Positions 1 through 64,000 of a stretch of DNA of 64,000 nt are shown here, one piece after another (position 1 is the stretch's first letter; every line of letters begins with the position of its first letter). Where the stretch lies: contig NC_014166.1 of assembly GCF_000092245.1 (NCBI RefSeq), positions 1,116,001 through 1,180,000 on the forward strand, in the 5' to 3' direction. The position numbers and the translations under genes are program-made. Source of the DNA: Arcobacter nitrofigilis DSM 7299 (GTDB taxonomy: Bacteria; Campylobacterota; Campylobacteria; Campylobacterales; Arcobacteraceae). The notes beneath the pieces were generated by a model that was not told where the DNA came from, made no database searches, and was given only the letters and a program-made list of their open reading frames with translations.

Positions 1-54
1 GATATTCAAGAAGAAGCGAAAGAGGGGACAAATAAGATTGGATTTGTTAGATAG
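1..54 (+). CDS. C-terminal end of an unidentified gene (partial)
   Basis: Frame 1 is open from the first base and stops at TAG 52-54, giving the C-terminal tail DIQEEAKEGTNKIGFVR. The gene begins outside the window and 17 residues are too few to name a family. The stop lies 11 bp before the structured repeat that starts near 66, so the repeat sits directly downstream of a coding region, as the two other copies also do. It could be a chance open frame. Confidence 0.35.
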   Translation, partial: DIQEEAKEGTNKIGFVR

Positions 55-65
55 GTTTTATTTTA

Positions 66-594
66 ATATTCTCTCTTGAAGAGGTAAACCTCTTCGCTTT
101 TCTTACTTTTTGATCTCGAAAAAGTAAGCAAAAAAAGACTGCCGAATTGATGAAGGCAAGCTCCCTTTCAGTTATATGTTTATTTTCTGCCCTGCAAAAC
201 TCACTAAAATGACCGTTTAGGTCATTTCTTAACGCTCAAACAGTTTCGGGCTTTACCGAAAATAAACATCTAACTTCCAGCTTCATCAAAGGCAGAAAGA
301 AATACCTATAGTTCAAATTCTTATTTATAAAGTAATATATAAACACCAAATAATATTGCTACATCTACAGGAGCCGAGCGTTTATTTTTCTCTTTTTGAA
401 ATAAGATTGGTAACTGTCTGAGTGTTTAAAAGTTGCTAAACGCAAGTTTTAATAAACGAGTTTTACCAATCAGAAAAGATAAAAATAAAAAGTGAGGGAA
501 CCTTTGGCTTCGCAGCCGTAGTTGTTTTTGCTTACTTTTCGTCAATACAAAAGTAAGAAAGCGGAGAGGTTTACCTCTTCAAGAGAATAAATAT
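66..594. repeat. Structured interspersed repeat, copy 1 (inverted-repeat ends, no ORF)
   Basis: About 529 bp, visibly richer in G+C than its surroundings, without a convincing ORF. The ends are inverted repeats: the run at 71-110 is matched in reverse complement at 549-588. Each end also carries two local hairpins: gaagagg-TAAA-cctcttc (78-95) and a cttacttttt/aaaaagtaag hairpin (102-128) on the left, with equivalents at 565-578 and 530-559 on the right. Inside are a long helix 170-187/258-275 (one mismatch) enclosed by 139-155/281-295, hairpin aaatgacc-GTTTA-ggtcattt (207-227), helix 381-397/473-489, helix attggtaa/ttaccaat (406-413/463-470) and hairpin 428-450 with loop TAAAC. Related copies lie at 56829 and 59282. 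It may be a non-autonomous mobile repeat or a structured RNA; the sequence does not decide. Confidence 0.85.
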
Positions 595-837
595 AAGAAA
601 ATGTAGTTTCATCACAATTTTTGACAAATAGATATACATTATGTTGTTTTATTGGGTAAATATAAGAGTAAATGATACATAAAATTTTAAGAGAACTCTG
701 AGTATAGAATTTATTAATCACAATAAAGTAATATTTATTATATTATAAATACTACTAATTTAAGGCTATTTTATATAAAATATATGTTCAATTTAAATTT
801 AATATTAGTACTTAAACAATTAAAATAAGGATTGGAA
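595..837. other. Non-coding stretch between repeat copy 1 and the first complete gene
   Basis: A very A+T-rich spacer with no supported ORF on either strand. A TTGACA hexamer at 621-626 could be a -35 element, but no good -10 hexamer lies 16-18 bp downstream. The last part (821-830) holds the AAGG ribosome site of the next gene. Nothing else is evident. Confidence 0.4.
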
Positions 838-1278
838 ATGGAATATGAAACGCCCAGTAAGGCATGGATTATATTGGTTATGATAGCTTTAGTAAATATT
901 TTTTTTATATTATCACAAGTAAAACTTGTTAATACTTTGAAAGTAAGTAACCACACAAAAAAAATAAGTAAAGGATGGCTATGGTCACAACTTATTCCTT
1001 TATGGAGTTATTTGGCATTTATGGTAGTTCTTTTTAAAATTGAAAGTCAATTTCAAACATATCTTAAAGAAACTTCCAATGAGCAAAATGATAATATAAA
1101 ACATTATTCTACAACATGGGGTTTAGTATATATTGCAGGAGTAGGTATTTCAAATTATTTTCCATTATTTTATATAATGATACCTATAGGGTTTATAGGA
1201 TTTTGGATACATATTTACAAAGTAAAAAAATCTTTAATTTTAGCTCAATATTCACAAAATTTGAAAAGAAATAGCTGA
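838..1278 (+). CDS. Integral membrane protein of unknown function
   Basis: 146 residues. ATG at 838 is preferred to an in-frame TTG at 832 because AAGG at 827-830 is spaced 7 bases from the ATG. Hydrophobic segments at about residues 9-28, 44-63, 94-110 and 112-128 predict four membrane spans, with a charged, Lys/Asn-rich loop between spans 2 and 3. I do not recognise the family. It is monocistronic, lying between repeat copy 1 and the convergent exonuclease III gene. No regulatory site stands out. Confidence 0.7.
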   Translation: MEYETPSKAWIILVMIALVNIFFILSQVKLVNTLKVSNHTKKISKGWLWSQLIPLWSYLAFMVVLFKIESQFQTYLKETSNEQNDNIKHYSTTWGLVYIAGVGISNYFPLFYIMIPIGFIGFWIHIYKVKKSLILAQYSQNLKRNS

Positions 1279-1330
1279 CTTTGTGGGTCTATTTGTAAAG
1301 TTATTTTCTTCTAGGGGGAGAAAAAGATTT

Positions 1331-2116
1331 CTATATCTCCATCTCCAAAGCAATAGGACAATGGTCACTTCCCATAATATCACTCATAATATAAGCATTT
1401 GAAATATGCTCTTTTAAGTCTTCACTTACATAGAAGTAATCAATCCTCCAGCCAACGTTATTGGCTCTTGCATTTGCTCTGTAAGACCACCAGCTGTAAT
1501 TATCTGGCTCATCACCAATAACATGTCTTAGAGTATCTATATATCCATGAGATAAGAACTTGTCTATCCATTCTCTCTCCATAGGTAAGAAACCTGATGT
1601 CCCTTCATTTGCTTTTGGTCTTGCCAAGTCTATCTCTTTGTGAGCAGTGTTTACATCTCCACATACTATTATTGATTTACCTTGTTTTTTTAAAGACTCA
1701 CAATGATCTAAAAATCTATCATAAAACTCCATTTTATATACTAGTCTCTCTTCTTTACTTTGACCATTTGGAAAATATACATTAAAAAATGCAATATCTT
1801 TATCTCCTAAAGTAAAGTGAACCTCGTTGATTCTTCCTTCATCTAATACATCAACAGTAGGGCAAGTACATTCAAAAGTTATATCTATATCTGTAAATAG
1901 GGCTGTTCCTGAACGCCCTTTTATCGCTGATTCACTAGCTGTTATATTTTTGAAGTTTTTTTCAAAAATAGTTTCTGGGATTTGTGTTTTCATTGATTTT
2001 GTTTCTTGAACTCCAAGAAGATGAATGTCATGTTCATCTACCCATTTAAGTGCTTCTTTTTTATCAACTGCTCTGATACCATTTACATTCCATGATACAA
2101 ATTTATATTTATTCAT
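1331..2116 (-). CDS. xthA: Exodeoxyribonuclease III
   Basis: 261 residues, close to the usual 260-270 for the ExoIII/ExoA branch of the EEP nucleases. Visible family motifs in order: SWNVNGIRA near the N-terminus, QETK (metal-binding Glu) near residue 39, GDVNTAH near 150, GWRIDYFYVS near 220 and the C-terminal SDHCPIALE with the D251-H252 catalytic pair. The family cleaves 5' of abasic sites in base-excision repair and degrades one strand of duplex DNA 3' to 5', using Mg2+, in the cytoplasm. The gene stands alone, convergent with the membrane protein before it and about 90 bp downstream of the peroxiredoxin-like gene. All active-site motifs seem intact. Confidence 0.95.
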   Translation of the reverse strand: MNKYKFVSWNVNGIRAVDKKEALKWVDEHDIHLLGVQETKSMKTQIPETIFEKNFKNITASESAIKGRSGTALFTDIDITFECTCPTVDVLDEGRINEVHFTLGDKDIAFFNVYFPNGQSKEERLVYKMEFYDRFLDHCESLKKQGKSIIVCGDVNTAHKEIDLARPKANEGTSGFLPMEREWIDKFLSHGYIDTLRHVIGDEPDNYSWWSYRANARANNVGWRIDYFYVSEDLKEHISNAYIMSDIMGSDHCPIALEMEI

Positions 2117-2204
2117 TTAAAACCTTAATTTATTTATGATAGTAGTAATTTAATTTTTTAAACATTAACAAAAGCATTTGCTTTTGTCAAGTTCATAAAA
2201 TCAT

Positions 2205-2870
2205 TTATCGTTTGTTTATAATATCTTTTTTGATTGTGTCAGTTATAGTTTTAGGTTCACATCTTTTTCTATGGTTAGCATCAACAAAAGCATATATTAT
2301 TTCGTAGTTTTTATTTACAATGTAAGTTCCAGGAAGAGGTAAATCGTAAGTACCATTTCTGTTTGCTTCTAATATATCTATTTTTTGTTTCTCATATACA
2401 GCAATTACTTCATCACTCAAAGTATAATTTATACCAAACTCTTTTGAAATAGTATTATTTTTATCATAAAGAATATCAAATGTAAAAGAGTGTTTTTCTT
2501 TTAAGTATGAAGATTTATCTTGTGTTTGAGGACAAAGCGTGATTAAGGACGCATTAAAGATTTTTAATTGCGAAACAATTTTTTGCAAGGCAAGTAATTC
2601 TAAAATAGCATATGGAGACCATGAGCCTTCAAAAAAACACAATACAGTGTATTTATTTTTCTCAACAATATCTTTTATGTTGATAACTTTTCTATCTTGG
2701 TTAGAAAGAGAAAATTCTGGAATTTTATTTCCTACTTTTAAAGCTTTGTTAAAACAGTCTGATTCTTCTAATTTTTTAATAGCATTACATAGAGTATCTT
2801 GAGTCTCTTTTGGGACTTTTTCTTGAAATTCTACTAAATAATCTTCTATATCTTTTTCTAGCGTAGGCAT
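2205..2870 (-). CDS. Peroxiredoxin-like (AhpC/TSA fold) protein lacking the catalytic cysteines
   Basis: 221 residues: a helical N-terminal extension (1-45), then a thioredoxin-fold AhpC/TSA domain (about 47-200) with GNKIPEFSLSNQ and a VLCFF strand. In this subfamily the active site normally reads G-x-W-C-P-Y-C; here it is GSWSPYA, with Ser at position 85 and Ala at 88, so both the peroxidatic and the nearby second Cys are missing. Cysteines at about 28, 39, 78 and 114 are elsewhere in the fold. Classical peroxidase activity is therefore unlikely; a binding or structural role, or chemistry at another Cys, is possible. AAGGAG lies just before the ATG. The gene is monocistronic and divergent from the TauE/SafE permease gene. 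Confidence 0.8.
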   Translation of the reverse strand: MPTLEKDIEDYLVEFQEKVPKETQDTLCNAIKKLEESDCFNKALKVGNKIPEFSLSNQDRKVINIKDIVEKNKYTVLCFFEGSWSPYAILELLALQKIVSQLKIFNASLITLCPQTQDKSSYLKEKHSFTFDILYDKNNTISKEFGINYTLSDEVIAVYEKQKIDILEANRNGTYDLPLPGTYIVNKNYEIIYAFVDANHRKRCEPKTITDTIKKDIINKR

Positions 2871-3004
2871 ATAAGCTCCTTATGTGAAAAGAATATCTCT
2901 TTTTTTCACAACAAATTATAAAATATTTTGTCAGCATTATAAAGAAAGGAAACTTTAACTTTATTTTATTATAGTACAAATTTACAACATTTTAAGGAAT
3001 TCTT

Positions 3005-3721
3005 TTGAGTCAAGAAATAATTTTAGGGTTAATTACCTTTTTTACATCAACAATTGCAGGAGTTGTTGGAATTGGTGGAGGTATGATTTTAATAGCTGTT
3101 TTGCCTTCATTCCTACCTTTAAACGCTTTAATTCCCGTACATGGGATAAGTCAAATGACAAGTAATCTAAGTAGAGCAGCATTTGGATACAAAGATGTAA
3201 AATTTGAAGTGATACCAAAGTTTTTAATTGGTTCAATTGTTGGAATAAGCTTTTTCGCCTCAATTTTATATATTATTTCTTTGGAATATGTGCCTTTATT
3301 TATAGGAACTTATATTTTACTCTCTCTTTGGAGTAAAAAATTCAATGATAAGTTAAGAAAATATGAGAATTATTACTTGCTTGGTTTTTTTCAAACAGGA
3401 CTTTCAATAGTTGTGGGAGCAACTGGACCACTTACTATGACTCTTTTGTTAAAAGACTACGAAGATAAAGATATTGTAGTAGCAACGGCTGCTGCTTTGA
3501 TGAGTATTACTCATATTTTAAAAGTATTTGCTTTTATGATTTTTGGATTTGTATTTTTTGATTATATTGGAATCTTGCTTGCAATGATTATAGGTGCTAT
3601 TATTGGAAGTTGGACGGGAACAAAACTTAGAAATGTAATTAATGGTAAAAAATTTATTATGATAATAAAAGTTTTATTATCTCTTTTAGCTATAAAAGTA
3701 ATGATAAGTGCATTTATTTAA
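3005..3721 (+). CDS. Sulfite exporter TauE/SafE family permease
   Basis: 238 residues and very hydrophobic, with about seven to eight spans. The N-terminal repeat carries GVVGIGGGMILIAVLPSFL, the glycine-rich TauE/SafE signature, followed by the HGISQMTSNLSRA segment; the second half has GATGPLTMTLLL, the matching pseudo-repeat. The family exports sulfite, sulfoacetate or related organosulfur anions; the substrate here is unknown. The start is TTG at 3005 with AAGGAA at 2994-2999. The stop codon lies between the arms of an inverted repeat shared with the next, convergent gene. Confidence 0.88.
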   Translation: MSQEIILGLITFFTSTIAGVVGIGGGMILIAVLPSFLPLNALIPVHGISQMTSNLSRAAFGYKDVKFEVIPKFLIGSIVGISFFASILYIISLEYVPLFIGTYILLSLWSKKFNDKLRKYENYYLLGFFQTGLSIVVGATGPLTMTLLLKDYEDKDIVVATAAALMSITHILKVFAFMIFGFVFFDYIGILLAMIIGAIIGSWTGTKLRNVINGKKFIMIIKVLLSLLAIKVMISAFI

Positions 3722-3735
3722 ATTAATGCACTTAT
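3704..3735. terminator. Inverted repeat at a convergent gene junction
   Basis: Perfect 10-bp arms ataagtgcat (3704-3713) and atgcacttat (3726-3735) separated by 12 bp cover the stop codons of the TauE/SafE gene and of the small exported protein. The position suits a bidirectional terminator, but neither side has a clear T tract, so the call is tentative. Confidence 0.4.
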
Positions 3736-4004
3736 AAACCTAAATCTTCTAAATCTTTTAAGTTTTTCTCTTCATCTTTTTCTGTAGGTGTTTCTTTACT
3801 TACTTTGAATTTCTTTTTTTCTTTTTCTATTCCTATATTATTTAGATTTTTTGAATTCATATTTGAAAGAGAGTTTTTATTACCTATTAATGAATCACTA
3901 TTTCCACCATGCATGTCGATTTTTTGTGAGTTTGAGGCAGAGTTGGCATAATTGGCAAATAAGCTACTTAATAAAAGTGTTGCAAGTATTAAAATGATTT
4001 TCAT
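3732..4004 (-). CDS. Small exported protein of unknown function
   Basis: 90 residues from ATG at 4004, preferred to an upstream in-frame start at 4037 because AAAGGA sits right before it and the protein then opens with a clean signal peptide: MKII, hydrophobic LILATLLLSSLFA, likely cleaved around NYANSA. The mature part is short, polar and low in complexity, with an Asn/Ser-rich middle and a Lys/Glu-rich C-terminal third ending LKDLEDLGL. Probably periplasmic. It starts 10 bp after the AEC carrier gene stops and is likely co-transcribed with it. I do not recognise a family. Confidence 0.72.
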   Translation of the reverse strand: MKIILILATLLLSSLFANYANSASNSQKIDMHGGNSDSLIGNKNSLSNMNSKNLNNIGIEKEKKKFKVSKETPTEKDEEKNLKDLEDLGL

Positions 4005-4014
4005 AAGTTTTCCT

Positions 4015-4929
4015 TTAAACAAAATAATGTAAAACAAAAAGTATACATAGCATTGAAATAAGTGTTTGAACTGTAATGATTGACGACATTAAGCCCACAT
4101 CACCACCTAGTTGTCTAGCTAAAATAAAAGATGAAGGTGCAGTTGGTAAAACACCAAATAAAACCAAAATGGAAAGCATCATTCCATCTATTCCAAATAT
4201 TTTACCAAAAATAAATATTAATACAGGAAAGATTATATGTTTCCCTATAATTGCAATAATTACTTCACTTTTTGAAGATTTAATCTCTCTTATTACAAGT
4301 CCAAATCCAACAGATAAAAGTCCCATAGGAAGTGCTGCATGGCTTAGTATTTCTAAAGTGTTATTTAAAACAAGAGGTAGATGAATCCCTAGAAAATTTA
4401 TACCTCCACCAATAATACAAGCTACAATAAGTGGATTTTTGAAAATAGATTTTAACAAATAAATAAAATCCAATTTATCATTTGAAACATAAAGTGCAAA
4501 TATTGTTATACATAAAATATTTATAAATGGTATTGCAAATGTAAGTATGATTGCAGATAGTATTAATCCTTCATTTCCAAAAATTGAGCCAGCTAAAGCT
4601 AAAAAAACATAGGTATTAAATCTAATTGAGCCTTGAACAATAGAAGTAAAAGCACTAGGAGATGTTGGTTTAATTTTATTTATAACAATAAGTATAATCA
4701 TAGTCAAAAATATTGTTAAAAGAGCAGAACCTACAAATTCTAAACTATTATCTGAGTCTAAAGAAGCACTTGAAAGTTTATAAATCAAAAGTGAAGGCAT
4801 CAATACATAATATGTTAGCTTATCAGCTTGTGGCCAAAACTCATGAGAAGGAAATTTTATTCTTTTAAAAAAATATCCTATTAAAATAAGACTAAATACT
4901 GGAATTAAGGCTGAAAATATATGTATCAT
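4015..4929 (-). CDS. AEC (auxin efflux carrier) family transporter
   Basis: 304 residues with about ten hydrophobic spans split by a polar central loop, the usual AEC architecture of two inverted five-helix halves. The opening IFSALIPVFSLILIGYFFKR with KLTYYVLMPSLLIYKL, and the C-terminal PTAPSSFILARQLGGD, are typical of the bacterial YwkB/MdcF-like group. Bacterial members move organic acids such as malate or malonate; the substrate is not predictable here. It lies upstream of, and probably with, the small exported protein gene. Confidence 0.88.
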   Translation of the reverse strand: MIHIFSALIPVFSLILIGYFFKRIKFPSHEFWPQADKLTYYVLMPSLLIYKLSSASLDSDNSLEFVGSALLTIFLTMIILIVINKIKPTSPSAFTSIVQGSIRFNTYVFLALAGSIFGNEGLILSAIILTFAIPFINILCITIFALYVSNDKLDFIYLLKSIFKNPLIVACIIGGGINFLGIHLPLVLNNTLEILSHAALPMGLLSVGFGLVIREIKSSKSEVIIAIIGKHIIFPVLIFIFGKIFGIDGMMLSILVLFGVLPTAPSSFILARQLGGDVGLMSSIITVQTLISMLCILFVLHYFV

Positions 4930-5048
4930 AAAAATTCTTTCTGTTTAATATCGCATAGAATATTATCATATTAACCATAAATTATAAAGAAACCCACTTT
5001 AAAGCCTCCCAGAGATGATAGAATTTTTTTTTGCAAAAGGAGAACATA

Positions 5049-6485
5049 ATGTTAGCAGAAATAAATACATTCCTAAATGACCTTATTTGGGGATCGATTT
5101 TAATTTACGTACTACCTATTCTTGGTATCTTTTTCACAGTAAGTTCTAGATTCGTACAATTTAGATACTTCTTTAAGATGTTTCACATTTTAAGAGAAAC
5201 AGCTCATGATAAAGATGGACATATTAGTTCATTTCAAGCCTTAATGCTAAGTGTTGCTGGTCGTGTTGGTGGTGGAAACATCGCTGGAGTTGCAGTTGCA
5301 ATTACACTTGGTGGAGCTGGTTCTGTATTTTGGATGTGGGTTATTGGACTTGTAGGAATGGCAACAAGTTTTTTTGAGTGTTCATTAGCACAACTTTACA
5401 AAGAAAAAGATGGCTTAGATTCTGGAGTATATAGAGGTGGACCTGCTTATTATGCTACAAAAGCTTTAGGCCAAAGATGGTTAGGTGTTATCATTTCTGT
5501 TTTATTAATGATTACATTTGGTTTTGCATTTAATGCAACTCAATCATTTATTATCTCAACTTCTTTTGAAGCAACATTTGATATTCCTACTTGGATTTCA
5601 GGAATTGTTTTAACAATTGTTTTTGGACTTACAATTTTTGGTGGAGTAAAAAGAATTGCTAGAATGTCAGAAGTAATTGTTCCTGTTATGGCAGGAAGTT
5701 ATTTACTTATCGCTTTAGTAGTTATTATTTTAAATATAGGTGAAATACCAGGTTTAATCAATATGATTGTAACAGAAGCATTTAATCCAAGCTCTGCAAT
5801 TGGTGGTGGTATTGGTGCTGTTATTTTACAAGGTGCAAAAAGAGGAATGTTTTCAAATGAAGCTGGTCTAGGTTCAGCTCCAAATGTTGCTGCAGTTGCT
5901 TATGTGGGACATCCAGTTCAACAAGGTATTGTGCAATCATTTTCTGTATTTATTGATACAATTATTTTATGTTCTTGTACAGCATTTATTATTCTTTTAT
6001 CAGGTGTATATACTCCAGGTGCACAAGGTGTTCAAGGTGTATTATTAACTCAAAATGCATTAATCGAACAAGTAGGACCATTAGGTGGTTACTTTGTTAC
6101 AATTGCTTTATTCTTATTTGGATTTTCTTCAATGATTTATAACTATTATTTAGCTGAAAATAGTTTAAACTTCTTTAGCAAAGGAAATAAAACTGCTTTT
6201 AATATCTTTAAAGTTATTTGTATAGCTTTAATTATTTGGGGATCATTTCAAGATTTAGGTTCAATTTTCTCATTTGCTGATTTATCAATGGGATTATTAG
6301 CAGTTATCAATATGACTGTAATTGCATTATTATATAAACCTGTTTTACAATTAATCAAAGGTTATGAAAGACAAGTAAAAGAAGGAAAAGTTCCTGTTCT
6401 TAGATATAATGATTACAATGAATTTAAAATCGATAAAGCTATTTGGAAAGAGATTGTTGATAATATTAACGATAAAAAATCATAA
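5049..6485 (+). CDS. Alanine/glycine:cation symporter (AGCS) family protein
   Basis: 478 residues from ATG 5049, which has AAGGAG at 5037-5042; a TTG at 5031 is in frame but overlaps that ribosome site. The AGCS family signature is clear: SRFVQFRYF near the start, SVAGRVGGGNIAGVA, GGAGSVFWMWVIGLVGMATSFFE given here in part, and RGMFSNEAGLGSAPN in the second half. About ten to eleven spans in the inner membrane. The family imports alanine or glycine with Na+ (or H+). It stands alone between a divergent carrier gene and a strong terminator. I looked for a glycine riboswitch in the leader and saw none. Confidence 0.93.
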   Translation: MLAEINTFLNDLIWGSILIYVLPILGIFFTVSSRFVQFRYFFKMFHILRETAHDKDGHISSFQALMLSVAGRVGGGNIAGVAVAITLGGAGSVFWMWVIGLVGMATSFFECSLAQLYKEKDGLDSGVYRGGPAYYATKALGQRWLGVIISVLLMITFGFAFNATQSFIISTSFEATFDIPTWISGIVLTIVFGLTIFGGVKRIARMSEVIVPVMAGSYLLIALVVIILNIGEIPGLINMIVTEAFNPSSAIGGGIGAVILQGAKRGMFSNEAGLGSAPNVAAVAYVGHPVQQGIVQSFSVFIDTIILCSCTAFIILLSGVYTPGAQGVQGVLLTQNALIEQVGPLGGYFVTIALFLFGFSSMIYNYYLAENSLNFFSKGNKTAFNIFKVICIALIIWGSFQDLGSIFSFADLSMGLLAVINMTVIALLYKPVLQLIKGYERQVKEGKVPVLRYNDYNEFKIDKAIWKEIVDNINDKKS

Positions 6486-6487
6486 AT

Positions 6488-6516
6488 AAAAAGTGTGAGT
6501 TAATTCTCACACTTTT
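6488..6516 (+). terminator. Rho-independent terminator after the AGCS symporter gene
   Basis: The arms aaaagtgtgag and ctcacactttt (6489-6499 and 6506-6516) are perfect 11-bp complements around a 6-base loop, followed by ctttt. The stem begins three bases after the stop codon. Confidence 0.82.
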
Positions 6517-6533
6517 CTTTTCAAGGAAGTTAA

Positions 6534-7658
6534 GTGTTTAATAAAGATGGAATTCCATTTTTTATAATAATGATACCTTTTTTATGTATCATTTTTTGCG
6601 CATTTTTTATTAGTTCATACTATATGAAAGTCTCAGAACAAAACTTTCAAGACGATGTAAAAATTCTAATTCAAACATACCCAAAAAAATATTTCGATGC
6701 CAAAATAATACAAGAAGTTATAAAAGACAAAAGATTAGTTTACGAAAAGAATAAGTCAGATTTTTTATATTTTATAAATGTTGTGACTTTATGTGTTTTG
6801 TTTTTTATGGCTTTATTTACTTTTCTTATGACTTCTATTGTAAAAGATATTGTAAATAAATACATGAGCAAAGTTGAAAATGAACAAAATAAGTTAAAAA
6901 ATTTAAATGAAACCTTATCATCAAAAGTGGCTTTTGGCATAGAAGAAGGAAAAAGAAAAGATAAAGCAATTTTAGAGCAATCAAAAATGGCAAAAGTTGG
7001 TTCAATGATTTCTATGATAGCTCATCAATGGAGACAACCCTTAAGTGAGTTGTCAGGTGTTTTGATGGAGTTAGAAACTGCAACAAGGTTTAAGAAAGTC
7101 GATGAAAAGCACATATTAACTTCTATAGATAGAAGTAATGAAATGATTGAATTTATGTCAAATACTATAGATGATTTTAGGAATTTTTATAAACCAGATA
7201 AGAAAAAAGAGTATTTTAATATAAGTGATGCCTGTAAAAAAGCTATAAACTTGGTGGATGCAACGCTACATAATTTATCAATAGATTTAATATTTGATAT
7301 AAAAAAAGATAAAAAAATATTTGGTTATCCAACAGAATATTCTCAAGTAATTTTAAATCTAATTAGTAATGCAAAAGACATATTAGTAGAAAAACAAATA
7401 AAAAACCCAAAAATATATATTACAATTACCTCAAGAGGTATGCAAAGTATAGTAATAATAAAAGATAATGCAGGCGGAATTGATGAAGAAAATCTTGATT
7501 TGATTTTTGACCCTTATTATAGTACTAAAGACTCTTCTAAAGGAACAGGACTTGGTTTATATATTTCAAAGTTGATTATTGAAAAAAATATGGGTGGTGA
7601 ACTTAGTGTTCAAAATGATAATCAAGGGGCTGTTTTTAAAGTAATAGTGTTAGGATAA
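6534..7658 (+). CDS. Membrane sensor histidine kinase
   Basis: 374 residues. Two spans (about 8-30 and 80-103) enclose a short periplasmic stretch of about 50 residues, too small for a known sensory fold. A coiled linker (105-150) leads to the phosphoacceptor segment with H164 in AHQWRQPL. The catalytic domain shows the N-box LNLISNAKDIL, G1-box IKDNAGGID and G2-box GTGLGLYISK. GTG start at 6534 with AAGGAAG just upstream. The next gene, 2 bp away, is its likely response-regulator partner. The signal is unknown. Confidence 0.9.
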   Translation: MFNKDGIPFFIIMIPFLCIIFCAFFISSYYMKVSEQNFQDDVKILIQTYPKKYFDAKIIQEVIKDKRLVYEKNKSDFLYFINVVTLCVLFFMALFTFLMTSIVKDIVNKYMSKVENEQNKLKNLNETLSSKVAFGIEEGKRKDKAILEQSKMAKVGSMISMIAHQWRQPLSELSGVLMELETATRFKKVDEKHILTSIDRSNEMIEFMSNTIDDFRNFYKPDKKKEYFNISDACKKAINLVDATLHNLSIDLIFDIKKDKKIFGYPTEYSQVILNLISNAKDILVEKQIKNPKIYITITSRGMQSIVIIKDNAGGIDEENLDLIFDPYYSTKDSSKGTGLGLYISKLIIEKNMGGELSVQNDNQGAVFKVIVLG

Positions 7659-7660
7659 AT

Positions 7661-8347
7661 ATGGATAATGAATTATTAAAAGAAAAATTAAAAGATATAA
7701 GTATTTTATGTGTTGAAGATGAAGATGGAATTAGAGAGTTTATTGTAAGTACTTTGAAGTATTATTTTAAAGAAGTATATGAAGCTAGTAATGGTTTAGA
7801 AGCATTAGAAATGTATGAAGAGTTCAGACCTAAAATAATTTTAAGTGATATAGAAATGCCAAAAATGAATGGTCTTGAATTTGTAAAAAGAATAAGACAA
7901 AATGACTTATCAACTTCTATTATTATGCTTACTGCTTATTCTAATGAAGAGTATCTTATGAGTTTGATAAACTTAAATATTGATCACTTTATTTTAAAAC
8001 CTTTAAATTCAAAAAAACTAAATGAAGCTTTGAGTAAATATATTGAAAGAAACTTTTCAGAGCAAATATCACTAAGTGAGAATTTAAAACTTGACTTGTC
8101 AAAAAGAGAGTTGATTTTTGAAGATTGTACAATAATTCCTTTACGAAGAAGAGAGAATGATTTTTTAAATCTTTTATATAAAAATAAAAATGCAATAACA
8201 ACATATGAACAAATCGAGATGGAGTTATGGCAAGATAAAATTATGACAAGTCATGCTATAAAGTCTTTTATAAAAGAACTGCGAAATAAAATGCCAATAA
8301 ATATTATCAAAAATGTTTCACAAGCAGGATATATCTTAGAACAATAG
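7661..8347 (+). CDS. OmpR-family response regulator
   Basis: 228 residues. The receiver domain (about 12-125) has the acidic pair in CVEDED, phosphoacceptor D63 in LSDIEMPKMNG, the Thr/Ala switch MLTAYS and the Lys of ILKPLN. The C-terminal winged helix (about 140-228) carries LRRRENDFLNLLYKN and SHAIKSFIKELRNKM, ending in GYILEQ as in Trans_reg_C proteins. It pairs with the kinase 2 bp upstream. A second kinase/regulator pair of the same design is at 52760-56096. Target genes are unknown. Confidence 0.92.
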   Translation: MDNELLKEKLKDISILCVEDEDGIREFIVSTLKYYFKEVYEASNGLEALEMYEEFRPKIILSDIEMPKMNGLEFVKRIRQNDLSTSIIMLTAYSNEEYLMSLINLNIDHFILKPLNSKKLNEALSKYIERNFSEQISLSENLKLDLSKRELIFEDCTIIPLRRRENDFLNLLYKNKNAITTYEQIEMELWQDKIMTSHAIKSFIKELRNKMPINIIKNVSQAGYILEQ

Positions 8348-8352
8348 TTTTA

Positions 8353-9225
8353 CTATTTTCTTAAGATAGTTTTATCTCTTCCAGTTTCTTTTGCTTTATA
8401 GAGCATTTTATCTGCTCTTTTGAGTAAATCATCAATTGTAAGAAAAGTGTTATTATATTGAGCTATTCCAATACTAATTGTAAATTTGATTGTATTATTC
8501 TCTATATTTAAAGATTGTTCTTTTATTAAGTTTCTTATTTTTTCAAAGTAATTGAAAAGATTTGTTTCATTTTCAAAGTTACAAATTATAGCAAATTCTT
8601 CTCCTCCTATTCTTCCAAAAATACTATTTTTTGGAAGTATATCTTCTATACATGTTGTTATTGTTTTTATAACTATATCTCCCACATGGTGACCAAACTT
8701 ATCATTGATACCTTTAAATTTATCAATATCAATCATAATAGCAAATAAGTTTTCTTTTTCCTTTTCAAATTTATTTTGAGCCAATTCAAAGAATTTTCTT
8801 CGATTAAGAATTCCAGTCATAGTGTCATATGAAGAGAGGTATTCTAGGTTTTTTATTAAATTTTGTATTTTTAGATGTGTTTTAACCCTTGCCATCAGTT
8901 CTTTTGGCTTAAATGGTTTTAATATATAATCACTTCCTCCCATTTCATAAGCTCTTTCTATACTATCTTCATCTGTTTTTGCAGTTAGAAAAATTATTGG
9001 AATATCATTAGTTTTTGGATTTTGTTTTAATCTCCTACACACTTCAAATCCATCCATAACGGGCATCATGATATCAAGTAGTATTAAATCTGGCTGTTCA
9101 CTAGAAGCTATATTTATTGCTGATTCACCACCAATTGCAACAATAATATCATATTTGTCTCCTAATAACTCAACTAAAATTTTAATATTTATATTTGTAT
9201 CATCTACTACTAATATTGTTTCCAT
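8353..9225 (-). CDS. Response regulator diguanylate cyclase (REC-GGDEF)
   Basis: 290 residues: receiver domain (1-120) with phosphoacceptor D51 in LLDIMMPVMDG, then a GGDEF domain (about 130-290) with an intact GGEEF at 207-211 and DIDKFKGINDKFGH, so c-di-GMP synthesis is expected. The position usually holding the RxxD inhibitory site reads PKNS, so product inhibition at that site is not expected. It is the last gene of a tight unit: its ATG is 2 bp after the stop of the giant hybrid kinase, whose phosphorelay probably feeds this receiver. Confidence 0.92.
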   Translation of the reverse strand: METILVVDDTNINIKILVELLGDKYDIIVAIGGESAINIASSEQPDLILLDIMMPVMDGFEVCRRLKQNPKTNDIPIIFLTAKTDEDSIERAYEMGGSDYILKPFKPKELMARVKTHLKIQNLIKNLEYLSSYDTMTGILNRRKFFELAQNKFEKEKENLFAIMIDIDKFKGINDKFGHHVGDIVIKTITTCIEDILPKNSIFGRIGGEEFAIICNFENETNLFNYFEKIRNLIKEQSLNIENNTIKFTISIGIAQYNNTFLTIDDLLKRADKMLYKAKETGRDKTILRK

Positions 9226-9227
9226 AT

Positions 9228-12200
9228 TTATGCCTTTTGCATATTGACTAAGTGTAGCAATGCACTTTCATAGTCAAACTTATCAATGTATTTATTTATT
9301 ATATTTAATTCCCTTTTTTCTTTTATAGAAAATTGGTACTTTCTTATCTCTTCTATTACTTTTTCGATATCTTTAGGTCTTTTTGATTTTAGTGCAAGTT
9401 CAAGGTTTTCAATTAACTCTTTTTTCTTCTTAGTAGTAAGTGGATTTTTCTCATAAGTAAAAGATTTATTTATAGTACTTAATTGTTTTAAGTCATTAAT
9501 TACATTTTTTATTTCATTATAAAGTTTTGCCAAATGGTCTTTATTATTAAATTCCATATCTTTTACTATGTTATTTAAATCTATAGCACCAATATTTGCA
9601 CTTAAACCTTTTAATGTATGTAATGCAATTTTCTTCTCTTCTTGGTTCAAATCATCTAAAGTAAAATCTTTATAACTATTATAAAAACTATTCATAATTT
9701 TCACATAAAGTTTTCTGTTATTGGCCATATGAGTTAATCCAATATTCACATCTATATGTTTAAAATCAGGAAATTTTATTTCATCTGAAGTTTTTATTAT
9801 AATATTGTCATTTTTAGAAAGATATTTTGATAAAGTAGAATATAATTTATCAACTTTTATAGGTTTGTTTAAATGCTCTTGCATTCCAACAGCTTTTGTC
9901 TTTTCAGAATCTTTGTGCATAACATTTGCAGTCAATGCAATAATAGGCACTTCATTATTTATTTTTTTAATCTCTCTTGTTGCTTCATATCCATCCATTA
10001 TAGGCATTTGTATATCCATAAGAATTAAGTGGTATTTATTTGGGTTTTCTTTTACTTTAAGTAAGGCTTCTTTACCATTGTTTGCAATATCAAAATTTAT
10101 TTTACTATTTTCTAATAATCCTATAATTATCTCTTGATTAACTTTATTATCTTCAACTAATAAAATATTGTTACCTTCAAAAGATATAGTCTTTAATTGA
10201 GCCTCATCTATAATCTTTTCATTGATATTTTTTCTTTTAAAATCACTTAAGAATAGATCACTTAAAATATCATTTAGTATAGAAGGATTTATTGGTTTAT
10301 TTAAAAATAGTTCTATTCCAGCCTCTTTTGCTAATTCAAAAATAGATTCTTGCATAAAACTGCTAACCATTATAATAGTAGGAGGTTTTTTATCCTTATA
10401 CTCTTCATTTATTTTTTTTGTAGTTTCTATACCATCAAGTTCAGGCATATTCCAATCCATAAGTATTAAATCATAATTGATATTTGTAGTTTTTATATGT
10501 GTAATTGCTTCTTTTCCACTATCTACACAATAAACTTCAATATTAAACATTTTTAAAATACTTTCAAGGATTTCATGCCAAGTTTTATTATCATCTACTA
10601 CTAATACTTTTTTGTTTTGAAAAATATTATATTTTTTATCTATATTTTTATCTTCCAAATCTATTTGAAAAATAAATCTACTTCCTACATTGATTTGGCT
10701 TTCAACCCAAATTTTTCCATTCATTAGCTCAATAAGTTGTTTTGATATGGTAAGTCCAAGACCTGTACCACCATATTTTCTAGTGGTACCTCCATCTGCT
10801 TGTGAAAAAGATTGGAAGAGTTTTGTTTGTTGCTCTTCTGTAAGACCAATACCAGTATCTTTTATCTCAAATTGATATCTATTGATATCGATTTTTGTTA
10901 TGTACACTCCTATTTGACCATCATTTGTGAATTTTATAGCATTACTTAAGAGGTTTGTTAAAATTTGAGCAAGTCTTAAATTGTCACCATAGAAATTTTT
11001 GCCTACATCTGTACCATAACTTACTACTAATTCAAGATTTTTTTCATAAACTGAAAAGTCTATTATATTTACAATATTTTCTATTGTCTCAAATAAATTA
11101 AATTCTACTTTTTCTAGGTTAAGTTTTCCTGCTTCTATTTTAGAAAAATCTAAAATATCATTTAAGATATTTAATAAATTTTTAGCACAAATATCAATTT
11201 TTTCTATGTAATTTTTTTGTTTGTCATTTAATCTTGTTTGCAAGGCTAAATGAGACATTCCTATTATACCATTCATAGGAGTTCTAATTTCATGACTCAT
11301 ATTTGCTAAAAATTCCGATTTTGCTTTTGTAGATTCTTCTGCTTTTATTTTTGCAATTTCAAGCTCTTTTGTTCGATTATCAACTTCAATTTCTAAATTC
11401 TTTTTATTACTTTTTATCTCTTTAATCATCTTATTAAAGTTCATAAGTAAGCTATCTATTTCGAGTATATTTGAACTTTCAGTTTCTATATAGGTATCTA
11501 TATTTTCAGTCTTTTTTGAAAGACTTTCTATTGGATATGATAATTTTTTTGATAATTTTTTTGATTTTCTAAGTAAGATAAATAGAACATATATTAAGCA
11601 AAGAAGAATAAATATAAAAATATAAGTGGAAACTTTATATGAGAATAGTTGAGTTTTTAGTGTGTCTTTGATAACCACATCTTCATCAATTAAAAAGAAT
11701 ACTTTCCATGCTGTTCCTTTGATTTGTCTATTTTCAACTAAAAAAGTTTTATGCTTGAACTTGAAAACACCTTTTTTAAGTCCTTTTTCAAAATAATTCC
11801 TAAATTGGCTTGATATTTTTTTGTTTTTATGGTTTAAAAGATTATGTTCTTTTGGTTGTAAGATTTCATGAATAACCAATTGATTTTTATCATTTTTCTT
11901 TAATTTTACTAAATCAAGAAATAAATTAAGTTTATCACTAATAGCAAATATCATACCCTTATTATTTGTTAAAAAGACTTCCCCATTAAAAGGAATATTT
12001 TTAGGTAAAACTTCTTCGGCAAGTTTTTTGATTGGTACATCTAGCCCCACAACGCCTTCAAATTCATTTTTATTGTTATAAATTGGTGCAATATATGAAG
12101 TCATCCATCCATTCATTGCTGGATCCAAATAAACAGAACTCCATAAAGCTTTTTTAGAAGGGTTATGTTCTAAATCTGCTTCATAATAAAAACTCCAATC

Positions 12201-12779
12201 AAAAAAGTTTGTTACGTCAGAAAAATATTTATGTAAATGAATAAATGGATAATATCTAATCATGGCATTTCTGTCTATAACCCAAGATGCAACAACTGCA
12301 TCATGGGCTAAAACAGCATTTTTAAGGGGAATATCAAACCATTGTGTTTTATTTAAATAGTTTACAATCTGTTTTCTTGATAATTTAGTAAATTTAAAAG
12401 ACATTGCATCTGCACCACCAATATCTTTCTTTTGATAATATAATCCATACTTATCTTTTCCATAGACTACATTGTTATTTAAAATAGTATATTTTTCTTG
12501 GTTATTATAGTAATTTTCAACTTGAGTAAAAATATTTTTATGGCTGTTGGCTATACTTTTCATCTTGTCTTTTATAATAGCTGACTCTCTATTAACTGCG
12601 TAGTGTAAATAATCCCTTGAGTTTTTAAGTATATTTTTTTTATTTTCTTCTATCACATATGTTATCATAATGTAATAAGCAATCAAGATAAGAGATGCAA
12701 CTATTATAATAGGTATAATTGTTGCATAGGTTATATTTTTATTTAATAATTGTAAGAGTGTTATTTTTTTTATTTGCAT
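9228..12779 (-). CDS. Hybrid sensor histidine kinase (Cache-HisKA-HATPase-REC-REC-HPt)
   Basis: 1183 residues. Span 1 at about 17-41, a large periplasmic double-Cache-like sensor (45-370, with [12 protein letters not shown] and GVVGLDVPI typical of dCache), span 2 at 381-403, HAMP-like linker and coiled coil to 490. HisKA has H496 in [11 protein letters not shown]; HATPase has [15 protein letters not shown] and [11 protein letters not shown]. Two receivers follow, with D775 in [11 protein letters not shown] and D922 in [11 protein letters not shown], then an HPt domain with H1054 in [12 protein letters not shown]. This is a full internal phosphorelay. It lies 3 bp after a PLP decarboxylase gene and 2 bp before a REC-GGDEF gene; ligand may be an amine or amino acid, as often for dCache, but that is inference. 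Confidence 0.93.
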
Positions 12780-12782
12780 GAT

Positions 12783-14384
12783 TTATTCATTAAAATAATT
12801 TGATTTTTTTAAATCTTCGATAAAACTATCAATTAGATTTTTATCCACATGATGCATAATATAAATATGTGCATACTCTCTTGGTTCCCCATTTACATAA
12901 AGTTCTTCTGTTGATAAAGAGTATTTAAATACTAATTTTTTATTTGGAATTTTCATTCTAATAGTTAAAGATAGTGGTGATCTTTGAATCCATAATTTAT
13001 CTTTTTTATCCAATGCTTTTAGTTTTTTAAAGGCATATTGTGCCATTTCTTCACATTTTACAACCTCTTTAATATGGCTTTTCATTGAATTATTTGATAA
13101 ATATTCCCAAAAAATTAAAGGTGAAAATGCATTTCTTGAGCCTGCAAAAGTTGTATCAGGTGCTCCAATATACATAGGATCATCTACAGGCTTTAGTTGA
13201 TATTTTATTTTTGACATATAAATACCTGAAGGCCAAGGAGAACCTATATATTTGTGTCCACTCATAGATATTGAATGAATCTCTTTTATTCTGAAGTCAA
13301 ATATAGGGAATTTATAATTTTTTGATGGTTTTTTAATTAATTTTTGTTTCAATGCTTTCTCAAGATATGGCATATATGCTGCACCTAAAGCTCCATCCAC
13401 ATGAAACCAAAATCCATTTCTTATATCTTTTTTACCAATTTCATACTCTATTTCTCTTTCATACAGTCCATATTTTTTTAATATGGGAACTATTTGATCT
13501 ACTGCACCTTTTATATCATCATAAGCACCTTTAAATGTACTACCATAATTAAATGAGATAAGAATAGGGTGTCCTTTCTTTGCAAAAAATTTCACTAGTT
13601 TTACAAGGGCTGGTACATGAATAGAACCATCTTCATTTGATGGTACCTCTTTTGGCCAACCATTTTCATCTAAATACTCTCTTGAGAAGTTTTTAGGATA
13701 ATCCTCTTTTTTCAATGGACATTTATATCCTTTTTCATTTGCCTCTTTATTTAGAGTATTTATTTTTAGCACTTCCATAGCTTTTACAATGGAGTAGTGA
13801 GCATCTTGAGAGTAAAAGGCAATAGGTATAAGTTCATTTTTATTTTTTGCAGTAGCATATTTACTTATAAGGTTTTTATTTACTATACATTCTAAATCTT
13901 TTACTGATTTACTGATTTTTTTAGCTTTTTTATTTCTCTCTTCATCTATTAATAAAAATTTACCCTCTAAATAATCCCTTGCACTTAGAAGTCCAAAAAT
14001 ATTTGCTTCTGTACATCCCATTGAAACAATATATCCCCAATAATCATCTTTACCTAAGGGCTTAGTTCGTTCTTTATTATTCCAAAGTTTTGCAAAATAA
14101 TTTAATACTTCTGTTTCTACAGATTTTGTGTTCAAAGTAAGATCTCCACCTACAAAGGGATCTCCAACATTATTCATACCTATGTTTAAATATTTAGAGT
14201 AATTCTTTTCAAAATTAAACTTTTCATTCATTTGATAACCTAAAAAAGTCTTTTTTTGAATAGTCTCATAATCAGATAATTTTTTTAATGCTTTTTCTTT
14301 TTTCTTCAAAGTCATCTTTTCATTGTTAATTTTAAAGTATTTACTACTTAATTCTTCATTTGTTTTATTCAAATTTATATTCAT
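12783..14384 (-). CDS. Group II pyridoxal-phosphate-dependent amino-acid decarboxylase
   Basis: 533 residues. Core PLP features are present: the ring-stacking His in QDAHYS (H196), HVDGALG with D330 that contacts the pyridine nitrogen, and the Schiff-base Lys in SGHKYIGSPWPSGIY (K378). GCTEAN near 123 is the phosphate-binding segment. The overall pattern resembles bacterial histidine/serine-type group II decarboxylases rather than GadB. A Lys-rich N-terminal stretch of about 60 residues precedes the core. The gene heads a three-gene unit with the hybrid kinase and the diguanylate cyclase. Substrate not determinable from motifs. Confidence 0.85.
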   Translation of the reverse strand: MNINLNKTNEELSSKYFKINNEKMTLKKKEKALKKLSDYETIQKKTFLGYQMNEKFNFEKNYSKYLNIGMNNVGDPFVGGDLTLNTKSVETEVLNYFAKLWNNKERTKPLGKDDYWGYIVSMGCTEANIFGLLSARDYLEGKFLLIDEERNKKAKKISKSVKDLECIVNKNLISKYATAKNKNELIPIAFYSQDAHYSIVKAMEVLKINTLNKEANEKGYKCPLKKEDYPKNFSREYLDENGWPKEVPSNEDGSIHVPALVKLVKFFAKKGHPILISFNYGSTFKGAYDDIKGAVDQIVPILKKYGLYEREIEYEIGKKDIRNGFWFHVDGALGAAYMPYLEKALKQKLIKKPSKNYKFPIFDFRIKEIHSISMSGHKYIGSPWPSGIYMSKIKYQLKPVDDPMYIGAPDTTFAGSRNAFSPLIFWEYLSNNSMKSHIKEVVKCEEMAQYAFKKLKALDKKDKLWIQRSPLSLTIRMKIPNKKLVFKYSLSTEELYVNGEPREYAHIYIMHHVDKNLIDSFIEDLKKSNYFNE

Positions 14385-14523
14385 AGATTTTCCTAATATA
14401 TAGTTTTTATCTTATTTTGTAACTTATTATGTTATTTTACTTAAGTATAATATAATTTTATTGAAATAGTAATTTTGTATAATATATTTTATTATAATAA
14501 TAAATTTAATTAAAAGATATAAC

Positions 14524-15348
14524 ATGCAATTTTTTAAAACACATTGGAACAAAATCTTAATTCTGACTCTTTCTATTACAATAATATTTTTTGCCTTTTC
14601 TTATGTATTAGATATAAAAGGTAAAGAATTAGTTGATAAAAGTTTTAACCAATCTGTTGTTGTTTTTGGGAGTGCAAAAGCTCTAAATGCTGTAATTTCA
14701 CTAGCTCAAGGAACAGAGCTTGATTTGCCTTTTTTTACAGTTGCCATTGGTGAAGTTTTAGATCCGGTAAATGACTTAATTGAACAATTTTCTTTAGTAA
14801 TGCTTGCAAGTATGGTTTCCCTTGGTATTCAAAAAATCATGATGAATTTTGTAACTGCTGATATTTATAATTATATTTTGCTTTTTTCTGTGATTATTTT
14901 AAATCTTTGGATGTTTTTTAGATTTACAAAAGATGAAAGGTTTAGAACACTATTTTTTAAAATCACAGTGATACTTATTTTCCTTCGTTTTGCAGTTCCT
15001 TTGATAGGTTTAGCCAATGATTTTGTTTATAACAATTTTGTTAAACAAGAATATAATATCCAAGAGCTAAATCAAGATATTGTAAAAGTAAAAGAAGATG
15101 TAAATGAAGTGACTAAAAATACAATAGAGAACAAAGAAGATAGTTCTTTTTTCACTAAAATCACAGAAAAATTTGATTCAAGTTATTATGATAAAAAAAT
15201 AGAAGAGTATAAAAAAGCAGTAGATAATTCAAGTGATTATATAGTGGCATTGATTATTGCTTTTGTTTTCCAAACTATTCTGTTACCTATTATTTTCCTT
15301 TTTATTCTTTATCATTTTGTAAGGGGAATTTTTAATCTGGGGAAATAA
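14524..15348 (+). CDS. Membrane protein with a periplasmic or cytosolic coiled-coil insert
   Basis: 274 residues. Hydrophobic segments at about 10-28, 88-105, 115-132, 143-163 and 240-265 predict five spans. Between the last two lies a charged, helical stretch of about 75 residues (VKVKEDVNEVTKN and on) likely to form a coiled coil. I do not recognise a named family. It is divergent from the decarboxylase unit, sharing a 139-bp A+T-rich promoter region, and is followed by the first AraC-tail echo at 15368. Confidence 0.72.
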   Translation: MQFFKTHWNKILILTLSITIIFFAFSYVLDIKGKELVDKSFNQSVVVFGSAKALNAVISLAQGTELDLPFFTVAIGEVLDPVNDLIEQFSLVMLASMVSLGIQKIMMNFVTADIYNYILLFSVIILNLWMFFRFTKDERFRTLFFKITVILIFLRFAVPLIGLANDFVYNNFVKQEYNIQELNQDIVKVKEDVNEVTKNTIENKEDSSFFTKITEKFDSSYYDKKIEEYKKAVDNSSDYIVALIIAFVFQTILLPIIFLFILYHFVRGIFNLGK

Positions 15349-15367
15349 ACTACAATCTGTTCTTGTT

Positions 15368-15415
15368 AAATATCATAAAACTACCCCTTTCCTTTATAGA
15401 GAAGAAAATTTATAG
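15368..15415 (+). pseudogene. AraC gene 3'-end echo, copy 1 (48 bp, upstream of the mdaB-like gene)
   Basis: Read in frame this reads KYHKTTPFLYREENL and a stop, almost the same as the last 15 residues (KYYKTTPLLYREQNL) of the intact AraC regulator ending at 19393. By my count about 41 of 48 bases match. Resemblance ends abruptly upstream. It lies about 80 bp before the start of the flavoprotein gene. It may be a relic of a deleted AraC gene, or a regulatory sequence that happens to be part of an AraC 3' end. A perfect palindrome TAGAATATTCTA follows at 15434-15445. Confidence 0.6.
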
Positions 15416-15496
15416 AAAATGACATATTATTTGTAGAATATTCTATTCACTTAGTTTTTAAAAAAAAATATACTTTTAAAAATGAAAGGAATAGAT

Positions 15497-16084
15497 ATGA
15501 AGAATGTACTTATTATAAATGCGCATCAAAATTATATGGAATACTCAAAAGGAAAATTGACTAATACATTAGTAGAACTTGCTAAAACTAATTTGGAGTT
15601 AAAAGGTTATAGTGTAAAAACAAGTGTGATTGATAAAGGATACGATGTGGAAGAAGAGGTTGATAAACATGTTTGGGCTGATTTAATTTTAACACAAAGT
15701 CCAGTATTTTGGTTTAGTACACCTTGGATTCATAAAAAATATATTGATGAGATTTTTAATAGTGGACTTATTCAACAAAAGTTGATATCAACTGATGGAA
15801 GAAGCTCAAAAGATAAATCAAAGCAGTATGGTACTGGTGGAGAGATGTATGGTAAAAAGTTTGTATTATCTCTTTCTTGGAATGCACCAAAAGAATCTTT
15901 TAATGATATAAATCAAATACTATACAACGGAAAAAGTGTAGATGATGCTTTTATATCTATAACAACTACCTATAAGTTTTGTGGTTGTGAGATTTTAGAA
16001 TCTTTTTCATGTTTTGATGTGATTAAAAAACCTGATATCGAAAACGATATTAAAAGGTATAAAAAGTTTTTAGAAAAGCTATAA
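15497..16084 (+). CDS. MdaB-like NAD(P)H quinone oxidoreductase (flavodoxin fold)
   Basis: 195 residues from ATG 15497, chosen over ATG 15482 because GAAAGGA lies in the right place between them. The N-terminal strand and loop KNVLIINAHQN, the motif TQSPVFWFSTPWIHKKYIDE and the late GGEMYGKKFVLSLSWNAP are hallmarks of the MdaB/Kef-regulator type flavodoxin-fold reductases. Such enzymes reduce quinones by two electrons using FAD and NAD(P)H in the cytoplasm and protect against quinone and oxidative stress. It overlaps the convergent AraC gene by 6 bp. An AraC-tail echo lies in its promoter region. Confidence 0.85.
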   Translation: MKNVLIINAHQNYMEYSKGKLTNTLVELAKTNLELKGYSVKTSVIDKGYDVEEEVDKHVWADLILTQSPVFWFSTPWIHKKYIDEIFNSGLIQQKLISTDGRSSKDKSKQYGTGGEMYGKKFVLSLSWNAPKESFNDINQILYNGKSVDDAFISITTTYKFCGCEILESFSCFDVIKKPDIENDIKRYKKFLEKL

Positions 16085-16981
16085 GCTATACTCTTTTAAA
16101 GAGGCTTTGGCTTCTTTAGGGGGATATCCAAAATATTTTTTAAATTCTTTACTAAATTGAGATGCAGTTTCATAGCCCACTGTAACTGCAGCCTCATTTA
16201 CACTTATATTTTTTTGACTTATTAGGTTTTCTGCTTTATTTAATCGTATCTTTTTTATATATTGATAGGGTGTATAAGCTGTGATTTTTTTAAAGTGGTT
16301 ATGAAATGATGCAACACTCATCTCCTCTTTTTTTGCTAAATCTTCTATACTAAAAGATTTTCCAAAATCATTATGTATTAGTTTTAAACTTCTTGATATT
16401 TTTGCTTCATTACTTGATTTATTTAAAAGTTTATGTAAAAAATGAGAGTTTTTCCCTTTTAAAACTCGATATAAAAGTTCTTTTATTAAAGATTTTCCAA
16501 GGATTTCTGAGTCCTCTTTTTTGTCAGCTATTTTTATTATTCTATATAGTATATCTTCTATTTCTTCTGTAATATCATCTGAGAAAGTTCCTATACTTGA
16601 CTGTTTCTTATTTTTAGGTTCTTCAATTGATATTTCATCTAGTAATTGATAGATTATATTTAAATCAAAAGATATAACCATACCAAAAAAAGGTTTTTCT
16701 TTTGAAGCAAAAGTTTCACATTCAATTGGTAAAGTTGAAGAGGCTACAAGATAGTTTTCATTGGTGTATTCTAGTGATACTTGATTTAGTTTCATCTCTT
16801 TTTTACCTTGAAAAGTAAAAAGTATCCAATTCTCAAACATTACATTGTACATACTGGTTCTTTCACTCATTTTATATAGTTTTAGTTCATTAATATAAGT
16901 ATTATAATAACCATCATCTGGTATCAATTTATGTAACTTTTGTAATATTTTTTTATTCATATCATATTTTACTATATTCAT
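16079..16981 (-). CDS. AraC-family regulator with AraC-type N-terminal ligand domain
   Basis: 300 residues. An N-terminal cupin-like domain (about 20-185) of the YqhC-like AraC_N type, with ENYLVASSTLPIECET and FFGMVISFDLNIIYQLL, precedes a double helix-turn-helix DNA-binding domain (about 200-295) with FSIEDLAKKEEMSVASFHNHFK and VNEAAVTVGYETASQFSKEF. It is divergent from the carboxymuconolactone decarboxylase-like gene and convergent with the mdaB-like gene; YqhC relatives often respond to electrophiles or aldehydes and control adjacent reductases, so both neighbours are candidate targets. No clear operator was found besides the echo at 16996. Confidence 0.9.
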   Translation of the reverse strand: MNIVKYDMNKKILQKLHKLIPDDGYYNTYINELKLYKMSERTSMYNVMFENWILFTFQGKKEMKLNQVSLEYTNENYLVASSTLPIECETFASKEKPFFGMVISFDLNIIYQLLDEISIEEPKNKKQSSIGTFSDDITEEIEDILYRIIKIADKKEDSEILGKSLIKELLYRVLKGKNSHFLHKLLNKSSNEAKISRSLKLIHNDFGKSFSIEDLAKKEEMSVASFHNHFKKITAYTPYQYIKKIRLNKAENLISQKNISVNEAAVTVGYETASQFSKEFKKYFGYPPKEAKASLKEYSL

Positions 16982-16995
16982 ATAATAACAATATA

Positions 16996-17043
16996 AAATA
17001 TCATAAAATTACCCCATTACTTTATAGGGAACAAAACTTATAA
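16996..17043 (+). pseudogene. AraC gene 3'-end echo, copy 2 (48 bp, upstream of the CMD gene)
   Basis: In frame this reads KYHKITPLLYREQNL and a stop. By my count it differs from the 3' end of the intact AraC gene (19346-19393) at 4 of 48 positions. It sits in the divergent region between an AraC gene and the carboxymuconolactone decarboxylase-like gene, 73 bp before the latter's ATG. No resemblance extends upstream. The segment includes CCC-x-TTA-nnn-TATAGGG, an imperfect palindrome that could be a protein-binding site. Confidence 0.6.
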
Positions 17044-17116
17044 AATAAGTCTTTTTTCTTATACTCTTATTTCTTGGATTGACTTATAATCTTCATAAAT
17101 AAATTAAAGGATTATT

Positions 17117-17491
17117 ATGAAATCAGATAGATTTAAAAAAGGTTGGGAGAAGTTAAAAGAAGTAGATGGCAGTGCAGGGGAAAAGGTAATTGAGTCATTG
17201 AAAGATATTGCCCCAGAGTTTGCAGATTTGCTTATTGAGTTTCCTTTTGGAGATATTTATACAAGAGAAAAATTAGATTTAAAATCAAGAGAAATTGCAA
17301 CTATTGCAGCACTTACAGTTATGGGAAATGCATCAGCACAGTTAAAAGTGCATATTCATGCAGGATTAAATGTAGGTTGTACTAAAGAAGAGATTGTAGA
17401 AGTGATTATGCAAATGGCAGTTTACGGAGGTTTCCCTTGTGCTTTAAATGGTTTGTTTGCTGCAAAAGAGGTATTCTCTAATGAAAATTGA
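17117..17491 (+). CDS. Carboxymuconolactone decarboxylase (CMD) family protein
   Basis: 124 residues, the usual length for a single-domain CMD protein. RFKKGWEKL at the start, KSREIATIAALTVMGNASAQLKVHIHAGLNVGCTKEEI in the middle and MQMAVYGGFPCALNGLFAAKEVF at the end (quoted in parts: LTVMGNA, HIHAGLNVG, YGGFPCALN) are typical. It lacks the AhpD-type CxxC, so peroxidase-like chemistry is not indicated. Family members act on small aromatic or lactone substrates, though many are uncharacterised. It overlaps the next gene by 11 bp and is translationally coupled to it. Confidence 0.9.
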   Translation: MKSDRFKKGWEKLKEVDGSAGEKVIESLKDIAPEFADLLIEFPFGDIYTREKLDLKSREIATIAALTVMGNASAQLKVHIHAGLNVGCTKEEIVEVIMQMAVYGGFPCALNGLFAAKEVFSNEN

Positions 17492-18491
17492 TATCAGAAA
17501 AAGTGCCTTGGTATTAATAGAGTATCAAAATGAGTGGTTGGACGAAGATTCAAAATTAGAACACTTAATGAAGGATAAAAAACAATTTGAAGAGTCTAAA
17601 ATAAACTCTAAAAAAGTTTTAGAGCATGGGCGTAAAATTGGTATGAATATTATTCATGTACCTTTTATAGTAAGTAGTGATTATAAAGAGTTTGGAAAAG
17701 AAAAAGCGAAATTAGGTCTTAGGGCAGTTATCCAAAAAGTTAATACTTGGCAAGGGAAAAGTAAAGACTTTCATAGGGATTTTTTGCCAAAAGAAGATGA
17801 GTTTATAGTATCTGGAAGGCTTGGAGTAAGTGGGTTTGCAGGTTCAAATCTAAATGAAATATTAAGAAATAATGGCATTGAGAATATATTTTTAATAGGA
17901 TATGCTACAAATGTTTGTGTGGAATCAACATTTAGAGAAGCCCACGATAAAGGATATAATACTTATGTTATAAGTGATGCTACAAGTGCCTTTACCAAAG
18001 AACAAAAAGATTTTTTTGAAGTAAATATTGTACATCATTTTGGGGCACTTTTAGATACAAAAGAGTTTCTATATTTACAACACAAAAAACTTGCACATGA
18101 AATAGTACTTGATTATTATAAGGCTTTATCAACTGGTGATATAAAAGAGGCTTTAACTTTAGTAGATGATAATATTGAGTATATAGCTGTAAAAGATACA
18201 AGTGAAACTTACCCTGAACTTTATGGGACATATCGTGGTAAAAGTGAATTAACTGATTTTTTTAAGCATCTGAGTGATTTTTATATCACAGAAGATTTTA
18301 GAGTAGATAGTTTTGCTTCAAATAAAAATGAGGCCTTTATAAAAGGGTATTTGAAATATAAGATAAAAAGAAATGATTCTATCTATGATACATTTTGGAT
18401 GGCGCATGTAACTATAAAAAATGGAAAACTTTTAAGTTATAGATTTTTTAAAGATACTGCACTTTTAGAAGAGAAATATAGCAAGTGCTAA
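17481..18491 (+). CDS. Isochorismatase-like cysteine hydrolase fused to an NTF2/SnoaL-like domain
   Basis: 336 residues from ATG 17481, inside the end of the CMD gene. Residues 1-190 form an isochorismatase-like hydrolase: ALVLIEYQNEWL, then RLGVSGFAGSNL, then GYATNVCVESTFREA with nucleophile C146. The usual catalytic Asp is Glu14 and the Lys position is Arg113. Residues about 205-335 are an NTF2/SnoaL-like cone fold (EIVLDYYKALSTGDI, then YGTYRGKSELTDFFKHL, then DTFWMAHVTIKNGKL), a domain that often binds small polar or aromatic molecules. The fusion and the coupling to the CMD gene suggest linked steps on one small metabolite; no pathway can be named. Confidence 0.85.
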   Translation: MKIDIRKSALVLIEYQNEWLDEDSKLEHLMKDKKQFEESKINSKKVLEHGRKIGMNIIHVPFIVSSDYKEFGKEKAKLGLRAVIQKVNTWQGKSKDFHRDFLPKEDEFIVSGRLGVSGFAGSNLNEILRNNGIENIFLIGYATNVCVESTFREAHDKGYNTYVISDATSAFTKEQKDFFEVNIVHHFGALLDTKEFLYLQHKKLAHEIVLDYYKALSTGDIKEALTLVDDNIEYIAVKDTSETYPELYGTYRGKSELTDFFKHLSDFYITEDFRVDSFASNKNEAFIKGYLKYKIKRNDSIYDTFWMAHVTIKNGKLLSYRFFKDTALLEEKYSKC

Positions 18492-18538
18492 ATAAAATAG
18501 GAGTAAATATTTTTATGAAAATAAAAGTATAATTAATC

Positions 18539-19393
18539 ATGATTATTACCTTACCCCATTACATCTTTGAAAATAAAGAGTCATATCAAATTATAAATGA
18601 CGATAGTGTTATAGTAGCAAAATCAACAAGATATAAAAAAGATAAAATCTCTTTAAGAAATAGTATGCATTTAGCTATTTTATTAATAAATGGTGGAAAA
18701 ATCTTACATCTTAAAGATGATGTTATATCTATAGACACCAGTGATATACTTTTTTTATCTCAAGGTAACTATTTTATGGGTGAGACTCTTGGAGATAAAA
18801 ATAACTTTGAAGCTATATTAATATATTTTGATGATGAATATGTTTTTAATTTTATAAAAAGATACAATATTACTATTGAGACACTCACACAAAATGGAAT
18901 CTTATCTTTTAAAAGAGATGAATTCATAAATAATTGTGCTCAAACAATTAATCAATATTTCTTAACAAATATAAAAAATAGCCTTGACTTAGTAAAGTTA
19001 AAACTTGATGAAATCTTTTTATACTCTCTTTCAAAAGATAAAGAAAAATTTACAGCTTTTTTAAATAAGATAGTACAAACTAAGTCTTCACGAATAAAAT
19101 ATATCTTAGAAGAGAATCTTGATATCATAAATAATATTGATGATATGTGTAAACTCACAAGGCTTAATTCAAAAGCCTTAAGAAAAGAGGTAAATAGACT
19201 ATATAATCAAAATCCCAAAGAGTGGTTAGATGAAAGAAGACTCTCTTTTGCTGTTACACTACTTAAAAATACTCAAAAAAGTGTATCTCAAATAGCAAGC
19301 TCATGTGGATATTCAAGTGTCTCTTGGTTTATTATTCAGTTTAAAAAATATTATAAAACTACCCCTTTACTCTATAGGGAACAAAACTTATAA
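18539..19393 (+). CDS. AraC-family regulator, paralogue A
   Basis: 284 residues from ATG 18539; no strong ribosome site precedes it. The N-terminal sensory half (1-170), with LILLINGGKILHLKDD-like cupin strands and DILFLSQGNYFMGE, is followed by a double helix-turn-helix (about 185-280) with CKLTRLNSKALRKEVNRLYNQNPKEWLDE split by helices and VSQIASSCGYSSVSWFIIQFK. It closely resembles the regulator at 27585-28436. Its last 48 bp recur at 15368 and 16996, upstream of two enzyme genes. It follows the hydrolase fusion by 47 bp, and the next AraC gene starts about 41 bp later. Confidence 0.9.
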   Translation: MIITLPHYIFENKESYQIINDDSVIVAKSTRYKKDKISLRNSMHLAILLINGGKILHLKDDVISIDTSDILFLSQGNYFMGETLGDKNNFEAILIYFDDEYVFNFIKRYNITIETLTQNGILSFKRDEFINNCAQTINQYFLTNIKNSLDLVKLKLDEIFLYSLSKDKEKFTAFLNKIVQTKSSRIKYILEENLDIINNIDDMCKLTRLNSKALRKEVNRLYNQNPKEWLDERRLSFAVTLLKNTQKSVSQIASSCGYSSVSWFIIQFKKYYKTTPLLYREQNL

Positions 19394-19434
19394 GATAATC
19401 ATCTATTATTAAGTTTATATCTGTTTTTAGTATA

Positions 19435-20328
19435 ATGCAAGCCATGAAAAATATAGAAGAATTTTATAAAAGAACAAACTACCCTTTGCCAAAAGATTTT
19501 AATGATAATATTGGACATTTTAATGTACTTAGAAGAACAGCTTCTATTAATATACCTTTTAGTAGGAAAAGCTATTTTAAAATTACTCTTTTAAAAGGCC
19601 CAAATAAAGTTCATTATGCAGATAAAACTCTTGAAAGCCAAGATTATGCTTTGATGTTTTCTGATCCTTTAGTCCCTTATAGTTGGGATTCATTGGATGG
19701 AAAGAAAGATGGGTGTTTTTGTATTTTTACAGAAGAGTTTTTTTATCAATTTAGTGCGATTAGAAATTATCCTGTATTTAAAATAGATGGTAATAAACTT
19801 TTTTTATTAGATGAATATGCACTAAAAGAAGTAGAAAGAATATTTGAAAAAATGTTTGAAGAAAAAGAATCTGAATATGATTTTAAAGATGATATTTTAA
19901 GAAACTTAACACTAGAACTTATTCATTTAGCTATGAAAATGCAACCAGCAAAAAAAGCACAAAATAATTCACAAGATAAAAAAACTAAAATCTCTTCACT
20001 TTTTGTTGAACTTTTAAATAGACAGTTTCCTATAAATTTACCCTATGAGAGATTGAATTTAAAATCACCAAGTGATTATGCAAAATCTCTTAATATTCAT
20101 ACTAATCATTTAAATAGAACCCTAAAAGAAGTGACTTCTAAAACTACGACAGAATTAATAGCTACAAGAGTTTTAGAAGAGGCAAAGATTTTACTTAAAC
20201 ATACAAGTTGGACTATTAATGAAATTTCTTACTCTTTAGGTTATGAAGATTCATCTCATTTTATAAATTTTTTTAAAAAAAGAGTTAATCAAACACCCCA
20301 TTTATATCGTATTTTATCAAATGTTTGA
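19435..20328 (+). CDS. AraC-family regulator, candidate activator of the MFS pumps
   Basis: 297 residues (ATG 19435, or 19444, three codons later; neither has a good ribosome site). The N-terminal half is a cupin-like domain (ITLLKGPNKVHYADK, QDYALMFSDPLVPYSW); the C-terminal double helix-turn-helix spans about 195-297 with SPSDYAKSLNIHTNHLNRTLKE and TINEISYSLGYEDSSHFINFFKK. Its stop codon overlaps the first half-site of a 21-bp-spaced direct repeat that recurs upstream of the second MFS gene, so it is the natural candidate to control both pumps. Ligand unknown. Confidence 0.9.
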   Translation: MQAMKNIEEFYKRTNYPLPKDFNDNIGHFNVLRRTASINIPFSRKSYFKITLLKGPNKVHYADKTLESQDYALMFSDPLVPYSWDSLDGKKDGCFCIFTEEFFYQFSAIRNYPVFKIDGNKLFLLDEYALKEVERIFEKMFEEKESEYDFKDDILRNLTLELIHLAMKMQPAKKAQNNSQDKKTKISSLFVELLNRQFPINLPYERLNLKSPSDYAKSLNIHTNHLNRTLKEVTSKTTTELIATRVLEEAKILLKHTSWTINEISYSLGYEDSSHFINFFKKRVNQTPHLYRILSNV

Positions 20329-20386
20329 ATTGCGCAATTTTTAGCTTGAACTAAGCATCAACAAATCGCTCACCACTTGATACAAT
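20325..20386 (+). promoter_or_regulatory. AraC-type operator and promoter of MFS gene 1
   Basis: Two direct half-sites TTGAATTGCGCA (20325-20336) and TTGAACTAAGCA (20346-20357) start exactly 21 bp apart, two helical turns. A TACAAT -10 hexamer lies at 20381-20386, leaving 23 bp after the second half-site, so the half-site abuts the -35 position as in class II activation. The whole geometry recurs before MFS gene 2. Confidence 0.7.
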
Positions 20387-20417
20387 TTCTAAAAATTATA
20401 TAAGGTGGTAAAAAACA

Positions 20418-21581
20418 ATGATTAGTAAAAAACAAATCTTTGTTATGTCAGCAACAGCAGGAATTAGTGTTGCAAATCTCTATTATAATCAACCGATTTT
20501 AAATGATATAGCAAAAGACTTAAATTTAAGTCATTTAGCTGTAGGAAATTTACCTACATTTTCTCAAGTTGGGTATGGGTTAGGGGTATTATTTGTAAGC
20601 CCACTTGGTGATAAAATGGATAGAAAAAAATTAATGATAATTTTACATGTTTTATTAGGCTTATCTTTATTGGGTCTTGCATTTATAAGTAATATTTTTG
20701 TTATATATATTTTAAGTCTCTTCGCTGGTTTATTTGCTGCTTCTACTCAAATTGTTATCCCAATGGGAGCTGCCATGAGTGGAAAAGACAAGGGTAGGGT
20801 TGTAGGAACTATATTTAGTGGCTTGTTAGGTGGAATATTGTTAGCAAGAACATTAAGTGGGTATATAACTGAGTGGTTTGGTAATTGGCATGTGATATTT
20901 GGGTTTTCTGCTATATTAGTATTTTTAATGATAATTTTCATCTCAAAAACTTTACCAAATATGGAAGCTCACTTTGAAGACAGTTATTTTTCACTTTTAA
21001 AATCATCAATTTACCAATTAAAAAGATTTTCCTTACTTAGAAGAAATACATTACTAATAACAGTTATATTTGGAGCATTTTGTTCTTTTTGGACAACTTT
21101 GACTTTCAAATTAAGTCAAGATCCATTTAATTACAATAGTGATATTATTGGTTTATTTGGAGTATTAGCTGTAGGAGGTGCTTTGTTGGCTCCTTATATC
21201 GGAAGATTATCTGATAAGATAAATGCAAATGGAATTAAACTAATTGCAGTATGTATGTTAACAATTGGCATAGTTTTGATTAAAGAATTTGATACAAATA
21301 TATATTCTTTTATTGTAGCAACTCTGCTTATAGATATTGGATTTCAAGCAACTCAAATCAGTAGCTTATCTCAAATTTATAGCTTAGATGAAAAAGCACA
21401 CAGTAGAATAAATACAGCCTATATGTCTTCGATGTTTGTGGGTGGTTCAATTGGAACTTTTATTGGAGTACTATGTTGGGAAAAGGGTGGTTGGAATTTT
21501 GTAACATTACAGTTATTAGCTCTAGCAGTTCTCTCTTTAGGAATAATATTATATTCTTATATGAATAAAAATCTTACTTGA
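20418..21581 (+). CDS. MFS transporter, paralogue 1
   Basis: 387 residues with about twelve spans. The first loop carries the MFS motif LGDKMDRKKLM, with a related GRLSDKINANGIK in the second half; YYNQPILNDIAKDL in span 1 is typical of the DHA1-like drug or sugar exporter group. Expected to act as a proton-driven exporter in the inner membrane. It follows an AraC gene and a predicted AraC operator, and a second, closely related pump lies downstream with a copy of the same promoter. ATG start with AAGGTGG upstream. Confidence 0.92.
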   Translation: MISKKQIFVMSATAGISVANLYYNQPILNDIAKDLNLSHLAVGNLPTFSQVGYGLGVLFVSPLGDKMDRKKLMIILHVLLGLSLLGLAFISNIFVIYILSLFAGLFAASTQIVIPMGAAMSGKDKGRVVGTIFSGLLGGILLARTLSGYITEWFGNWHVIFGFSAILVFLMIIFISKTLPNMEAHFEDSYFSLLKSSIYQLKRFSLLRRNTLLITVIFGAFCSFWTTLTFKLSQDPFNYNSDIIGLFGVLAVGGALLAPYIGRLSDKINANGIKLIAVCMLTIGIVLIKEFDTNIYSFIVATLLIDIGFQATQISSLSQIYSLDEKAHSRINTAYMSSMFVGGSIGTFIGVLCWEKGGWNFVTLQLLALAVLSLGIILYSYMNKNLT

Positions 21582-21679
21582 TATGTACCTGTTTCTTAGA
21601 TGTAAAATATATTTAATTATATTAATTTTTTCAAAATAAGAATTAATCAAACTTTATTCTTATAGAGTTTTTAAAATAT

Positions 21680-21741
21680 TTGAATTGAGCAATATTTTAC
21701 TTGAATTAGGCACCTAAAAAAAGTTTATTAGTTGATATAAT
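21680..21741 (+). promoter_or_regulatory. AraC-type operator and promoter of MFS gene 2
   Basis: Half-sites TTGAATTGAGCA (21680-21691) and TTGAATTAGGCA (21701-21712) are again 21 bp apart, and a TATAAT -10 hexamer at 21736-21741 again begins 23 bp after the second half-site. The surrounding bases have diverged from the first promoter much more than the half-sites have. Confidence 0.7.
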
Positions 21742-21773
21742 TTTTACTTAAAATTAAAAGGTGGTAAAAAACA

Positions 21774-22949
21774 TTGATTAATAAAAAACAAATCTTTGTC
21801 ATGTCAGCAACAGCAGGAATAAGTGTTGCAAATATTTTTTATAATCAACCAATTTTAAATGACATAGCAAAAGACTTAAATACAAGTCATCTAGCAGTAG
21901 GAAATTTACCTACCTTTTCTCAAATAGGATATGGACTAGGAATATTTTTTTTAAGTCCACTTGGTGATAAAATGGATAGAAAAAAACTAATTATTATTTT
22001 ACATGTTTTATTAGGTCTATCTTTACTTGGACTTGCATTTATAAATAATATTTTTGGCATATATATTTTAACTCTTATGTCTGGTTTATTTGTAGTTTCT
22101 ACACAAGTAGTTATCCCCATGGCAGCAGCTATGAGTGGGAAAGACAAAGGTAAGGTTGTAGGAAGTATACTTAGTGGGCTTCTAAGTGGAATATTATTAG
22201 CAAGAACATTAAGTGGGTATATAACTGAGTGGTTTGGTAATTGGCATGTGATATTTGGGTTTTCTGCTATATTAGTATTTTTAATGATAATTTTCATCTC
22301 AAAAACTTTACCAAATATGGAAGTTCACTTTGAAGACAGCTATTTTTCACTTTTAAAATCATCAATTTACCAATTAAAAAGATTTTCACTACTTAGACGT
22401 AATATATTATTAGTTGCGATTTCATTTGGAGTGTTTTGTTCTTTTTGGACAACTTTGACTTTTAAATTAAGTCAAGATCCATTTAATTATGATAGTGACA
22501 TTATTGGACTATTTGGTGTGTTAGCAGTAGCAGGTGCTTTATTAGCGCCTTATATTGGAAAATTATCAGATACTATAAATGCAAATGGAATTAAGTTAAT
22601 TTCAGTATTGATGATAATAATTAGTATAATTTTAATTAAAGTTTTTGATACAAATTTATATGCTTTTATTGTTGCTACTATACTATTAGATATAGGATTT
22701 CAAGCGATTCAAATAAATAACTTATCACAAATCTTTAGCTTAGATGAAAAAGCTCATAGTAGAATAAATACAGCCTATATGTCATCAATGTCTATAGGTG
22801 GCTCAATTGGGACTTTTATTGGAGTATTGTGTTGGGAAAAAGGTGGTTGGAATTTTGTAACATTAGAGTTACTAACTCTAGCAGTTCTCTCTTTAGGGAT
22901 AATAGTATATTCTTATATGAATAAAAATGTAGTAGCTACTGATAATTAA
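21774..22949 (+). CDS. MFS transporter, paralogue 2 (TTG start)
   Basis: 391 residues, a tandem duplicate of the pump ending at 21581 with the same MFS motif LGDKMDRKKLI and YNQPILNDIAKDL. The start is TTG at 21774 where the paralogue has ATG, behind the same AAGGTGGT ribosome site. Most of the gene has diverged moderately, but 22197-22323 is identical to 20841-20967, pointing to gene conversion. The C-terminus is slightly longer (VVATDN). Likely an exporter with a related substrate range under the same AraC regulator. Confidence 0.92.
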   Translation: MINKKQIFVMSATAGISVANIFYNQPILNDIAKDLNTSHLAVGNLPTFSQIGYGLGIFFLSPLGDKMDRKKLIIILHVLLGLSLLGLAFINNIFGIYILTLMSGLFVVSTQVVIPMAAAMSGKDKGKVVGSILSGLLSGILLARTLSGYITEWFGNWHVIFGFSAILVFLMIIFISKTLPNMEVHFEDSYFSLLKSSIYQLKRFSLLRRNILLVAISFGVFCSFWTTLTFKLSQDPFNYDSDIIGLFGVLAVAGALLAPYIGKLSDTINANGIKLISVLMIIISIILIKVFDTNLYAFIVATILLDIGFQAIQINNLSQIFSLDEKAHSRINTAYMSSMSIGGSIGTFIGVLCWEKGGWNFVTLELLTLAVLSLGIIVYSYMNKNVVATDN

Positions 22950-22960
22950 AAAAATAGTGT

Positions 22961-22995
22961 TTTAGAATGGATTATTATAAATTATCCATTCTAAA
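22961..22995. terminator. Hairpin between convergent genes (MFS gene 2 and small protein)
   Basis: Perfect 11-bp arms tttagaatgga (22961-22971) and tccattctaaa (22985-22995) flank a 13-base loop. It overlaps the last codons of the small gene on the minus strand. Placement suits a bidirectional terminator, but T tracts are weak. Confidence 0.5.
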
Positions 22996-23283
22996 CTTTT
23001 GCAATCTTTTTTGTGTCTTTTGTGCCACTAAATAAAGTCCTTGATTTTCAAATGAGAGTAATAATTGTGTTTCTAAACTATTTACTTTTTTTAGCAAACT
23101 TTGTTTCTCTTCCTCATTTGTACTTTTTGAAGCTTTTATAACTAATTCCTCAATCTCATCAATCAAAGTTTGTTCAATAGGTTTTCCAAAGGTATTTTTT
23201 ACAGGTGGTGGAGGTACATAGCCTGGTTTATTTTTCTCTTCTTCCCATTTTTTTATTTTGGCTTCCATAATTGATTCAAACAT
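22975..23283 (-). CDS. Small cytosolic protein under TetR control, function unknown
   Basis: 102 residues, highly charged, no signal peptide or span. Features: an N-terminal amphipathic helix (MFESIMEAKIKKWEEEKNKPG), then the proline run VPPPPVKN, then a largely helical region with Glu/Lys heptads up to residue 100. AAGGAG is next to the ATG. The palindrome at 23303-23320 just upstream resembles one before the neighbouring TetR gene on the same strand, suggesting that this is the regulator's target. I do not recognise a family. Confidence 0.7.
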   Translation of the reverse strand: MFESIMEAKIKKWEEEKNKPGYVPPPPVKNTFGKPIEQTLIDEIEELVIKASKSTNEEEKQSLLKKVNSLETQLLLSFENQGLYLVAQKTQKRLQKFRMDNL

Positions 23284-23302
23284 TTTTTCTCCTTGTAATA
23301 TA

Positions 23303-23320
23303 TAACTAACTAGTTGGTTA
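23303..23320. promoter_or_regulatory. Predicted TetR operator before the 102-residue gene
   Basis: TAACTAACTAGTTGGTTA is an almost perfect palindrome centred on the CTAG. A similar element lies at 23959-23978 in front of the adjacent TetR gene. Confidence 0.6.
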
Positions 23321-23343
23321 ATTAATAAATAAAAAAAATTAAA

Positions 23344-23949
23344 CTATATTAATACATAGTTTAAAATCATCTCTTTTATCTTATCTGCACTATCTTCACA
23401 AAAATCTACTTTGAACTCTTCATTTTCTTCACTTATTGCTGCTTCTTTCATCGTATAATAATAGTTTAAACTACCAATAGTGGTTGCATGAATTAAAAAA
23501 GGATCAATATCTTTAAATACTTTTTGTTTGATTCCTTCTTTTAAAATAACTTGCAAAATATAAATTATCTTAAAAAAATGTTTTTTTGCTTCATCTGAAA
23601 GATTTTTACCATTAAAGGCTAGTTCTTGCATCATGATTTTTGCTAAGTCTCTTTTTGTTGTGATTATAAATATAATTGCATCTAAAAATGCTTCAAGCTG
23701 TTTTTTGGGATTGGCATTAGTATCTTCTCTTTTTTCAATCTCTTCTAAAATCAACTTTGACATATCCAATAAAATTTTTTCAAAAATAAAATTCTTATCT
23801 TTGAAGTGATAATAAATAGTAGCTTTATTTACTCCCGCTTTTATTGCCAAATCATCAACTCTAAGACCATCAAAACCATTTTTTGCAAACAAAGATATGG
23901 CTGTATTTAGAATAAGTTCTTTTGTTTGTTCTGCATTTCTTTTTTTCAT
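23344..23949 (-). CDS. TetR/AcrR-family repressor
   Basis: 201 residues. The N-terminal helix-turn-helix (about 8-55) is canonical: AISLFAKNGFDGLRVDDLAIKAG and VNKATIYYHFKDKN. The C-terminal ligand and dimer domain (60-201) is helical and not assignable to a ligand class. Palindromic TAACTAACTA-type sites lie just upstream of its own start and of the next gene, suggesting autoregulation plus control of the 102-residue protein gene. Confidence 0.92.
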   Translation of the reverse strand: MKKRNAEQTKELILNTAISLFAKNGFDGLRVDDLAIKAGVNKATIYYHFKDKNFIFEKILLDMSKLILEEIEKREDTNANPKKQLEAFLDAIIFIITTKRDLAKIMMQELAFNGKNLSDEAKKHFFKIIYILQVILKEGIKQKVFKDIDPFLIHATTIGSLNYYYTMKEAAISEENEEFKVDFCEDSADKIKEMILNYVLI

Positions 23950-23958
23950 CTATATTCC

Positions 23959-23978
23959 TAACTAACTATTTAGTTGAT
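23959..23978. promoter_or_regulatory. Predicted TetR autoregulatory operator
   Basis: TAACTAACTATTTAGTTGAT shares TAACTAACTA with the element at 23303 and contains the inverted repeat AACTAA/TTAGTT. It lies 10 bp upstream of the TetR start codon. Confidence 0.6.
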
Positions 23979-24066
23979 AAAATTATTCCATACTTCTTAT
24001 TAAATTAAAATTATATAATTCAATTTATAGTATCATCTATTTTTAAAATATATGAAAAGGCTAGAA

Positions 24067-24366
24067 ATGTTTATAATAAACTTAACTTATATAAAGCCAC
24101 TAGATGAGGTAGATATTCATCTTGAAGCACATGTAAAATATTTAAAAGAGCAATATAAAGAAGGAAACTTTATAGCTTCAGGAAGAAAAATTCCAAGAGA
24201 TGGTGGAGTGATACTTTCAAAACTTGATTCAAAAGAGAAATTAGAAGAAGTGCTTGCAAAAGACCCTTTTAAACTTGCAAATGTTGCAAATTATGAAATA
24301 ATAGAATTTATACCAAGTATGACATCAGATGAGTATGAAAATTTGAAATCAGAAATTAGTATCTAA
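24067..24366 (+). CDS. YciI-like protein
   Basis: 99 residues from ATG 24067, preferred to ATG 24052 because AAAAGG then lies six bases upstream and the protein opens FIINLTYIKPLDEVD as YciI proteins do. Further features: HLEAHVKYLKEQYKEGNFIASGRKIP in part (HVKYLKEQY, SGRKIPRDGG) and a late ANYEIIEF strand. YciI is a small alpha+beta ferredoxin-like fold, often with a His-Asp pair and of unclear function. Expected cytosolic. It is convergent with the NAD(P)-binding gene, stops 2 bp apart. Confidence 0.88.
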   Translation: MFIINLTYIKPLDEVDIHLEAHVKYLKEQYKEGNFIASGRKIPRDGGVILSKLDSKEKLEEVLAKDPFKLANVANYEIIEFIPSMTSDEYENLKSEISI

Positions 24367-24368
24367 TA

Positions 24369-25235
24369 CTAATTTTTGGTTTTTCTAACTTCTTCTAAAA
24401 AAAAGTCTTCTAATCTTTTATCTCCATAGGTAGAAGCAATATTGTCTTTTGCCAAAAGAGTTAAAAAAAATTCAATTGGTCCATATACTTTAGATGAAGT
24501 GAAAATTCTAAGAAGTTTTATAATAAGAACTCTAATAAAATCAGGCAAATGTATTATTTTAATCTCTTTGTTCCAAGCTTTTAGTGCAAGTTTAGCTATT
24601 TCATTTTGAGTTAGTATATCTGGACCTCCTATTTGTTCCTCTTCATTATCATTTGAAATTAGTTTTTTTACACAAAATCTTGCTAAATCTTCTCCATGTA
24701 TAGGATTAAGTTTATATTGCCCATGAGAAAAAAGGTATATTTTTCCACTTTTTGCCATATCTAAAAAATCTTTCATATCTGAAAAAAAGCCATTTGGTCT
24801 TATGATACTATATTTTAATGATGAGTTTTTTAATTCCTCAACAAACTTCTCTTTTGCTTCAAATATTTTTAAATTTTTAAATTTATCTCCATCTATAGCA
24901 GAGATATATTCAAATTTTGTTACATTTGATTTAATAGCTTCATTTAATAAATTTTTATTTCCTTGATAATCCACATCCATATAAGTTAAACCATCTCTTT
25001 GTCTAGTAATACCAATACTTGAGAAAATATAATCAATATTATTAGCTATATTATTTAATGTTTCAGGTTTTGTAACTTCTGCTATAAAAAACTCATCAAC
25101 ATTTGAAAATAACTCTTTTTGTTTTTCTTCTCTAATTAATACTCTTACAAAGTAATCTTGCTTTTTTAACTCTTTTACAATATATTGACCTAAATATCCT
25201 GTTGCTCCTGCAACCAAAAATCTTTTTTTCTTCAA
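24369..25235 (-). CDS. NAD(P)-binding atypical SDR (NmrA-like) protein
   Basis: 288 residues. The Rossmann signature GATGYLGQYIVKEL is at residues 10-23, followed by VRVLIREEKQ, which suggests an NADP preference. Segment FSSIGITRQRDG, the middle EYISAIDGDKF without a clear Tyr-x3-Lys, and IIRPNGFFSDM are typical of atypical SDRs of the NmrA/YtfG group. These bind NAD(P)H and act as reductases or redox sensors. It is downstream of the alpha/beta hydrolase gene on the same strand (43 bp gap), probably in one unit controlled by the operators at 26170. Confidence 0.85.
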   Translation of the reverse strand: MKKKRFLVAGATGYLGQYIVKELKKQDYFVRVLIREEKQKELFSNVDEFFIAEVTKPETLNNIANNIDYIFSSIGITRQRDGLTYMDVDYQGNKNLLNEAIKSNVTKFEYISAIDGDKFKNLKIFEAKEKFVEELKNSSLKYSIIRPNGFFSDMKDFLDMAKSGKIYLFSHGQYKLNPIHGEDLARFCVKKLISNDNEEEQIGGPDILTQNEIAKLALKAWNKEIKIIHLPDFIRVLIIKLLRIFTSSKVYGPIEFFLTLLAKDNIASTYGDKRLEDFFLEEVRKTKN

Positions 25236-25278
25236 GATTCTTTCCTTATATTGATTATTATTTTGTTTTTATTTGATA

Positions 25279-26151
25279 TTATAATTTTTTTAATTCAGAT
25301 AGTATAAAAGAATTTATTATTTCACATAATTCTTCAGCTTTTTCTTCTGGAACATAATGTCCACACTCTTTTATAACTGAACTTAGAACATTATTTGAAA
25401 TCTTTTTCATGGCAATACCCACTTGCTCAGAAACAGCAAATTCCCCTCCAATTGCTAAAATTTTTGTTGATGTTTTAGAAGTTTGCTTTTTGTTTTGAAG
25501 AGCACTTTTTTCAAAGTATCTATAATATTCAAAGCCATTTTTCATTTTATTTGGTTTTATATATGATAAATAGTAATTTTCTATATCTTCTTCTTTTATT
25601 GAATTTTTAATGTAAGATTTTTTCTCAAAATACCATGAAATATACTCTTTTTCTTTACCTTTAGTTAAAAATTCTGGAATAGAATCTAAACTATGAAAAT
25701 AAAATTGCCAAACTTTATTTGCATTTTCTAATTTGAATAAATCATCAGGTATTAAGCCTGGAATTCCAGCATCTATAATAACTAGACTATTTAAATACTC
25801 TTCAAAAAATAAAGAATAACTTGTGGCAACCCAAGCACCTATGTCATGCCCAATTAGGTGGAATTTCTTTATACCTAATTTACTTCTAAAATCATTAATA
25901 ATTGTTGCAATATTTTTTGTATCATAGTTTAAAGTATCACTACTATTTCCTAAACCTGGTAAATCAAGAGCTATAACTCTAAAGTTCTTTGATAAAATTG
26001 GAATTACCTTTCTCCACATATATGATGTTTGTGGCCAACCGTGAAGTAAAATAATAACTTCTCCTTCCCCTTCTTGATGATAAGCAATCTCTATTTCATC
26101 TAAAATCAATTTTTTTTCATTTAAAAACTTATAAATAGTTGTATTTGGCAT
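25279..26151 (-). CDS. Alpha/beta hydrolase of the epoxide hydrolase/dehalogenase type
   Basis: 290 residues. LLHGWPQTSYMWRKV (oxyanion HGWP), ALDLPGLGNS, and a nucleophile elbow GHDIGAWVA whose nucleophile is Asp rather than Ser, point to the epoxide hydrolase/haloalkane dehalogenase/fluoroacetate dehalogenase branch. The catalytic His is in ECGHYVPEEKAEE near the C-terminus. Such enzymes open epoxides or remove halogens. The gene is divergent from a NemR-like TetR gene with two operator-like palindromes between them, consistent with electrophile-induced expression. Confidence 0.88.
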   Translation of the reverse strand: MPNTTIYKFLNEKKLILDEIEIAYHQEGEGEVIILLHGWPQTSYMWRKVIPILSKNFRVIALDLPGLGNSSDTLNYDTKNIATIINDFRSKLGIKKFHLIGHDIGAWVATSYSLFFEEYLNSLVIIDAGIPGLIPDDLFKLENANKVWQFYFHSLDSIPEFLTKGKEKEYISWYFEKKSYIKNSIKEEDIENYYLSYIKPNKMKNGFEYYRYFEKSALQNKKQTSKTSTKILAIGGEFAVSEQVGIAMKKISNNVLSSVIKECGHYVPEEKAEELCEIINSFILSELKKL

Positions 26152-26169
26152 TTTAGTCCTTTGTGTTTG

Positions 26170-26219
26170 TTGACCAGTAGGTCTAGTAAAACTATATCAA
26201 AACTAGACCAGCTTGTCAA
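26170..26219. promoter_or_regulatory. Paired NemR-like operators in a divergent promoter
   Basis: TTGACCAGTAGGTCTA (26170-26185) and TAGACCAGCTTGTCAA (26204-26219) are each imperfect palindromes of the form TAGACC-N4-GGTCTA and are inverted with respect to each other. As I recall, that form is the NemR box of enterobacteria. They lie between the hydrolase gene and the TetR gene, so one regulator probably controls both directions. Confidence 0.7.
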
Positions 26220-26226
26220 CTAAAAA

Positions 26227-26832
26227 ATGATACACTTATATATGGAAAAAATTAATACAAAAAATAGATTAATAGAGTCGGCATATAATGAAATATATGA
26301 AAATGGCTATCAAGGTGCTTCTTTAAATACTATTTTAAAAAATGCAAATGTTCATAAAGGATCAATGTATCACTTTTTTTCAACAAAAAAAGAGATGGCA
26401 CTATGTGCAATTCAAGAGAAGATTTATGCAAAATTTGAAGAGAGATATGAAAGAATCTTAAATTTAGATAGCAATTACTTAGAAGCATTAATTGAACAAT
26501 TAAAAGATACTTCCCAAAGGGATTTTATAAGAGGCTGTCCAATAGCAAATATTGTGCAAGAGATGTCTAATATTGATGATGAGTTTAAAGTTATAATGGA
26601 AAAGATATATTATACTTTTAGGAAAAGTATAAAAAATATTTTAGATATGGCAATAGAAAAAAAAGAGATGAAAGAGTGTGATACTAATAAATTATCTCTT
26701 TATATTGCTTCAACATTGGAAGGTGCAATTCTTTCAGCAAAAGCTACTGGAAATGTACAAGATTATAGTGATGTAATTGATATGTTAGCTATATTTATTT
26801 TGTCTTTTAAAAACTGTGTGGATAAAAAATGA
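26227..26832 (+). CDS. TetR-family regulator, NemR-like
   Basis: 201 residues from ATG 26227 (an in-frame ATG at 26242 is equally possible; neither has a clear ribosome site). The helix-turn-helix holds LIESAYNEIYENGYQGASLNTIL in part and VHKGSMYHFFSTKKEM. RGCPIANIVQEMS in the ligand domain is the conserved Cys-containing segment of the NemR/YxaF-like group, where a Cys senses electrophiles or chlorine species. It lies next to NemR-type operators and overlaps the next gene by ATGA. Likely represses itself, the following gene and the divergent hydrolase. Confidence 0.88.
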   Translation: MIHLYMEKINTKNRLIESAYNEIYENGYQGASLNTILKNANVHKGSMYHFFSTKKEMALCAIQEKIYAKFEERYERILNLDSNYLEALIEQLKDTSQRDFIRGCPIANIVQEMSNIDDEFKVIMEKIYYTFRKSIKNILDMAIEKKEMKECDTNKLSLYIASTLEGAILSAKATGNVQDYSDVIDMLAIFILSFKNCVDKK

Positions 26833-27569
26833 TAAAGAATAGTATTACTGTTTTAGGTAGTGGTTGGTTGGGTTTCCCATTAGCTCAAACATTATCAAAA
26901 GAGTTTTCCATAAAATTATCTACAACTTCGTCTTCTAAATTTGAAAACTTAAAAGATGAAAATATCATACCATTTATTGTCGACATAAATAATTTAAGTG
27001 GGGACATTGATAAGTTTTTATCTTCAGATATTTTGATTATAAATATTCCCTCAAAAAATATTGATGGATTTAAAGAGTTGATAAAACATATATTAAATTC
27101 AAGTATCAAAAAAATTGTTTTTATCAGTTCAATTTCAGTATTGAAAGATGAAACAAGTCCCTTACTTGAAATAGAAAATCTATTTAAAAAGACAAATCTC
27201 AAAATAACAATTTTAAGATTTGGAGGGCTTATAGGATATGGAAGAAATCCTGCAAAATTTTTCCCAAATGGAAAAGTTGTAAAAGATGCAAATACACCTG
27301 TAAATATGATACATAGGGATGATTGTATTAGTATAATAGGAAATGTAATTAAACAAGATATTTTTGATGAAACTTTTAATTGCGCTGCTCCTTCCCATCC
27401 TACAAAAAAAGAGTTTTATACCTATTGTGCAAAAGTATCAAATTTACCTGTTCCAACTTTTGATTCAGGGAAAAATGAAAGCAATAAAAAAATAGTAAAG
27501 AGTGATTTACTTGTATCAAAACTAAACTATAAATTTATTCATGGCGATTTGATGAAAATAGTATTTTAA
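26829..27569 (+). CDS. NAD(P)-binding epimerase/dehydratase-like (YeeZ-type SDR) protein
   Basis: 246 residues. The N-terminal ITVLGSGWLGFPLAQTL is a Rossmann glycine motif of the GxGWLG kind seen in YeeZ-type atypical SDRs; KIVFISSISVL, ILRFGGLIGYGRNPAKF and VNMIHRDDCISII follow the extended-SDR pattern, while a Tyr-x3-Lys is not obvious. Cytosolic. Its start overlaps the TetR stop by 4 bp, so it is co-expressed with the regulator. Function beyond nucleotide binding cannot be read. Confidence 0.85.
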   Translation: MIKNSITVLGSGWLGFPLAQTLSKEFSIKLSTTSSSKFENLKDENIIPFIVDINNLSGDIDKFLSSDILIINIPSKNIDGFKELIKHILNSSIKKIVFISSISVLKDETSPLLEIENLFKKTNLKITILRFGGLIGYGRNPAKFFPNGKVVKDANTPVNMIHRDDCISIIGNVIKQDIFDETFNCAAPSHPTKKEFYTYCAKVSNLPVPTFDSGKNESNKKIVKSDLLVSKLNYKFIHGDLMKIVF

Positions 27570-27584
27570 AAAGGAAAAATCATC

Positions 27585-28436
27585 TTGACCTATGTAGTGC
27601 CAAATTATTTTATTGAAAACAAATATAAAAACCTTTTAAAAATAGATGATTTATTGTGTTTAAATTATATTACTAAAACACAAAACTCCAATGTATATGC
27701 TAGAACAACAATGCATAGTATGGGTATAGTACTTGAAGGTTCAAAAGTTATTCATCTAAGTAATGAAGATATCAATATACAAAAAACAGATATATTTTTT
27801 CTTACTCAAAATAATTATTATATGAGTGAAAGATTGGTTAATGATTCTAAATACAAGTCTTTAATAGTATATTTTGATGATAAATTTATTTTTGATTTTT
27901 TAAATAAATATAATATTCAAATCAATACAAAAGATGAAGAGAGTACCGTAAAGGCAAGTTATAAAAGTGATAAATTATTTGAAAATAGTGTGCAAACTTT
28001 TCAAGAATATTTAAAAGCCGATTTCAATGAAAATCTTTTAAAACTTAAAATTGAAGAGCTATTTCTACAAGCAATAAAACATAATGAAAAGCAAATGTAC
28101 TCTTTTTTTAACTCAATTTTAGCTACAAGTCAAGATAGAATCAAGTATATACTAGAATCAAACATTGACCTTATCCAAACCCTTGATGATATGTGTAGAA
28201 TCACAAGATTATCAGAAAATAAAATCAGAAGATATATTAAAAAAGAGTTTAACCAAACTCCAAAAATATGGCTTGATACAAAAAGATTAGAAAAAGCAGT
28301 TTTACTTTTAACTACTACAAATAAAAGTATCTCAGATATATCTACAACTTGTGGATACTCTACTGCATCATGGTTTATTTCCCAATTTAAGAAATATTAT
28401 AAGCAAACACCTAAAGAATTCCGACATAAAATCTAA
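27585..28436 (+). CDS. AraC-family regulator, paralogue B
   Basis: 283 residues from TTG 27585, with AAGGA about ten bases upstream. The sequence follows the regulator at 18539-19393 along its whole length: VVLEGSKVIHLSNED-type sensory half, then ILESNIDLIQTLDDMCRITRLS in parts and a second helix-turn-helix ISDISTTCGYSTASWFISQFKK. It therefore arose from the same duplication history. It lies 15 bp after the epimerase-like gene and may end that unit. Unlike paralogue A, its last codons (QTPKEFRHKI) are not repeated in the window. Confidence 0.9.
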   Translation: MTYVVPNYFIENKYKNLLKIDDLLCLNYITKTQNSNVYARTTMHSMGIVLEGSKVIHLSNEDINIQKTDIFFLTQNNYYMSERLVNDSKYKSLIVYFDDKFIFDFLNKYNIQINTKDEESTVKASYKSDKLFENSVQTFQEYLKADFNENLLKLKIEELFLQAIKHNEKQMYSFFNSILATSQDRIKYILESNIDLIQTLDDMCRITRLSENKIRRYIKKEFNQTPKIWLDTKRLEKAVLLLTTTNKSISDISTTCGYSTASWFISQFKKYYKQTPKEFRHKI

Positions 28437-28501
28437 GATTTCTTGTACATATATATTTTAAACTTTTGTAAAATACTTATAGATTTACAAAAAGGAAGAG
28501 T

Positions 28502-29026
28502 ATGAAAAAAATATGTATAGGATTAATCTTTAGTGTTGGTTTGTTATTTGCCCAAGGTTTTACTTTAAGTAGTGATGATATACAAGGACAACTTTCAAAT
28601 GAACAAGTTTTTAATGGCTTTGGTTGTACAGGGAAAAATATCTCTCCAGAACTTTCTTGGAAAGATGCACCTAAAGGAACAAAATCTTTTGCAATAACTG
28701 CTTATGATCCTGATGCTCCAACAGGAAGTGGTTGGTGGCATTGGGTAGTTTTTAATATTCCAAAAGATAAAACAAGTTTAGAAAAGGGTTTTGGAAATAA
28801 AGAGTATTCAAATATCATTCAAAGTGTGACTGACTATGGTAAAACTGGCTTTGGTGGTGCTTGTCCTCCCGTTGGAGATAAGGCTCATAGATACATTTTT
28901 ACAGTGTATGCTTTAGATATAGATAAACTTGATTTAAATAAAAATGCATCAGCAGCTTTAGTTGGATATATGATTAATGCCCATGCCATAGAAAAATCAT
29001 CAATTATTGCTTATTCTGGGAGATAA
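28502..29026 (+). CDS. Exported YbhB/YbcL-like PEBP family protein
   Basis: 174 residues with a signal peptide (MKKICIGLIFSVGLLFAQG), so probably periplasmic. The PEBP core shows NISPELSWKDAPKGTKSFAI in part, YDPDAPTGSGWWHWVVFNIP, the pocket-forming D-x-D-A-P and H, and GGACPPVGDKAHRYIFTVYALD. Bacterial members bind small anionic ligands; their role is unclear. The gene stops 3 bp before the methyltransferase gene and both are likely one transcript. AAGGAAG precedes the ATG. Confidence 0.92.
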   Translation: MKKICIGLIFSVGLLFAQGFTLSSDDIQGQLSNEQVFNGFGCTGKNISPELSWKDAPKGTKSFAITAYDPDAPTGSGWWHWVVFNIPKDKTSLEKGFGNKEYSNIIQSVTDYGKTGFGGACPPVGDKAHRYIFTVYALDIDKLDLNKNASAALVGYMINAHAIEKSSIIAYSGR

Positions 29027-29029
29027 TAT

Positions 29030-29779
29030 ATGAAAGAATCAAACAGTTGGAATGCAAACAAATATAAAAAACATGCAAATTTTGTATCAGATTTGGCATT
29101 AGGAGTAGTAGAATTACTAAATCCAAAAGAGGGCGAGAAAATTTTGGATTTAGGTTGTGGTGAGGGAACTTTGGCTTTAGAGATAAAAAAATCAAAAGCT
29201 GAAGTTATTGGTATAGATTTAAGTGAAGATATGGTTGAAAAAACAAAATCTAAAGGAATAATAGCAAGTGTTGGAAGTGCTACTGATTTGGATTTTGAAA
29301 ATGAGTTTGATGCAGTTTTCTCAAATGCAGTATTGCATTGGGTAAAGAATAGTGAACTTGCAATTGATAAGATAAATAAAGCATTAAAAAAAGAGGGTAG
29401 ATTTGTAGCTGAATTTGGTGGCTATGGAAATATTAAGAGTCTAACCGATGCTATGGAAGAAGTTTTTGATAAGAATCCTTCCTGGGGAGAGTTTAATAAT
29501 CCTTGGACTTTTTTAAGTGATACAGAGTATAAAACGCTTTTGGAAAATAATGGCTTCATAGTAGAATATATAGAACTAATACCAAGACCAACACCAATTG
29601 ATGATATCACAAATTGGTTAGATATATTTGCAAATGGTATAACAAAAAATTTAAAAGATGAGCAAAAAGTATTATTTAAAGAAGAAGTAAAAGAGATATT
29701 AAAACCAAAACTATATAAGGAAAAAGATGCTTGGATTGCTGATTATGTAAGATTAAGAGTTAAGGCTATTAAGAAGTAA
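29030..29779 (+). CDS. Class I SAM-dependent methyltransferase
   Basis: 249 residues. Motif I ILDLGCGEGTLALEI at about 37-51, motif II IGIDLSEDMVEK, and the post-I segment FDAVFSNAVLHWV, which is characteristic of the Tam/BioC-like group. The C-terminal half (PRPTPIDDITNWLDIFA) also resembles Tam, which methylates trans-aconitate; other carboxylic acids are possible. Cytosolic. It follows the PEBP gene by 3 bp and ends in a strong palindrome at a convergent junction. Confidence 0.88.
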   Translation: MKESNSWNANKYKKHANFVSDLALGVVELLNPKEGEKILDLGCGEGTLALEIKKSKAEVIGIDLSEDMVEKTKSKGIIASVGSATDLDFENEFDAVFSNAVLHWVKNSELAIDKINKALKKEGRFVAEFGGYGNIKSLTDAMEEVFDKNPSWGEFNNPWTFLSDTEYKTLLENNGFIVEYIELIPRPTPIDDITNWLDIFANGITKNLKDEQKVLFKEEVKEILKPKLYKEKDAWIADYVRLRVKAIKK

Positions 29780-29794
29780 ATAGTATTTACTTCT
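29772..29794. terminator. Short-loop hairpin at a convergent junction
   Basis: Perfect 10-bp arms agaagtaaat and atttacttct with a 3-base loop cover the methyltransferase stop codon and reach the stop of the convergent Sel1/LprI gene. Probable bidirectional terminator, without a long T tract. Confidence 0.5.
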
Positions 29795-31019
29795 AATAGG
29801 TCAATATTAGTTTTAATTGATTTGTTCTTTGCTTAGTTAAATATGCTTCCCAATTTTCTTTTTTTGAAGAGGGATTTATTGCTAAAAAGAGTTTAGTATT
29901 AGCATCTCTATATTTTATCCAAATCCTTTGAACAGTTCTTATATTATCAAAGGTTATTGGATATGACATTGTATATTCTATACTTGATTTTTTGAGTTTT
30001 TTTAGAACTTTTTTGTATGTTTCATTTAATTTTTTGTCATAATACTTTAAAGAATACTTTAACTTTGGAGTAAAACCTTTTTGTACTTTTTTTAGTAGTT
30101 TTAAATATTCGTTTTTTTGTTTAGTTTCTGAATTTATTAGAAAACTAGCTCTTCCTGAGCCTCCATGTCCTTCTTCTAAAATAGCCTTTTTTTCGATAAA
30201 TTTATTTGTATATTTTAAAGCATCATTAAGTAATGTTTGATTTTCTTTTGCAAGTGTATTTCTAAATTGTTTTATCTCTTTTGCTCTTTTTATTTGTTGT
30301 TTTTCTTCCTCTTTTTTTGCACAATATCTCATGCCCATACCACTTGTAATAAAATTGCACAAGTCAAATTTAGCAATACCTTTTTGCCAATTTTTATATG
30401 TGGCTTTTACTGCTTCCTCATATTCTGCTGGTACATTTCCTCCCCTTACAACCAAATCAAAAACAAGTTTTGCATTGGCTTTTCCAAATCTTCCATTTTT
30501 TGCTGCTTCTTGGGCTAGTTCCCATATGAAATAAGGTGAAGAGTCTGTATTTTTTATATTGTATTTTTTTATAAATGCTTTTGCATCAAAATCACTAGAT
30601 TTTACTGCTAATTTTAGGGTCTCTAATTTATTTTTTTCATCATATAATTTTATATTTGGATTACTCTTTTTAGCTTGTTTATATACTTCTAAAGCTTTTT
30701 TAGGATTTGCAAGTTCTAAACTATTTGCTCTAAAAAGCAAATCATCCAAAGCATAAGCTAATGCTTTTTCATGACCTTTTATTGCAGCTTGTGTAAAGTG
30801 ATAAATGGATTGTTCTTTTGTAAGTACATATTTATATGCTAGAGCAAAATGAGCTTTGGCATCTCCTTTTTTTGCAGCTTCTTCATATAATTTTTTTGCT
30901 TGTAATGTTTTGCCTGATTTATAAAGATTGTCTGCTTTTGATAGGAGGTCTGTTTCATTTTCTGCAAAACAAAAGTTCAATGAGAAAAATATCAAAATAA
31001 GTAGGCTTAAAAGTTTCAT
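29793..31019 (-). CDS. Exported Sel1-repeat protein with a C-terminal LprI-like (DUF1311) region
   Basis: 408 residues. Signal peptide MKLLSLLILIFFSLNFCFA. Residues about 25-130 hold Sel1/TPR-like repeats (KLYEEAAKKGDAKAHFALAYKY, HFTQAAIKGHEKALAYAL). A middle helical region (130-290) includes CNFITSGMGMRYCAKKEEE. The C-terminal 100 residues (LNETYKKVLKKLKK, then IRTVQRIWIKYRDANTKLF) match the pattern of DUF1311/LprI, a family named for lysozyme inhibition. Expected periplasmic. The gene lies downstream of nothing on its strand and stands alone. Confidence 0.78.
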   Translation of the reverse strand: MKLLSLLILIFFSLNFCFAENETDLLSKADNLYKSGKTLQAKKLYEEAAKKGDAKAHFALAYKYVLTKEQSIYHFTQAAIKGHEKALAYALDDLLFRANSLELANPKKALEVYKQAKKSNPNIKLYDEKNKLETLKLAVKSSDFDAKAFIKKYNIKNTDSSPYFIWELAQEAAKNGRFGKANAKLVFDLVVRGGNVPAEYEEAVKATYKNWQKGIAKFDLCNFITSGMGMRYCAKKEEEKQQIKRAKEIKQFRNTLAKENQTLLNDALKYTNKFIEKKAILEEGHGGSGRASFLINSETKQKNEYLKLLKKVQKGFTPKLKYSLKYYDKKLNETYKKVLKKLKKSSIEYTMSYPITFDNIRTVQRIWIKYRDANTKLFLAINPSSKKENWEAYLTKQRTNQLKLILTY

Positions 31020-31073
31020 TATAATTATTCTTTTTAATGATTATATAGTAAGTTTATTAAATAGAGTTTTAGG

Positions 31074-31100
31074 TAACTAGTAGGAAAATCCTACCAGTTA
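31074..31100 (-). terminator. Hairpin at the end of the oxygenase-like operon
   Basis: Forward-strand arms taact-a-gtagga and tcctac-c-agtta (31074-31085, 31089-31100) pair with one mismatch around a 3-base loop and cover the stop codon of the PhnD-like gene. T tract weak; probable terminator. Confidence 0.45.
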
Positions 31101-31918
31101 TTTTTCATTAAATCTTGTTCTTTCATAGCAGTTGTTAAAACATCGTAACCTTTTAGCTCTTCTTGTCCTGTTTTAACCCATTTATTTAGACCTTCCATTT
31201 GCATCATTTTTTTGATGATTGGCTCATTTGGGTCTTGTGCTAATAACATTTCTGTAAATGTTTTTTGGATAGATTCATCTAAAGTATCAATTACTGTAAA
31301 GTTACAATGACAATACCCTTCACTTACATAAAATGATTCTATCTCCCCACTTGGAAACATTCCATCTTCAAGCATTCTAACCCATGAAGTAATCCCAATA
31401 GCACCTGCATCTATTTCATTATTTAAAATAGCATCAAGTATATCAAACTCACTTCTTCCTGTATCTCCATGTTTCCCTAGGTCTGAGTTAAATCTTACGA
31501 TTTCTATATCATCAAAATCTTTAGCTTCATTTTGAAGATATTTAAGTGGTAAAATTGCAGCTTGAGCAGAATCTGCACTTCCAAGGGCAAATTTTCTCCC
31601 CTTTAGGTCATTGATACTTTTAATACCACTACTTGCTTTTGTAATAAATACCGATTTAAAATCAATATCTGTATCTCTCATAAGTAAAGCTTTTGCTCTA
31701 CCTTTACTTAATTCATGGGTTCTAACCCAAGCAACATTTGTATTCCATGCAATATCAATTTTACCTGAAAGTAAGTACTCAATTTGTGCTTCATAGTTTG
31801 AAAAAAGCATATAATCTAGTCTTACACCATTGTCATTAAAATAATCTCTTATAATATCCCAGATTGTTACAATCTTTGGATCATAAGCTACTGATCCTAC
31901 TACTATTGGTTTATCCAT
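31091..31918 (-). CDS. PhnD-like substrate-binding-fold protein without a signal peptide
   Basis: 275 residues of the type used as phosphate/phosphonate ABC receptors: VVGSVAYDPKIVTIWD, DIAWNTNVAWVRTHEL, SINDLKGRKFALGSADSAQ, GAIGITSWVRML and a late helical lobe. It starts directly at the first strand (MDKPIVVGSVAYDP) with AAGGAG at the right distance, so there is no export signal, and no ABC permease or ATPase gene is nearby. A cytosolic binding or carrier protein, or a variant enzyme fold, is therefore likely. Third gene of a unit with a flavoprotein and a ferritin-like protein. Confidence 0.82.
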   Translation of the reverse strand: MDKPIVVGSVAYDPKIVTIWDIIRDYFNDNGVRLDYMLFSNYEAQIEYLLSGKIDIAWNTNVAWVRTHELSKGRAKALLMRDTDIDFKSVFITKASSGIKSINDLKGRKFALGSADSAQAAILPLKYLQNEAKDFDDIEIVRFNSDLGKHGDTGRSEFDILDAILNNEIDAGAIGITSWVRMLEDGMFPSGEIESFYVSEGYCHCNFTVIDTLDESIQKTFTEMLLAQDPNEPIIKKMMQMEGLNKWVKTGQEELKGYDVLTTAMKEQDLMKNNW

Positions 31919-31927
31919 TTTTTCTCC

Positions 31928-33052
31928 TTAAGGAATTGGTTGATTTGTTAAAGCTTTTCCAAGCCAAATTGAAAGTACATCAGTACTAGGTGCCATAATT
32001 TGAGCTGCAAAGGCATCTCTTAATAATCTTTCAATAATTATTCGTTTGGCATAAGCTGTACCACCACCTATTTTCATAGCTTTTGTACAAACTTCAACTG
32101 CAGCTTGTGAAGCATTAACTCTTGCTGATATAATTTGTACCATTGCATCTTCATCACCATTTAATGCACTTTTAGCGGCAGCTAAAGTAAAGTGTTTTGC
32201 TGCTGTTGATTTTGTATAAACTTCAGAGATATGATTTTGAACAGTTGGGATATTACATAAAGCACTCTCATCACTATATTTTCTATTCATAGAGTAATCA
32301 ATAATAGTATTAGAAGCATTAAGTGCAACACCAGTATAAACAGCACTTAATCCTAAGATAAAGAATGGTGCAACAGTATTAAATATTTGCTCACCAGCTG
32401 TTGTAGCTTCACCAACTCTATTTTTTTCAGAAATTTTTACATTTTCTAAAACCATTGGCATAGAAGCATTTCCTCTCATACCAAGTCCATTCCAGCTTGA
32501 TTCTTGAAAAGTAACACCTTCACTTGCAGGAACTATCCAGTTATCAAGTCCTTCTCCATCGGGACTATTTGAATCAAGTAAATAATAATCAGCGTATAAA
32601 GCAGATGTAACAAAACTTTTTCTTCCATTCATAATCAAACCATCATCTGTTCTTGTAACTTTTATTTCTGGAAGATAAAAGTGTGTACCTGTTCCTGATT
32701 CACTATATGCAAGGGCTAAAAGTATTTCACCATTTGCAATTTTTGGAAGAAGTTCATTTTTCATCTCTTCACTTCCATGTGTTGCAATACAATTTGTTGC
32801 AACATTGTGCATCATATAACATAAAGCAGTTGTAGCACAACTAGAAGCAAATGCCAATACAGTTTGTGCATGATCTTCTATATTAAGCCCCATACCTCCA
32901 TACTCTTTTGGTACAAGTAAACCTGTAAGCTTCTCTTTTTTGATTGCTGCAAAACTATCTACTGGATATTTTGCATCGGCATCTACCGCATCAGTATAAG
33001 GTGCGATATTTTGCTTGGCAAAATCTAACATTTCATTATATATATTACTCAT
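31928..33052 (-). CDS. Acyl-CoA-dehydrogenase-fold flavoprotein, possibly a monooxygenase
   Basis: 374 residues, normal length for the family. KEKLTGLLVPKEYGGMGLN in part, LALAYSESGTGTHFYLPEIKV and the C-terminal AMKIGGGTAYAKRIIIERLLRDA segment mark the ACAD fold. Near the position where true dehydrogenases usually have a catalytic Glu (YEGT-like), this protein reads IMAPSTDVL, without Glu. Together with the ferritin-like partner this favours a DszC/SfnC-like flavin oxygenase or another non-dehydrogenase activity over fatty-acid oxidation. It lies 8 bp after the ferritin-like gene and 9 bp before the PhnD-like gene. Confidence 0.85.
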   Translation of the reverse strand: MSNIYNEMLDFAKQNIAPYTDAVDADAKYPVDSFAAIKKEKLTGLLVPKEYGGMGLNIEDHAQTVLAFASSCATTALCYMMHNVATNCIATHGSEEMKNELLPKIANGEILLALAYSESGTGTHFYLPEIKVTRTDDGLIMNGRKSFVTSALYADYYLLDSNSPDGEGLDNWIVPASEGVTFQESSWNGLGMRGNASMPMVLENVKISEKNRVGEATTAGEQIFNTVAPFFILGLSAVYTGVALNASNTIIDYSMNRKYSDESALCNIPTVQNHISEVYTKSTAAKHFTLAAAKSALNGDEDAMVQIISARVNASQAAVEVCTKAMKIGGGTAYAKRIIIERLLRDAFAAQIMAPSTDVLSIWLGKALTNQPIP

Positions 33053-33060
33053 TTATTTTC

Positions 33061-34311
33061 CTACATAAAATTTGGTGTGTGTACATTGGAAATATCATTG
33101 GCTAACTCTTCATCCATTCCAATATCTATTAATCTTTTGATTCTATTTGTATTCATCGTAGCTTTTAACTCTTCTACTAAATCAAAACCTCTTTTATAAT
33201 CAACTGGGGAATCACTTCCTCCTGCTAAAATGGCCAAAGATTCTAAAAGTATAGATGACTCAGAACTCACTTCATCCATAAACTCTTTTCTTCTAAAAGC
33301 TGTATTTTTTAAAGCATTTATTCTTTTTGGATTTTGTTGTATTGCTGATTTAACATGCTCCATTCCATATGCTACATGTCTTATTTCATCTCTTTTTGAA
33401 AGCTTTATTATTTTTCTTGTCGTTTCATCTGGCATATGTTTTTCCAAAAAACTTAAAAGGTCTATAAAAGTACCTTCTCCCATTACATGAAGTAAAAAAG
33501 AACTTTTTATATAATCATCTTCTTTGAAAAGAGAGTATAAGGAACGTTGGGTTATTTCACTAGAATATTGAAATCCTCCTCCATTTGCATTGGCTCTTTT
33601 TGTAAAAACTTCAATATGTCTGGCTTCATCATTCATCAATGAAGATAAAAATAGAGGTACTTCCATATAGTATGGATTTATTTTACTAATAAACTTTCCT
33701 GGGATATATAAAGCCGAAAATTCATTTTCAACTAAATAAGTCATGATTTGGCAAACTGCTTTTTCAATTATTGGATTTAATGTTGGTATTTCATTCCATG
33801 CAATATCACTTGTGGCATTCCATTGTGCATGTTTTCCCTCTTCATATAAAGCAGATACTGGTTCTGACCAAACTTGCTCTTTATGTGATAGTTCAAAGTC
33901 ATAGAATGGAGTTCCATCTTGGGGTTCAATACCTCTTGTCATAAGTCCATTTGAATCAGGAGCTTTTTTTAGAATCTCATCTGTTAATTCTAAATCTTTT
34001 AATTTAGGATTAGAAGAATCAATTCCTTTCATTTTTTTACCCCAAGAAGATTTATTAGCAAAAGAACTCTTATTTATCTTTTGAATTTTGTATGAGTATT
34101 GTTCTTTCAAGCTTTCACGACCCAAATAGAGATGACCTCTAAGTTTTGCCCAACCTCGAAGTTCTATTTCGATGTTTGGTTTAAAAGAGACTATTTCGAT
34201 AATCTCACTAGTATTTGCTATTAAGAAAGTATTTTCAAGTTTAAGAAAAAGTTCTTTAGAAGGTGGCATATTACCAATTGGTATAGATATTGAATGATTT
34301 AAAGTATGCAA
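33061..34311 (-). CDS. TusA-like domain fused to a ferritin-like diiron domain
   Basis: 416 residues from TTG 34311, which has GGAG six bases upstream; a TTG at 34323 is in frame but lacks a ribosome site. Residues about 5-75 resemble the TusA sulfur-carrier fold (IPIGNMPPSKELFLKLENT in part, EIIEIVSFKPNIEIEL, WAKLRGHLYLG), but the active CP Cys is Pro. A linker leads to a helical ferritin-like domain (about 150-400) with carboxylate motifs NEFSALY, DEARHIEVF, GEGTFIDLL and RDEIRHVAYG, enough ligands for a diiron site. First gene of a three-gene unit. The function is not known to me; oxygen-dependent chemistry is inferred. Confidence 0.75.
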   Translation of the reverse strand: MHTLNHSISIPIGNMPPSKELFLKLENTFLIANTSEIIEIVSFKPNIEIELRGWAKLRGHLYLGRESLKEQYSYKIQKINKSSFANKSSWGKKMKGIDSSNPKLKDLELTDEILKKAPDSNGLMTRGIEPQDGTPFYDFELSHKEQVWSEPVSALYEEGKHAQWNATSDIAWNEIPTLNPIIEKAVCQIMTYLVENEFSALYIPGKFISKINPYYMEVPLFLSSLMNDEARHIEVFTKRANANGGGFQYSSEITQRSLYSLFKEDDYIKSSFLLHVMGEGTFIDLLSFLEKHMPDETTRKIIKLSKRDEIRHVAYGMEHVKSAIQQNPKRINALKNTAFRRKEFMDEVSSESSILLESLAILAGGSDSPVDYKRGFDLVEELKATMNTNRIKRLIDIGMDEELANDISNVHTPNFM

Positions 34312-34320
34312 AAGAATCTC

Positions 34321-34380
34321 CAAAATTGTACTTAATTTTGGTCCATCTTATAATTATGATGGAATCTCAGCCTGAGACCT
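34321..34380 (-). promoter_or_regulatory. Structured leader or operator region of the oxygenase-like operon
   Basis: On the forward strand: arms caaaatt/aattttg (34321-34327, 34334-34340), tccatc/gatgga (34342-34347, 34358-34363), the perfect inverted repeat TCTCAG-C-CTGAGA (34365-34377), and ggtc/gacc (34340-34343, 34376-34379) that could enclose the last two. On the transcribed strand it contains CTGAGA, recalling the thi-box, but the rest of a TPP riboswitch is missing. It may be an operator plus attenuator, or an unrecognised RNA. Confidence 0.45.
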
Positions 34381-34575
34381 GAATTTTGTAATTCTAGCAG
34401 AAGATAATACAAAAAAGATTAAAAAGTAAAAATTTTTTTACTATTTTCTAAAAGTTCATTAATTTTGTTACTTAATTATATATAAAGAAAAGAAAGTAAT
34501 CTTAATGATTATTTAAGTAAAATAATATATAAATATAATTACTTATTTAAAGTGTATTGTGATATTGGGAGTCTT

Positions 34576-36525
34576 ATGGATAAGAAAAAAAAGAGTGATT
34601 ACGAGTTAGATAAATTAATTGATATTAACTCTTTTAAACAAATTTTAGATAATTTTTTTAAGGCAACAGAAATACCCAATGGACTTGTAGATAATAATGG
34701 AAAGATAATTACTCAATCTGGTTGGAGTGATGCTTGTAATAATTTTCATAGAAAACATACTGATTCAAATAAGTTTTGTGTAGAAAGTAATATATCGTTA
34801 ATGGAAAGTTTATCAAAAAACTCTATTTCAAAAAATGAATGTAAAAATGGCTTGATAGATTATGTAGCACCAGTTATTATAGATAATGAAATTATTGCAT
34901 CACTGTTTTTAGGTCAAGTTTTTAATAAATCCCCAGATTTAAACTATTTTATTTCTCAAGCAGAAAAATATAATTATGATAAAACTAGTTATATTGATGC
35001 TATAAAAAAAATACCAATAGTAACAGATGAAAAAATGAGTTCTTTAATGCTTTGTATTGTTCACATAATTGATGTTTTAGTATTTGGTAGTTTGTCAAAA
35101 CAAAGGGAAGATAAATTAGAACAAAATTTAATAAAGACCAATGAACAAAGTGTTGAGTTACAAGATATTTTGGATTTTTCTCCTTTAGGGATTGGCTGGA
35201 CAAATAAAAATGGTGAAGTAGAGTATGTAAATCACAAGTTTACACAACTTTTTGGATATACCATTGAAGATATACCAACATTAAACGTGTGGTTTAAAAA
35301 AGCTTTTCCAAATGAACAATATAGGGAAAATCTTATTCTTCCTTGGAATAATAAAGTTATAAATTCATATAAAGAAAAAAAACAACCACCAGAATTAGAA
35401 GCAACTATTAGATGCAAGAATGGCACTAATCGTAGAGCATTGGTTCGATTATCATGGGTTGGAGAGAAAAGATTAAGCAATTTTAGTGATATTACAAATC
35501 ATTGGAAAAATGAACTAAGAAATCGTAGTCATGATAATATGTTAGAAATGGTAGCAAAGGGTGTTAATTTAAAAGATATTCTTCATGATATTATTAAAAC
35601 AATCGAATTGGAAGATGATACCTCTATGTGTAGTATTTTGATTTTAGATGATGATGGAAAACATTTGTCAATTGGAGCTTCTCCTTCTCTTCCAACTTTT
35701 TATAATCAAGCAATTGATGGAGTTGAAATAGGAATTGGCGTAGGGTCTTGTGGGACAGCTGCCTTTCTTAAAAAGCGTATAATTGTTGAAGATATAATGG
35801 AACATGAATATTGGAAAAATTATTTAAAATTAGCAATAAAAGCTAATATAAAATCTTGTTGGTCAGAACCTATTCTATCATCTGATGGTCAAGTTTTAGG
35901 AACATTTGCTATTTATCATAATCAAATATCTTCCCCTAAAAAAGAAGATTTTGAACGTATAAGTTTTGCAACAAATTTAGCTTCAATAGCAATTGAGAAT
36001 AGAAAAGTTAGAAAAGAATTGGAGTTTAGAGCTTACTTTGATTTTTTAACAGGTTTACCAAATAGAAGATATTTTATAGAGCAATCAGAGTTAGAAATAT
36101 CTAGAAAACTTAGATATGGTGGTAGTTTGTCTTTAATAATGTTTGATATTGATCATTTTAAAATATTAAATGATAAATTTGGGCATAAAATGGGTGATCT
36201 AGTACTTCAAAAGATTGCAGAAATTACGCGTAGTGTTTTAAGAGATATCGATATAATAGGACGTATTGGAGGAGAAGAGTTTGCAATTTTATTACCTCGA
36301 ACAGATATTAAAGAAGCTGAAAATATAGCTGAACGTCTACGCCTTGAAATTTCAAAAGGAATTGTCAAGACAGATAAAGTAGAAATTACTAACTTTACTG
36401 CTTCTTTTGGAGTTGTTTTAGATACAAAAAATAAAACTATAGATGAACTATTAGTTTCCGCAGATAATGCTTTATATGAAGCAAAAAATAGTGGACGAAA
36501 TAGAGTTTGTATTTTTAATAAATAA
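34576..36525 (+). CDS. PocR-PAS-GAF diguanylate cyclase
   Basis: 649 residues from ATG 34576 with GGGAG just upstream (a GTG at 34552 is in frame). Domains: PocR-type sensor (about 15-175) with VDNNGKIITQSGW, HRKHTDSNKFC and a second Cys in NECKNG; PAS (195-310, LDFSPLGIGWTNKNGEVEYVN in part); GAF (325-480, IGVGSCGTAAFLKKRIIVED in part); GGDEF (495-649) with FDIDHFKILNDKFGH and intact GGEEF. The RxxD inhibitory site is present as RDID, so feedback by c-di-GMP is expected, unlike the cyclase at 8353. No spans, so cytosolic. PocR domains bind small hydrocarbon derivatives such as diols. Divergent from the oxygenase-like operon. Confidence 0.92.
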   Translation: MDKKKKSDYELDKLIDINSFKQILDNFFKATEIPNGLVDNNGKIITQSGWSDACNNFHRKHTDSNKFCVESNISLMESLSKNSISKNECKNGLIDYVAPVIIDNEIIASLFLGQVFNKSPDLNYFISQAEKYNYDKTSYIDAIKKIPIVTDEKMSSLMLCIVHIIDVLVFGSLSKQREDKLEQNLIKTNEQSVELQDILDFSPLGIGWTNKNGEVEYVNHKFTQLFGYTIEDIPTLNVWFKKAFPNEQYRENLILPWNNKVINSYKEKKQPPELEATIRCKNGTNRRALVRLSWVGEKRLSNFSDITNHWKNELRNRSHDNMLEMVAKGVNLKDILHDIIKTIELEDDTSMCSILILDDDGKHLSIGASPSLPTFYNQAIDGVEIGIGVGSCGTAAFLKKRIIVEDIMEHEYWKNYLKLAIKANIKSCWSEPILSSDGQVLGTFAIYHNQISSPKKEDFERISFATNLASIAIENRKVRKELEFRAYFDFLTGLPNRRYFIEQSELEISRKLRYGGSLSLIMFDIDHFKILNDKFGHKMGDLVLQKIAEITRSVLRDIDIIGRIGGEEFAILLPRTDIKEAENIAERLRLEISKGIVKTDKVEITNFTASFGVVLDTKNKTIDELLVSADNALYEAKNSGRNRVCIFNK

Positions 36526-36600
36526 GTTTAAAATCCTAGACTATGTTGACTTTATACATTATTTAGATAAAATAATTACATAAAAACATTAGGAAATAAT

Positions 36601-38073
36601 ATGAAAAGTTTACATTTAGTTGTATTTGTATTATTTATACTACTGTTCACTGCTTGCGATGATAAGAAAAAAAACTCTAATGAAATATTAAAATATAAAA
36701 ATAAAACTATAGTAATTATTGCTCCTAATTTTGATAAAGCAATTACAGGTCCTATAAGAAAAGAGATTAAAGAATTTGAAGATAGAACTGGTGCAAAGGT
36801 AAGAGTTGTATCCCCTAGCTGGGATGATATGATTGGAAAAATAAAAGAGTCTTTTACTGATAAAAAAATAAATTATGATGTGTTTGTTGTTTTTTCATCA
36901 TGGGGTGGTTCTTTGTTGGGAAATGGACATGCTGCAGAAATTCCTGAGTGGGTTAAAAAAGAGATAGAGTGGGATGATATTTTGCCCATATATAAAAATC
37001 AAGTGCTCTCTTGGAATAAAAAATATTATTTCCTTCCTTATGATGGAGATTGTATTAATTTATATTATAGAAAAGATATTTTTGAAAATGAAGAGTATAA
37101 AAAACGATTTAAAAATGAGTATGGATATGATTTAGATATTCCAAAAACTTGGGCAGAGTATAAAGATATAGCAAAATTTTTTAATGGTTGGGATTGGGAC
37201 AATGATGGTAAGATTGAATATGGCTTTGCTGAAAGTAGAAAAAAGGGTTATGGGACAATGTTTGAATTTTTTGCAAGAGCTGCTGCTTATGCAAAATATC
37301 CAGATAAAAAAGAGTTTTATTTTGATTCAAATATGAATCCTAAGATAAATAATCCAGCTTTTCTAAAAGCACTAACAGAATATATAAATATTATGAAATA
37401 TGCACCTCCTCAAGTTACAAATTTTGAGCCAGCAGATGTAAGACAAAGTTTTATTGGAGGAGATGTTGCTATGATTTTGGATTGGGCAGATGCAGGTGCA
37501 ATGGCTCAAAATTCAAAGGAAAGTATTGTCAAAAATAAAGTCGGATATGCAAAACTTCCAGGTTCAAATAGTGTTTATAATAGTTATACAAAAAATTGGG
37601 ATGTAAGGTATAATAATCCCTCTTCCATAAGTGGAAATTGGGTAATAGTTGTAAATAAAGATGCAGTTAATAAAGAATTAGCATTTAAATTCGCTGCATA
37701 TATGACATCTAAAAAAATGACATCAAAATATGTACCTATAGGTTCAAGTGGTATAAATCCTTCTAGATATTCACATCTTCAAACAACTAATCTAGAACTT
37801 TGGGAAAGAAATGACTTCTCAAAAGAATCTGCAAAAGAGTATTTAGATGTAATATCTAAGTCTTTAAGTAATAAAAACTCAGTTGTAGATATTAGAATTC
37901 CTGGAGCAGACTTGTATTATGCCACTTTTAATAAATATTTAAATAAAGCAATTAAAAAAGAGATAACTCCAAAAGAAGCACTTGATTTGACAGCTAAAAA
38001 GTGGAATGAAATTACTAAAAAACTTGGACTTGAAGAACAAATAAAACTTTATAAGGAATCTTTAAATGAGTGA
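36601..38073 (+). CDS. Extracellular solute-binding lipoprotein (family 1)
   Basis: 490 residues. Signal peptide with lipobox LLFTAC (acylated Cys19), so probably anchored in a membrane. The mature part is a sugar-type binding protein: KTIVIIAPNFDKA, EFEDRTGAKVRVVSPSWDDM, YFLPYDGDCINLYYRKDIF, PKTWAEYKDIAKFF and WVIVVNKDAVNKELAFKFAAYM. A dockerin-like DWDNDGKIEYG loop near 198 could bind Ca2+. No permease or ATPase gene is adjacent; instead it overlaps a histidine kinase gene by 8 bp, suggesting that it serves as a ligand receptor for the kinase rather than for transport. Confidence 0.88.
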   Translation: MKSLHLVVFVLFILLFTACDDKKKNSNEILKYKNKTIVIIAPNFDKAITGPIRKEIKEFEDRTGAKVRVVSPSWDDMIGKIKESFTDKKINYDVFVVFSSWGGSLLGNGHAAEIPEWVKKEIEWDDILPIYKNQVLSWNKKYYFLPYDGDCINLYYRKDIFENEEYKKRFKNEYGYDLDIPKTWAEYKDIAKFFNGWDWDNDGKIEYGFAESRKKGYGTMFEFFARAAAYAKYPDKKEFYFDSNMNPKINNPAFLKALTEYINIMKYAPPQVTNFEPADVRQSFIGGDVAMILDWADAGAMAQNSKESIVKNKVGYAKLPGSNSVYNSYTKNWDVRYNNPSSISGNWVIVVNKDAVNKELAFKFAAYMTSKKMTSKYVPIGSSGINPSRYSHLQTTNLELWERNDFSKESAKEYLDVISKSLSNKNSVVDIRIPGADLYYATFNKYLNKAIKKEITPKEALDLTAKKWNEITKKLGLEEQIKLYKESLNE

Positions 38074-39958
38074 ATTAAAGATAAGAGACATTAGTTTTTA
38101 TAGTTTTATAGTACTTATTGCTGGATTACTTTTAACTAGTACAGTACTATTTATTTCATTGAATAAAATTAAATTATTAAACAATCAATTATCAGTAATT
38201 TCAAAAGCGAAAAATAGTTTTTTGGAAGTTAAAATAAATAGTGAAAATCTTTTGATAACAAAAGATTTATCTGAATCTATAAAATTATGGACTATTTCTA
38301 TTAAAAACTTTGATAGAGATTTTAAAAGTTTATCTCCTTTACAAAAGAAAAGATTTGATAATTTATGGTATGTAAGTAAAAAAGAGATAAAAGAGATAAA
38401 AGAGATATTAAATCATAAAATATTAGAACCTCAAAATTTGCATCAAAAATCTCTTCTTATGTTAAAGGGTGAAATGTTTGCTTTAAAAGATAGAAGTGAA
38501 ATGTTTTTAGTTATAGACTCTTTAACAAAAAAAATGGAATTTTTATTTCAGTATGAGAGATTTATCTTAGAAGAGTTTAAACAAATTGACCATAAAGATA
38601 AGACTTATATATCTAAGCAAATAACTTTTACAACATATTATTCAATCTTGTTTATAGTTTTTATTCTGTTTTTGACTATTATTGTTATTTATTTTATGAA
38701 TAAAAAAGTTCTAAAAATAGAACATAAACTAGTTATGGCACAAAAAAGTTTAAGTGAGAGTATTTTGGAGTTAAAAAATTCTAGAATATTATTACAAAAT
38801 ATAATTGATTCTGTTCCTGCGGCTGTATTTTGGAAAGATAAAAATAATGTATACTTAGGTGCAAATAAATGTTTTTTAAGTGATGCGGGATGTGAAAGAC
38901 AAGAAGAGATATTAGGTAAATCAGATCGTGATATGCCTTGGGCAAAATCAGAAGCTTCAAAATACATAGCTGATGATGAAAGTGTAATGAATAGTGGAAT
39001 TGCTAAGCTACAAATAGAAGAGACTCAGACTAACCTTGAAGGCAAAATTATAAAAGTTTTAACATCAAAGGTTCCATTAAAAAATACAAAAGATGAGATA
39101 ATTGGAATACTTGGTATATATATTGATATAACTGAAAAAGAAAAAATAGCAGAAGAGTTATTTCAAAAAGATAAACTACTAGCTCAACAATCTAAAATGG
39201 CTTCAATGGGTGAAATGATAGAAAATATAGCTCATCAATGGAGACAACCTTTATCTTTTATTCTTACTAGTGCTACAGGAATTAGATTAAAAAGTGATTA
39301 TGAGTGTTTGGAAACTGAATTTTTAAAAGAATCCCTGCTTGGTATTGAGAAGAGTGTAAAGCATTTAAATAAAACTATTGATGATTTTAGGAACTATTTT
39401 AAACCAGATAAGGAAGCAAAATATTTTGATATAGAATTAGTAGTAGATAATGCATTTTCATTAGTTGAGTCAAAACTAAAAAATAAGTTGATAAATGTTG
39501 TAAAAGAGATAGGTGAAGTAAAAGCATTTGGTTTTGAAAATGAGTTTATACAAGTTTTATTAAATATAATAAATAATGCAATAGATGAGTTAGAAAATCT
39601 TGACTCAGATGAAAAACTAATATTTGTAAAAGTAAAAGAGATCGAAATATGTGGAGAAGAAGTTTCAATAGAAGTTTCAAAATGTAGATGTGTAGAGTTG
39701 AAAATCTGTGATAATGCAGGTGGGATTTCTAAATATATTATAGATAAAGTATTTGATGCACATTTTACTACAAAAGCTGAAGATAAAGGTACAGGAATTG
39801 GTTTATATATGTCAAGTGAAATGATAAAAAAACATATGAAAGGTTCTATTACTGTATCTAACAAAGTTTTTACATATAATGATAAAGAGTATAAAGGTGC
39901 AGAATTTACTATTTTAATTCCTGCAGAAGATTATATTTTAAATAATGAGAATGAGTAA
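38066..39958 (+). CDS. Membrane histidine kinase paired with a solute-binding lipoprotein
   Basis: 630 residues. Span 1 (11-31), helical periplasmic domain of about 160 residues (32-191) of the four-helix-bundle kind, span 2 (192-211), coiled linker, PAS domain (about 240-360, FWKDKNNVYLGANKCFL, GILGIYIDITEKE), then H390 in IAHQWRQPLSFIL. Catalytic part: NIINNAIDEL, CDNAGGIS and GTGIGLYMSSEM. No response regulator gene is adjacent. The 8-bp overlap with the binding-protein gene argues that the lipoprotein docks on its periplasmic domain. Confidence 0.92.
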   Translation: MSELKIRDISFYSFIVLIAGLLLTSTVLFISLNKIKLLNNQLSVISKAKNSFLEVKINSENLLITKDLSESIKLWTISIKNFDRDFKSLSPLQKKRFDNLWYVSKKEIKEIKEILNHKILEPQNLHQKSLLMLKGEMFALKDRSEMFLVIDSLTKKMEFLFQYERFILEEFKQIDHKDKTYISKQITFTTYYSILFIVFILFLTIIVIYFMNKKVLKIEHKLVMAQKSLSESILELKNSRILLQNIIDSVPAAVFWKDKNNVYLGANKCFLSDAGCERQEEILGKSDRDMPWAKSEASKYIADDESVMNSGIAKLQIEETQTNLEGKIIKVLTSKVPLKNTKDEIIGILGIYIDITEKEKIAEELFQKDKLLAQQSKMASMGEMIENIAHQWRQPLSFILTSATGIRLKSDYECLETEFLKESLLGIEKSVKHLNKTIDDFRNYFKPDKEAKYFDIELVVDNAFSLVESKLKNKLINVVKEIGEVKAFGFENEFIQVLLNIINNAIDELENLDSDEKLIFVKVKEIEICGEEVSIEVSKCRCVELKICDNAGGISKYIIDKVFDAHFTTKAEDKGTGIGLYMSSEMIKKHMKGSITVSNKVFTYNDKEYKGAEFTILIPAEDYILNNENE

Positions 39959-39967
39959 AGATAATAT

Positions 39968-40717
39968 ATGACAGAAAAGTTTGATTTCACAATGATAGTT
40001 TTAAAAAATGATAAGTACGATGGTTCAATAATTGACACTTCAACAATACCTAAAGATATAGAAGAGTTTGAGAAAGACTTACTTTTGATTCTTGAAAACT
40101 TAGAAGATAAAAAGTTATTATGGATAAAACTAATGATTGAAGAATCAAGTTTAATTTCCATACTTACAAAGCATGGGTTTGTTTTTCACCATTGTAATGA
40201 GAGGGATATTACTTTAGTGAAAAAGCTTATTCAAAAACCTGTGATTCCAACTGCCACAAATCATACTTTAGGAGTAGGGGCGGTTGTAATTGATAACAAT
40301 AAATTATTAGTTATCAAAGATAAAATTTATCAAGGTTATAAACTTCCTGGTGGTCATATTGATGATAGTGAGAATATTACTAGTGCTTTGATTCGAGAAG
40401 TATATGAAGAGACAGGCATAAATATTAAATTTGATTCCATAATAAGTCTAAGACATATCTCACCTGGTCAGTTTAATGAATCAAATCTTTATCTTGTATG
40501 TCGTGCTACTGCTTTATCAAAAGAGATAAATGTAATAGACACGGATGAAATACTAGAAGCTAAATGGATAGATGTGGATACTTATTTAAATCTTGATGAT
40601 GTTCATCCTTTTAATAAAAAGATAGTAAAAACTGCTTTGGAAAATGAAGGGTTTAAAATAATTGATAGTGAGAATTTGATTCATAGAAAAGATTTAAATT
40701 ATGAAATATTTTTTTAA
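39968..40717 (+). CDS. Nudix hydrolase with an N-terminal pre-Nudix domain
   Basis: 249 residues. Residues 1-90 resemble the GNAT-like pre-Nudix domain of plant and animal NUDT6/NUDT8-type proteins (KLLWIKLMIEESSLISILTKHGF in part, HHCNERDITLVKKL). Residues about 98-230 form the Nudix fold with a complete box: G-H-I-D-D-S-E, seven residues, then REVYEETGI. Nudix enzymes cleave nucleoside diphosphates linked to another moiety with Mg2+; the substrate is not predictable. The gene follows the kinase by 9 bp, perhaps only by read-through. Confidence 0.92.
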   Translation: MTEKFDFTMIVLKNDKYDGSIIDTSTIPKDIEEFEKDLLLILENLEDKKLLWIKLMIEESSLISILTKHGFVFHHCNERDITLVKKLIQKPVIPTATNHTLGVGAVVIDNNKLLVIKDKIYQGYKLPGGHIDDSENITSALIREVYEETGINIKFDSIISLRHISPGQFNESNLYLVCRATALSKEINVIDTDEILEAKWIDVDTYLNLDDVHPFNKKIVKTALENEGFKIIDSENLIHRKDLNYEIFF

Positions 40718-40718
40718 T

Positions 40719-40747
40719 ATATAAGTAAGGAGATTCCTTACTTATAT
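40719..40747. terminator. Strong hairpin at a convergent junction
   Basis: Arms atataagtaagga and tccttacttatat (13 bp, perfect) with a 3-base loop lie between the Nudix gene and the convergent aldehyde dehydrogenase gene. A probable bidirectional terminator; T tracts on the expected sides are weak. Confidence 0.6.
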
Positions 40748-40750
40748 AAC

Positions 40751-42199
40751 TTATTGTTTGTTCATATCGTATTGTAAATATACAACTTTTGTTTGTAAGA
40801 ACTCTTCTAAACCATGTTTACCATCAGCTCCACCAATACCAGATTTTCTCCATCCGGCATGGAATCCTTGCATTGCTTCGAAGTTTTCTCTATTGATATA
40901 TGTTTCACCAAATTTTATCTCTTTGCAAGCTCTCATTGCCACATCTATATTTTGAGTATAAATAGATGAGGTCAAGCCAAACTCACTATCATTTGCTAAA
41001 GCAATAGCTTCATCAAGTGTTTCAAAAGTCATAATAGGAAGTACTGGTCCAAATATCTCTTCTTGGATGATGCTCATATCTTGTTTTACATCCACAATAA
41101 CTGTTGGTTCGTAATAAAAACCATCATCTCTTTCTGCTCTTTTCCCACCTGTTGTAATAGTTGCTCCTGCTTCTACTGCGCTATCCACTAAGCTTTGAAC
41201 ATGAGTAATTGCATCTTCATTAATAAGTGGTCCCATATCAACTTCTTCTTTTAGTGGATTACCATAAGTTGTAGCTTCCATAGCTTTTGTCATTTTTTCA
41301 CTAAACTCTTTTGCTATGCTTTTATGCACATAAACTCTCTCTGCACAATTACAAACTTGACCGTTATTTATAACTCTTGAGTTTTTAATTGCTTCAACTG
41401 CTAAGTCTAAGTTTGCATCTGCCATTACAATAGCTGGAGCTTTACCACCAAGTTCTAATGATACTTTTGTCACATTTTTAGCAGCTGCTTCCATGATTTT
41501 AACTCCAGTTGGTACACTCCCTGTGAAACTTACAATTCCAACTTTTTCATGACCAGCAAGTGGAGTTCCCACTTCAGCTCCTGTTCCACTTATTAGATTA
41601 AATACTCCTTTAGGAAGTCCAACTTCATCTACTAATTTTGCAAACTCAAAGGCATTGTTTGGTGTATCGCTACTAGGTTTTATAACTATAGTATTTCCTG
41701 TTAAAAGTGCTGGGGCTAATTTTCTAGCAATTAAGAAAAATGGAAAGTTCCATGGTAAAATACCAGCTGCCACTCCTATTGGTAGTTTAAATAAAAAGAT
41801 ATTTTCATTTGGTCTATCACTTTGGATAATCTCCCCTTCATATCTTCTAGCCCATTCAGCCACATAGTCCATATAATCAGCTGTAAAATTAACTTCTACA
41901 AGAGCTAGACCCAAAACCTTTCCTTGTTCTTCTGTTATAACTCTTGCCAACATATCTGCATTTTCTCTAATCTTTTTTGCAATTTTTTTGAGATAATTTC
42001 CTCGTTCAACTGCTGGTAGTTTTTCCCATGAACTTTGAGCTTCTTGGGCTGATTCAACAGCTTGATTGACATCGTCTTCTGTTCCCTTGGGGATATAAGA
42101 GATAATTTGTTTATCTGATGGATTAATAACTGGTTCTTTTTCAACATGATTAATAAACTCGCCATTTATGTACATTTGGTAGACTTTTACTTCTGACAT
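40751..42199 (-). CDS. aldA: Lactaldehyde/glycolaldehyde dehydrogenase (AldA-like)
   Basis: 482 residues, nearly the length of E. coli AldA, and strikingly similar to it in remembered segments: ADYMDYVAEWARRYEGEIIQ, ILPWNFPFFLIARKLAPALL, SRVINNGQVCNCAERVYV and FEAMQGFHAGWRKSGIGG. Catalytic residues visible are Glu in SLELGGKAP and Cys in GQVCNCAER. It oxidises small alpha-hydroxy aldehydes with NAD+ in the cytoplasm. It is monocistronic, with an unremarkable A+T-rich promoter region at 42200-42391. Confidence 0.93.
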   Translation of the reverse strand: MSEVKVYQMYINGEFINHVEKEPVINPSDKQIISYIPKGTEDDVNQAVESAQEAQSSWEKLPAVERGNYLKKIAKKIRENADMLARVITEEQGKVLGLALVEVNFTADYMDYVAEWARRYEGEIIQSDRPNENIFLFKLPIGVAAGILPWNFPFFLIARKLAPALLTGNTIVIKPSSDTPNNAFEFAKLVDEVGLPKGVFNLISGTGAEVGTPLAGHEKVGIVSFTGSVPTGVKIMEAAAKNVTKVSLELGGKAPAIVMADANLDLAVEAIKNSRVINNGQVCNCAERVYVHKSIAKEFSEKMTKAMEATTYGNPLKEEVDMGPLINEDAITHVQSLVDSAVEAGATITTGGKRAERDDGFYYEPTVIVDVKQDMSIIQEEIFGPVLPIMTFETLDEAIALANDSEFGLTSSIYTQNIDVAMRACKEIKFGETYINRENFEAMQGFHAGWRKSGIGGADGKHGLEEFLQTKVVYLQYDMNKQ

Positions 42200-42391
42200 A
42201 ATATTCTCCTTTAGATTGTTATAATTGCGTAATGAATATGTTACTCTTTCATAGTTAATAGATAATAAATATTGGAAAATTATTATTTGTGATTAAGATT
42301 GGAACTAGTATTTTAAAGAATATATTAATAAAGTGTGAAGATTAAAGAAAATGAAGTTAAAATTATATAATAAATATATAAAAGAGAATAA

Positions 42392-43342
42392 ATGAAATAT
42401 AAAATATTTGTAGATGGACAATTTGGAACAACTGGACTAAAAATCCATGAAATGTTAAAGGATAGAGAAGAACTTGAAATTTTGACGATTTCAGAAGATG
42501 ATAAAAAAGATATTAATGTTAAGACAAAGCTATTAAATGAAGCTGATTTAGTATTTTTATGTTTACCTGATGTTGCTTCAAAAGAGTCTGTAAAACTTAT
42601 AACAAATGAAAAAACAAAAGTAATAGATGCAAGTACAGCACACAGAACAAATGAAGATTGGACTTATGGAATTGCTGAATTAACTCCTACACAAAGAGAA
42701 AAAATAAAAAACTCTAAAAGAGTTTGTGTACCAGGTTGTCATGCAAGTGGTTTTATTATGGCTATGAAACCATTAATTGAAAATGAAATAGTTTCACCAA
42801 AGAATAGAATTGTATGCCACTCAATTACAGGATATAGTGGTGGAGGAAGAGGTTTAATTGATGTATATGAAGATCCTAAAAATGAAGGAAAATTTTTAAG
42901 TCAAAGACCTTATGCTTTGGGATTATCTCATAAACATTTACCTGAGATGAAATATGTTTTAGGATTAAAACATGCTCCTTTTTTCACTCCAAGTGTTGGT
43001 AATTTTGATCAAGGTATGCTTGTAATGTCTTATTTAGTAAAAAGTGAACTTTTAAATAAGAAAATTACTAGAAATGAAATAGTAGATTTATATAAAGAGT
43101 ACTATAAGGGTGAGCAATTTGTAAAAATTATTGAAGATGATTTTGAGTATCTTGATGATGGATTTTTAGATGCAATGAAGTGCAACAATACAAACAGAAT
43201 AGAAATCTCAGTTTATGAAAGCGAAGATTATATACTTGTAATCTCAAGACTTGATAATCTAGGGAAAGGTGCTTCAGGAGCTGCTGTTCAAAATATGAAT
43301 ATCATGTTAGGACTTGATGAAAAGTTGGGCTTAACTCTATAA
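42392..43342 (+). CDS. argC: N-acetyl-gamma-glutamyl-phosphate reductase, type 2
   Basis: 316 residues, the short type-2 ArgC form. The NADP site FVDGQFGTTGLKIHEML and catalytic Cys in VPGCHASGFIMAM are clear, with STAHRTNEDWTYGIAEL and SITGYSGGGRGLID. It makes N-acetylglutamate semialdehyde in arginine synthesis in the cytoplasm. No other arg gene is adjacent; instead a Crp-like regulator gene starts at the next base after its stop codon, so the two are co-transcribed. Confidence 0.93.
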   Translation: MKYKIFVDGQFGTTGLKIHEMLKDREELEILTISEDDKKDINVKTKLLNEADLVFLCLPDVASKESVKLITNEKTKVIDASTAHRTNEDWTYGIAELTPTQREKIKNSKRVCVPGCHASGFIMAMKPLIENEIVSPKNRIVCHSITGYSGGGRGLIDVYEDPKNEGKFLSQRPYALGLSHKHLPEMKYVLGLKHAPFFTPSVGNFDQGMLVMSYLVKSELLNKKITRNEIVDLYKEYYKGEQFVKIIEDDFEYLDDGFLDAMKCNNTNRIEISVYESEDYILVISRLDNLGKGASGAAVQNMNIMLGLDEKLGLTL

Positions 43343-43951
43343 ATGCTAAGTCAGAAGGAAGAGATTGATTGTTTTAAGCAGTTAAGACAAACCTGCAAAG
43401 AGTATCAAGACTTTTCCGATGATTCTTTTGAAAAGTTAAAAAAAATAAGCTTTTTAAAAGAAGCAAAAAAAGGTGAGATTTTACAAGATGTTTACTCACC
43501 TGCAAAATATATCTACTTTATCTGCAAAGGTATTTTACGTACCTATTTTTTAAACTCCGATGGTGCTATTTATACTAAAAATCTATTTTCCGAAAACTAT
43601 TTTTCTGCTTCAAAGGTTTCCCTTCTTACAGGTGAAGATTCATATCTTTGTATTGATGCTTTGGAGGACTCTATTTTAATATGTATTGATTTTAAAGGGT
43701 ATAAAAAGCTAATAGAAAAAAACGATGAGTTTAAAAACTTTTATATAAATTATCTAGAAAGAAACTGGGTAATAGTAAAAGAGAAAAATGAGATTTCTCT
43801 AATACTTGATGATGCAAGTATTAGATATGAAAATTTTATAAAAAATAATCCAAATATAGAAAATAGAATTCCACTTCACCATATAGCAAACCATCTTGGT
43901 ATTACGCCTACACAGTTAAGTAGAATTAGAAAAAAGAGTAAAAAAGATTAA
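43343..43951 (+). CDS. Crp/Fnr-family transcriptional regulator
   Basis: 202 residues. N-terminal cyclic-nucleotide-binding-like beta roll (about 25-125, KKGEILQDVYSPAKYIYFICKG in part) without the Arg-Ser pair expected for cAMP, a dimer helix, and a short winged helix (about 150-202) with IPLHHIANHLGITPTQLSRIRKK. This Yeai/small Crp-like type usually lacks a known ligand. Its ATG directly follows the argC stop, and its 3' end overlaps the convergent NYN gene by 4 bp. Whether it controls arginine genes is unknown. Confidence 0.88.
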   Translation: MLSQKEEIDCFKQLRQTCKEYQDFSDDSFEKLKKISFLKEAKKGEILQDVYSPAKYIYFICKGILRTYFLNSDGAIYTKNLFSENYFSASKVSLLTGEDSYLCIDALEDSILICIDFKGYKKLIEKNDEFKNFYINYLERNWVIVKEKNEISLILDDASIRYENFIKNNPNIENRIPLHHIANHLGITPTQLSRIRKKSKKD

Positions 43952-44658
43952 TCAATCACTCTTATAAATATATGTACATTTCTATTTTTATTAAATGGTA
44001 TTTCATTTAACTCAAGATAATCCAATGATTTCATTAGTTTTCCATATTTATCATATCCATATGTTCTTGGGTCAAATGAAGGGTAGTTTTTATTTATATG
44101 TTTAACTACTGCTGATAAATTTGCCCAGTCATCATCATCTGATACTGCGATAATCGCTTTTGTAATTATATCTTTTAATTTATTTTGTTCATTATTTGTT
44201 TGTGGTACTTCTTTTATTTCTCTAAGATTTTCTGTATAAACGAACTTATCACAAGCTGAGATAAAAGCTTCTGGTGTTTTTTGTTCACCAAAGCCATATA
44301 CTTTTAGTCCTGATTCTCTAATTCTTGTAGCCAATCTTGTAAAGTCGCTATCAGAAGAGATTATACAAAAACCATCAAGTCGATTTTCATGTAATATATC
44401 CATAGCATCAATTATAAGAGAAGAATCAGTAGCATTTTTCCCATTTGTATAACTAAACTGTTGAATAGGTTGTATTGCATGTGTATGCAAATGCTCTTTC
44501 CAACCTTTTAGTTGACTTGTTGTCCAGTCCCCATAAGCTCTTTTTATATTTGTAATCCCAAATTTTGCTATCTCTTCTAGTAATTCAGAGATAACAGATG
44601 CTTGTGCATTATCTGCATCAATCAAAACTGCTAATTTGTCTGTACTCATTTCATCCAT
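43948..44658 (-). CDS. NYN-domain (LabA/DUF88-like) protein with a C-terminal LOTUS domain
   Basis: 236 residues. The NYN/PIN-like domain (about 8-150) has LAVLIDADNAQASV, the acidic DSSLIIDAMDIL and IISSDSDFTRLATRIRE, the carboxylates that bind metal in this nuclease fold. Residues about 165-236 form an OST-HTH/LOTUS-like domain (WANLSAVVKHINKNYPSFDPRTYGY in part, KLMKSLDYLEL), which in eukaryotes binds RNA. Such proteins are predicted ribonucleases involved in RNA processing. It is alone on this strand here. Confidence 0.9.
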   Translation of the reverse strand: MDEMSTDKLAVLIDADNAQASVISELLEEIAKFGITNIKRAYGDWTTSQLKGWKEHLHTHAIQPIQQFSYTNGKNATDSSLIIDAMDILHENRLDGFCIISSDSDFTRLATRIRESGLKVYGFGEQKTPEAFISACDKFVYTENLREIKEVPQTNNEQNKLKDIITKAIIAVSDDDDWANLSAVVKHINKNYPSFDPRTYGYDKYGKLMKSLDYLELNEIPFNKNRNVHIFIRVID

Positions 44659-44696
44659 TTTATTAAATCCTTTATATTAAATATTATACCTAATTA

Positions 44697-45875
44697 CTAA
44701 GCAATTTTATTTAATAGGGCTTTTTCTTCACTTGTAAAACATTTATGAGGATATTCTACTTGTCGATTTTGAAAAGAAAGAATAGATTTATTTAAAATAA
44801 CTCCAGAATCAATATTTATAGCTTGTTTAATAGTGTCATTTTTATACCAAGCTTCTCTTCCTGCTAATACAGTTGGTAAATATACAATTAAAGCTGCTGA
44901 AATAGAGCGTGTCGCACTCTCCCAAAGATAACTTGGAGTATGATCAACTGCATAATAATCTACACATTTATGTTTAAATATCGGGTTTTTAAATGTAGTT
45001 GGTTTTGCAAAATAGAATCCCATTCCTTCATCACAACTAACATCTATAATTAAACTATCAGCTTTTAAGCATGAACTCTCTTCTTTAATAATAAAATCAG
45101 TAGGATTTGCTGTGTCTTGAAACACACCATTTACGATAATATCAGCTTCACTAATTAAGTCTGAAAGTGGACGAATAGAACCATCATGTTCTACTACAAC
45201 CATCCGTGCTTCATTTTCATCACCTTCTTGAATTCTTACATAATGGCAGTCAAGTACTTCTTCTCTTACTTCATTATCTGGTCGTTGTACGCAAATAGTA
45301 ATATCTCTAAAACCATGGGCTTTTAGAGCATAAATAGCACCACGGCTAACTGCACCAAAACCAAATATAACTATTTTACGCTGATTTCCATAGTGACCAT
45401 CTATGCCTTTTAATTGTAAAGCATGAATAACTGCACAATATCCTGCCATCTCATTATTTTTATAAAAGGTGTGTCGACCAACTTGTCCCTCTTTTGACCA
45501 AATAAACATATCTTCAAAGGCAATAAGTGTTTGTTTGCGTTCTATTGCTATTTGGGTTATCTCTTCTTGTTGTACACAATGCACATATCCCCAAAGTGTT
45601 CCACCAATTTTTAACTCTTCTAAGTCACTTAATACAGGTTTATTGATAATTACTGTACCAATATTTGCTAATAAATTATGTCTTGTATCAATACCACCAC
45701 TTAGTGATGCAATTTCTTCATCTGAAATACCAAAGGGAGCTCCATAACCCTCTTCAAATATTAGTTGTTCTCGTAATTCTTTTGGGATACGCGATAAATG
45801 TTTTGGATGTATTGGAAGCCTTCTTTCATCTATTTTTTTTGAAGTTCCAATAACTCCTACTTTTAACTTATGCAT
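44697..45875 (-). CDS. Alanine dehydrogenase/N5-(carboxyethyl)ornithine synthase-like enzyme
   Basis: 392 residues. The opening KVGVIGTSKKIDERRLPIHPKHL matches AlaDH/PNT-type N-termini, the nucleotide-binding motif is IVIFGFGAVSRGAIYALKAHG, and GTLWGYVHCVQQ, NNEMAGYCAVIHAL and VDHTPSYLWESATRSIS recall N5-(carboxyethyl)ornithine synthase more than alanine dehydrogenase. Those enzymes join pyruvate to an amino group using NAD(P)H; the amino substrate is unknown. It is upstream of no gene on its strand except, 27 bp behind it, the DUF2179 membrane protein gene, with which it may form a unit. Confidence 0.82.
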   Translation of the reverse strand: MHKLKVGVIGTSKKIDERRLPIHPKHLSRIPKELREQLIFEEGYGAPFGISDEEIASLSGGIDTRHNLLANIGTVIINKPVLSDLEELKIGGTLWGYVHCVQQEEITQIAIERKQTLIAFEDMFIWSKEGQVGRHTFYKNNEMAGYCAVIHALQLKGIDGHYGNQRKIVIFGFGAVSRGAIYALKAHGFRDITICVQRPDNEVREEVLDCHYVRIQEGDENEARMVVVEHDGSIRPLSDLISEADIIVNGVFQDTANPTDFIIKEESSCLKADSLIIDVSCDEGMGFYFAKPTTFKNPIFKHKCVDYYAVDHTPSYLWESATRSISAALIVYLPTVLAGREAWYKNDTIKQAINIDSGVILNKSILSFQNRQVEYPHKCFTSEEKALLNKIA

Positions 45876-45902
45876 GTTTTGATTTCCTTTTAATTTGATT
45901 TA

Positions 45903-46466
45903 TTATTTAGTCTTTCTCATATTCCAAAAACTTCTTTTACTTATAAAGTCTGGACCATCATATACACTTTTTAAATCAGATACAGTATATACAGCTTTAT
46001 TATCAAGTTTATTTATTAATTGAATAAGTTCAGGGATATTTCTTCTTTTTTCAACGATAAATAAAACTTCCACAGGTTTGTCTTCCCCCATATCTCCATC
46101 GACTGAAACAACTTTAAATCCCTCTTCTCGTATCTTGTCTGCTAAAATATCACGATTGAAAGAGATACAACGAATAAGTTCTTTACCAATAGCAAATCGA
46201 TTTTCAATCCACATTCCCACATAAATACCACTAGCAAAACCAGCAGAATAAGCAAAAGCCAAATGCCATTGGTCAAGATGTTTAAAAACTTGACCAGCTG
46301 CTATTAACCAAATGATGATTTCAAAAAAACCAATTGCCGATGCTAATAATTTATAGCCACGAAATATAACTATAGTACGAAATGTTCCTAAAGAAACATC
46401 AGCAACCCTTGACAGAAATATAAGTAGTGCTAAGACATAAGGATATTGCGCTATAAATTCAGACAT
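45903..46466 (-). CDS. UPF0316/DUF2179 family membrane protein
   Basis: 187 residues. Three spans in the first 90 residues (LALLIFLSRVADVSLGTFRTI in part, LLASAIGFFEIIIWLIAAGQ, LAFAYSAGFASGIYVGMWIE), with the R-x-x-D-V-S-L-G-T signature of UPF0316, followed by a cytosolic DUF2179 domain (about 100-175) with VSVDGDMGEDKPVEVLFIVEKR in part. Relatives may bind nucleotides through DUF2179; the role is unknown. It precedes the AlaDH/CEOS-like gene on the same strand by 27 bp. Confidence 0.88.
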   Translation of the reverse strand: MSEFIAQYPYVLALLIFLSRVADVSLGTFRTIVIFRGYKLLASAIGFFEIIIWLIAAGQVFKHLDQWHLAFAYSAGFASGIYVGMWIENRFAIGKELIRCISFNRDILADKIREEGFKVVSVDGDMGEDKPVEVLFIVEKRRNIPELIQLINKLDNKAVYTVSDLKSVYDGPDFISKRSFWNMRKTK

Positions 46467-46698
46467 TTTTGTCTCTTGTTTTGTTCATTTATTGATTTCC
46501 TTTAAGAAATTCTATAGGTATAACTTTATGAACGATGTATCAGTTTCGAAGATATGTCTATTTTTGTTTTGCTCTGTTTTAGATGTTTAAGAGTTTTAAT
46601 TTTATACAAGTAACGGGGTATCAAGCCTAAGAAGCGACTTTCAAATTAGTGTAATACGCGATTATTATTTGAGTCTATCTGAATAAAATCTTTATAGC

Positions 46699-46724
46699 AA
46701 GCTCCTTAAGATTTTAAGGGGCTT
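46699..46724 (-). terminator. Terminator-like hairpin after the 2-hydroxyacid dehydrogenase gene
   Basis: Forward arms aagctcctta and taaggggctt (46699-46708, 46715-46724) pair with one mismatch around a 6-base loop, 20 bp past the stop of the minus-strand dehydrogenase gene. The rest of the 277-bp gap 46467-46743 holds no gene that I can support. Confidence 0.5.
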
Positions 46725-46743
46725 ATTAATTAATGCTAGATAA

Positions 46744-47706
46744 TTATTTAGCTAAGTTTTGTGCTTCACCTTTTGCAAAGGCTACAATATTTTCAAAAGC
46801 TATTTTAAAATAGAGTTCATAGCTATTTTTTTCAACATATCCAAGATGTGGAGAACAAAGTACATTTTCTAAACTTAGCAAGGGTTCATTTTCTTTTGTA
46901 GCAGGTTCATTTTCATAAACATCTATTGCTGCTCTTTTAGAAGGATTTTTTAACATCTCTTCATATAAAGCACCACTTTGTACTAACTGGGCTCGACTTG
47001 TATTTACAAATAAAGAGTCAGGTTTCATAAGTTGTAAATCGGCTTTTGTAACACACTCTTTTGTAGCTTCATTTAGTCGTAAATGTAAAGTAATTATGTC
47101 TGATTCTTTAAAAAACTTCTCTTTTGAAGAAGTTGCCTCAAAGCCATGCTCTTTTGCTAAAATTTGTGACGGTTCTCTTCCTAAAACCAAAACATTCATA
47201 CCAAAGGCATTTGCATATTTGGCAATTTTTTGACCAATTTTCCCATATCCCCAAATACCAAGAGTAAGACCATCTAACGTTCTTCCTAAACCCAAATTGC
47301 CAGATTGTTGCCAAATATTTTGTGATAGATTAGAAACATATTCAGGAATATTTCTAGAAGCTGCCATAATCAAACTCCAGCATAATTCAGATGGAGCAAT
47401 AGGTGAACCAATACCTTCTGCAATTTGCACATTATATTTTTTGCATAAGTCAAGATTGATATGGTTGCTTATTTTCCCAGTTTGACTAATAAGTTTTAGT
47501 TTTGGAAGTTTTGATAAAAGTTCTTCTGTTATAACAGTTCTTTCTCTAATTAAAACTAAAGCATCAAAATCAACTAACTTGGAAGCTAATTCATCGCTAT
47601 TTGTATAGGTATTATTAAATATTTTTACTTCATAATTAGCTAAAATCTTAAAACAATCAAGATTTTTCACTACATCTTGATAGTCATCTAATATTGCTAT
47701 TTTCAT
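46744..47706 (-). CDS. D-2-hydroxyacid dehydrogenase family protein
   Basis: 320 residues. NAD site LGIWGYGKIGQKIAKYA, catalytic Arg in VNTSRAQLV, Glu in IDVYENEPAT and His in SPHLGYVEKNS, all as expected for the SerA/D-lactate dehydrogenase superfamily. SGIAPSELCW-like IGSPIAPSELCWSLIMAASR is the substrate-loop helix. It reduces or oxidises a D-2-hydroxyacid with NAD(H) in the cytoplasm; the substrate cannot be read. Monocistronic, divergent from the DMT transporter gene. Confidence 0.92.
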   Translation of the reverse strand: MKIAILDDYQDVVKNLDCFKILANYEVKIFNNTYTNSDELASKLVDFDALVLIRERTVITEELLSKLPKLKLISQTGKISNHINLDLCKKYNVQIAEGIGSPIAPSELCWSLIMAASRNIPEYVSNLSQNIWQQSGNLGLGRTLDGLTLGIWGYGKIGQKIAKYANAFGMNVLVLGREPSQILAKEHGFEATSSKEKFFKESDIITLHLRLNEATKECVTKADLQLMKPDSLFVNTSRAQLVQSGALYEEMLKNPSKRAAIDVYENEPATKENEPLLSLENVLCSPHLGYVEKNSYELYFKIAFENIVAFAKGEAQNLAK

Positions 47707-47830
47707 TAAATTTCCTTTTATTCCTTTTGTTCATTGTATTTTAACTAATTCAAATAAAAATCAACATATGTAAAGGACAAAGCATTTTTTTTTGATTATT
47801 ATTCTAAAATATATTTATTAAAGGATTATT

Positions 47831-48712
47831 TTGACAAATCAGATTAAAGCACACATTTTACTTTTGATTGCTACTTTTTTAGTAGCAGGTTCATTTATCG
47901 CTTCCCAAAAGCTTTCTGGGGTGATTGATCCCATATCTCTTACCCTTTGTCGTTTTGTTTTTGCTTCAATTATTTTAGCTCCACTTATTTTTGTAAATGG
48001 AAAATATCGAAATAAAGTATTATCAACACTTCCAAGGGGTATGATTATTGGATTTTTTTATTCTCTATATTTTATAGGATTATTCAAAGCTTTAGAGAGT
48101 ACAACAGCTTTAAATACAGGAACACTTTTTACTTTGGTACCATTGCTTACTGCTGTATTTGCAATTTTTCTACTTAAACAAAAATTTGGATTGTTGCAGT
48201 TTATAACTTATTTAGTAGGTATTATTGGAACTTGTATTGTCATATTTAAAGGAAATTTAGAACTATTTTTAAAGTTTGAATTAAATGAGGGTGATATTAT
48301 ATTTTTATTTGCAATCATATCTATGTCTTTGTATTCTATATCTACAAAGTTTGTACATAAAAAAGGTGATGAGCTTATTGTATTGGTTTTTACAACTTTA
48401 TTAAGTGGAATTATCTGGATGTCAATAGCTTTATTGGTTATGGATATACCTTTGCAATGGGGAAAAATATCTGGAGACTTAGTTTATTATATGCTTTATT
48501 TGATTATTGGGGCAACTATACTTACTGTTTATTTATATCAACAAGCATCCATAAATCTTGGTCCCAAAAAAGTCATGGCCTATGTTTATATAAATCCAGC
48601 TTGTATTGCTCTATTAGCGTTTATAATCCATGGAGAACTAATTGGAATAAAAGTATTAATTGGTATTTTAATATCTTCTCTAGCCACAATTATACTTTTA
48701 TCAAAGGATTAG
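47831..48712 (+). CDS. EamA-type DMT-family exporter
   Basis: 293 residues with ten hydrophobic spans in two EamA halves. ATFLVAGSFIASQKLSG, PISLTLCRFVFASIILAPL and the STTALNTGTLFTLVPLLTA stretch are typical of the first half; INPACIALLAFIIHGELI of the second. Such proteins export metabolites or drugs with protons; substrate unknown. TTG start at 47831 with AAAGGA five bases before. Its end overlaps the convergent LysR gene by 4 bp. Confidence 0.9.
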   Translation: MTNQIKAHILLLIATFLVAGSFIASQKLSGVIDPISLTLCRFVFASIILAPLIFVNGKYRNKVLSTLPRGMIIGFFYSLYFIGLFKALESTTALNTGTLFTLVPLLTAVFAIFLLKQKFGLLQFITYLVGIIGTCIVIFKGNLELFLKFELNEGDIIFLFAIISMSLYSISTKFVHKKGDELIVLVFTTLLSGIIWMSIALLVMDIPLQWGKISGDLVYYMLYLIIGATILTVYLYQQASINLGPKKVMAYVYINPACIALLAFIIHGELIGIKVLIGILISSLATIILLSKD

Positions 48713-49578
48713 TTTAATTTATCTTTTAAGTACTCTATGAACGTTTGAAAGAGAAGGTTTTTTTGTTTATCCTTGTGGAAAATCAAATAAAACTCCCTTT
48801 TAAACTCAAAGTTTTTTAGTTTTATTTCAAAGAGTTGTTTACTTTTAAGTTCCTTTTCAACAGCAACTTTTGAGATGGCAGTTACACAATCCTTATTGTC
48901 AATTAGTATTTTTTTAATCTCTTCAAAACCATGCAATTCCATAAAGATATTTAGACTATTTGCATGTTTTCCTAACTTGTTTATAAATACTTCTCTAGTT
49001 CCAGACCCAACTTCCCTTAGTATCCATTTTTTCTCTATTGTATCTATGTAACTCTCTTTTGGGTAGTTCTTGTCACTCGTTACAATAATAAGTTCATCTT
49101 CATATAACTTTTCTCTTAATATATTTATATGTGTATAATCTGTCTCTATTAGACCTATATCTAGTTTAGAATCTAATATCTTTTCTAATATTTTTGTTGA
49201 ATTTATAGTTTCAATATCAAACTTTACATCACTATATAGTGATAAAAAATCATAATAAATATCAGGCATGATATAGTTAGATATAGTTTTACTAGCTGCT
49301 ATTTTCATATGTCCTGCTAATTTATCTTTTTGAAAGATTGTTTGGGCATCTTTTATTGCTAAATAGTGAGGGTAGGTTGTATCTTTAAAAAATCTTCCCC
49401 TTTCATTTAGTACTAACTTTTTCCCAACCCTGTCAAATAGTTGTTCATTTAGCTTCTTTTCTAAAGATTTTATTGCTATTGAGATAGCTGATTGACTTAT
49501 ATTTAACTCTTGTGCTACTTGTGTTACTTGTGGATTGTCACTTAGTTTATAGAAAAAATTTAGCTCTTTAAGGGTCAT
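48709..49578 (-). CDS. LysR-family regulator
   Basis: 289 residues. The winged helix-turn-helix (2-60) reads LKELNFFYKLSDNPQVTQVAQELNISQSAIS (in parts) and LEKKLNEQLFDRVGKKL; the type-1 periplasmic-binding-like effector domain spans 90-289. It is divergent from the YeiH-like transporter gene with 102 bp between, the same arrangement as yeiE/yeiH in enterobacteria, so it probably activates that gene. No exact T-N11-A site could be fixed in the A+T-rich spacer. Confidence 0.92.
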   Translation of the reverse strand: MTLKELNFFYKLSDNPQVTQVAQELNISQSAISIAIKSLEKKLNEQLFDRVGKKLVLNERGRFFKDTTYPHYLAIKDAQTIFQKDKLAGHMKIAASKTISNYIMPDIYYDFLSLYSDVKFDIETINSTKILEKILDSKLDIGLIETDYTHINILREKLYEDELIIVTSDKNYPKESYIDTIEKKWILREVGSGTREVFINKLGKHANSLNIFMELHGFEEIKKILIDNKDCVTAISKVAVEKELKSKQLFEIKLKNFEFKREFYLIFHKDKQKNLLFQTFIEYLKDKLN

Positions 49579-49680
49579 AATAATTCCTTATATAAAATAT
49601 TTATTATTATATTAAAAATAATATATTTTACTTATTAAAATGAGACTGTTATACTTCAAAAAAATAAATAAGGAACTAAG

Positions 49681-50709
49681 ATGTCTTTTAGTAAACATAA
49701 TAGAAAAGGAACAATTAATGGAATTATTTTTGTTGCCTTATTCTCTTTATTGGCGATATATATTTCAAATCTAGCAATATTTAAAAATATAGGAATAAGC
49801 CCATTGATTATAGGTATTGTAATAGGGATGATATATGCCAATACTGTAAAAAGCAAATTCCCTCAAACTTGGAATACTGGTATAAAATTCTCAACAAAAA
49901 CAATTTTAAGATTGGGTATTGTTCTTTATGGTTTTAGATTGACTTTACAAAACTTACAAGATGTAGGTTTACAAGGATTTACAGTAGCAATTTTAGTTGT
50001 AAGTCTTACTTTTATAATTGGATATTTTATAGGAGTAAAAATACTAAAAATGGATAAAGAATTAACTATCTTAATTAGTGCAGGAAGTTCTATTTGTGGG
50101 GCAGCTGCAGTTTTAGCTACTGAGTCAGTTTTAAAATCACAAGCATACAAAAGCGCAATTGCAGTTTCAACTGTAGTTATTTTTGGAACTATTGCTATGT
50201 TTTTATATCCTTTTATGTACAAAGCAGGACTTGTACCCTTTGATGCAACTAATATGGGAGTATATATTGGAGGAACCCTTCATGAAGTAGCACATGTAGT
50301 AGGTGCTGGTAATGCTATAAGTGGTGCAGTAGCTGAAAATGCAGTTATTGTTAAGATGATAAGAGTTATGTTACTAGCTCCATTTTTGATAATATTATCT
50401 ATATTTATAATTAAAACTGGAATATCAAAAAGTGAAGAGAAAAAGAAAATCACTATTCCTTGGTTTGCAGTTATGTTTATGGTTGTAGTAGTATTTAATT
50501 CATTTGATTTTATATCTACAAAAGGTGTAAGTCTTATCAATACTTTTGACACTTTTGCATTAACTATGGCAATGAGTGCTTTAGGGATGGAAACTAGTTT
50601 TGACAAGTTTAAAGGTGTGGGGTTTAAGCCTATAATTTTAGCTTCTATTCTATTTATTTGGTTAGTTTTAGGAGGTTTTTATATAGTTAAGTTTACTATT
50701 GCATTATAA
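49681..50709 (+). CDS. YeiH/UPF0324 family membrane protein (putative sulfate exporter)
   Basis: 342 residues with about nine to ten spans. Family segments: GISPLIIGIVIGMIYANT, ILRLGIVLYGFRLTL, SAGSSICGAAAVLATESV, GGTLHEVAHVVGAGNAIS and SALGMETSFDKFKGVGFKP. The family is annotated as a putative sulfate exporter; direct evidence is limited, and the LysR neighbour is the usual partner. AAGGAAC precedes the ATG. The transcript probably ends at or runs into the inverted repeat at 50712. Confidence 0.9.
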   Translation: MSFSKHNRKGTINGIIFVALFSLLAIYISNLAIFKNIGISPLIIGIVIGMIYANTVKSKFPQTWNTGIKFSTKTILRLGIVLYGFRLTLQNLQDVGLQGFTVAILVVSLTFIIGYFIGVKILKMDKELTILISAGSSICGAAAVLATESVLKSQAYKSAIAVSTVVIFGTIAMFLYPFMYKAGLVPFDATNMGVYIGGTLHEVAHVVGAGNAISGAVAENAVIVKMIRVMLLAPFLIILSIFIIKTGISKSEEKKKITIPWFAVMFMVVVVFNSFDFISTKGVSLINTFDTFALTMAMSALGMETSFDKFKGVGFKPIILASILFIWLVLGGFYIVKFTIAL

Positions 50710-50711
50710 TT

Positions 50712-50760
50712 TTATACTAATTAAATAAAAGCACACTTTTTACAAACTTAATTAGTATAA
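50712..50760. promoter_or_regulatory. Long inverted repeat before aspA
   Basis: Perfect 13-bp arms ttatactaattaa (50712-50724) and ttaattagtataa (50748-50760) with a 23-base spacer. The right arm overlaps a TATAAT (50756-50761) suited to be the aspA -10. It could be an operator, or a loose terminator of the YeiH gene. Confidence 0.5.
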
Positions 50761-50792
50761 TATTTGCTAATTTAATTAAAAAAAGAGGGGCT

Positions 50793-52208
50793 ATGGAGAC
50801 TTTACATAGAATAGAAAAAGATTTTTTAGGTGAAAAAGAGATTCCTTTAGATAAGTATTATGGGATACAAACACTAAGAGCAAAAGAGAATTTTTATATT
50901 ACGAAAACAGATATATCATTATTTCCAAATTTTATAAAATCACTTGCAAGAGTGAAAAAAGCTTGTGCTTTGACAAACTTTGAGTTGGGTGATTTAACAG
51001 ATGCGCAAAGAGATGCTATCGTTCAAGCTTGTAATGAAATTATTGATGGAAAGTTTCATGACCAATTTATAGTAGATCCAATTCAAGGGGGAGCTGGAAC
51101 TTCTACAAATATGAATGCAAATGAAGTAATCGCAAATAGAGCCTTAGAAATTATGGGTAAACCAAAAAGTTCATATGAGTTTATTCATCCAAATAATCAC
51201 ATAAATATGAGTCAATCTACTAATGATGTATATCCAACAGCTATTAAACTTACACTTCATGAATTAATTTATAAACTAAAAGATTCTTTGAGATTTTTAA
51301 GGGATTGTTTTGAAGAAAAATCAGTTGAATTTAAAGATGTGCTTAAAATGGGAAGAACTCAGCTTCAAGATGCAGTTCCTATGACACTAGGACAAGAGTT
51401 TAAAACTTATGCAGTTATGATTGATGAAGATATTTATAGATTAAGAGAAGCACAAACTCTTTTAAAAGAAGTAAATCTTGGAGCTACTGCAATTGGTACA
51501 GGTATTAACTCAAAAGCTGCTTATCAAAGAAAAGTTATTAGTAATCTAAGAGAAGTAACAGGAGTAGATTATGTAGCTGCTGGAGACTTAATTGAAGCTA
51601 CTCAAGATACCGGTGCTTTTGTTCATATCTCAGGGATATTAAAAAGAGTTGCAATAAAAGTTTCTAAAATATGTAATGACCTTAGACTATTAAGTTCAGG
51701 ACCAAGAGCAGGGTTCAATGAAATAAATCTTCCTCCAATGCAACCAGGAAGTTCTATTATGCCTGGAAAAGTAAATCCAGTTATTCCAGAAGTAGTAAAT
51801 CAAGTTGCTTTTGAAGTAATAGGTGCAGATACTACTATTTCTATTGCTTGTGAAGGTGGACAATTACAACTTAATGTATTTGAACCAATTATTGCATACA
51901 AATTATTCACTTCTATAAATATGATGAGAAGAGCATTTTATACTTTAGGGGAAAAATGTGTTAAAGGTATTACTGCAAATGAAGATGTTTGTATGAATAA
52001 TATCTTAAACTCTGTTACTTTAGTAACTTGTCTAAACCCAATCTTAGGATATGAAAAAAGTTCAGCTCTTGCAAAAGAAGCTTTAGCAACAAATAAAAGA
52101 GTATATGACATTATTTTAGAACAAGAATTATTTACAAAAGATGAGTTAGATGAGTTATTAAAACCTGAAAATATGGTAAATAATCTAATGAAGGAAACTA
52201 CAAAATGA
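50793..52208 (+). CDS. aspA: Aspartate ammonia-lyase
   Basis: 471 residues, normal for AspA. R-I-E-K-D-F-L-G-E-K-E at the start, IQGGAGTSTNMNANEVIANR (in part), HPNNHINMSQSTNDVYPTA and the signature GSSIMPGKVNPVIPE with the catalytic Ser loop are all present. It converts aspartate to fumarate and ammonia in the cytoplasm. It overlaps the asparaginase-like gene by ATGA, giving a likely asparagine-to-fumarate route in one transcript. A 13-bp inverted repeat sits in its promoter region. Confidence 0.96.
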   Translation: METLHRIEKDFLGEKEIPLDKYYGIQTLRAKENFYITKTDISLFPNFIKSLARVKKACALTNFELGDLTDAQRDAIVQACNEIIDGKFHDQFIVDPIQGGAGTSTNMNANEVIANRALEIMGKPKSSYEFIHPNNHINMSQSTNDVYPTAIKLTLHELIYKLKDSLRFLRDCFEEKSVEFKDVLKMGRTQLQDAVPMTLGQEFKTYAVMIDEDIYRLREAQTLLKEVNLGATAIGTGINSKAAYQRKVISNLREVTGVDYVAAGDLIEATQDTGAFVHISGILKRVAIKVSKICNDLRLLSSGPRAGFNEINLPPMQPGSSIMPGKVNPVIPEVVNQVAFEVIGADTTISIACEGGQLQLNVFEPIIAYKLFTSINMMRRAFYTLGEKCVKGITANEDVCMNNILNSVTLVTCLNPILGYEKSSALAKEALATNKRVYDIILEQELFTKDELDELLKPENMVNNLMKETTK

Positions 52209-52696
52209 CAGTTACTATTCTAAATACTGGCGGAACTTTTAATAAAAGATATAATCCTATCAAAGGTGAACTTGAAGTTCCTACTGATAATTTAGCATTG
52301 GACAAGATAATTAAGTCTTGTCACAATGTAACTTTTGATATTAAAAATATTGTTTCTAAAGATAGCTTGTATTTTACAGATGAAGATAGAGAAACTATTT
52401 TAAAAGAAGTTCAAAATAGTACAAGTGATAAAATCATAATCATACATGGAACAGATACAGTCGATTTAACATCAAAGTTCTTTGATGGGAAAATTGAAGG
52501 TAAAGTAATAGTTTTCACAGGTGCTATGGTTCCTATGAGTATTGATGAAGTTGAAGCTACTATGAACTTCTCTCAAGCTTTAGGTTTCTTAAATGCTGAG
52601 GTGAAACCTGGTATTTATATCTCTATGCATGGGGTTGTAGTTGAGCATAGTAGACTTAAAAAAGATAGATCTGTAGGACAATTTTTAATTAATTAG
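52205..52696 (+). CDS. Half-length asparaginase (N-terminal domain only)
   Basis: 163 residues against roughly 330 for complete L-asparaginases. The first catalytic Thr is in ILNTGGTFNKRY and the second in IIIHGTDTVDLTSKF, with the Lys-region equivalent VIVFTGAMVPM, so the N-terminal catalytic domain is complete in motifs. The C-terminal domain is missing; the frame ends in a normal stop and the following 60 bp do not resume the family, so this looks like a genuine short form. Overlap with aspA (4 bp) means coupled translation. It may act on asparagine or a related amide. Confidence 0.85.
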   Translation: MTVTILNTGGTFNKRYNPIKGELEVPTDNLALDKIIKSCHNVTFDIKNIVSKDSLYFTDEDRETILKEVQNSTSDKIIIIHGTDTVDLTSKFFDGKIEGKVIVFTGAMVPMSIDEVEATMNFSQALGFLNAEVKPGIYISMHGVVVEHSRLKKDRSVGQFLIN

Positions 52697-52730
52697 CTAT
52701 TTTTAATAAAGTTTCATTATAATTGTATCA

Positions 52731-52750
52731 CTTGAAACAATTATGAAACA
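52731..52750 (+). promoter_or_regulatory. TGAAACA direct repeats before the Cache/PAS kinase gene
   Basis: TGAAACA occurs twice, 11 bp apart, at about 52733-52739 and 52744-52750, a spacing usual for OmpR-family regulators. A TATAAT at 52718-52723 may be the -10, and an upstream GTTTCA at 52711 is in inverted orientation. The same heptamer forms the palindrome at 59943. Confidence 0.4.
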
Positions 52751-52759
52751 GGTAGATAA

Positions 52760-55369
52760 ATGCTTATTAAAAATAAAAAGAAATACACCTTATCAGATAT
52801 AGAGCGATTATATTCACAAATACCACTTATATTTATAATTGTAATCGCTTTATTATCTTTTCTTATTACTTTTTTTATTTTGGATTCTAAACAAAGTAGA
52901 GAAATAGACCTTTTAAAACAAAAATACTTTTTAAACTATGAATTTACTAAAAAAGAAGAGATAACTACCTTTACCTCTTATATAGATAAAAAACTAAAAA
53001 ATAGCTTCTCTAAAGAAGAGATACACCTTAAAAATATCACTTATAAAGTAGTTGGATTCTTACAAGCAAATGAATTAAAAGATAAGAAAAACTTAGATAA
53101 ATATATAAAGAATATAGAAAATACAAATGATCTAAATATTGTAATTTTTACAAAAGATGATTTGAAAATTTTATATGGTGAAAATTCTATTTTATATTTG
53201 CAAAACCTAATTTATAGTTATAAAGATAAAAAATACAAAGAGTTTATTTTAAAATATATATATTCCCAAGGTAATGATAATCTTCAATATTGGAAAGATG
53301 ATGTTGCACGAACAGTGAGATTGAGTTTTTTTGATAAATTAACTATCAATAATAAAGAGTACTTTATTGGCTCTTTTTCCACAATAAATTCAATCAAAGA
53401 GATTACAAAAACAGCTATTATAAATGCAATTAATAATAAAAATTTCAAAATATGGTTTTATGATATTATCTCTCAAAAGACGTATAATTTTAATGGTAAT
53501 AAAAAATATGAAGATTCAAATGAGATATTTAAAAATAAGAAATATAATAAATCATATGAAATAATAAAACACTATTTGAACAATTTTGATTATAGTGATG
53601 AGTTTAAAAATTTTAGTTATTTTTATGATAAATTTGATTTCTTAGTCTCTGCTTTTTATGATAAAAGTATTATTGAAAATCAGTTAAAAGATACAATTTA
53701 TAAAATTAAAAAAGATTATAGAAACTTACTATTTAGAATATTTATGTATATTTTAGTTGGGGCTGGATTTCTTATCTTACTTACTTATCTTTTTACAAGT
53801 TTTATCAAAAATATTATTACAGAATATAATGATGAACTTGAAGATAGAAGAGTATCTTTAATACATTGGAAAAAAAGATTTGAGTTGGCGATTATTGCCT
53901 CAAATGATGGTTTATGGGATATAGATTTTAAGACTAAAAAAATATATTTTTCAGATAAATGGTTAGATATGTTTGGTTATGAAAAGGAAGAACTACAAAC
54001 CTTCTCTGACTGGTTTGAATTAATTCACAATGAAGATAAAGTAAATGTGGAAAAGCTTTTTGATAAGATATTTGCAAAAGCAGATGATACTTTTATTTGT
54101 GAGTATAGATTGAAAACTAAAAGTGAAGGCTTCAAATGGGTACTTGCAAGGGGTAAATCTTTTCTTGATGAAAACAATGAATTAGATAGAATGTTAATGA
54201 TGTCTATGGATATAGACAAAAATAAAAGAATGAAAAAAGAGTTATTGGATATTGAACTCTTAGTTGAAGATGGGAAAATTGTAATTTTCAAACTTCTCAA
54301 TGATGAGAATTTATCTGTTCAATATATCTCAAATAGTATTCAAACCTTTGGATTTAGTAAAAATATGTTTGAAAAAGAGAATATGAGATTTATGAATCTT
54401 ATTCATAAAGAAGATGTTGCAAATGTGCAAGTAGCTATTAATGCAGCAGTAAAAAAAGATCTTCAAAACTTCACTTTTACTTGTAGAATAATTAATGCTG
54501 CAAATGAAGTAAGATGGATATCTAGTAGGGTAATTCTTATCAAAAATCACTCAGGGCAAGTAAGTCATTTCTATGGGTATTTAAATGATATCACAAAAAT
54601 AAAGTTAAGTGAAGAGGAACTTAAATTAAAAGTAGAAGAGGAACTTGCTAAAAATAGAGAAAAAGATAGAATCCTAATCCAACAAAACAAATTAGCAGCC
54701 ATGGGAGAGATGTTGGGAAATATCGCCCACCAATGGAGACAACCACTCAATAATGTATCTTTGATACTCCAATTTTTAAGGGATAATTACAAAAATAAAG
54801 ATGTAAATGATGAAAAACTTGATAAGTTTATGAACAAGGCAAATAAACACATAGAGTATATGAGTGAGACAATAGATGATTTTAGAAACTTCTATAAGCC
54901 TTCAAAAACTAAAAATGAGTTTTATGTAAATGAGTGTATAGATACCTTACTTTATATGGTAAAAAATCAATATGAAAGCCAAAATATAAAAATAAATTTT
55001 GAGTATGAAGAAGTAAAAATAATAAACTATGAAAATGAACTAAAACAAGCTTTATTAAATATCTTAAATAATGCAAAAGATGCTTTATTGATGAGAAAAG
55101 AGAAAGAAAACTTTGAGGCACATATAGATATAACATTGAAAAAAGATAATGAAAAAATGAATATAGAGATAACTAACAATGGTGGAAATATAGATGAAGA
55201 GATTCTATACAAAATTTACGAGCCATACTTTACAACAAAGTTTGAGATGCAAGGTACGGGAATAGGTCTTTACATGACAAAATCAATTATAGAAACTAAT
55301 ATGAAAGGAAAAATTGAAGTAGAAAATATAAGTGAGGGTGTGAAGTTTATTATCACACTAAATATCTAA
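52760..55369 (+). CDS. Membrane histidine kinase with periplasmic Cache-like sensor and two PAS domains
   Basis: 869 residues. Span 1 (21-42), periplasmic region of about 290 residues (43-330; Lys/Asn-rich, with ILKYIYSQGNDNLQYWKDD in part), span 2 (about 332-352), two PAS domains (about 370-490 with LWDIDFKTKKIYFSDKWLDM; 505-620 with EVRWISSRV and FYGYLNDITKIK), then H657 in IAHQWRQPLNNVS and a HATPase with LNILNNAKDALL, ITNNGGNID and GTGIGLYMTKS. It is followed after 16 bp by an OmpR-type regulator gene, its likely partner. Confidence 0.92.
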   Translation: MLIKNKKKYTLSDIERLYSQIPLIFIIVIALLSFLITFFILDSKQSREIDLLKQKYFLNYEFTKKEEITTFTSYIDKKLKNSFSKEEIHLKNITYKVVGFLQANELKDKKNLDKYIKNIENTNDLNIVIFTKDDLKILYGENSILYLQNLIYSYKDKKYKEFILKYIYSQGNDNLQYWKDDVARTVRLSFFDKLTINNKEYFIGSFSTINSIKEITKTAIINAINNKNFKIWFYDIISQKTYNFNGNKKYEDSNEIFKNKKYNKSYEIIKHYLNNFDYSDEFKNFSYFYDKFDFLVSAFYDKSIIENQLKDTIYKIKKDYRNLLFRIFMYILVGAGFLILLTYLFTSFIKNIITEYNDELEDRRVSLIHWKKRFELAIIASNDGLWDIDFKTKKIYFSDKWLDMFGYEKEELQTFSDWFELIHNEDKVNVEKLFDKIFAKADDTFICEYRLKTKSEGFKWVLARGKSFLDENNELDRMLMMSMDIDKNKRMKKELLDIELLVEDGKIVIFKLLNDENLSVQYISNSIQTFGFSKNMFEKENMRFMNLIHKEDVANVQVAINAAVKKDLQNFTFTCRIINAANEVRWISSRVILIKNHSGQVSHFYGYLNDITKIKLSEEELKLKVEEELAKNREKDRILIQQNKLAAMGEMLGNIAHQWRQPLNNVSLILQFLRDNYKNKDVNDEKLDKFMNKANKHIEYMSETIDDFRNFYKPSKTKNEFYVNECIDTLLYMVKNQYESQNIKINFEYEEVKIINYENELKQALLNILNNAKDALLMRKEKENFEAHIDITLKKDNEKMNIEITNNGGNIDEEILYKIYEPYFTTKFEMQGTGIGLYMTKSIIETNMKGKIEVENISEGVKFIITLNI

Positions 55370-55385
55370 CTTCTAAGGATAACAA

Positions 55386-56096
55386 ATGAGTGAATATATT
55401 ACAAAAGTATTATTAGTTGAAGATGAAGAAGATGCAAGGGAGATATTAAGTTTCTATCTTGATACTGTTTTTGATGAAGTAGAGATTGCTTGTGATGGGG
55501 AAGAGGGGTTTAAATTATACGAAAAAGCACACAATGAAAATAAAATCTTCGACTTAGTTTTGACAGATATCCAAATGCCAAATATGGATGGACTAACAAT
55601 GATTGAAAAGATTACAAACATAAATGAAGACCAAAAGTTTATAATAGTATCAGCCTATAAAGATGAAGAGTATCTTTTCAAATCAATAAATTTAAATGTC
55701 ATATCATATTTTGTAAAACCTTTGGAAGTAAAGAATATGATGGTGATGTTAAAGAAAGTAAAATCAAAAGTTTTAGAAGATAAATCAAATGTAATTGTTG
55801 AAGATGAATTAGTAGTTTTAAATAGTACATATAAATATAATAGAAAAACTAAACAACTTTATAAAAATGATGAGTTGGTTGATTTGACAAAAAAAGAGAA
55901 ACTTCTAATAGAAGCTCTTGCAAAGAATATAAAAGAGATAAAAACAAAAGAATACCTAAAAGAGTTTATCTGGAATGATGCTAATACTTCTGATGCTACT
56001 ATGCGTACGGTTATAAAAAGGGTTAAAGATAAGATTGCTGATGATGATTTTATTGTTTCTAAGAAGGGGTTGGGGTATTTGATAGAGAGAGGGTAA
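55386..56096 (+). CDS. OmpR-family response regulator
   Basis: 236 residues. Receiver domain with VEDEED, phosphoacceptor D61 in LTDIQMPNMDG and the Lys of FVKPLEV; the C-terminal winged helix (about 150-236) shows LTKKEKLLIEALAKN and DATMRTVIKRVKDKI, ending KGLGYLIERG. Partner of the kinase just upstream. The TGAAACA repeats upstream of the kinase gene, and perhaps the palindrome before the TAXI receptor gene, are candidate binding sites, which is inference only. Confidence 0.93.
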   Translation: MSEYITKVLLVEDEEDAREILSFYLDTVFDEVEIACDGEEGFKLYEKAHNENKIFDLVLTDIQMPNMDGLTMIEKITNINEDQKFIIVSAYKDEEYLFKSINLNVISYFVKPLEVKNMMVMLKKVKSKVLEDKSNVIVEDELVVLNSTYKYNRKTKQLYKNDELVDLTKKEKLLIEALAKNIKEIKTKEYLKEFIWNDANTSDATMRTVIKRVKDKIADDDFIVSKKGLGYLIERG

Positions 56097-56193
56097 TTAG
56101 TTATAATATCTAATAAATACATGCTTAGTAGTTACTTTTCAATTTATTTTGCATATAGTGTATTTTTACTAAAAATTTGGAGAAAAAATAAAA

Positions 56194-56733
56194 ATGGCTT
56201 CAGGACTTTCAAATAAATTAACAGGACAAATCGGCGAATTTCTTGCCTGTGCGGAATTAGGAAGAAGAGGTTTTATTGCCACAAGTTTCACTGGGAATGT
56301 TCCAGAATATGATTTGTTGGTTTGTGATGATAAGCTAAATACTTTACCTATTCAAGTTAAGACATCAAGAAGTAATACTTGGCCAAGTAAGGCCAATCAA
56401 TGGTTGGAAATTGAGATTAATGAAGATTCAAAACGTCAGATAAATAAAGGGGAAAAGAAAATAAATAACCCTGATTTGATTTATATATGTATTGTCCTCG
56501 GAAAGGGCAAGAAAGATGACCGATTCTTCATAAGTAAGAAAAGTGATATTCAGGAAGCATGCATTTTAGCATATAAAGAATGGATGGATCCCAAAGATTG
56601 GATTCGTCCAAAGAATTTTAGATCATTAGATAATAGATATGGAGTTGAACATTTGGCTCAGTTTGAAGACAATTGGAATCTCATTCAAAATCAGCTCGAT
56701 GTGATTGAAAACAACAAACCTCTAAGAAATTAG
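56194..56733 (+). CDS. PD-(D/E)XK nuclease-like (DUF4365-type) protein, probably acquired
   Basis: 179 residues. Glu in GQIGEFLACAELGRRGF, Asp in PEYDLLVCD and Q-x-K in PIQVKTSR give the E-D-QxK spacing of PD-(D/E)XK folds. The remainder is rich in Trp and Lys (WLEIEINEDSKRQ, WMDPKDWIRPKNF) and has no named domain. Codon choice is visibly less A+T-biased than in neighbours, it has its own short promoter region, and a repeat copy follows, all suggesting transfer. It might be a restriction-like or DNA-repair nuclease; nothing beside it resembles a methylase or a toxin partner. Confidence 0.7.
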   Translation: MASGLSNKLTGQIGEFLACAELGRRGFIATSFTGNVPEYDLLVCDDKLNTLPIQVKTSRSNTWPSKANQWLEIEINEDSKRQINKGEKKINNPDLIYICIVLGKGKKDDRFFISKKSDIQEACILAYKEWMDPKDWIRPKNFRSLDNRYGVEHLAQFEDNWNLIQNQLDVIENNKPLRN

Positions 56734-56740
56734 TCGATTA

Positions 56741-56828
56741 AAAATCTGGGATATGATACCAATTAATTGTAAATTGAATTATATCACAGAGGTTGAAATT
56801 TCATTTTTTTCTAATATATATTTTTATG
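56741..56828. repeat. Left flank shared by repeat copies 2 and 3
   Basis: From 56741 (aaaatctggg...) to about 56795 the sequence matches 59193-59250 with few changes, then some 30 bp differ before the structured repeat proper begins. Copy 1 lacks this flank. The segment starts 8 bp after the nuclease-like gene stop, whereas its counterpart supplies the last codons of the gene ending at 59218. Confidence 0.7.
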
Positions 56829-57353
56829 CTCATGAAGACTTAGCAGTCTTCGCTTTTCTTACTTTTTGATCTCGAAAAAGTAAGCAAAAAAGACTGCCGA
56901 ATTGATGAAGGCAAAGCTATCTTCCAGTTATATATTTATTTCCTGCCCTGCAAAACTCACTAAAATGACCATTTAGGTCATTTTTTAACGTTCAAACAGT
57001 TTCGGGCTTTACCGAAAATAAACATTTAACTTCCAGCTTCATCAAAGGCAGAAAGAAAAGACGATAGTTTTAACTGCTAGTTTATAAAGTAATATATAGA
57101 CACCAAATAATATTGCTACATCTACAGAAGCCGAACGTTTATTTTTCTCTTTTCTAAATAAGATTGGTAACTGTCTGAGTGTTTAAAAGTTCCTAAATGG
57201 AAGTTTTAATAAACGAGTTTTACCAATGAGAAAAGATAAAAATAGTAAGTGAGGGAACCCGAAGGGCTTCGCAGCTGTAGTTGTTTTTGCTTACTTTTCG
57301 TCAATACAAAAGTAAGAAAGCGGAGAGGTTTACCTCTTCAAGAGAATAAATAT
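56829..57353. repeat. Structured interspersed repeat, copy 2
   Basis: About 525 bp, collinear with copy 1 with scattered changes. The left terminal hairpin is gaagact-TAGC-agtcttc (56834-56851), different in sequence from copy 1 but still paired, while the right end keeps the copy-1 gaggtttacctc form. The inner hairpin is aaaagttcc-TAAAT-ggaagtttt (57185-57207), where copy 1 has ttgc/gcaa in place of ttcc/ggaa. There is no ORF. It fills most of the gap 56734-57435 together with its left flank. Confidence 0.85.
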
Positions 57354-57388
57354 TTTGATTTACATTTTAATACTTTAAGTATATTATC

Positions 57389-57418
57389 TTGACATCATAC
57401 CATACTGTATGGTATGAT
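57389..57418 (+). promoter_or_regulatory. Promoter with embedded TetR operator
   Basis: TTGACA (57389-57394) and TATGAT (57413-57418) are spaced 18 bp. Between and over them lies a perfect palindrome with 11-bp arms atcataccata and tatggtatgat (57394-57404, 57408-57418). The TetR gene begins 17 bp later. Strong candidate for autorepression. Confidence 0.8.
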
Positions 57419-57435
57419 TATCAAAAAGGAACAAT

Positions 57436-57975
57436 ATGAGAAAAGAAGATTGGATGGACTCATCTTTGAAATTAGTTTCAAAACATGGTGTTGATATATT
57501 AAAAATCGATTCGCTCTGTAAAAAATTAAAAGTTACTAAAGGCTCTTTTTATCATCATTTTAAAAGTCACAAAATATTTATTGAAGAGATTTTAGAGTAT
57601 TGGTACAAAACTTTTACAATGGATATTATTGAGAAAAGTAAACAATTTGAAAATAATCCTCTAAAACAAATGGAGTTACTAAATAATACCATATATTCAA
57701 AAGACCTAAATATTGAAATCGAATTTAGAGCTTGGGGTCTTAGAAATGAACTTGTTTTACCATATATGGAAAAGATTGATAAAGAACGAATTTTAATACT
57801 AAGAAATATTCAAGATAAACTTAATCCTAATCTTGATGAAAAAATAAATGAAGAAATGACTTTGTTAATTTATTGTAAATTTCTTGGTACCTTATTTATT
57901 CAACCAAGATTATCAAGTACTAGAAATAAAGAACTTGACGATTTCTTATTAAATTTAGTACTTTCTAGCAAATAA
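57436..57975 (+). CDS. TetR-family repressor of a two-gene membrane cassette
   Basis: 179 residues. The helix-turn-helix shows LVSKHGVDILKIDSLCKKL and VTKGSFYHHFKSHKIF; the C-terminal half is helical and unassigned. It lies directly downstream of a promoter whose spacer and -10 form a long palindrome, and is followed after 26 bp by two membrane-protein genes. All three lie between repeat copies 2 and 3. Most likely it represses this cassette and itself. Confidence 0.9.
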   Translation: MRKEDWMDSSLKLVSKHGVDILKIDSLCKKLKVTKGSFYHHFKSHKIFIEEILEYWYKTFTMDIIEKSKQFENNPLKQMELLNNTIYSKDLNIEIEFRAWGLRNELVLPYMEKIDKERILILRNIQDKLNPNLDEKINEEMTLLIYCKFLGTLFIQPRLSSTRNKELDDFLLNLVLSSK

Positions 57976-58001
57976 AAATTAAAATCAAATAAAGGTATAA
58001 A

Positions 58002-58364
58002 ATGAAAAGATGGATTAGTAAATGGTTAATATTTGTATCAACAGGTCATACTATTGTTGGGTTTTTGTTATTTGGAAATATTTATATGCAAATGTTTTTA
58101 AATGGATTATTTAAAACAGTTAATTCTCCAAGTACTGCTGCTGCAGCATGGTTTTTACTTTTTGGATTTTTGTTGTTTATCGTAAGTTTTCTTATCTTAA
58201 TTATAGAAAAGGATGATGCATTAGAAGTTCCAAACTCAATAGGAATAGCACTTTTTATATTAACTACACTTGGAGTAATATTGATGCCTGCTTCTGGGTT
58301 TTGGTTAGTATATCCTGCTGCAATTGGTATTATATTAAAAAACAAAAAACAAAGATTTAACTAG
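58002..58364 (+). CDS. Four-span membrane protein, function unknown
   Basis: 120 residues. Predicted spans at about 10-30, 48-68 (AAAWFLLFGFLLFIVSFLIL), 78-98 and 100-115. FVSTGHTIVGFLLFG and the following LFKTV, with a P-S-T-A-A-A-A-W-F region, recall the small DUF6463-like proteins that I cannot confirm. AAAGG is present before the ATG. Its stop overlaps the next gene's GTG by one base (TAGTG), so the two are translationally coupled. Confidence 0.75.
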   Translation: MKRWISKWLIFVSTGHTIVGFLLFGNIYMQMFLNGLFKTVNSPSTAAAAWFLLFGFLLFIVSFLILIIEKDDALEVPNSIGIALFILTTLGVILMPASGFWLVYPAAIGIILKNKKQRFN

Positions 58365-59218
58365 TGTTTAAGTTTATAAAAAAACTGTTGGTTTTAGTCT
58401 TTATATTAGTTTTACAGGTATTAATATATTTTATTTTTATAGAACCTATAATTACACAATGGGGAGCTTCAAAAGAAGAAGTATCCATGTCAATGGTGGG
58501 TGATAATGATAATTTAAACATCACATCAACTAGAGCAATACAAATTGATGCAAATAAACATATTATTTGGCAATTACTTATGCAATTAGGTGCTAATAGG
58601 CAAGGTTTTTATAGCTATGATTTTATTGAGCATGAATTAGGAAATGAAGCTCAATATCAAAGTTTAAATACATCTAAAAACACAAATTTAAAAGTAGGAG
58701 ATATTGTTCATGGTTCAAGAAATAAAGGAAGTGCTTTAAGTGTTTACAATTTTCCAGTACTTTATGTAAAACCAGAAGAAAGCCTTGTTTTAGAAAATTG
58801 GGGTACATTTTTAGTAAAAAGTATAAATGAAAAACAATCTCGATTGATTGTTAGAACACAAGAAAAGAAAAGTGTTAATTTATGGACAAGTTTTAAAAAT
58901 CATTTGATTATTCCATTTCATTATATAATGGAACGACGAATGTTATTAGGTCTTAAAATGCACTCAGAACAAAGTAATAAATTTTCACCTAAGAATGACT
59001 TATTATGGTTTGGCGGAGTTGTTTCTTTATTTTGTTTGATTCTGTTGCTTTTTTTCAGACTAAAGGGAATTCTCCTTAAGATTATTATTACATCTTTTTT
59101 TGCTATTTTATGGCAAGTAATAGTATTTTTATTTGAACCTATATTTTTATATAGTGCAGTTTTATTAGTCGTTATATGTTTTATACTTTTTAAAATCTGG
59201 GGGCAGGATACCAATTAA
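58364..59218 (+). CDS. Membrane-anchored SRPBCC-like protein with repeat-derived C-terminus
   Basis: 284 residues from GTG 58364. An N-terminal span (about 6-28), then a SRPBCC/START-like domain (50-190: TRAIQIDANKHIIWQLLMQL, RQGFYSYDFIEHELGNE, VYNFPVLYVKPEESLVLENW given in part), then spans at about 222-240, 244-262 and 264-280. The last eight codons, KIWGQDTN, are encoded by a flank shared with repeat copy 2 (aaaatctggg...), so the original C-terminus was probably changed by repeat insertion or recombination. Coupled to the four-span protein gene; same TetR cassette. Confidence 0.78.
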   Translation: MFKFIKKLLVLVFILVLQVLIYFIFIEPIITQWGASKEEVSMSMVGDNDNLNITSTRAIQIDANKHIIWQLLMQLGANRQGFYSYDFIEHELGNEAQYQSLNTSKNTNLKVGDIVHGSRNKGSALSVYNFPVLYVKPEESLVLENWGTFLVKSINEKQSRLIVRTQEKKSVNLWTSFKNHLIIPFHYIMERRMLLGLKMHSEQSNKFSPKNDLLWFGGVVSLFCLILLLFFRLKGILLKIIITSFFAILWQVIVFLFEPIFLYSAVLLVVICFILFKIWGQDTN

Positions 59219-59281
59219 TTGTGAATTGAATTATGTCACAGAGGTTGAACCTTCACCTTTTTTTTAATGTTAGTTTTAAAT
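59193..59281. repeat. Left flank of repeat copy 3, overlapping a gene end
   Basis: 59193-59250 matches 56741-56795. The gene ending at 59218 uses the first 26 bp as coding sequence. As in copy 2, about 30 diverged bases separate it from the structured repeat. Confidence 0.7.
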
Positions 59282-59843
59282 TCTCATGAAGACTTAGTAG
59301 TCTTCGCTTTTCTTACTTTTTGATCTCGAAAAAGTAAGCAAAAAAGACTGCCAAATTGATGAAGGCAAGCTACCTTCCAGTTATATATTTATTTTCTGCC
59401 CTGCAAAACTCACTAAAATGACCGTTTAGGTCATTTCTTAACGCTCAAACAGTTTCGGGCTTTACCGAAAATAAACATCTAACTTCCAGCTTCATCAAAG
59501 GCAGAAAGAAATCCCTACAGTTCAAACTATCATTTGTAAATTTATTAAGTAAAAGTTTTAACATAAGACAATCAAAAATGCAAATGTCCTTATCCCACCT
59601 TTAGTTCCAACATCTACAGAAGCTGAGTGTTTGTTTTATCTTTTCGGAAAAGGCTTGCAACTGTTTGAGTAAATAAATATGCTAAATGCATATTTATTTA
59701 TGAGTTTTGCAAGACAGAAAAGATAAAACAATAAACGAAGGAACCCAAAGGGCTTCGAAGCCGTTGGTGGTTTTTTGTTTTACTTTTTGCCACCAAAAAG
59801 TGAAGAAGCGGAGAGGTTTACCTCTTCAAGAGAATAAGTATTT
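59282..59843. repeat. Structured interspersed repeat, copy 3 (diverged right half)
   Basis: About 562 bp. The left half (59311-59520) is nearly identical to copy 1; the left terminal hairpin (59288-59305) is of the copy-2 kind. The right half has quite different bases but equivalent helices: gttttatcttttc/gaaaagataaaac (59633-59645, 59717-59729), cttgcaa/ttgcaag (59654-59660, 59707-59713), and a perfect 13-bp hairpin with loop TAAAT (59670-59700). Near the right end actttttgccaccaaaaagt forms a hairpin where copies 1 and 2 have cttacttttc...aaaagtaag, then the shared gaggtttacctc end. No ORF. Confidence 0.85.
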
Positions 59844-59942
59844 TAGATTAAAATACTCTTTTGTTTCAAAATAACACGTTGTTTTATTTTTACAAACTCC
59901 TATATAATGGTATTATTAATACAAATTTTAAAATTTAAAACA

Positions 59943-59968
59943 ATTTTGAAACAATATTGTTTCAAAAT
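59943..59968. promoter_or_regulatory. Perfect 26-bp palindrome upstream of the TAXI receptor gene
   Basis: Arms attttgaaacaat and attgtttcaaaat (59943-59955, 59956-59968) abut with no spacer. A further half-site, ttgtttcaaaat, lies at about 59871-59882. The palindrome is 40 bp before the start codon and probably overlaps the promoter, so it is likely an operator. Its core heptamer TGAAACA also occurs twice before the kinase gene at 52760. Confidence 0.65.
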
Positions 59969-60007
59969 ATGTTATACTTTTCTTGTACAAAAACAAAGGA
60001 GAATAAC

Positions 60008-61021
60008 ATGTTTAAAAATTCGATTTTAAAAAAATTGTTGGCAACTTCAGTAATGACTGCAGCAATGTTAACAGGTGCAAATGCAGCTGAGAGTAAGTAT
60101 GTGATTGCAACAGCAAGTACAGGGGGGACTTATTATCCAGTTGGTGTAGGTATTGCTACAATTGCTTCACTTAAATTAGCAAAAGATCATAAAGTTACGT
60201 TTTCTGCAATTACAAGTGCTGGAAGTAATGAAAATATTGATATGCTTGAAAAGGGTGAAGTTAACTTTGCTATTTTACAAGGACTATTTGGTTCAATGGC
60301 TTGGCAAGGGAAAGGTCAATATAAAGGTCATCCTAAAAAGAACTTAAGATCTATATCTATGTTATGGCAAAATGTTGAGCAATTTACAATAAAAAGTAAA
60401 TATGCAAAAACTGGTAATATAAAAGATATGAAAAATCTTTATGGTGAGAGATTCTCTATTGGTGGAAGAAGTTCAGGTTCAAGAGTTTCATCAGAGACTA
60501 TATTAGAATCACTAGGAATTGATTTCAATAAAATGGACTTACAATATTTAGGATATAGTCCAAGTTCTACTGCGCTTCAAGATGGAAAAGTACAAGGTAT
60601 GACAACACCATCAGGACCTCCAACATCAGCTGTTACAAATGCTTTTGCTTCAATTGGAAATGATAACATAAGAGTATTAGATTTCTCAAAAGATGATTTA
60701 GCAAAAATTGATGCAAATTATCCTGTTTGGACTCCATTTACTATAAAAGCTGGAACTTATCCTGGACAAACAAAAGATATTCATACAATAGCTCAACCAA
60801 ATTTACTTGTTGTTACAAAAGATACACCAGAAGAAGTTGTTTATTTATTAACTAAAACAATTTATGAAAATCTACCATTTTTAAATAGTGTACATAAAGC
60901 AACACTTGCTATGTCTTTACAAAAAGCAATAGATGGGTTACCAATGCCACTTCATAAAGGTGCTGCAAAATACTACAGAGAACAAGGTATTAAAATACCA
61001 GATTCTTTAATCGATAACTAA
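60008..61021 (+). CDS. TRAP transporter solute receptor, TAXI family
   Basis: 337 residues from ATG 60008 with AAAGGAG upstream; an in-frame ATG at 59957 would place a non-signal sequence ahead of the signal peptide. Signal peptide about 1-27 (KKLLATSVMTAAMLTGANAA). TAXI signature near the mature start: ATASTGGTYYPVGVGIATIA (in part), then AITSAGSNENIDML and YGERFSIGGRSSGSRVSSE (in part). Periplasmic receptor for a dicarboxylate or amino-acid-like solute. It is followed by the fused permease gene after a hairpin. Confidence 0.95.
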   Translation: MFKNSILKKLLATSVMTAAMLTGANAAESKYVIATASTGGTYYPVGVGIATIASLKLAKDHKVTFSAITSAGSNENIDMLEKGEVNFAILQGLFGSMAWQGKGQYKGHPKKNLRSISMLWQNVEQFTIKSKYAKTGNIKDMKNLYGERFSIGGRSSGSRVSSETILESLGIDFNKMDLQYLGYSPSSTALQDGKVQGMTTPSGPPTSAVTNAFASIGNDNIRVLDFSKDDLAKIDANYPVWTPFTIKAGTYPGQTKDIHTIAQPNLLVVTKDTPEEVVYLLTKTIYENLPFLNSVHKATLAMSLQKAIDGLPMPLHKGAAKYYREQGIKIPDSLIDN

Positions 61022-61050
61022 AAATAAAGAGAGTCTAACTCTCTTTATTT
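61022..61050 (+). terminator. Intra-operon hairpin between receptor and permease genes
   Basis: Arms aaataaagagag and ctctctttattt (61022-61033, 61039-61050) are perfect 12-bp complements with loop tctaa, ending in a short T run. It begins right after the receptor stop codon and would let most transcripts end there, giving more receptor than permease. Confidence 0.75.
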
Positions 61051-61111
61051 TATATCTTACATAAGTGATTTGAAATCATTTATGTAGCTTATAAACCTAA
61101 GGACAATAATC

Positions 61112-63067
61112 ATGATAAAAATAAAATACTTTAAAGAAATAACATTTGCTTATGCCATATTAATTTCACTTTTTCACTTCTATATTAATATTTGGGGTGG
61201 GATTAGTGACTTGTGGTTTAATTCAGCCCACTTTGCACTTTTAGGATCACTTGGTTTCTTAACTTATGAAGCTAGTAAAGGTGAAGATAGAGTAAGTATC
61301 TTAAATATTATTCTTGCTATCTTATCTCTCAGTACATTTGTATATATGATGTTATTTGAAGAGAGTTTATATTCAGTTGCTCACTCTCAAATGAGATTGA
61401 GTGATATTATAGTTGTTTCTATGACAATAATTTTAGCAATAGAGTTAGTTAGAAGATATACAGGGTATATTATTCCAGCTCTTATAATACTAAGTATTTC
61501 TTATGTGTTATTCTTGGGGCAATATTTTGAAGGTGTTTTTGCCTTTGGGGGAATGGATTTTGATAGATTTTTATATAGAATGTTTTATACAGGTGAGGGA
61601 TTATTTGGTCCAATAGCCACTATTTCTTCAACATATGTATTTATGTTTATTCTATTTGCTGCTTTTTTATTGAAATCGGGAGCAGGGGACTTTATCGTAG
61701 ATGTTTCAAATGCAGTTGCAGGTAAATATACAGGTGGAACAGGTCATGTTGCAGTATTTTCTTCTGCACTTATGGGAACTATTTCAGGAAGTGCTGTTGC
61801 AAATACAGTGTCAACGGGATCAATTACAATTCCTATGATGAAAAGAGCAGGCTTTAAAGGGACTTTTGCAGCAGCAGTTGAAGCAGCAGCAAGTACCGGT
61901 GGACAAATTATGCCTCCGATTATGGGAGCAGGAGCTTTTATTATGGCTCAAATTACCCATATACCATTTGTAACTATTATCTCTGTATCAGTATTACCTG
62001 CGATTTTATATTTTGCATCTATCTCTTTTTATATCCATATTCATGCAAAAGAGAATAATATAAAAGGTGAAGATAATAATATTAAAGTTCTACCATTATT
62101 AAGAGAAGGTTTTCATTTTTTTATTCCGATTATAGTATTAGTTGGACTTTTGATTTATGGATATTCTCCAACTTATGCAGCATCAATTGCAATTGTTACT
62201 ATTATTTTTGCTTCATATTTAACAAAAAATAAAAGAATGGGACTAAAAGAGATATTAGAAGCCCTTGCACTTGGTAGTCAAAACATGGTAGTAACTGGAA
62301 TATTATTAGTCTCTGTTGGTATTATAGTTGGTGTTATTAATATATCTGGAATTGGAATCACTTTTTCTCAACTTATTATGGCATGGTCAGGAAACTCTTT
62401 ACTTATAGCTATTATATTAATCGCAATAGCTTCACTTATTTTGGGTATGGGATTACCTGTTACTGCATCATATGTAGTATTGTCAGTTTTAAGTGCACCT
62501 GCTCTTGTTGGTCTTATGTTAACTCCTGCTATGGCAACACTTGTTAATGCTGGAGTTCAAATCCCAGAAGCTGCAATGTACTTATTGTCAGCACATTTAA
62601 TTATTTTTTGGTTATCTCAAGATTCAAATCTTACTCCACCTGTTTGTTTAGCAGCATTTGCAGCAGCAGCTATTGCAAAAACTCCTCCAATGCAAACTGG
62701 ACTTGTGTCTTGGAAAATAGGTAAAGGTATGTATATTATTCCTTTATTATTTGCTTTTACTCCTCTTATAAATGGGGATTGGTTCGAGAGATTTGAAGTA
62801 TTTATTTTCGCTTTCTTTGGAATTTTATCTTTTTCTATTGTTATGGAAGGTTTTTGGGATAAAAAGATGATGATTTTAGAAAGAGTTGTATTTGCAGTTG
62901 CAACAATTTTATTATTAACAGAAGATGAAGCTTATCATTTTGAGTCATTTTTTGGCATAGTACAAACTACGCATATTGCAGGATTTATTATCTTTGTTGT
63001 TTCTATGATATTACATAAAAAATTGTTTAAAGAACAAAAAACTTATGAATCAGCTAATTTGAATTGA
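61112..63067 (+). CDS. TRAP transporter fused permease (DctQM type)
   Basis: 651 residues and strongly hydrophobic, about 16-18 spans: a DctQ-like N-terminal part fused to a DctM-like part, the form that pairs with TAXI receptors. Clear DctM segments are GLFGPIATISSTYVFMFILF (in part), SALMGTISGSAVANTVSTGS, AAASTGGQIMPPIMGAGAF and LGMGLPVTASYVVLSVLSAPAL (in part). It imports the receptor-bound solute using Na+ or H+ in the inner membrane. AAGGACAA precedes the ATG. Confidence 0.95.
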   Translation: MIKIKYFKEITFAYAILISLFHFYINIWGGISDLWFNSAHFALLGSLGFLTYEASKGEDRVSILNIILAILSLSTFVYMMLFEESLYSVAHSQMRLSDIIVVSMTIILAIELVRRYTGYIIPALIILSISYVLFLGQYFEGVFAFGGMDFDRFLYRMFYTGEGLFGPIATISSTYVFMFILFAAFLLKSGAGDFIVDVSNAVAGKYTGGTGHVAVFSSALMGTISGSAVANTVSTGSITIPMMKRAGFKGTFAAAVEAAASTGGQIMPPIMGAGAFIMAQITHIPFVTIISVSVLPAILYFASISFYIHIHAKENNIKGEDNNIKVLPLLREGFHFFIPIIVLVGLLIYGYSPTYAASIAIVTIIFASYLTKNKRMGLKEILEALALGSQNMVVTGILLVSVGIIVGVINISGIGITFSQLIMAWSGNSLLIAIILIAIASLILGMGLPVTASYVVLSVLSAPALVGLMLTPAMATLVNAGVQIPEAAMYLLSAHLIIFWLSQDSNLTPPVCLAAFAAAAIAKTPPMQTGLVSWKIGKGMYIIPLLFAFTPLINGDWFERFEVFIFAFFGILSFSIVMEGFWDKKMMILERVVFAVATILLLTEDEAYHFESFFGIVQTTHIAGFIIFVVSMILHKKLFKEQKTYESANLN

Positions 63068-63334
63068 TGAAATAAAATTTGAGAATATTATTAGTGGTGA
63101 TTTTAATAATATAAAGATATTTAAATTTTCTGAAGGCTTTATATTTAATAGTCAAAATTGTTTTATTAAGAATTTAAAGGAAGAGTATATTTTAACTAAG
63201 AAAAAAATATATTTCTTCTTTTTTTGATGAAAAAAACTTCCTAAAAATTTTGTAATAATAGTTTATGAACTTAGATATAGACTAAATAGAATTTATTTAA
63301 ATTTCGAAATAATTGATAATATAGAAAGGTAATT

Positions 63335-64000
63335 ATGTATTCTATTAATGATTTAAAAATGGATAAAAAAATTATTTTAGCTCCTTTTTTTGTAACTTTG
63401 ATGTTAAGTGTTATTGCATTATTTTCAATTAGTGCTTTAAAATCTGATAAAAATATATTAACTGAAATAGTTGAAGTAAAATTTCAAACTTATATGGATA
63501 GTAATAATTTTTTAAAAGATATTAATATCTTAAATAGTGTCTTGTATAAAGTTTTTAGTTATGTTTCAAGTGGAATTGAAAAATCAAAAGTTGACAAAGA
63601 GATAGTAGTTTTAAAAAGTCTACAAGAAAAAATAAATAAAGAGATAAAAGATATTAATAAGTCGACTTTTTTAGATGAAAAAAATAAAAAGATTTTTAAA
63701 TCAATTCAACAAGATTTAGAAGAGTATAATAGGGCTTTAGATGGTGCTTTGACAATGTTGAAAATTTCATCATCTCAAACAGTACCAGGTCAGCCAGTAA
63801 ATATGAGTATGTCCATGCCAATGCTATTTGTTACAGATAATTTGTTTATAAAAATTAATGATACGATTAAAAACGTTAGTAATGAAGCTGGGAATCAAAA
63901 TAAAATTACATATAAAGAGTCTTTGAATAAAATAGATAAAACCTTATATGTTTTATATGTAATTATTTTTATTTCACTTATATCTTCTATATTAATTAGT
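63335..64000 (+). CDS. N-terminal part of a probable methyl-accepting chemotaxis protein (cut by window end)
   Basis: 222 codons are visible from ATG 63335 (GAAAGG at 63324-63329) and remain open to the last base. The protein starts with a short cytosolic tail, a span at about 14-33 (LAPFFVTLMLSVIALFSISAL in part), a helical Lys/Asp-rich periplasmic region of about 170 residues (KFQTYMDSNNFLKDI, LQEKINKEIKDINKS, RALDGALTML) of the four-helix-bundle kind, and the beginning of a second span (LYVLYVIIFISLISSILIS). This fits a 4HB-type chemoreceptor, though a histidine kinase or cyclase cannot be excluded without the C-terminal half. Confidence 0.7.
   Translation, partial: MYSINDLKMDKKIILAPFFVTLMLSVIALFSISALKSDKNILTEIVEVKFQTYMDSNNFLKDINILNSVLYKVFSYVSSGIEKSKVDKEIVVLKSLQEKINKEIKDINKSTFLDEKNKKIFKSIQQDLEEYNRALDGALTMLKISSSQTVPGQPVNMSMSMPMLFVTDNLFIKINDTIKNVSNEAGNQNKITYKESLNKIDKTLYVLYVIIFISLISSILIS

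What the first reader, a model, noticed from the sequence alone, without database searches (positions are those of the whole stretch)
66..594. Repeat family whose stems covary between copies: candidate structured RNA or ssDNA element
Three long ORF-less copies (66-594, 56829-57353, 59282-59843) keep the same set of helices while bases change on both arms. Examples: helix attggtaa/ttaccaat (406-413/463-470) becomes cttgcaa/ttgcaag (59654-59660/59707-59713); the inner hairpin stem ends ttgc/gcaa in copy 1, ttcc/ggaa in copy 2 and is fully replaced in copy 3 (13 perfect pairs), yet the loop stays TAAAC/TAAAT/TAAAT. Compensatory changes of this sort suggest selection on folding. Nothing coding explains them. 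I do not recognise a named RNA or repeat family.
Basis: seen in the sequence. Interest (0 to 1): 0.85.

Follow-up and report, generated by a model that had tools for sequence, protein, structure and literature searches.

The report
Pan-bacterial repeated DNA hairpin element
The three gene-free stretches are copies of a repeated hairpin-forming DNA element scattered between the genes of this bacterium; its core recurs, with freely changed but still perfectly matching stems, in bacteria of about seven phyla, so it looks like a widespread and apparently unnamed kind of repeat that works as folded DNA.

Summary
The genome (3.19 Mb, Arcobacter-like) holds 12 near-full ~520-bp copies plus halves and fragments, between genes. 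Each full copy is two palindromic units in inverted order, enclosed by a second hairpin and an inward-facing terminator-like hairpin at each end. Each unit has at its apex a core, aaCTGTTTGA-[mini-hairpin]-GAGTTTT. A pattern scan found the same core in genomes of about seven phyla, mostly capping a stem of arbitrary but matched sequence: 7 bp in fixed register, 41 of 59 perfect, all four pair types at every position, only 1% G·T. The mini-hairpin is GC-GNA-GC or GC-GNNA-GC, loops known to be exceptionally stable in DNA. All 12 full copies point with the replication fork. One lineage carries the core in a ~240-bp element with terminal repeats and 8-bp target duplications. Best reading: a non-coding, trans-mobilised palindromic DNA repeat recognised as a single-stranded DNA hairpin, often sitting just after stop codons where a terminator would be. 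Rfam does not list it, the whole element is absent from phage and plasmid records, and no mobilising protein was found. RNA function is less likely but not excluded.

The parts
66..594 (+). copy 1: composite palindromic element (two inverted units); homology runs about 72-588
77..96 (+). T1 left: terminator-like hairpin TGAAGAGGTAAACCTCTTCG followed by CTTTTCTTAC, facing into the element
102..128 (.). H2 left: hairpin CTTACTTTTTGATCTCGAAAAAGTAAG
139..295 (-). left unit: palindrome CTGCC...GGCAG, apex motif on the - strand
195..244 (-). core of left unit: ACTGTTTGAG-CGTTAAGAAATGACC-TAAAC-GGTCATTTTAGT-GAGTTTTG
359..521 (+). right unit: CTACATCTACAGGAGCCGAG ... core ... GAGGGAACC ... GCAGCCGTAG
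413..464 (+). core of right unit: ACTGTCTGAG-[hairpin, loop TAAAC]-CGAGTTTT, with the adjacent stem GATTGGT/ACCAATC
531..557 (.). H2 right: hairpin CTTACTTTTCGTCAATACAAAAGTAAG
565..578 (-). T1 right: terminator-like hairpin AGAGGTAAACCTCT followed by CCGCTTTCTT, facing into the element
56829..57353 (+). copy 2, 91% identical to copy 1; T1 at 56833-56852, core of left unit 56951-57000 (-), core of right unit about 57170-57221 (+), T1 right 57324-57337 (-)
59282..59843 (+). copy 3, different right-unit type (13-bp inner stem, loop TAAAT); T1 at 59287-59306, core of left unit 59404-59453 (-), core of right unit 59660-59709 (+)

Best explanation
The element is a non-coding, interspersed, palindromic DNA repeat (MITE-like or REP-like in kind) that is moved in trans. 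Its active form is a single-stranded DNA hairpin, extruded or exposed on one strand when replication opens the site. A conserved cap (aaCTGTTTGA, a very stable GC-GN(N)A-GC mini-hairpin or a longer hairpin in its place, then GAGTTTT) on a stem of free sequence is what a partner protein would recognise by shape. In this genome two such units, in inverted order, form one ~520-bp element that faces with the replication fork, often sits where a gene's intrinsic terminator would be, and brings terminator-like hairpins at both ends, so that insertion right behind a stop codon is harmless. Shown: anatomy, copy number, core conservation across phyla, matched free stems, DNA-type loops, orientation with replication, position after stop codons, one site where two relatives have only a plain terminator, and 8-bp target duplications in one other lineage. 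Inferred: single-stranded DNA as the active form, terminators as preferred targets, and a trans-acting recombinase or transposase, which was not identified.
For: Copies and folding. Core at the apex of stems in many phyla (Bacteroidota, Bacillota, Pseudomonadota, sulfate-reducing Deltaproteobacteria, Aquificota, Patescibacteria, Campylobacterota). The free positions of the search pattern were NA in 74 of 74 two-base gaps (A29, T18, C15, G12) and NNA in 34 of 35 three-base gaps, 15 of them not GNRA. GNA and GNNA loops with at least two G-C pairs are the extraordinarily stable DNA mini-hairpins (PMC4686876); d(cGNNAg) and d(gCNNGc) are stable DNA tetraloops (Nakano 2002, cited in PMC5090098). 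Campylobacterota variants keep G-N-A while the closing pairs co-change (GCGTAGC, ACGAAGT, GTGAAAC, GGTGTAACC). Stem of 7 bp in fixed register, 388 Watson-Crick, 4 G·T, 3 A·C. Orientation with replication 12/12, Fisher p = 0.002, with dnaA at base 71 and the GC skew switching near 1.6-1.75 Mb, while genes sampled on the first arm show no strand bias (90 + versus 85 -). 10 of 19 elements begin within 20 nt of a stop codon. valS site: plain terminators in two sister species, element in this one. Mobility with terminal repeat GTAACTATTCAGC and 8-bp duplications, perfect in four copies. Neighbouring genes are unrelated to each other. Core in only 3 of 2.9 million viral contigs, and no match to the whole element in plasmid or phage records.
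Against: No mobilising protein was found. RAYT-type transposases occur in 9 of 12 relatives with and 3 of 8 without BLAST-detectable elements, with no core motif near them; at least one of the 8, G003, carries the core, so that comparison is weak. IS66 transposase is absent from all 13 Campylobacterota tested. No clear target duplication was found for the Arcobacter-group copies, and a general test found terminal repeats plus duplications in only 4 of 66 cores versus 1 in control. Element direction also follows the upstream gene in 11 of 12 copies, so replication and transcription are partly confounded; partial copies show no such bias. G·T exceeds A·C in the longer arms (33 vs 10 and 27 vs 4), which RNA folding would also give. 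Terminator replacement rests on one clear site.
Confidence: 0.6

Rival explanations
1. A structured non-coding RNA. The unit is transcribed and its conserved internal loops and caps are bound or catalytic; the repeats spread the RNA gene.
For: Complex fold with conserved junction boxes (CATCTRCAGRAGCC, GGGAAC, GCAGCCG) shared between Lachnospiraceae, another Campylobacterota family and the window; G·T above A·C in the longer arms; the apex pair shows A-T, G-C and G·T but never A·C.
Against: G·T is only 1% of the pairs in the best-defined stem, low for an RNA family with so much change; loops fit the DNA rule and 15 of 34 four-base loops are not GNRA; terminator-like hairpins face inward at both ends; no Rfam match even in other phyla; no clear strand preference relative to genes in other phyla.
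Confidence: 0.2
2. A large bidirectional transcription terminator or mRNA 3'-end structure that spreads because it is harmless or useful behind genes. The DNA hairpins have no role of their own.
For: Terminator-like hairpins at both ends; start within 20 nt of stop codons; valS site; fewer between divergent genes in other phyla (6 of 67 versus 36 of 195 gaps).
Against: Does not explain 400 bp of inner structure or a core conserved over phyla; the outer hairpins are not shared across phyla while the core is.
Confidence: 0.1
3. A plain MITE: a decayed insertion sequence whose matched arms are kept alike only by template switching and gene conversion. The core is simply inherited by descent and horizontal spread.
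For: Block-like swaps of whole stems in the Arcobacter group; inversion and unit exchange at orthologous sites; a true MITE with IS66-like ends in one lineage.
Against: Descent alone would not randomise the stem completely while keeping a 24-nt asymmetric cap; arm homogenisation is strand-symmetric, yet G·T exceeds A·C in the longer arms; different lineages have unrelated ends.
Confidence: 0.1

Closest known systems
REP / BIME / REPIN repeats mobilised by RAYT (TnpA-REP) transposases
   Same: Short palindromic hairpins, mostly between genes, multi-copy, often in inverted pairs; single-stranded DNA is the substrate there (general knowledge; PMC3116915 and PMC3733652 seen as abstracts)
   Different: REPs are 20-40 bp with a GTAG or CGTC tag; here units are ~150 bp with a different, capped apex. 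No core motif near the RAYT loci examined.
Prokaryotic MITEs (QMITE, RUP, SPRITE, BOX and others)
   Same: Non-coding, AT-rich in this genome, intergenic, strong stem-loops; one lineage here has terminal repeats and 8-bp duplications (review PMC10969869)
   Different: A single apical core shared over phyla with freely replaced stems and unrelated ends; no duplications seen in the Arcobacter group.
IS66-family insertion sequences (as parent of the MITE in one lineage)
   Same: Ends beginning GTAA and 8-bp duplications in the S015_14-type elements (IS66 hallmarks from general knowledge)
   Different: No IS66 transposase in any of 13 Campylobacterota genomes, including this one; the ends of the window element differ.
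Integron attC sites
   Same: Sequence-poor, structure-rich single-stranded DNA hairpins recognised by shape (general knowledge)
   Different: The conserved part here is the cap, not basal R boxes; no cassettes seen nearby; not tested by motif.
Group IIC introns at terminators
   Same: Attack a structured DNA target and insert behind terminator hairpins (general knowledge; structured DNA target in the PMC10190682 abstract)
   Different: No intron or ribozyme hit in Rfam and no reading frame for a reverse transcriptase in the element.

Membership tests
MITE | terminal inverted repeats | tested here: met
   66-nt terminal arms, 73% complementary, in copy 1; GTAACTATTCAGC ends in another lineage
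MITE | target-site duplication | tested here: inconclusive
   perfect 8 bp in L105, L119, L139, L175; not evident in the Arcobacter-group copies
MITE | ends shared with an autonomous insertion sequence in the genome | not tested
   only whole-element searches were run in this genome; IS66 absent
REP/REPIN | GTAG or CGTC tag beside a short hairpin | not tested
   no systematic tag search was made
REP/REPIN | copies flanking a RAYT gene | tested here: not met
   no core motif within about 1.5-2 kb of the RAYT loci examined
IS66 derivative (window element) | GTAA ends, 8-bp duplication, IS66 transposase in the genome | tested here: not met
Known Rfam RNA family | covariance-model score above the gathering threshold | tested here: not met
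   permissive searches of single loci
Structured RNA | frequent G·U pairs in variable stems | tested here: inconclusive
   1% in the 7-bp stem, but G·T exceeds A·C in the longer arms
Structured RNA | discrete transcript | not testable with these tools
   no RNA-seq available
Intrinsic terminator | G+C-rich hairpin followed by a T run | tested here: met
   at the left end of all three copies and the right end of copies 1 and 2; end hairpins only

The most novel reading that the evidence does not exclude
A previously unnamed, pan-bacterial system in which an unknown, widely shared host or mobile protein recognises a capped single-stranded DNA hairpin by shape (a d(GNA)/d(GNNA) mini-hairpin in a fixed asymmetric setting on an arbitrary stem) and copies or moves any DNA that carries it, preferentially at terminators and in a fixed direction to the replication fork. 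Palindromes of unrelated sequence in many phyla would then be one class.
Probability: 0.3. Interest if true: 0.92.

Novelty: new variant of a known kind. Interest (0 to 1): 0.72.

Why it matters
Interspersed palindromic repeats are common in bacterial genomes, but few have a known partner or rule. Here one compact rule (a 24-nt cap with a DNA-type mini-hairpin on a free but matched 7-bp stem) links repeats of about seven phyla that alignment does not link and Rfam does not list. If it is a single-stranded DNA recognition signal, it gives a sequence handle for finding the protein that reads it. It would also be a case where paired changes reflect DNA rather than RNA folding, a warning for RNA-discovery pipelines based on covariation.

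Tried and rejected
Decayed coding element: no convincing ORF in the copies, and 95 neighbouring ORFs in other phyla show no recurrent family. Known RNA: no Rfam match. RAYT as mover: weak association and no linkage; some of the 'without' genomes may carry diverged copies (G003 does). IS66 as mover in the Arcobacter group: absent. Phage- or plasmid-borne origin: no match to the whole element, and only three viral contigs with the core; core-only hits in plasmid records exist but are few (20 of 72,556 at a loose threshold), and phage core-only hits are short and mostly inside genes; none in E. coli genomes. Generic test for terminal repeats plus duplications over 66 cores: 4 versus 1 in shuffled control, so not general. 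A second set of flank searches for empty sites gave no usable site because gene order differed. Literature searches for the motif letters and for such repeats found nothing relevant; the library lacks most subscription journals, so an existing name cannot be ruled out. No covariance-model search and no R-scape run was made.

Full report
What is there. The window lies at 1,116,001-1,180,000 of a single-contig 3.19-Mb genome. A DNA search of the own genome finds 12 near-full copies of about 520 bp and a set of half copies and fragments. The copies fold far beyond shuffles as RNA and as DNA, and the reverse strand folds about as well as the forward one.

Anatomy. A full copy is a nest of inverted parts. 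At each end is a terminator-like hairpin that faces inward (T1), then a hairpin CTTACTTTT...AAAAGTAAG (H2), then a palindromic unit. The left unit carries its apex motif on the - strand and the right unit on the + strand, so the element is two related units back to back. The apex reads aaCTGTTTGA, an inner hairpin, GAGTTTT. In the Arcobacter group the inner hairpin is long and mostly has a loop TAAAC or TAAAT; its stem exists in several fully different versions. Half-elements and single units occur.

Paired changes. On alignments of 17 left-unit and 13 right-unit hairpins, 99.3% and 96.7% of cells pair, no slid register exceeds 53%, and the covariation scores exceed all 500 shuffles. Many of these changes come as blocks, so they are few independent events. 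At orthologous sites in two sister species the element is present but inverted or built of other units, which shows that units are exchanged.

The same core in other phyla. In most of them the core is the cap of a palindrome with unrelated stem sequence, in Flavobacterium, Elizabethkingia, Bacteroidales, Lachnospiraceae, Selenomonas, Clostridium, Ralstonia, Burkholderiales, sulfate reducers, Aquificaceae, a Patescibacterium and Arcobacter. Fixing the register at two bases outside the core, positions 1-7 pair in 76-85% of 74 non-redundant hits with all four pair types at each position, against about 25-47% for shuffled partners; at position 9 pairing is back to background. Among the 59 hits that fold, 41 are perfect over 7 bp, with 388 Watson-Crick, 4 G·T and 3 A·C pairs. 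The class is patchy: few genomes in a sample of 200 Campylobacterota or 148 Bacteroidota match strict patterns.

DNA or RNA. The scan left the bases between the two boxes free. All 74 two-base gaps are NA and 34 of 35 three-base gaps are NNA, so the cap is GC-GNA-GC or GC-GNNA-GC. These are the loops described as giving extraordinarily stable DNA mini-hairpins (PMC4686876; d(cGNNAg) in Nakano 2002, cited in PMC5090098). Fifteen of the four-base loops are not GNRA, which RNA would prefer. A plain conserved box AGCGAGTTTT would also give the final A, but in other Campylobacterota the closing pairs co-change while G-N-A stays (ACGAAGT, GTGAAAC, ACGGAGT, GGTGTAACC), as a hairpin predicts. The near absence of G·T in the stem also points to DNA. 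Against this, in the longer arms G·T exceeds A·C (33 to 10 over phyla, 27 to 4 in Campylobacterota) and the apex pair never shows A·C. This says that the motif strand folds as a single strand, but does not by itself separate DNA from RNA.

Place and direction. Ten of 19 elements start within 20 nt of a stop codon, some overlapping it. At valS, two sister species have a plain terminator hairpin where this genome has the element. dnaA is at base 71 (recognised by its sequence and by the genes after it), and sampled GC skew is mostly positive up to about 1.6 Mb and negative from 1.76 Mb. All 8 full copies at 0.80-1.21 Mb are on the + strand and all 4 at 2.06-2.73 Mb on the - strand (Fisher p = 0.002), although genes in the sampled stretches of the first arm show no strand bias (90 to 85). 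The element also follows the upstream gene in 11 of 12 cases, so the two causes are not fully separated. Partial copies do not share this bias.

Mobility. In one group of metagenome-assembled genomes the core palindrome sits in a ~240-bp element with ends GTAACTATTCAGC...GCTGAATAGTTAC and perfect 8-bp duplications in four copies. These are hallmarks of IS66-type ends (general knowledge), and one of these genomes has IS66 transposase pieces. The Campylobacterota genomes tested have none, and no duplications are seen for the window's family, so the mover in the window's genome is unknown. RAYT genes were examined and are not flanked by the motif.

Wider modules. The right unit of the window shares boxes with other groups: CATCTACAGGAGCC 5' of the apex and GGCTnCGCAGCCG 3' of it occur in Lachnospiraceae elements, and CATCTGCAGAGCC ... 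GGGAAC ... GAAGCCG plus the H2 hairpin in another Campylobacterota family. This suggests one structured family with exchangeable stems rather than chance convergence.

Verdict. The evidence favours a DNA hairpin element, moved in trans, that sits at terminators. The recognising protein, the presence of a transcript, and a possible name in literature not held here remain open.

Noticed in passing
window 56738-57058 and 59189-59511; genes 57436-59218 between: Copies 2 and 3 share about 90 bp of flank upstream of the element (AAATCTGGG..GATACCAATTAATTGT...) and enclose a three-gene block (TetR-type regulator, DUF6463 protein, 284-aa ORF) in direct orientation, like a cassette bounded by two repeats.
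   Followed up: no
L005, L006, L007, L012, L021, L317, L329:6435: A 23-bp sequence CTCAAAGAGAGTGCAAGCACAAG is inserted next to hairpins of several copies and also elsewhere in the genome; it looks like a tiny nested repeat.
   Followed up: partly
L006, L007, L009 (loop of H2), L035 and L305 (inner apical loop): A second ~33-bp insert containing CGAAGTGACTAAATCC or CGACTAAATTCCAG sits exactly in hairpin loops of some copies.
   Followed up: partly
window 595-800 and L006 2088-2400: The right flanks of two copies (TATAAGAAAATGTAGTTT...TTTTGACAAATAGATATACAT...AATTTAAGGCTATTTTATATAAAAT) are similar although the genes differ; probably another intergenic repeat.
   Followed up: no
L072, L099, L137 (Bacillota bacterium MAG.222); L149, L153: Core-bearing elements of about 130 bp with ends resembling GTAACCTTATG...ATATCAGTTAC, perhaps another MITE family carrying the core.
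   Followed up: no
L163, L150, L132, L105: Inverted pairs of cores 0.2-4 kb apart recur in other phyla, as in the composite element of the window.
   Followed up: no

Follow-up and report, generated by a model that had tools for sequence, protein, structure and literature searches.

The window, a stretch of 64,000 nucleotides from Arcobacter nitrofigilis DSM 7299, contains on its minus strand a compact operon of three genes, fer, fad and sbp, that is preserved as a unit in several families of Campylobacterota and is preceded by a structured leader with covarying stems (Table 1). The three proteins belong to recognisable fold classes, and sites that are functional in their relatives are replaced in all three. 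We tentatively propose that the operon encodes a cytosolic reaction that uses O2 to tailor or cleave a small, probably sulfur-linked metabolite and that the leader controls its expression, a model that we regard as possible and far from certain.

Table 1. Positions of the operon genes and leader elements in the window.
Feature	Position	Strand	Description
fer	33061-34311	-	TTG start; TusA-like N-domain (about residues 1-80) and ferritin-like diiron oxygenase-type domain
fad	31928-33052	-	flavoprotein of the ACAD fold, resembling Rv1679/FadE16; MAPS at the site of the MCAD-type catalytic Glu
sbp	31091-31918	-	PhnD-like protein without export leader, resembling Rv1680; H204-C205 invariant where the ligand cap lies
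structured leader	34318-34379	-	upstream of fer; missed in the earlier note
hairpin P1	34363-34379	-	GGTCTC-AGGCT-GAGATT; covarying stem, conserved loop AGGNU
hairpin P2	34343-34362	-	CCATC...GATGG; covarying stem
hairpin P3	34320-34341	-	CCAAAATT...AATTTTGG; pairs GG of the Shine-Dalgarno sequence GGAG (34318-34321)
likely -10 box TAGAAT	34391-34396	-	read from the sequence; similar boxes in relatives

Conservation of the gene order

An operon of three genes with gaps of 8-9 bp had been proposed in an earlier note on this DNA, and our gene calls confirm it on the minus strand, with 8 bp between fer and fad and 9 bp between fad and sbp. Position 34311 is the TTG start codon of fer, an equivalent of which is seen in the fer copies of other Arcobacteraceae; the end at 34323 given in the list of open reading frames corresponds to an in-frame TTG further upstream. 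Annotation of the flanking reading frames (27585-38073) revealed neither a transporter permease nor a transporter ATPase.

In a sample of 298 Campylobacterota genomes, fer is present in 34 and sbp in 39, and all 34 genomes with fer also contain sbp. The order fer-fad-sbp is kept in 40 of 40 fer-encoding loci checked, which come from several families of the phylum and were scored as far as each locus reaches, since a few short ones end before sbp. Because this order is constant while the identity of fer falls to about 45% and the genes on either side differ between loci with no common flanks, the linkage is far above chance. Separation of the three genes in most genomes had been named beforehand as a refuting result, and they were found to be kept together. 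Many relatives do not contain the operon. Small genomes of 1.5-2 Mb keep it.

Folds and altered sites of the three proteins

According to the structural model, the N-terminal 80 or so residues of fer have a TusA fold. The window protein itself lies below Pfam detection for PF01206 (TusA), an orthologue (L109) passes with 29.5 bits (cut-off 28.6), and E. coli TusA (3lvj_C) is among the structural matches of the AF2 model for the window protein, with a TM score of 0.77 by target length. The Cys of the TusA CPxP motif is missing from every fer copy examined, and pairwise alignment with E. coli TusA puts a Pro at this position in the window protein, as the earlier note had read it. The helical domain contains the metal motif E195/E197, E229xxH232, E279 and E309xxH312, invariant in 23 orthologues except for one E229K, which bears out the four carboxylate/His motifs described before. 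On its four helices fer has the two ExxH motifs and the two additional Glu expected of a ferritin-like diiron oxygenase, and the natural reading of sequence and model is that fer is an O2-activating diiron enzyme, as a prediction.

The AF2 model of fer was built from an alignment of 23 sequences and has a mean pLDDT of 65, with values below 50 at residues 198-252. Its closest solved structures are aldehyde-deformylating oxygenases (ADO; Z 14-16, best 16.1) and VlmB (Z 15.2), where a Z near 15 is only modestly over background for helical bundles and the comparison of the ADO and VlmB subfamilies (Z 15-16) comes from this model of mean pLDDT 65. A diiron site, for which a structure model had been named as a check, is plausible by conservation and fold class, although the helix 2 region is predicted with little confidence. 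With ADO and VlmB, its best structural neighbours, fer shares the ferritin-like fold and two ExxH motifs with a further Glu; however, identity is about 10-18%, and fer has an added TusA-like domain and other operon partners. Nothing points to fatty-aldehyde or hydrazine chemistry in fer. R2lox shows weak sequence similarity around helix 2, with 33 bits where the cut-off is 194, and its structural score (Z about 11) is below those of ADO and VlmB. AurF and VlmB are also found among the fold and profile matches of fer.

The second protein, fad, matches PF02771, PF02770 and PF00441, each over the Pfam cut-off, which places it in the ACAD fold. Its best NCBI family is Rv1679/FadE16 (NF049984; 275 bits, E 1e-81, below the curated cut-off of 600). 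At the site of the MCAD-type catalytic Glu, YEGT is changed to MAPS, and 14 of 14 homologues compared, which come from Campylobacterota and Actinomycetota, have the Met-Ala-Pro; at the IVD-type position, inspection by eye found no conserved acid in that helix. The description of fad as an ACAD-fold protein with no obvious catalytic Glu has therefore stood. Since the Glu is replaced and the replacing residues are invariant, a plain acyl-CoA dehydrogenase activity is unlikely for fad. Some ACAD-fold enzymes without a catalytic base act as flavin oxidases or monooxygenases, and by analogy fad may have such a role. The organosulfur ACAD-fold families DszC and SfnB are among its weaker NCBIfam matches.

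The third protein, sbp, matches PF12974 (PhnD-like; E 1.8e-29), and its best NCBI family is Rv1680 (NF049985) with 334 bits and E 7.7e-100, below the curated cut-off of 400. It is also similar to the NMT1/THI5-like family PF09084 (E 6e-11) and, in the NCBIfam profile search, to the SsuA family. No signal peptide is visible in sbp, the protein beginning at the mature fold, and this fits a cytosolic protein without transporter; a PhnD-like protein lacking both export signal and transporter genes is what had been noted earlier, and the Pfam match and the flanking genes agree. The similarity to THI5 raised the idea that the operon replaces ThiC by an aerobic, O2-dependent synthesis of the thiamin pyrimidine. 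This thiamin bypass was tested and rejected, as ThiC is encoded in 34 of 34 fer genomes; in addition, a TPP riboswitch is absent upstream of the operon, and we consider the idea extremely improbable.

Prochlorococcus PhnD holds phosphite by Y46, S126, T127, S128, H158 and D205, with Y206 in the cap (PMC5700983). Read from the alignment, the corresponding residues of sbp are Y42, S117, A118, Q119, S156 or E157, H204 and C205. The fold family, Y42 and S117 are thus shared with PhnD/PtxB, whereas the anion motif Ser-Thr-Ser/His has become Ser-Ala-Gln/(Ser or Glu) with loss of the Thr, the second Ser and the His, signal peptide and transporter are absent, and the Asp-Tyr of the cap is changed to His-Cys, a pair that is invariant in 14 homologues. 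With the anion motif mostly lost and H204-C205 invariant at the ligand cap, phosphonate or phosphite is unlikely to be the ligand, and a catalytic or covalent function of sbp is suggested instead. Relatives of sbp or of the core MetE-like protein described below were not found in IMG/VR, and viral carriage of these genes was dropped as a possibility.

Partner genes and possible chemistry

Across the loci, fad-sbp is the constant unit and its partners vary. In all five genomes that contain sbp without fer, the pair is followed by a gene for a core MetE-like protein and one for an OsmC-like protein, and the core MetE-like family of fad-sbp loci occurs in exactly these five of the 298 genomes. 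In one of them (G256) the MetE-like gene has stop codons; in another (G140) the core MetE-like enzyme is the only methionine synthase detected. By comparison with MetE, we take H255, C257, E291 and C355 to be the Zn residues, which the protein keeps together with those predicted to bind homocysteine.

It might be that the operon provides another, O2-dependent route for methyl or one-carbon units tied to methionine, in which fer replaces the core MetE-like enzyme beside fad-sbp. The exact complementarity of the two partner sets, the retained Zn and homocysteine residues and the G140 genome would agree with such a route, as would the fact that in ADO-type enzymes the one-carbon unit leaves as formate. 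A model could be the MesD/MesX system, a core MetE-type enzyme with an oxygen-dependent partner, in which MesD requires MesX and oxygen (PMC7857596); the likeness is to the core MetE in the sister operons, an enzyme that the window lacks, and no DUF1852 was seen there. Furthermore, fer is unrelated to MetE and, by Pfam, is not a DUF1852 protein, and MetE or MetH was found in every fer genome, which led us to reject a replacement of methionine synthase by the fer operon and makes the methionine route as a whole unlikely. A swap between an O2-dependent step by fer and an O2-independent one by core MetE is also unsupported, since a terminal oxidase is present both in fer genomes and in the five core-MetE genomes.

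A different set of partners is found in Actinomycetota. In Mycolicibacterium, Rhodococcus and Miltoncostaea, the fad-sbp pair follows or lies near a gene for a DoxX-like membrane protein. A radical-SAM protein of the Rv1681 family is encoded near the pair in Mycolicibacterium and Miltoncostaea, the Rhodococcus stretch stopping shortly past sbp, and the Miltoncostaea locus also contains a glycosyltransferase gene. The counterpart in Mycobacterium is Rv1678-Rv1679(FadE16)-Rv1680-Rv1681 (NF049984-NF049986, NF049973), where the best family matches of fad and sbp are adjacent and in the same order; however, both window proteins score under the family cut-offs, and the DoxX-like and radical-SAM genes of the actinobacterial loci (DoxX-like in all three read, radical SAM in two) contrast with a TusA-diiron fusion and an RNA leader in the window. 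The radical-SAM and glycosyltransferase genes, together with the matches of fer to AurF and to the azoxy synthase VlmB, could speak for biosynthesis of a small molecule with an N-O, N-N or other modification, with sbp carrying the intermediate. The operon has no gene for a carrier protein, ligase or NRPS, though, and being kept by genomes of only 1.5-2 Mb it looks more like primary metabolism; we therefore hold this biosynthetic role to be quite improbable.

No papers on the function of Rv1678-Rv1681 were found in the literature searched. The claim that no pathway with this gene set has been described holds for that literature, but fad and sbp, judged by their profile matches, are near families that NCBI has already named (Rv1679 and Rv1680), with no function assigned. 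The operon with the TusA-diiron fusion, the alternative partner sets and the leader appear to be undescribed in the literature searched, which included few subscription papers.

A relative of the core MetE-like protein in Paracoccus has an N-terminal TusA-like domain and is encoded beside TusA, DsrE, a SufS-type desulfurase, SelA and TrxB. On those Paracoccus plasmids sbp was not found, and the connection runs through the MetE-like family only. Taken together, the partner genes point to sulfur or one-carbon chemistry. A selenium link came up since selA neighbours the Miltoncostaea and Paracoccus homologues and, in one genome of the phylum sample (G132), is no more than about 10 kb away from the operon; it was dropped because SelA is near-universal in this sample and elsewhere lies far from the operon when on the same contig. 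The sulfur signal could also reflect oxidation or detoxification of organosulfur compounds or thiols, in which the sulfur of an organic thiol, a sulfinate or a sulfonate is scavenged. Such a system would accommodate the DszC and SfnB matches of fad, the similarity of sbp to SsuA and the TusA, OsmC and DoxX partners; nevertheless it is unlikely, given that genes for a flavin reductase, a transporter or sulfur starvation are missing from the operon and that the anion motif of sbp is lost.

The tailoring or cleavage reaction that we favour draws on the constant gene order with differing flanks, the conserved diiron ligands, the ADO/VlmB-like fold, the ACAD protein without base, the changed anion motif and invariant H204-C205 of sbp and the covarying leader. 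In this model, sbp would be a retired binding protein of an ABC transporter that presents or processes the substrate with the Cys-His pair in its pocket. The ACAD-fold protein fad would lack the dehydrogenase base and probably serve as a partner of the flavin oxidase or monooxygenase type, and fer would act as an ADO/VlmB-like diiron oxygenase performing the oxidative cleavage or tailoring, with the TusA-like domain for docking. Substrate or product would probably be sulfur-linked, as hinted by the TusA domain, by the OsmC and core-MetE partners with their Zn and homocysteine residues and by the Paracoccus TusA-core MetE gene beside SufS, TusA and DsrE. The missing sulfur-carrying Cys in the TusA domain weakens the model, as do fold matches with a modest Z from a structure prediction of limited confidence. 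From the earlier suggestion of an oxygen-dependent step on a sulfur- or phosphorus-bearing small molecule, the oxygen-dependent part remains plausible through the diiron site and sulfur is hinted at by the partner genes, but phosphorus has become less plausible with the loss of the anion motif.

The leader upstream of fer

Given the -10 box, the 5' UTR of the operon is likely to consist almost wholly of the structured leader. In Arcobacteraceae the leader is about 60-80 nucleotides long and starts some 12 nucleotides past the -10 box. P1 and P2 together show a covariation of 0.244 in this family compared to 0.119 in shuffled alignments (reached by 0 of 500), and they are 97.9% paired, compared to at most 48% when the structure is slid. 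By eye, P3 can be made out in most Arcobacteraceae; its pairs lie outside the counted structure. In Helicobacteraceae, P1 is 100% paired with a covariation of 0.400 against 0.164 (0 of 500 shuffles); its loop is mostly CGUGU or a close variant and AGGGU in one species, and a variable second hairpin follows. The shuffle test gives inflated results because the sequences are related, and more weight falls on the slid controls and the independent stem types. The loop AGGGU also occurs in one genome from another family (f7, L025), and no P1-type hairpin was seen at the equivalent place in a genome of family f6 and in L041. Judging from position and loop, the hairpins of Arcobacteraceae and Helicobacteraceae may be one homologous element.

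The leader is found upstream of the operon in Arcobacteraceae and in most operon-carrying Helicobacteraceae. Strong matches of both leader models fall into only three groups, namely those upstream of this operon, those at contig ends and orphans in two relatives that have lost the operon (G186, L061; G089, L123, with the fer start still readable). Control of a wider regulon was dropped on this basis; the weak matches inspected in genomes without the operon (E above 0.01) look like chance. The leader matches none of the Rfam 15 covariance models, and TPP or another known riboswitch upstream of the operon was rejected. A survey of GC-rich intergenic regions in Arcobacter sp. L left several Arcobacter-confined motifs nameless (PMC6429828). 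The straightforward reading is a cis-acting element on translation: the short leader RNA would control translation initiation of the operon, perhaps responding to the product or substrate of the pathway.

A bolder possibility is that the operon belongs to an undescribed cytosolic, O2-dependent pathway that has converted an ABC binding protein into an enzyme or a covalent substrate carrier with a His-Cys pocket, that has interchangeable partners (TusA-diiron oxygenase, core MetE with OsmC, DoxX with radical SAM), and whose leader represents a new metabolite-sensing class in Campylobacterota. As a whole we regard this as rather doubtful. The M. tuberculosis pair Rv1679-Rv1680 is now tied to a compact three-gene operon of Arcobacter and Helicobacter relatives, in which the operon partners and the putative regulatory RNA are handles for finding the substrate. 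The leader is a candidate for a new structured RNA whose one clear target is this operon. In sbp, a transport-protein fold has apparently been recruited into metabolism.

Sensor gene, leader RNAs and aberrant fer copies

The PocR-PAS-GAF-GGDEF sensor gene was seen next to the operon in none of the other loci read. In one fer copy from Helicobacteraceae (L015) the metal-ligand position carries Lys (E229K), and in one Arcobacter MAG copy an apparent frameshift splits the gene (L038:6762-6841); both are possibly sequencing errors. The orphan leader RNAs of two genomes are remnants after operon loss, and the opening codons of fer are still present ahead of the break in L123.

Features inside and outside the window
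Feature	Position	Remark
PocR-PAS-GAF-GGDEF sensor protein	window 34552-36525	adjacent to fer, in divergent orientation
Orphan leader RNA	L061, near locus middle	genome G186
Orphan leader RNA	L123, near locus middle	genome G089
Core MetE-like genes	loci L101-L105	example L102:6999-8165
TusA-like domain fused to core MetE-like enzyme	L119:7641-9122	Paracoccus ferrooxidans plasmid

The core MetE-like family

Deiodinase-like and glutaredoxin-type (mycoredoxin/Uxx-star-like) genes lie near the Mycolicibacterium fad-sbp locus (L044:3908-5306). Around the Paracoccus fusion, the plasmid cluster encodes a SufS-type desulfurase, TusA, DsrE, SelA and TrxB.

The core MetE-like family of L101-L105 was found in five Campylobacterota genomes, only together with fad-sbp-OsmC, and its zinc and homocysteine residues are intact. 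Since no MetE or MetH other than the core MetE-like protein was detected in one Campylobacterota genome (G140), this family may represent a further folate-independent methionine synthase family.

Follow-up and report, generated by a model that had tools for sequence, protein, structure and literature searches.

Three copies of a non-coding repeat were identified on the window, the 64,000-nucleotide stretch of DNA analysed here, which corresponds to positions 1116001-1180000 of a 3.19-Mb single-contig genome (G000). The coordinates and letters given for them in the preliminary description are exact (Table 1). The feature that was originally noted is the left tip hairpin of copy 2. As the preliminary description had stated, the two innermost pairs of the left tip are G-C and G-C in copy 1, and C-G and T-A in copies 2 and 3, with the hairpin left intact. 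The left tips of copies 2 and 3 (GAAGACT..AGTCTTC) consequently mismatch their own right ends, where GGAGAGGTTTACCTCTTC is retained in all three copies.

Two corrections apply. Copies 2 and 3 are not independent: the segments lying directly outside these elements (89 bp) are 78% alike, and this common outer flank indicates one duplicated junction rather than two events. Nor is the change one from an ancestral copy 1 to derived copies 2 and 3, since GAAGACT..AGTCTTC is one of several tip types and is present on many copies, at left as well as right ends. The right flank of copy 3 is orthologous to that of a copy in the same-genus genome G002, of which the left tip is GAACACC-TAAA-GGTCTTC.

Table 1. 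Positions of the repeat copies, their parts and the duplicated outer segments on the window.
Feature	Position	Strand	Basis
Element copy 1, tip to tip including outer YTCTCWT / AWGAGAR tags	71..587	+	Sequence; whole-genome match; orthologous sites (G001, G002)
Copy 1 left tip hairpin, GAAGAGG-TAAA-CCTCTTC	78..95	+	Sequence; tip tables
Right tip hairpin of copy 1, GGAGAGGTTTACCTCTTC when read outward	563..580	-	Sequence
Outer segment of copy 2, with a homologous one beside copy 3	56738..56826	+	Window comparison
Element copy 2	56828..57346	+	Sequence; whole-genome match
Copy 2 left tip hairpin, GAAGACT-TAGC-AGTCTTC (noted feature), inward-facing, terminator-like	56834..56851	+	Sequence; terminator scan
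Left half-unit of copy 2, folded in the outward (minus-strand) reading	56834..57056	-	Folding
Copy 2 left second hairpin, TTTCTTACTTTTT-gatctcg-AAAAAGTAAGCAAA	56855..56888	+	Sequence
Right half-unit of copy 2, folded in the outward (plus-strand) reading	57117..57339	+	Folding
Copy 2 right tip hairpin, outward GGAGAGG-TTTA-CCTCTTC, G.U at pair 2	57322..57339	-	Sequence; terminator scan
Segment outside copy 3, homologous to 56738-56826	59190..59278	+	Window comparison
Element copy 3 (G002 ortholog is L145)	59281..59834	+	Sequence; whole-genome match; orthologous site
Copy 3 left tip hairpin, GAAGACT-TAGT-AGTCTTC	59288..59305	+	Sequence; terminator scan
Copy 3 right tip hairpin	59810..59827	-	Sequence

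Distribution and architecture of the repeat family

The three copies of the window are members of a non-coding repeat family of Arcobacteraceae. A whole-genome search of G000 identified approximately 15 full copies along with pieces. Matches numbered in the dozens in G001 and G002, which belong to the same genus, and others were found in G010, G011, G016 and G020; relatives found by DNA search included Arcobacter and Aliarcobacter records. A pattern of tip plus hairpin was found in nine of 104 genomes of the family, spanning four genera, with zero control matches. A sequence-driven core model matched five of 249 Campylobacterota genomes, all of the same family bar one weak match; covariance model R1 retained only the P1 stem, its apical stems being misaligned, and its search is sequence-driven. 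No match to the element was obtained in plasmid and phage collections, the end pattern was not matched in viral contigs, and a literature search for such an Arcobacter repeat found none.

A full copy of approximately 0.5 kb consists of two inverted half-units of approximately 225 bp flanking a spacer of approximately 70-130 bp. Each end carries, from outside to inside, YTCTCWT, an 18-nt hairpin, GCTTT and a second hairpin. Read outward, the half-unit begins with a long stem, an internal loop (in which AACTGTTTGA and GAGTTTTGCA are nearly invariant) and an apical hairpin, followed by small hairpins, the second hairpin CTTACTTTT..AAAAGTAAG and lastly the tip. Among 119 half-units all helices tested were found to pair above shuffled expectation, with z values of 6 to 26 that are overstated as relatedness survives shuffling, and at least two Watson-Crick types occur at each of the five pairs of the apical stem. 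Reduced forms also exist, comprising either only the two tips with fused second hairpins (73-85 bp; L074, L039) or a single apical arm (275 bp; L153, L156).

Some second hairpins (L061, L064, L066, L073) have a loop that is enlarged by an insert of approximately 35 bp (ACCTTTCAGGATTTAGTCACTTCGTTCCCGCATG), which is one more module open to exchange. On another genome (L235, G264:C1:330500-335500), three core copies were found at a spacing of 559 bp, the copies of that genome being without the usual tip hairpin. With a looser search, a motif resembling the second hairpin (CTTACTTTTTG..CAAAAAGTAAGCAAAAA) was identified in SR1, Patescibacteria, Peregrinibacteria, Clostridiales and Saprospiraceae records (L121, L126, L127, L129, L130, L134, L137 and L138), and these matches outside Arcobacteraceae may possibly belong to a wider superfamily.

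Pairing of the tip hairpin

Tips were compared across 94 ends, comprising approximately 40 distinct hairpin sequences. Conservation of the flank begins abruptly at position -7 (YTCTCWT) and is at background beyond -8. Within the stem, pairs 3 and 5 are invariant, while changes on both sides were found at pair 4 (G-C/A-U), pair 6 (C-G/G-C) and pair 7 (C-G/U-A/G-C). In the set of 23 distinct hairpins that have 4-nt loops, the outward strand is paired in 95.0% of cells, compared to 83.3±1.5% in 500 shuffles, none of which equalled it, and pairing falls to 59-65% when the partner is slid by one base. A count of compensatory changes had been proposed with the original observation; among these same hairpins 20 cells carry changes in both arms, where shuffles give 5.0±1.8. 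Pairing is thereby kept beyond chance across the family, which is stronger evidence for the observation than the window by itself provides. The claim that it is the local hairpin and not end-to-end identity that is conserved is supported by this covariation at pairs 4, 6 and 7, by the unlike hairpins often borne by the two ends of one copy, and by whole hairpins that are replaced at orthologous sites with pairing retained.

The same 23 hairpins are paired in only 83.9% of cells when read inward, and this gap is entirely due to A·C mismatches, which are G·U pairs on the outward strand. Tips of the 119 half-units hold 75 G·U cells against seven A·C cells when read outward, and 30 of 41 tip types are more stable outward compared to four of 41 inward. 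Folding of the outward strand, rather than the inward one, is suggested by these figures. The wobble bias comes, however, from a small number of polymorphic positions that are independent (pairs 1, 2 and 4 of the tip and a single pair of the second hairpin), and the inner stems show little of it (59:43 and 39:34).

Most of the copies compared sit at the same place in G001 as in G000 and have been kept vertically. At such orthologous sites the left tip of L005 is GAAGACT/AGTCTCC in G000, GAAAACC/GGTTTCC in G001 and GAAAAGC/GCTTTCC in G002, all of them paired, and the half beside it varies in orientation or type among the three species. The right tip of L006 is GGAGAGG/CCTCTTC in G000 and GAAGAACTTGTTCTTC in G001 and G002, and the whole left hairpin of L002 has been replaced. 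Several further orthologous ends differ by a one-sided change between A-U and G·U as read outward, the left tips of L006 and L014 have not changed, and one damaged tip was identified (L009 left in G001, with a 2-nt deletion). Tip type and half type assort freely, a sign that copies have traded parts in addition to changing step by step. The element at the L005 site (G000:C1:2270890) was also found to lie in opposite orientation in G001 and G002 (L210, L211).

Interpretation of the hairpin ends

The reading that we favour, tentatively, is that the noted site is the terminus of a non-autonomous mobile repeat of approximately 0.5 kb with hairpin ends that are read in trans by their shape. In such an element, two inverted structured halves of approximately 225 bp would each be capped by YTCTCWT, the 18-nt hairpin, GCTTT and the second hairpin, and an enzyme or structure-specific process acting in trans would recognise each end as a folded hairpin of the outward strand, together with constant letters on either side of it (TCTCWT outside, GC inside). 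The bases of the stem, and any match of one end to the other, would then be free to drift or to be swapped. As a by-product, the inward hairpin with its T-rich tract would probably end transcription of the upstream gene, making insertion after stop codons harmless. Movement of the copies by transposition is suggested by their dispersal, and the covariation, the G·U bias, the sharp flank, the lack of direct repeats, the replacement of hairpins at orthologous sites and the short tip-only forms all argue for this reading, in which the hairpin would be the recognised feature. Against this stand a mobilising enzyme that was not found among the candidates considered below, the vertical inheritance of most copies compared between G000 and G001, and the few positions that carry the wobble bias. 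Moreover, neither of the two orthologous loci examined that are free of the element, valS in G001 (where this genome is approximately 94% identical to G000) and the L009 site in G002, is a clean empty site, as synteny breaks on the far side. A bolder form of this reading, that the family represents a kind of structured mobile repeat not described before, in which a non-Y1 enzyme or an RNA-based process reads the outward hairpin shape and tips and halves are traded like cassettes, is possible but doubtful.

Among known systems the element is best read as resembling an oversized REPIN that is hairpin-ended and non-autonomous. It shares with REP, REPIN and BIME repeats (GTAG and CGTC families; PMC3733652, PMC6006769) an intergenic location, the pairing of inverted hairpin units, a frequent position within 20 nt after stop codons, terminator-like character and the absence of direct repeats. 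It differs in its length (approximately 500 bp compared to 20-130 bp), in the large structured arm within each half, in its tag (TCTCWT in place of GTAG/CGTC) and in that no cognate RAYT was found. MITEs of DDE transposons are likewise multicopy and non-coding, with terminal inverted repeats and no enzyme of their own; the element also bears terminal inverted repeats (TCTCWTGAA... at both ends, although the tips often differ), but its terminal letters vary while pairing is kept, and direct repeats, which would indicate a target-site duplication, were no more frequent in the flanks of 29 elements than in shuffled pairs of flanks. To our knowledge, ends that are read by shape are well established only for Y1 systems (IS200/IS605, RAYT) and for integron attC sites. 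Shape-conserved ends without a Y1 partner or target duplication would, if true, open a search for another hairpin-reading enzyme. Should the element prove ordinary, it would still be a structured, terminator-like repeat in many copies, which marks the ends of genes and exchanges modules, and its family provides natural covariation data in which pairing can be told apart from sequence.

Another account, which we consider doubtful, is that the tips are kept as intrinsic terminators, with incoming transcripts stopping at the hairpin and CTTTTCTTACTTTTT and host selection keeping the pairing. Twenty-four of 85 ends lie 4-19 nt past the stop codon of a gene that is oriented towards the element (orthologous copies being counted separately), and in element-free relatives a native terminator occupies the same position, GAAGACC-TTTATT-GGTCTTC behind valS in G001 and AAGAGAG-AAAA-CTCTCTTTT at the L009 site in G002. 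A terminator scan of the region called nine sites compared to 1.5 expected, among them the left tips of copies 2 and 3 and the right tip of copy 2, all facing inward, and the stable hairpin followed by a T-rich tract that is typical of intrinsic terminators is present in the inward direction only. If termination were what maintains the tips, stop-adjacent tips would be expected to pair better. This was not seen, with perfect inward pairing in 10 of 29 stop-adjacent tips and 18 of 56 elsewhere, and outward pairing equally good (0.968 and 0.977, respectively), so a terminator role is insufficient as the sole explanation. It also leaves the outward-favouring mismatches unexplained, as the frequent A·C mismatches weaken precisely the RNA that is read inward, and the conserved outer TCTCWT would be superfluous. 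Intrinsic (rho-independent) terminators thus resemble the element in their hairpin, T-rich tract and location after stops, but the latter appears mobile, has a hairpin at both ends, keeps pairing independently of its neighbours and carries the extra TCTCWT. The ends probably do terminate transcription also, as a secondary trait. At a further site in G002 (L099, G002:C5:283296), only a tip is left, 6 nt downstream of a stop codon and with the rest of the element unrecognisable. It may be a plain terminator and fits this account.

The G·U bias of the outward strand is compatible with the RNA end structure named in the preliminary description, and is also what would be expected if each half were an outward-transcribed structured RNA of which the tip is the 3'-terminal hairpin, serving stability or processing, the copies being multicopy RNA genes or derived from RNA. 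The strong covariation of the apical (z 26, on the same overstated scale), P1 and P2 stems on the outward strand and the near invariance of the loops AACTGTTTGA / GAGTTTTGCA are consistent with this, but single-stranded DNA would yield an identical bias through G.T pairs, and RNAalifold energies are similar on the two strands (-35.8 and -32.7). An Rfam search, moreover, returned no family at the gathering threshold and only weak, chance-level matches by E-value. We regard this reading of the halves as RNAs as unlikely.

Transposases and neighbouring repeats

The preliminary description had pointed to a Y1-type (TnpA/RAYT) transposase and to a search for one in the same genome. This route is not supported. 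The single Y1 match in G000 is a short fragment with no element nearby, and no match was obtained in G001, G010 or G014, of which G001 and G010 are rich in the element. Y1 was therefore rejected as a partner, its presence not tracking with the element, as further illustrated by G023, which holds 17 Y1 copies and no element match. The GTAG/GTGG guide is absent from the tips, where the tag is YTCTCWT in 94 ends, and no cognate RAYT flanked by the element repeat was found; one RAYT of G016 lies near an element half, but with GTGGACAGTCACC repeats of its own. Short hairpin ends and the absence of target duplication are shared with IS200/IS605, whereas the ends of the element are inverted copies of each other.

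An IS200/IS605 TnpA or a RAYT/TIRYT that moves, or once moved, the element and has since been lost from present genomes is quite improbable on these grounds. Such an enzyme would account for hairpin-read ends, for the lack of target duplication and for REPIN-like paired inverted units after stop codons, and repeats of the GGGGACAG type, as flank Y1 genes, adjoin the ends of copies 2 and 3 and of L004, L219, L145 and L163. However, existing Y1 genes bear their own GGGGACAG, GTGGACAG or GGGGTCTGACCCC repeats and not the element tips. The outer segment of copy 3 contains GGGGGCAGGATACCAATTAATT (the GGGGGCAGGATACC motif), which resembles the tandem pair AAAATCTGGGGACAGAATACCAATTAATT beside a Y1 gene in G020. 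TIRtrons, the repeats associated with TIRYT, carry the motif GGGGWSAS (PMC3733652), which the G020 letters GGGGACAG match fully and the copy 3 letters GGGGGCAG fit loosely, as the motif wants A or T at the fifth place. This TIRtron-like repeat is separate from the element, as most copies are without it and it also occurs alone (L258, L264, L254).

Least probable is that no constraint acts on the hairpin and that copies 2 and 3 inherited another tip block by recombination, every circulating block being already a palindrome: tips and half types do assort freely, copies 2 and 3 do share a duplicated flank and the central 8 nt often differ as entire blocks, so that the part of this objection concerning capture holds, tips being passed between copies as blocks, but stepwise compensated variants within one loop type (for example ACC-TAAA-GGT and ACT-TAAA-AGT) and the rarity of broken stems (95% paired) indicate that the blocks themselves evolve under pairing.

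No autonomous long version, with a gene between the tips, was identified among the tip positions of G000 or in the family scan, bar one copy in G010 (L152, G010:C17:65800-68800), within which an IS110-family transposase gene (PF01548, PF02371) lies at 1179-2165. IS110 was rejected as a partner, as no such gene was found in G000 and G001, and the G010 gene looks like an insertion into the conserved internal loop, between GAGGACT and CTGTTTGAGG. Elsewhere in G000 (L244, G000:C1:2447600-2450000), a decayed RAYT-like Y1 gene was found amid GGGGTCTGACCCC and GGGGACAGTCGCC repeats.
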